A stretch of DNA of 6,238 nucleotides, taken from the NCBI GenBank assembly GCA_028877005.1, contig JAGWPI010000181.1, positions 1 through 6,238 of the forward strand, written 5' to 3'. Within the stretch, counting starts at the first letter, position 1, and each line of letters opens with the position of its first letter. Under the pieces are notes generated by a model. The model had not been told where the DNA came from and made no database searches. It saw only the letters and a list, made by a program, of their open reading frames with translations. The position numbers and the translations under genes were made by a program. Shown here piece after piece: positions 1-6,238 of this stretch. This stretch comes from Bacteroidota bacterium. Lineage in GTDB: Bacteria > Bacteroidota > Bacteroidia > Chitinophagales > Chitinophagaceae.

Positions 1-195
1 ACCTACATCGCAAATAATAAAATCAGGATTAGGAATAATTGGGTCATTTAATAAAGGTATTACTGTTTCTAATCCCCTTCCGGTTACAAATACTAGTTTA
101 AAGTTATTGTTTTTCCTAATAAGTCTATAAAGCTTTTGTTTGTCAATGCTTTTTCCACCTAAAAATGTTCCGTCTAAATCAGTTGCTAATATCAT
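1..195 (-). CDS. HAD-IIB family sugar-phosphate phosphatase, N-terminal part (sucrose-phosphate-phosphatase-like), cut by the window edge
   Basis: Reading down from the ATG at 195-193 gives 65 uninterrupted codons to the window edge, so the C-terminal part lies outside. The start reads MILATDLDGTFLGG, which holds HAD motif I (DxDGT, nucleophile Asp6 and acid/base Asp8). HAD motif II follows as VFVTGR (Thr38, Arg40), and then PDFIICDVG at 57-65. The order DLDGT, VTGR, PDFIIxxVG is typical of the sucrose-6-phosphate phosphatase / mannosyl-3-phosphoglycerate phosphatase branch of HAD type IIB, soluble enzymes that dephosphorylate sugar phosphates. The substrate cannot be read from this fragment. 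The cap domain and motifs III and IV are not visible. The start is 12 bp after the stop of the GpsA-type gene, so the two are very probably co-transcribed. No Shine-Dalgarno is seen. Cof-like or trehalose-phosphate phosphatase relatives remain possible. Confidence 0.85.
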   Translation of the reverse strand, partial: MILATDLDGTFLGGKSIDKQKLYRLIRKNNNFKLVFVTGRGLETVIPLLNDPIIPNPDFIICDVG

Positions 196-207
196 AGTCA
201 ATTCAGT

Positions 208-1197
208 TTATTGCAATTGTTGTTCTAATAATTTTATTTCGTGGTAAGGGTTAGCGTGAAGATGTAGCATACGATAAACACTATTAATTACAGGTATATG
301 TAATTTTAATGGTTGAATAATTGTATGCAATTCTTTTGAAGCATAATATCCTTCCGCAACCATTTCCATCATTTGTAATGCTTTACGAACCTGTATACCT
401 CTGCCAACTAATTTTCCTAAGGTTCGATTGCGGCTAAAATCAGAATATGCAGTAGTTAGTAAATCCCCAAAATAAACCGAGTCAAAATAATCTCGGTTAT
501 AGGGCGCTAATGCATTTACAATTTTTTGTATTTCACGCATAGCATTACTGGTAAGAACAGCTTTAAAATTATCGCCATATTGTAAACTATCTGCTATACC
601 ATTGGCTATGGCTACAATGTTTTTTAAGATGGCCACATATTCTACACCCAGAGGATCATTGTTAGCAATTGTTTTTATATAAGGTAGTTGTAAATTTTTT
701 TGTAGTTGATCTACCAATTCCGTTGTATTTCCTGCTATGGTTACGTAAGTGTATCTACGTTGTGCAATTTCTTCTGCATGGCAAGGACCACTTAGTACCA
801 TACAATTATGATCCAGTTCAAGCGTTTCACGGAAATAAGTTCCGGGTATTTTACCTGTTCCGGGTACAAATCCTTTAATAGAAACAAGTACCTGTTTTTG
901 CTTGAACCATTCCGGATTTAATGATTGAATGGCAGATTGAACAAAAGCAGCGGGAACGGCAAAAATAACCCAATTTACATTTCTCAGCGCTTCCTGCGCA
1001 TGTGTAGTAGGGTGTATAAAATTTATGTCTAAGTCGGCCTGACTAAGATATCGCGGGTTTCGTTTGTTTGTAACAATATATTCAGCTTGTTTTTTATTTC
1101 GAACAAGCCATGATATTGAATTACCGCTTTCTGCAAAAATTTTTACTAATGCCGTTGCCCAACTGCCACTTCCTATTACGGCAATTTTTTCGGGCAT
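208..1197 (-). CDS. gpsA: NAD(P)-dependent glycerol-3-phosphate dehydrogenase
   Basis: Cytosolic enzyme reducing dihydroxyacetone phosphate to sn-glycerol-3-phosphate, normally the entry to glycerophospholipids. The 329 aa match the family length. A Rossmann dinucleotide-binding motif GSGSWATA lies at 9-16. SIKG at 106-109 carries the conserved Lys108. SGPCHAEE at 136-143 is the GPS(F/H)AxE family motif, with Cys139 in place of the usual Ser. The helical C-terminal domain holds LKNIVAIANGIADSL (191-205) with catalytic-type Lys192, then GDNFKA (208-213), and SRNR at 255-258 before a Gly-rich LGKLVGRG. The ATG at 1197 places the Rossmann motif where the family expects it. The gene lies 139 bp after the permease stop and 12 bp before a sugar-phosphate-type HAD phosphatase. 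It may be ordinary housekeeping, or may feed glycerol-3-phosphate to a neighbouring glycosyltransferase (inference). The family assignment is secure. Confidence 0.95.
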   Translation of the reverse strand: MPEKIAVIGSGSWATALVKIFAESGNSISWLVRNKKQAEYIVTNKRNPRYLSQADLDINFIHPTTHAQEALRNVNWVIFAVPAAFVQSAIQSLNPEWFKQKQVLVSIKGFVPGTGKIPGTYFRETLELDHNCMVLSGPCHAEEIAQRRYTYVTIAGNTTELVDQLQKNLQLPYIKTIANNDPLGVEYVAILKNIVAIANGIADSLQYGDNFKAVLTSNAMREIQKIVNALAPYNRDYFDSVYFGDLLTTAYSDFSRNRTLGKLVGRGIQVRKALQMMEMVAEGYYASKELHTIIQPLKLHIPVINSVYRMLHLHANPYHEIKLLEQQLQ

Positions 1198-1336
1198 TCT
1201 AAATAAATTAATAAAAAAACAAATAAGATATATGTAAAGTTAGCTTTTTTTGATACAAAAAGATATTAGAATTATATTAGAAAGTATGGTGAAAATATAT
1301 AGTAGCCTTTGTTAAACGTGATTTTAATTATATGTT
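1198..1336. other. 139-bp intergenic gap before the gpsA-type gene
   Basis: Very AT-rich, without a credible small gene. No hairpin with a GC core follows the permease stop. On the minus strand a TATATTTT (about 1300-1293) is one base off TAnnTTTG, but no clear -33 element goes with it. The 12-bp spacer of the next pair suggests that any promoter here would drive both gpsA and the HAD phosphatase. Confidence 0.3.
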
Positions 1337-2653
1337 TTAATTAAACATACTATTTAAAATTAATACGCCAATTAATCCTAAGACAGATACAATACTTTCC
1401 ATAACTGTCCATGCTTTAAACGTTTCTTTTATGCTAACGTTAAAATATTCTTTAAACATCCAAAATCCGGGATCATTTACATGAGAAAAAAATAAACTGC
1501 CAGCACCAATAGATAATACCATAAAATTTGGATTAATACCTTGTGTTGTAATATAAGGTAATAGTATTCCGGCGGTAGTTAAACCTGCTACAGTTGAAGA
1601 TCCTACGCATAAACGAATTAACGCTGCAATTAACCAACCCAACACTAATGGGGGAATAGATGTTCCTTCTAATATATTGGCTATTTGATTACTAACACCA
1701 CTGTGTGTTAATATTTCTTTTAATGAGCCTGCTCCCCCTATAATTAGTAAAATCATTACTACATCTTTTGCCGCTTCTGCATAACGGTTCATGGTACTAC
1801 TTATAGATTCGATTTTTGGTGTTTTTAAATAAAAAGTAGCAGCTGCTAAGGCTATTAATAAAGCAATTGAGGGATTACCTATAAAACCTGATAACTGAAA
1901 TTGCCAACTATTGGCAGTATTGAAAGATTGAATTAGAGTAGCCAATCCAATAAGAATCACCGGAATAACCGGTACAAGAAAGCTAATAAATACACTCGGT
2001 AACTTTGTTGAATCAATTAATTGAATTTGAAATGCAGGTAAAGGTGTAGATATAATTTTTTTGAGTGATGATGAAAAAACAGGTCCTGCTATAATTACTG
2101 TTGGTATAGCTATTATAAGCCCATAAAAGAGGGTTAATCCCATGTTGGCATGAAATAATGCCACCAATGCTGAGGGAGATGGATGTGGAGGCAAAAATCC
2201 ATGGGTAACTGAAAGTGCTGCCAATAATGGTAAACCTGTAGCCACAGCCGGTAATTGATATCGATAAGTAATTGAAAAAATTAAAGGTACCATCAACACA
2301 AAACCTACTCCGTAAAATAATGGAATACCTACTACAAAGCCTGTAAGTGTTAATGCCCAAGTAATATGCTTTTTTCCGAAGGCCTGTACCAACGATTGTG
2401 CTATTTGTTGTGCTGCACCACTGGCAGCAACTTGTTTACCTAGCATGGCTCCTAATACAATTATGATGACTAGTGAACCCAGCATATCGCCCATTCCCTT
2501 TTCAATTGAAGTGATAATTGAATTGAGTGGTAGTTGTAAAAACAATCCCGCTAGTATACATACTACCATAAAAGCTAAGAACGTATTTATTTTAGCCCAG
2601 CTAATGAGCAAAATAAGTAATACAATAGCAATAAATACAATAAAAATAGACAT
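1337..2653 (-). CDS. GntP-family permease (gluconate:H+ symporter type)
   Basis: Polytopic inner-membrane transporter of 438 aa, about the same length as characterised GntP/GntT gluconate permeases. The N-terminus is a hydrophobic helix (MSIFIVFIAIVLLILLISWA), followed by repeated hydrophobic segments to the end. Family signatures are clear: HGFLPPHPSP at 151-160, a GGAGSLKEIL segment at 306-315, GSSTVAGLTTAGILLP at 351-366, and SHVNDPGFWMFKEYF at 390-404. GntP members take up gluconate and related sugar acids or hydroxy acids with protons. The exact substrate cannot be read from sequence, and no gluconate kinase is visible here. The start is 22 bp after the stop of the GT4 gene, which points to co-transcription. 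Glycerate, glucosylglycerate or a hexonate would each be a plausible substrate in this context (inference). No truncation or frameshift is seen. Confidence 0.94.
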   Translation of the reverse strand: MSIFIVFIAIVLLILLISWAKINTFLAFMVVCILAGLFLQLPLNSIITSIEKGMGDMLGSLVIIIVLGAMLGKQVAASGAAQQIAQSLVQAFGKKHITWALTLTGFVVGIPLFYGVGFVLMVPLIFSITYRYQLPAVATGLPLLAALSVTHGFLPPHPSPSALVALFHANMGLTLFYGLIIAIPTVIIAGPVFSSSLKKIISTPLPAFQIQLIDSTKLPSVFISFLVPVIPVILIGLATLIQSFNTANSWQFQLSGFIGNPSIALLIALAAATFYLKTPKIESISSTMNRYAEAAKDVVMILLIIGGAGSLKEILTHSGVSNQIANILEGTSIPPLVLGWLIAALIRLCVGSSTVAGLTTAGILLPYITTQGINPNFMVLSIGAGSLFFSHVNDPGFWMFKEYFNVSIKETFKAWTVMESIVSVLGLIGVLILNSMFN

Positions 2654-2675
2654 ATTAATTATCTGTTATATTCAA

Positions 2676-3659
2676 TTAATCCCAGGCTAAAAACTTTTCT
2701 TGTTGAATGGATAATAATTGTGGTGCTTTTGTATGGAGTTGTTGACCATTCATCACCTTTTCGTATTTTTCAATATATGCATCTGCCATTTTATCGGCAT
2801 TAAATACATCTCTTGCATATTCATGACAACGGATGCGGCTATAAGTATCACTATTCTCAATGGCCTTTGATAATTCTTGAGAACTACTGCTTAAAAAGCC
2901 TACATCCGATTGTATAATTTCGGGTAAAGATCCGTAAGGAGTTCCAAAAACCGGACAACCAAAATATAAACTTTCCGTTAAAGCAATACCAAATGGCTCG
3001 TGCCAGCGCACGGGAAATACCAATCCTTTGGATTGGGTTAATAAGCGATATTTTTCTTCGCCACCTACCATTCCATAAAAATGAATACGCGGGCTGAAAG
3101 TGAAACGAAAACCCATTCTAAAATTTAATCGATTGCCACCCAATACCATTAATTCTTCTTTTTTGGTTAACAAAATGGAATGAATAGCTCCTTTTACATT
3201 TTTTACCCGCCATGCCGCATCGCCTAAAAAATGGAACTGTTTCCTTTCATTGTTTAAATCAGGCTTTCCGTAATCTTCCCAATCCATACCGTTGTAAACA
3301 AAAGAATTGGAGCCAAAGCGTGCTGCATGATTTTTTGAAACAAACACAGTGTTTACATCTAATAGGGTAGCGTCATTTACATTACCATGCATTGTAAAAA
3401 TATATGGTTTTATAATTTTTTCGTTCGGCAACATGTTAAAGTGCACAACATCTGCACTATCCGGAATTTGTTCATTCCACGATTTTTCCGGGTTATAGTT
3501 AATAATATTGGCAAAGGATGAAGTAGAACCATTAGATACAAGAAAACTTACTTGGTGGCCTTTTTTTGTTAGTGCTTTTCCAAGATGCCAAATAACGCGT
3601 TCTATTCCACCATACTTTAGTACAGGAATTTTAGCGTTGTGTACAATTACAATATGCAT
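2676..3659 (-). CDS. GT4-family glycosyltransferase (GT-B fold, retaining), acceptor unknown
   Basis: A compact 327-aa glycosyltransferase without membrane segments. The N-terminal acceptor domain begins with a Rossmann strand and YGGIERV at 16-22, the glycine-rich loop common in GT4 enzymes, followed by GHQVSFLVS and THG-like TMHGN at 89-93. The C-terminal donor domain has FHFLGDAAWRVKNVKG (142-157), whose Arg151 and Lys156 sit where GT4 enzymes usually bind the donor diphosphate. RWHEPFGIALTE at 218-229 is the E-x7-E signature (Glu221, Glu229), and GSLPEI follows at 243-248. The acceptor is not predictable. Being short, soluble and next to a permease rather than a Wzx/Wzy set, it could glycosylate a small molecule. 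A cell-surface glycan or lipid acceptor is the alternative. It is followed at 22 bp by the GntP-type permease and preceded by a 157-bp gap that may hold a promoter. Confidence 0.92.
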   Translation of the reverse strand: MHIVIVHNAKIPVLKYGGIERVIWHLGKALTKKGHQVSFLVSNGSTSSFANIINYNPEKSWNEQIPDSADVVHFNMLPNEKIIKPYIFTMHGNVNDATLLDVNTVFVSKNHAARFGSNSFVYNGMDWEDYGKPDLNNERKQFHFLGDAAWRVKNVKGAIHSILLTKKEELMVLGGNRLNFRMGFRFTFSPRIHFYGMVGGEEKYRLLTQSKGLVFPVRWHEPFGIALTESLYFGCPVFGTPYGSLPEIIQSDVGFLSSSSQELSKAIENSDTYSRIRCHEYARDVFNADKMADAYIEKYEKVMNGQQLHTKAPQLLSIQQEKFLAWD

Positions 3660-3816
3660 ATTGTGAAAGTTAAAAGATTTAAAAGTAATGATAAAAATAT
3701 TGCCAGTTAAAAAAGGCGCTCAGAAAATAAAATAGATTTTGGCATCAAACAAAAAGTTCATTGTTTAAATGCATTAGTACTATATGCGGATTGTTGGAGA
3801 AAATTGAAACAAAAAT
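3660..3816. other. 157-bp intergenic gap before the GT4 gene
   Basis: AT-rich sequence with no open reading frame worth calling. It is long enough for a promoter for the GT4-permease pair. On the minus strand a TTTGTTTG stretch (around 3745-3755) could be part of an upstream element, but no TAnnTTTG lies at the usual distance. A short GCC/GGC pairing around a T-rich loop (3700-3718) is too small to call a terminator. Confidence 0.3.
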
Positions 3817-4542
3817 TTATTGAATCAGTTTATACAATGTAAAGATGCCGGTTAATAAAATTAAAATAAGTACTATTTTTTTAAACTGTTTTTCAGAAAC
3901 ATGTTGTAAAATAATTTTGCCTGCATAAGTACCTATTATACTGATTACAAGTAATAAGGGTATTAAATATAAGTCGTGTTGGTGTACAAATCCATTTTGC
4001 CAATATACAATACTTCTAGAAGCATCAATACCAAGGTCAACCACGGCAGAGGTGGCAATAAACACATTGGTATTTAGTTGGAAAGCACTGAAAACTAATG
4101 CTCTAATTGCACCTCCTGTTCCTACTATACCTGCAATAAAACCAGATAATGTACCCCCACTTATAGCGTTTATTTTAGTGGGATTAATTGTAACATCATT
4201 AAACCACAAAAAGAATATGCTGGTTATCATTAAGAAAACAGATAATGCAACTTCTAAAGTATGGCTGTTAATATATTTTGTTAACCATGCACCTAACACT
4301 ACAAAAAGTACAGCAGGTATACCCAGATAAATCAATAGCATAGTATTGATTCCTTTTCTGAAAAAGGCAATTTTAGTTAGATTACTTGAAACGTGGAATA
4401 AAGCTGTAATGCCTAAAACAGATTCGAAGTCTAAAAAATAAGTAGCTATTGGAACAAAAAATAACGAAGAACCAAAACCACCAACTGTTCCGGCAATTTC
4501 AGCTATAAGTGCCAATGTTAAAAACAAAAATAAATTATCCAA
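3817..4542 (-). CDS. TauE/SafE-family transmembrane transporter, TTG start
   Basis: A 241-aa polytopic inner-membrane protein. The two-fold repeat of the TauE/SafE (COG0730-type) family is visible. The first half carries a small-residue motif, AGTVGGFGSSLFFVP, at 17-31. The second half carries the matching SGFIAGIVGTGGAIRALVFSAF at 133-154. Hydrophobic segments fill the rest, with a short basic stretch near 217-222 before the last helix. Family members move sulfite, sulfoacetate or other small organic anions, usually outward; the substrate here is unknown. The start codon is TTG at 4542-4540 (TTG GAT AAT). An in-frame TAA lies two codons upstream, and the first internal ATG codes for residue 68, too far in to be the start, so a non-ATG start is forced. 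The gene lies 82 bp after the GT81-HAD fusion and 157 bp before the GT4 gene. Confidence 0.9.
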   Translation of the reverse strand: MDNLFLFLTLALIAEIAGTVGGFGSSLFFVPIATYFLDFESVLGITALFHVSSNLTKIAFFRKGINTMLLIYLGIPAVLFVVLGAWLTKYINSHTLEVALSVFLMITSIFFLWFNDVTINPTKINAISGGTLSGFIAGIVGTGGAIRALVFSAFQLNTNVFIATSAVVDLGIDASRSIVYWQNGFVHQHDLYLIPLLLVISIIGTYAGKIILQHVSEKQFKKIVLILILLTGIFTLYKLIQ

Positions 4543-4563
4543 AATTTAAATATTTTTTAACGC

Positions 4564-4611
4564 CTACATTAAGTTTAAAACTATAAAGGCAATAATAATT
4601 TAATGATGTAG
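4564..4611 (-). repeat. Imperfect inverted repeat between the GT81-HAD fusion and the TauE/SafE gene
   Basis: On the plus strand CTACATTAA (4564-4572) faces TTAATGATGTAG (4600-4611). The arms are complementary apart from a three-base bulge. In minus-strand RNA this could make a weak, AT-rich hairpin 13 nt after the fusion stop, with no clean GC core and no U-tract directly after the stem. It may be a weak attenuator, an RNA-processing or stability element, or chance in AT-rich DNA. The rest of this 82-bp gap shows nothing recognisable. Confidence 0.25.
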
Positions 4612-4624
4612 TAAATTTTATCTG

Positions 4625-6004
4625 TTATTTGGCTACTTTTAGTAAATCTTCAAACATTTTATTGGTAATAATAATATCTGCATGGTGGTTAACTAATTCG
4701 TCTTTTGAGCAAAAAGCCACACCCATGCCGGCTTCTTTAATCATGCATAAATCATTTAAACTGTTACCTACAGCAATTGTATTTTCTCGTTTAATTTGGT
4801 GTTTTTCTAAAATTGCCAGCATAGCATTTGTTTTGCATATGGTATGTTTACATAAGCTGTTTTTTTGACTAAACCAAAATGATGGAATTTTCACTTCGCC
4901 GGTACAGATGCTTTTGGAAAATTCTAACTCATTGCCCAACGAAAAGTGCATACCTAATTGATGTTTAATATGGTTTGAGATGCAATCAAAACTTTCGGAT
5001 ATAATACCAATCAGGTATCCACGTGTTTTTAATTCTGCTATTATTGTTATAGCATCTTCTACAATTGGAATTTCATCGGCAATTTGTATCAATTCTGCAA
5101 TTGATTTTCCCTTGAGCAAATTGGCCATTTTTTTGGTCAGTATTATTGGGTCGGGTTCTTTTGCCCGAATATCCATCAGTTCTTTTTTTAAATGAAACTT
5201 TGTGGCAAAAGCCTCTATAAAACTGCCTTTCAGTAAAGTATTATCCATATCAAATAAAATTAGTTTCTTATTTTCAGGAATATATTCTGTTAAGGCAAAC
5301 TCCATTTGAGAGCGTATTTCATTCATTACTGAAAGTTCTTCTAAATTATAATGTGCATTTTTTGTATTGGCTGCTTTTATAATAATAGTTTGTGCTACCT
5401 CTTTACTCATTTTACCTAATGCATGCCAAGGCTTACTTTTGTTTTCAATGTAACCAATTTCAACTTCTTTCATCCTAACGTGCATGAGGTACATATCTAT
5501 TAAAATACCTATGTCTACACCATAATCATCCCTAAAATCTATTTGTTGAAACAGTGTTTTTTTTCCGGCAATCATGCCGCTTAGCGGTTGACTAAAGCGC
5601 ATTAAATCGGGAAAAAAAATACTTAATAAGGGTTTAGCCACCAGCTCAGTAACTCTGCCGGCATTTCTGTTAAAAGATGATTTTACAAAATCAACTTCAT
5701 TTTGAATAATGGGCTGTGCCAATAATGCGATGGTGAAATGTGGATATGGATCTATATCGCCGTCTAAAAATAAAACAATTTCATTTTTGGAATATAAAAC
5801 GCCATCTTTCATAGAAGCACCCTTACCTAATTTGGTACTGGTAATTACTTTAGCCCCAGACTTTTTTGCCAATGCAACTGTATTGTCTGTAGATTGATCA
5901 TCTACTACAATTACTTCTGTTACCAAAGGATCTGAATAGGCAAATTTTACTACAGCTGTAATATGTTCTGCTTCATTTAATGTAGGAATGATAACTGTAA
6001 CCAT
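4625..6004 (-). CDS. Fused GpgS-like (GT81) glucosyl-3-phosphoglycerate synthase and SerB-like HAD phosphatase; probable bifunctional glucosylglycerate synthase
   Basis: A 459-aa two-domain cytosolic enzyme. Residues 1 to about 212 form a GT-A domain: VTVIIPTLNEAEH (2-14), VIVVDDQSTDNT (31-42), GKGASMKDG (60-68), and a metal/nucleotide-binding D81-G-D83. GRVTELVAKPLL (116-127), FFPDLMRFSQPLSG (130-143), DYGVDIGILID (160-170) and a C-terminal His194 in KPWHALGKMS follow the layout of glucosyl-3-phosphoglycerate synthases, where the Gly-Arg-Val-Thr stretch contacts 3-phosphoglycerate and Asp and His hold the metal. After a linker (about 213-246), the rest is a HAD type IB phosphatase like SerB: motif I FDMDNTLL with Asp252 and Asp254, motif II Ser336 in GIISES, NELEF (358-362), motif III Lys391 and motif IV VGNSLNDLCM (412-421). 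In motif IV the usual first Asp is Asn414. The pairing suggests NDP-glucose plus 3-phosphoglycerate to glucosyl-3-phosphoglycerate, then dephosphorylation to glucosylglycerate. Mannosylglycerate is the main alternative. The frame is open throughout, so this is a real fusion. The ATG at 6004 directly precedes the first strand. Confidence 0.85.
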   Translation of the reverse strand: MVTVIIPTLNEAEHITAVVKFAYSDPLVTEVIVVDDQSTDNTVALAKKSGAKVITSTKLGKGASMKDGVLYSKNEIVLFLDGDIDPYPHFTIALLAQPIIQNEVDFVKSSFNRNAGRVTELVAKPLLSIFFPDLMRFSQPLSGMIAGKKTLFQQIDFRDDYGVDIGILIDMYLMHVRMKEVEIGYIENKSKPWHALGKMSKEVAQTIIIKAANTKNAHYNLEELSVMNEIRSQMEFALTEYIPENKKLILFDMDNTLLKGSFIEAFATKFHLKKELMDIRAKEPDPIILTKKMANLLKGKSIAELIQIADEIPIVEDAITIIAELKTRGYLIGIISESFDCISNHIKHQLGMHFSLGNELEFSKSICTGEVKIPSFWFSQKNSLCKHTICKTNAMLAILEKHQIKRENTIAVGNSLNDLCMIKEAGMGVAFCSKDELVNHHADIIITNKMFEDLLKVAK

Positions 6005-6128
6005 ATGTAATTGTTTTAAAAGAGGGATGCTGTTGTTGGGTTTTGCCCTAATTGGATAGCTTGAAAGGTAGTTATTAAAAATTAATTAATTTCATTAAAA
6101 AAACAAAAAAGTGTTGCATATGGTATAT
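6005..6128 (-). promoter_or_regulatory. Leader and probable promoter region of the GT81-HAD unit
   Basis: This 124-bp stretch lies between the terminator and the start of the fusion gene, so a promoter for the minus-strand unit is expected here. The best Bacteroidota-like -7 candidate is TACCTTTC on the minus strand (6070-6063), one base off the TAnnTTTG consensus. I see no well-spaced -33 TTTG partner, although T-tracts with a TTTTTTG lie further upstream near 6100-6110. No Shine-Dalgarno precedes the ATG; the bases before it are TTTTAAAACAATTACAT. No coding potential is seen. Confidence 0.35.
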
Positions 6129-6163
6129 AAAAAAGCCCTCAGTTAACTAACCGAAGGCTTTTT
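6129..6163 (-). terminator. Rho-independent terminator for the gene entering from the right edge
   Basis: In the minus-strand transcript this forms a continuous stem of about 15 base pairs: AAAAAGCCUUCGGUU pairs with AACUGAGGGCUUUUU around an AGUU loop, and six U in total close the right arm before AUAUACC. Two pairs (6138/6155 and 6141/6152) are G-U wobbles on the minus-strand RNA. In a plus-strand RNA the same positions would be C-A and A-C mismatches, so the hairpin is better suited to minus-strand transcription. It starts 20 nt after the TAG stop at 6184 and separates that gene from the transcription unit that begins with the GT81-HAD fusion. Confidence 0.85.
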
Positions 6164-6183
6164 GCAAATGTGTTTGGTTACTT

Positions 6184-6238
6184 CTATAAGTACTTGTCTC
6201 CTTTGTTTCTTTTTATTTCGGCCACATATTCTTTAATG
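6184..6238 (-). CDS. C-terminal end of an unidentified gene entering from the right edge
   Basis: On the minus strand the last 54 bases read 17 sense codons (IKEYVAEIKRNKGDKYL) and a TAG stop at 6186-6184, with one spare base at the window edge. The tail is charged and lysine-rich, like many bacterial C-termini. An intrinsic terminator 20 nt downstream supports this being the true end of a gene. The product cannot be identified from so short a fragment. Confidence 0.6.
   Translation of the reverse strand, partial: IKEYVAEIKRNKGDKYL

Follow-up and report, generated by a model that had tools for sequence, protein, structure and literature searches.

A GpgS-type synthase fused to a SerB-like HAD-IB phosphatase in Bacteroidota: a candidate one-protein route to glucosylglycerate

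The locus

The window, by which we mean the whole 6,238-nucleotide stretch of DNA analysed here, carries six co-directional genes on the minus strand, running from the fusion gene through TauE, GT4, GntP and gpsA genes to the start of a ggpPS-type gene.

4625..6004, minus strand: GT81-type synthase/HAD-IB phosphatase fusion gene, 459 aa, ATG start
5282..6004, minus strand: synthase domain, GpgS/MpgS fold, residues 1–241
5645..5659, minus strand: acceptor loop Gly-Arg-Val-Thr-Glu, residues 116–120 (R117 and V118 in 282/282, T119 in 281/282 relatives)
5276..5356, minus strand: low-confidence linker, residues 217–243 (pLDDT <50 at 216–244)
4628..5275, minus strand: phosphatase domain, SerB fold (HAD-IB), residues 244–459
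5243..5251, minus strand: HAD motif I, Asp252-Met-Asp254 (D252 in 278/282 relatives)
4832..4852, minus strand: insert Cys385-x-His387-x2-Cys390 and motif III Lys391 (H387 in 275/282, C390 in 276/282, K391 in 280/282)
4763..4765, minus strand: Asn414, where motif IV of most relatives has the Mg-binding Asp
3817..4542, minus strand: TauE/SafE-family membrane protein (PF01925)
2676..3659, minus strand: GT4-type glycosyltransferase (PF00534)
1337..2653, minus strand: GntP-family permease (TIGR00791, 471.3 bits, above the cut-off of 292.75)
208..1197, minus strand: gpsA, glycerol-3-phosphate dehydrogenase (PF07479, PF01210; NF000940, 203.5 bits, cut-off 202)
1..195, minus strand: ggpPS-type glucosylglycerol-phosphate phosphatase/synthase, first 65 codons, cut by the contig edge (H. 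flava match)

The fusion frame is free of internal stops over its 459 aa, and the initial annotation was right to see in it a single open frame with two full domains, the first matched by the GpgS profile NF010496 and the second by the SerB profile TIGR00338 and the HAD-IB subfamily profile TIGR01488. A homologue search scored 8000 candidates, of which 3401 matched with E <= 1e-20, possibly over one half only in some cases; the best 120 of these (the first being the window's own protein) are nearly all full length, at 68–85 per cent identity. A chance frame or assembly join is excluded by matches in such numbers and of such length, and conservation across the family together with the rough dN/dS ratios given below led us to reject a pseudogene or a chimeric assembly.

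Domain assignment

The GpgS profile scores 169.5 bits over residues 2–225, and because the curated equivalog cut-off of 262 is not reached, the synthase half is termed here GpgS-type rather than a GpgS equivalog. An ordinary GT2-type transferase that carries an added phosphatase and acts on a glycan or a polyprenyl phosphate would be in keeping with the Pfam Glycos_transf_2 match (71.4 bits) and the weaker matches to AglJ and dolichol-phosphate enzymes, but appears extremely improbable: AglJ, the next glycosyltransferase profile after GpgS, scores 75.2 bits, the glycosyltransferase rows in the structure comparison of the predicted model are GpgS, MpgS and mannosylglycerate synthase, and the acceptor loop is conserved family-wide. 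Profile ranks, fold and loop together led us to reject the polyprenyl GT2 reading, and all three agree with the earlier placement of this half with GpgS.

The phosphatase half matches TIGR00338 at 109 bits (residues 244–457), short of the equivalog cut-off of 144.15, and passes that of TIGR01488 (70.9 against 45 bits), whereas the HAD-IIB profile TIGR01484 remains below its own (28.7 against 41.8 bits). SerB is both the best HAD profile and the best fold for the predicted model, and the partner is, as first proposed, HAD-IB and SerB-like rather than HAD-IIB.

Residues of the synthase half

Residues were compared across 282 aligned relatives, made up of listed proteins of 440–530 aa (118 from P0002–P0120 and 117 from P0209–P0328) and 47 loci; for each group the counts cover no more than five residue types. 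Arg117 and Val118 are present in all 282 and Thr119 in 281, as are Asp81 and Asp83 each. The available text of PMC2581804 describes binding of the 3-phosphoglycerate carboxylate in GpgS by the main chain of Val186 and the side chain of Thr187, and places His258 near the metal site. Both residues of the Arg117/Thr119 pocket named in the initial annotation sit inside the acceptor loop and are kept across the family. The counterpart of His258 in the window is Asn188 (5441–5443), at a position that is cleanly split within the family: the near rows and loci have Asn in all but one of 165 cases (164), whereas every one of the 117 distant rows has His. This substitution would speak against simple equivalence to GpgS.

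Residues of the phosphatase half

Asp252, Asp254, Ser336, Lys391 and Asp418 are all present in the window's HAD half (Asp418 in 281/282 relatives); the phosphatase motifs claimed initially need correction at motif IV, where the window reads G-N-S-L-N-D and most relatives have G-D. The first Asp of this motif, which corresponds to the Mg-binding Asp167 of phosphoserine phosphatase (PSP) in the available text of PMC6321591, is Asn414 in the window, in L099 and in P0004–P0006, and Asp in most relatives, L006 among them.

These changes bear on the idea that in this lineage the protein is a synthase only, with a weak or structural HAD half and another phosphatase completing the step. Asn414, the replacement of Arg by Ser261 and the loss of HAD residues in L133–L138 favor that idea, yet motif I, Ser336, Lys391 and Asp418 are retained and the HAD half gives dN/dS of 0.047–0.106 among four Hydrotalea-type copies (five of six pairs computable), next to 0.038–0.054 for the GT half (six pairs); the ratios are rough because dS is near saturation, and 16 of 18 values could be computed. 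The HAD half is under purifying selection among these copies despite Asn414, and a synthase-only protein seems distinctly unlikely.

L133–L138 form a related subfamily of 487–519 aa in which the GT loop is kept and several HAD catalytic residues are lost, so the phosphatase is dispensable in some relatives (6 of 47 loci). At the C-terminal end most members carry a hydrophobic stretch resembling a membrane anchor, and one genome, G302, holds both an intact copy (L105) and a degenerate one (L137).

That SerB is the best HAD profile and fold, and that databases often call relatives of the protein SerB, raises the possibility that the HAD half serves the cell as its phosphoserine phosphatase, joined to a sugar transferase drawing on the same 3-phosphoglycerate pool. 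A separate SerB over the cut-off was indeed absent in all 14 genomes searched. However, the two residues that bind the amino and carboxylate groups of the PSP substrate, Glu20 and Arg56 (available text of PMC6321591), are replaced: when HMMER aligns the window's protein with the Methanocaldococcus enzyme, Ser261 falls at Glu20 and Met293 at Arg56. Across the family the Glu20 position is Glu in none of 282 and Arg in 265, and the Arg56 position is Ile, Val, Leu, Met or Thr in the 280 residues listed. Six Bacteroidota SerB-like rows, assigned as SerB by similarity, keep both Glu20 and Arg56 and all lack the Cys-His-Cys insert (6 of 12 chosen loci aligned; L033–L036, L057 and L066 were left out). 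By eye, L057 and L066 also keep Glu and Arg at corresponding places. Nor is the absence of SerB tied to the fusion, since no other strong match was found in five of six genomes with it and in seven of eight without it; in the exceptions, G190 and G269, a SerB-like domain is joined to other serine-pathway-like parts. The serine phosphatase reading, very improbable on this evidence, was set aside on the Glu20/Arg56 positions and the missing link to SerB absence.

In L057 and L066 the SerB-like HAD domain stands at the start of a longer protein; the downstream part of L066 looks by eye like a D-3-phosphoglycerate dehydrogenase, which would make it a serine-pathway fusion.

Distribution and evolution

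Both halves were matched in 6 of 296 genomes drawn from the phylum, the window's own included, and 44 of 147 in the family draw matched at E <= 1e-60, spanning 33 of 100 genera, with the match in G331 covering residues 189–456 only. When the most distant copy served as query, 1456 of the 7995 proteins scored matched with E <= 1e-30; those of the 120 listed that bear an organism name, all metagenome bins, are labelled Thermoanaerobaculia, Pirellulales, Planctomycetales, Riflebacteria, Planctomycetaceae and Gemmataceae. Given matches across both Bacteroidota draws and in planctomycete- and acidobacterial-labelled bins, the suggestion that the fusion is a trait of one lineage is not borne out.

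With the HAD half alone as query, 89 matches were found. Because 88 of them have at least 41 per cent identity and the contigs of many are just a few kb long, they resemble cut fusions, and some, on long contigs, are possibly separate genes. For 98 proteins, pairwise distances in the GT half and in the HAD half show a correlation of 0.94. In each half-tree the distant clade and the HAD-degenerate group stand apart (FastTree, no outgroup, with a long-branch warning for the HAD tree). The two halves thus seem to behave as one evolutionary unit, although the trees give no date for the fusion and do not prove that it arose once.

No GpgS–HAD-IB fusion is described in the titles and abstracts searched, nor is one mentioned in the available portions of PMC11009771, PMC11046441, PMC4555173, PMC3694870 and PMC13342039; subscription papers were thinly covered, and this silence is therefore weak evidence of novelty.

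Gene neighborhood

The 65-codon piece at the contig edge matches the beginning of an H. flava protein of 742 aa at all but one residue. That protein joins a sucrose-phosphatase-like HAD domain to GT20 (glucosylglycerol-phosphate synthase profile TIGR02398, 657.4 bits, above the cut-off of 569), a layout shared with ggpPS of Marinobacter and others (available text of PMC10873239). The apparent rest of the gene (651.6 bits) lies in the same genome, at the end of another contig, C4. GgpPS fails as a marker for the fusion in general, its cut-off being passed by 7 of 59 relatives and missed in several fusion genomes.

Neighbors were surveyed at 47 of 48 chosen loci, L047 being left out for a longer overlapping frame and L004 and L006 as apparent duplicates of the DNA of L099 and L100; the 47 are not independent, as most come from one family. 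Hydrotalea-type loci alone share the window's gene order. In 19 of 47 loci the fusion is followed directly by a same-strand gene for a universal stress protein; a sensor kinase and a response regulator lie within four genes in five loci each, DUF389 genes occur in five and ClC channel genes in four, and NhaP-, NhaD- and Na/Ca-exchanger-like genes at single loci. DUF389 membrane proteins adjoin the fusion in unrelated loci (L043, 6827–8101; L045, 10439–11740). Between 3600 and 6238 there are 8 promoter-like sites (12.8 expected) and 2 terminator-like sites (1.3 expected), with nothing usable at the fusion, and Rfam gave no match at gathering score in the window.

The neighborhood also bears on the identity of the sugar. 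Were it mannose, the protein might make mannosylglycerate from GDP-mannose, or the adjoining GT4 enzyme might add mannose to give mannosylglucosylglycerate. A ManC-like gene does lie directly upstream of the fusion in L004–L006, but the L004 protein, the one scanned, scores 299.2 bits, below the 372.95 cut-off of its best profile, and ManC serves other sugars too. None was matched in the window's own genome, which is incomplete, so that the empty answer shows little. Outside Hydrotalea neither a ManC-like nor a GT4 gene is a regular neighbor, and among solved chains the window's GT4 is closest to tetrahydrobiopterin glucosyltransferases and others. Mannose is the less favored sugar, and we regard its use as unlikely.

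Proposed function

There is reason to think that the fusion makes glucosylglycerate (or mannosylglycerate) from a nucleotide sugar and 3-phosphoglycerate, probably as a stress solute, and we put the probability of this reading at about 60 per cent. In this scheme the GT81-type domain at the N-terminus would use a nucleotide sugar to add a hexose, likely glucose and possibly mannose, to 3-phosphoglycerate, and the HAD-IB domain at the C-terminus would dephosphorylate the resulting intermediate, so that a Hydrotalea-like bacterium likely has a single gene for a salt- or stress-protecting solute. The one-protein glucosylglycerate pathway originally put forward is supported in part. The analysis itself establishes the two domains, the folds of the predicted model, the loop and HAD catalytic set conserved in the family, the replacement of the phosphoserine-binding pair and the neighborhood. 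We infer the donor, acceptor and product, and likewise that the intermediate passes from one site to the other and that salt induces the pathway. Against it stand the missed equivalog cut-offs, though a separate Bacteroidota GpgS (L048) attains 392.8 bits and passes that of NF010496; Asn188 at the metal-site His in near rows; Asn414 and Ser261 in the window's copy, where most relatives have Asp and Arg; the six loci with HAD residues lost; and the limitation of the window's gene order to Hydrotalea-type loci.

A broader account is more tentative, and we would give it somewhat less than an even chance. A SerB-type phosphatase may have lost its phosphoserine pocket and gained Arg at the Glu20 position and the Cys-His-Cys insert, becoming a phosphatase of a new class that acts on hexosyl-3-phosphoglycerate and is locked to a GT81 synthase, in a pathway of its own origin found in Bacteroidota and planctomycete- and acidobacterial-labelled lineages. 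The Hydrotalea gene run, with its mirror-order glucosylglycerol fusion, which gpsA would supply with glycerol 3-phosphate, could then yield two glucosylated three-carbon solutes per locus, one perhaps extended by GT4 to mannosylglucosylglycerate.

If the proposed function is correct, solutes of the sugar-glycerate type extend deep into Bacteroidota, a host could be made to produce one from a single gene, and another kind of phosphatase joins those available for the hexosyl-3-phosphoglycerate step. The split between Asn188 and His and the replacement of the SerB pair are sharp, cheap probes of a shift in substrate choice. Relatives are variously named phosphoserine phosphatase SerB, glucosyl-3-phosphoglycerate synthase and HAD-IB family phosphatase in databases, and serine and osmolyte models of the genomes that carry them may therefore be wrong.

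Comparison with known systems

The fusion has in common with mycobacterial GpgS (GT81) and Rubrobacter MpgS the fold, the DxD motif and the Arg-Val-Thr acceptor loop, but lacks a 14-residue insert before that loop, has Asn at the metal-site His, is joined to a phosphatase and scores under the equivalog cut-off. Its HAD half has the fold of SerB (HAD-IB) and its catalytic motifs, save for Asn414 in motif IV of the window's copy, and differs in the replaced Glu20/Arg56 pair and in the Cys-x-His-x2-Cys insert before the motif III Lys.

In other Bacteroidota comparable parts are encoded by separate genes: at five of five loci (L048–L052) a GpgS-like gene is followed by a HAD gene that is REG-2-like (HAD-IA), below that model's cut-off, the GpgS profile having been run on one locus and the HAD profile on three. 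An M20-type peptidase-like gene precedes the GpgS-like gene at all five.

GgpPS, which begins in the same window, likewise unites both steps toward a glucoside osmolyte in one protein, though with HAD-IIB first, GT20 second and glycerol 3-phosphate as acceptor. MgsD pairs GT55 with HAD-IIB where the fusion pairs a GpgS-type synthase with HAD-IB, the phosphatase partner differing since the fusion misses the HAD-IIB cut-off. The architecture nonetheless has its precedent in MgsD of Dehalococcoides, which carries the synthase and the phosphatase for a sugar-glycerate in one protein (available text of PMC8490865), as the fusion would.
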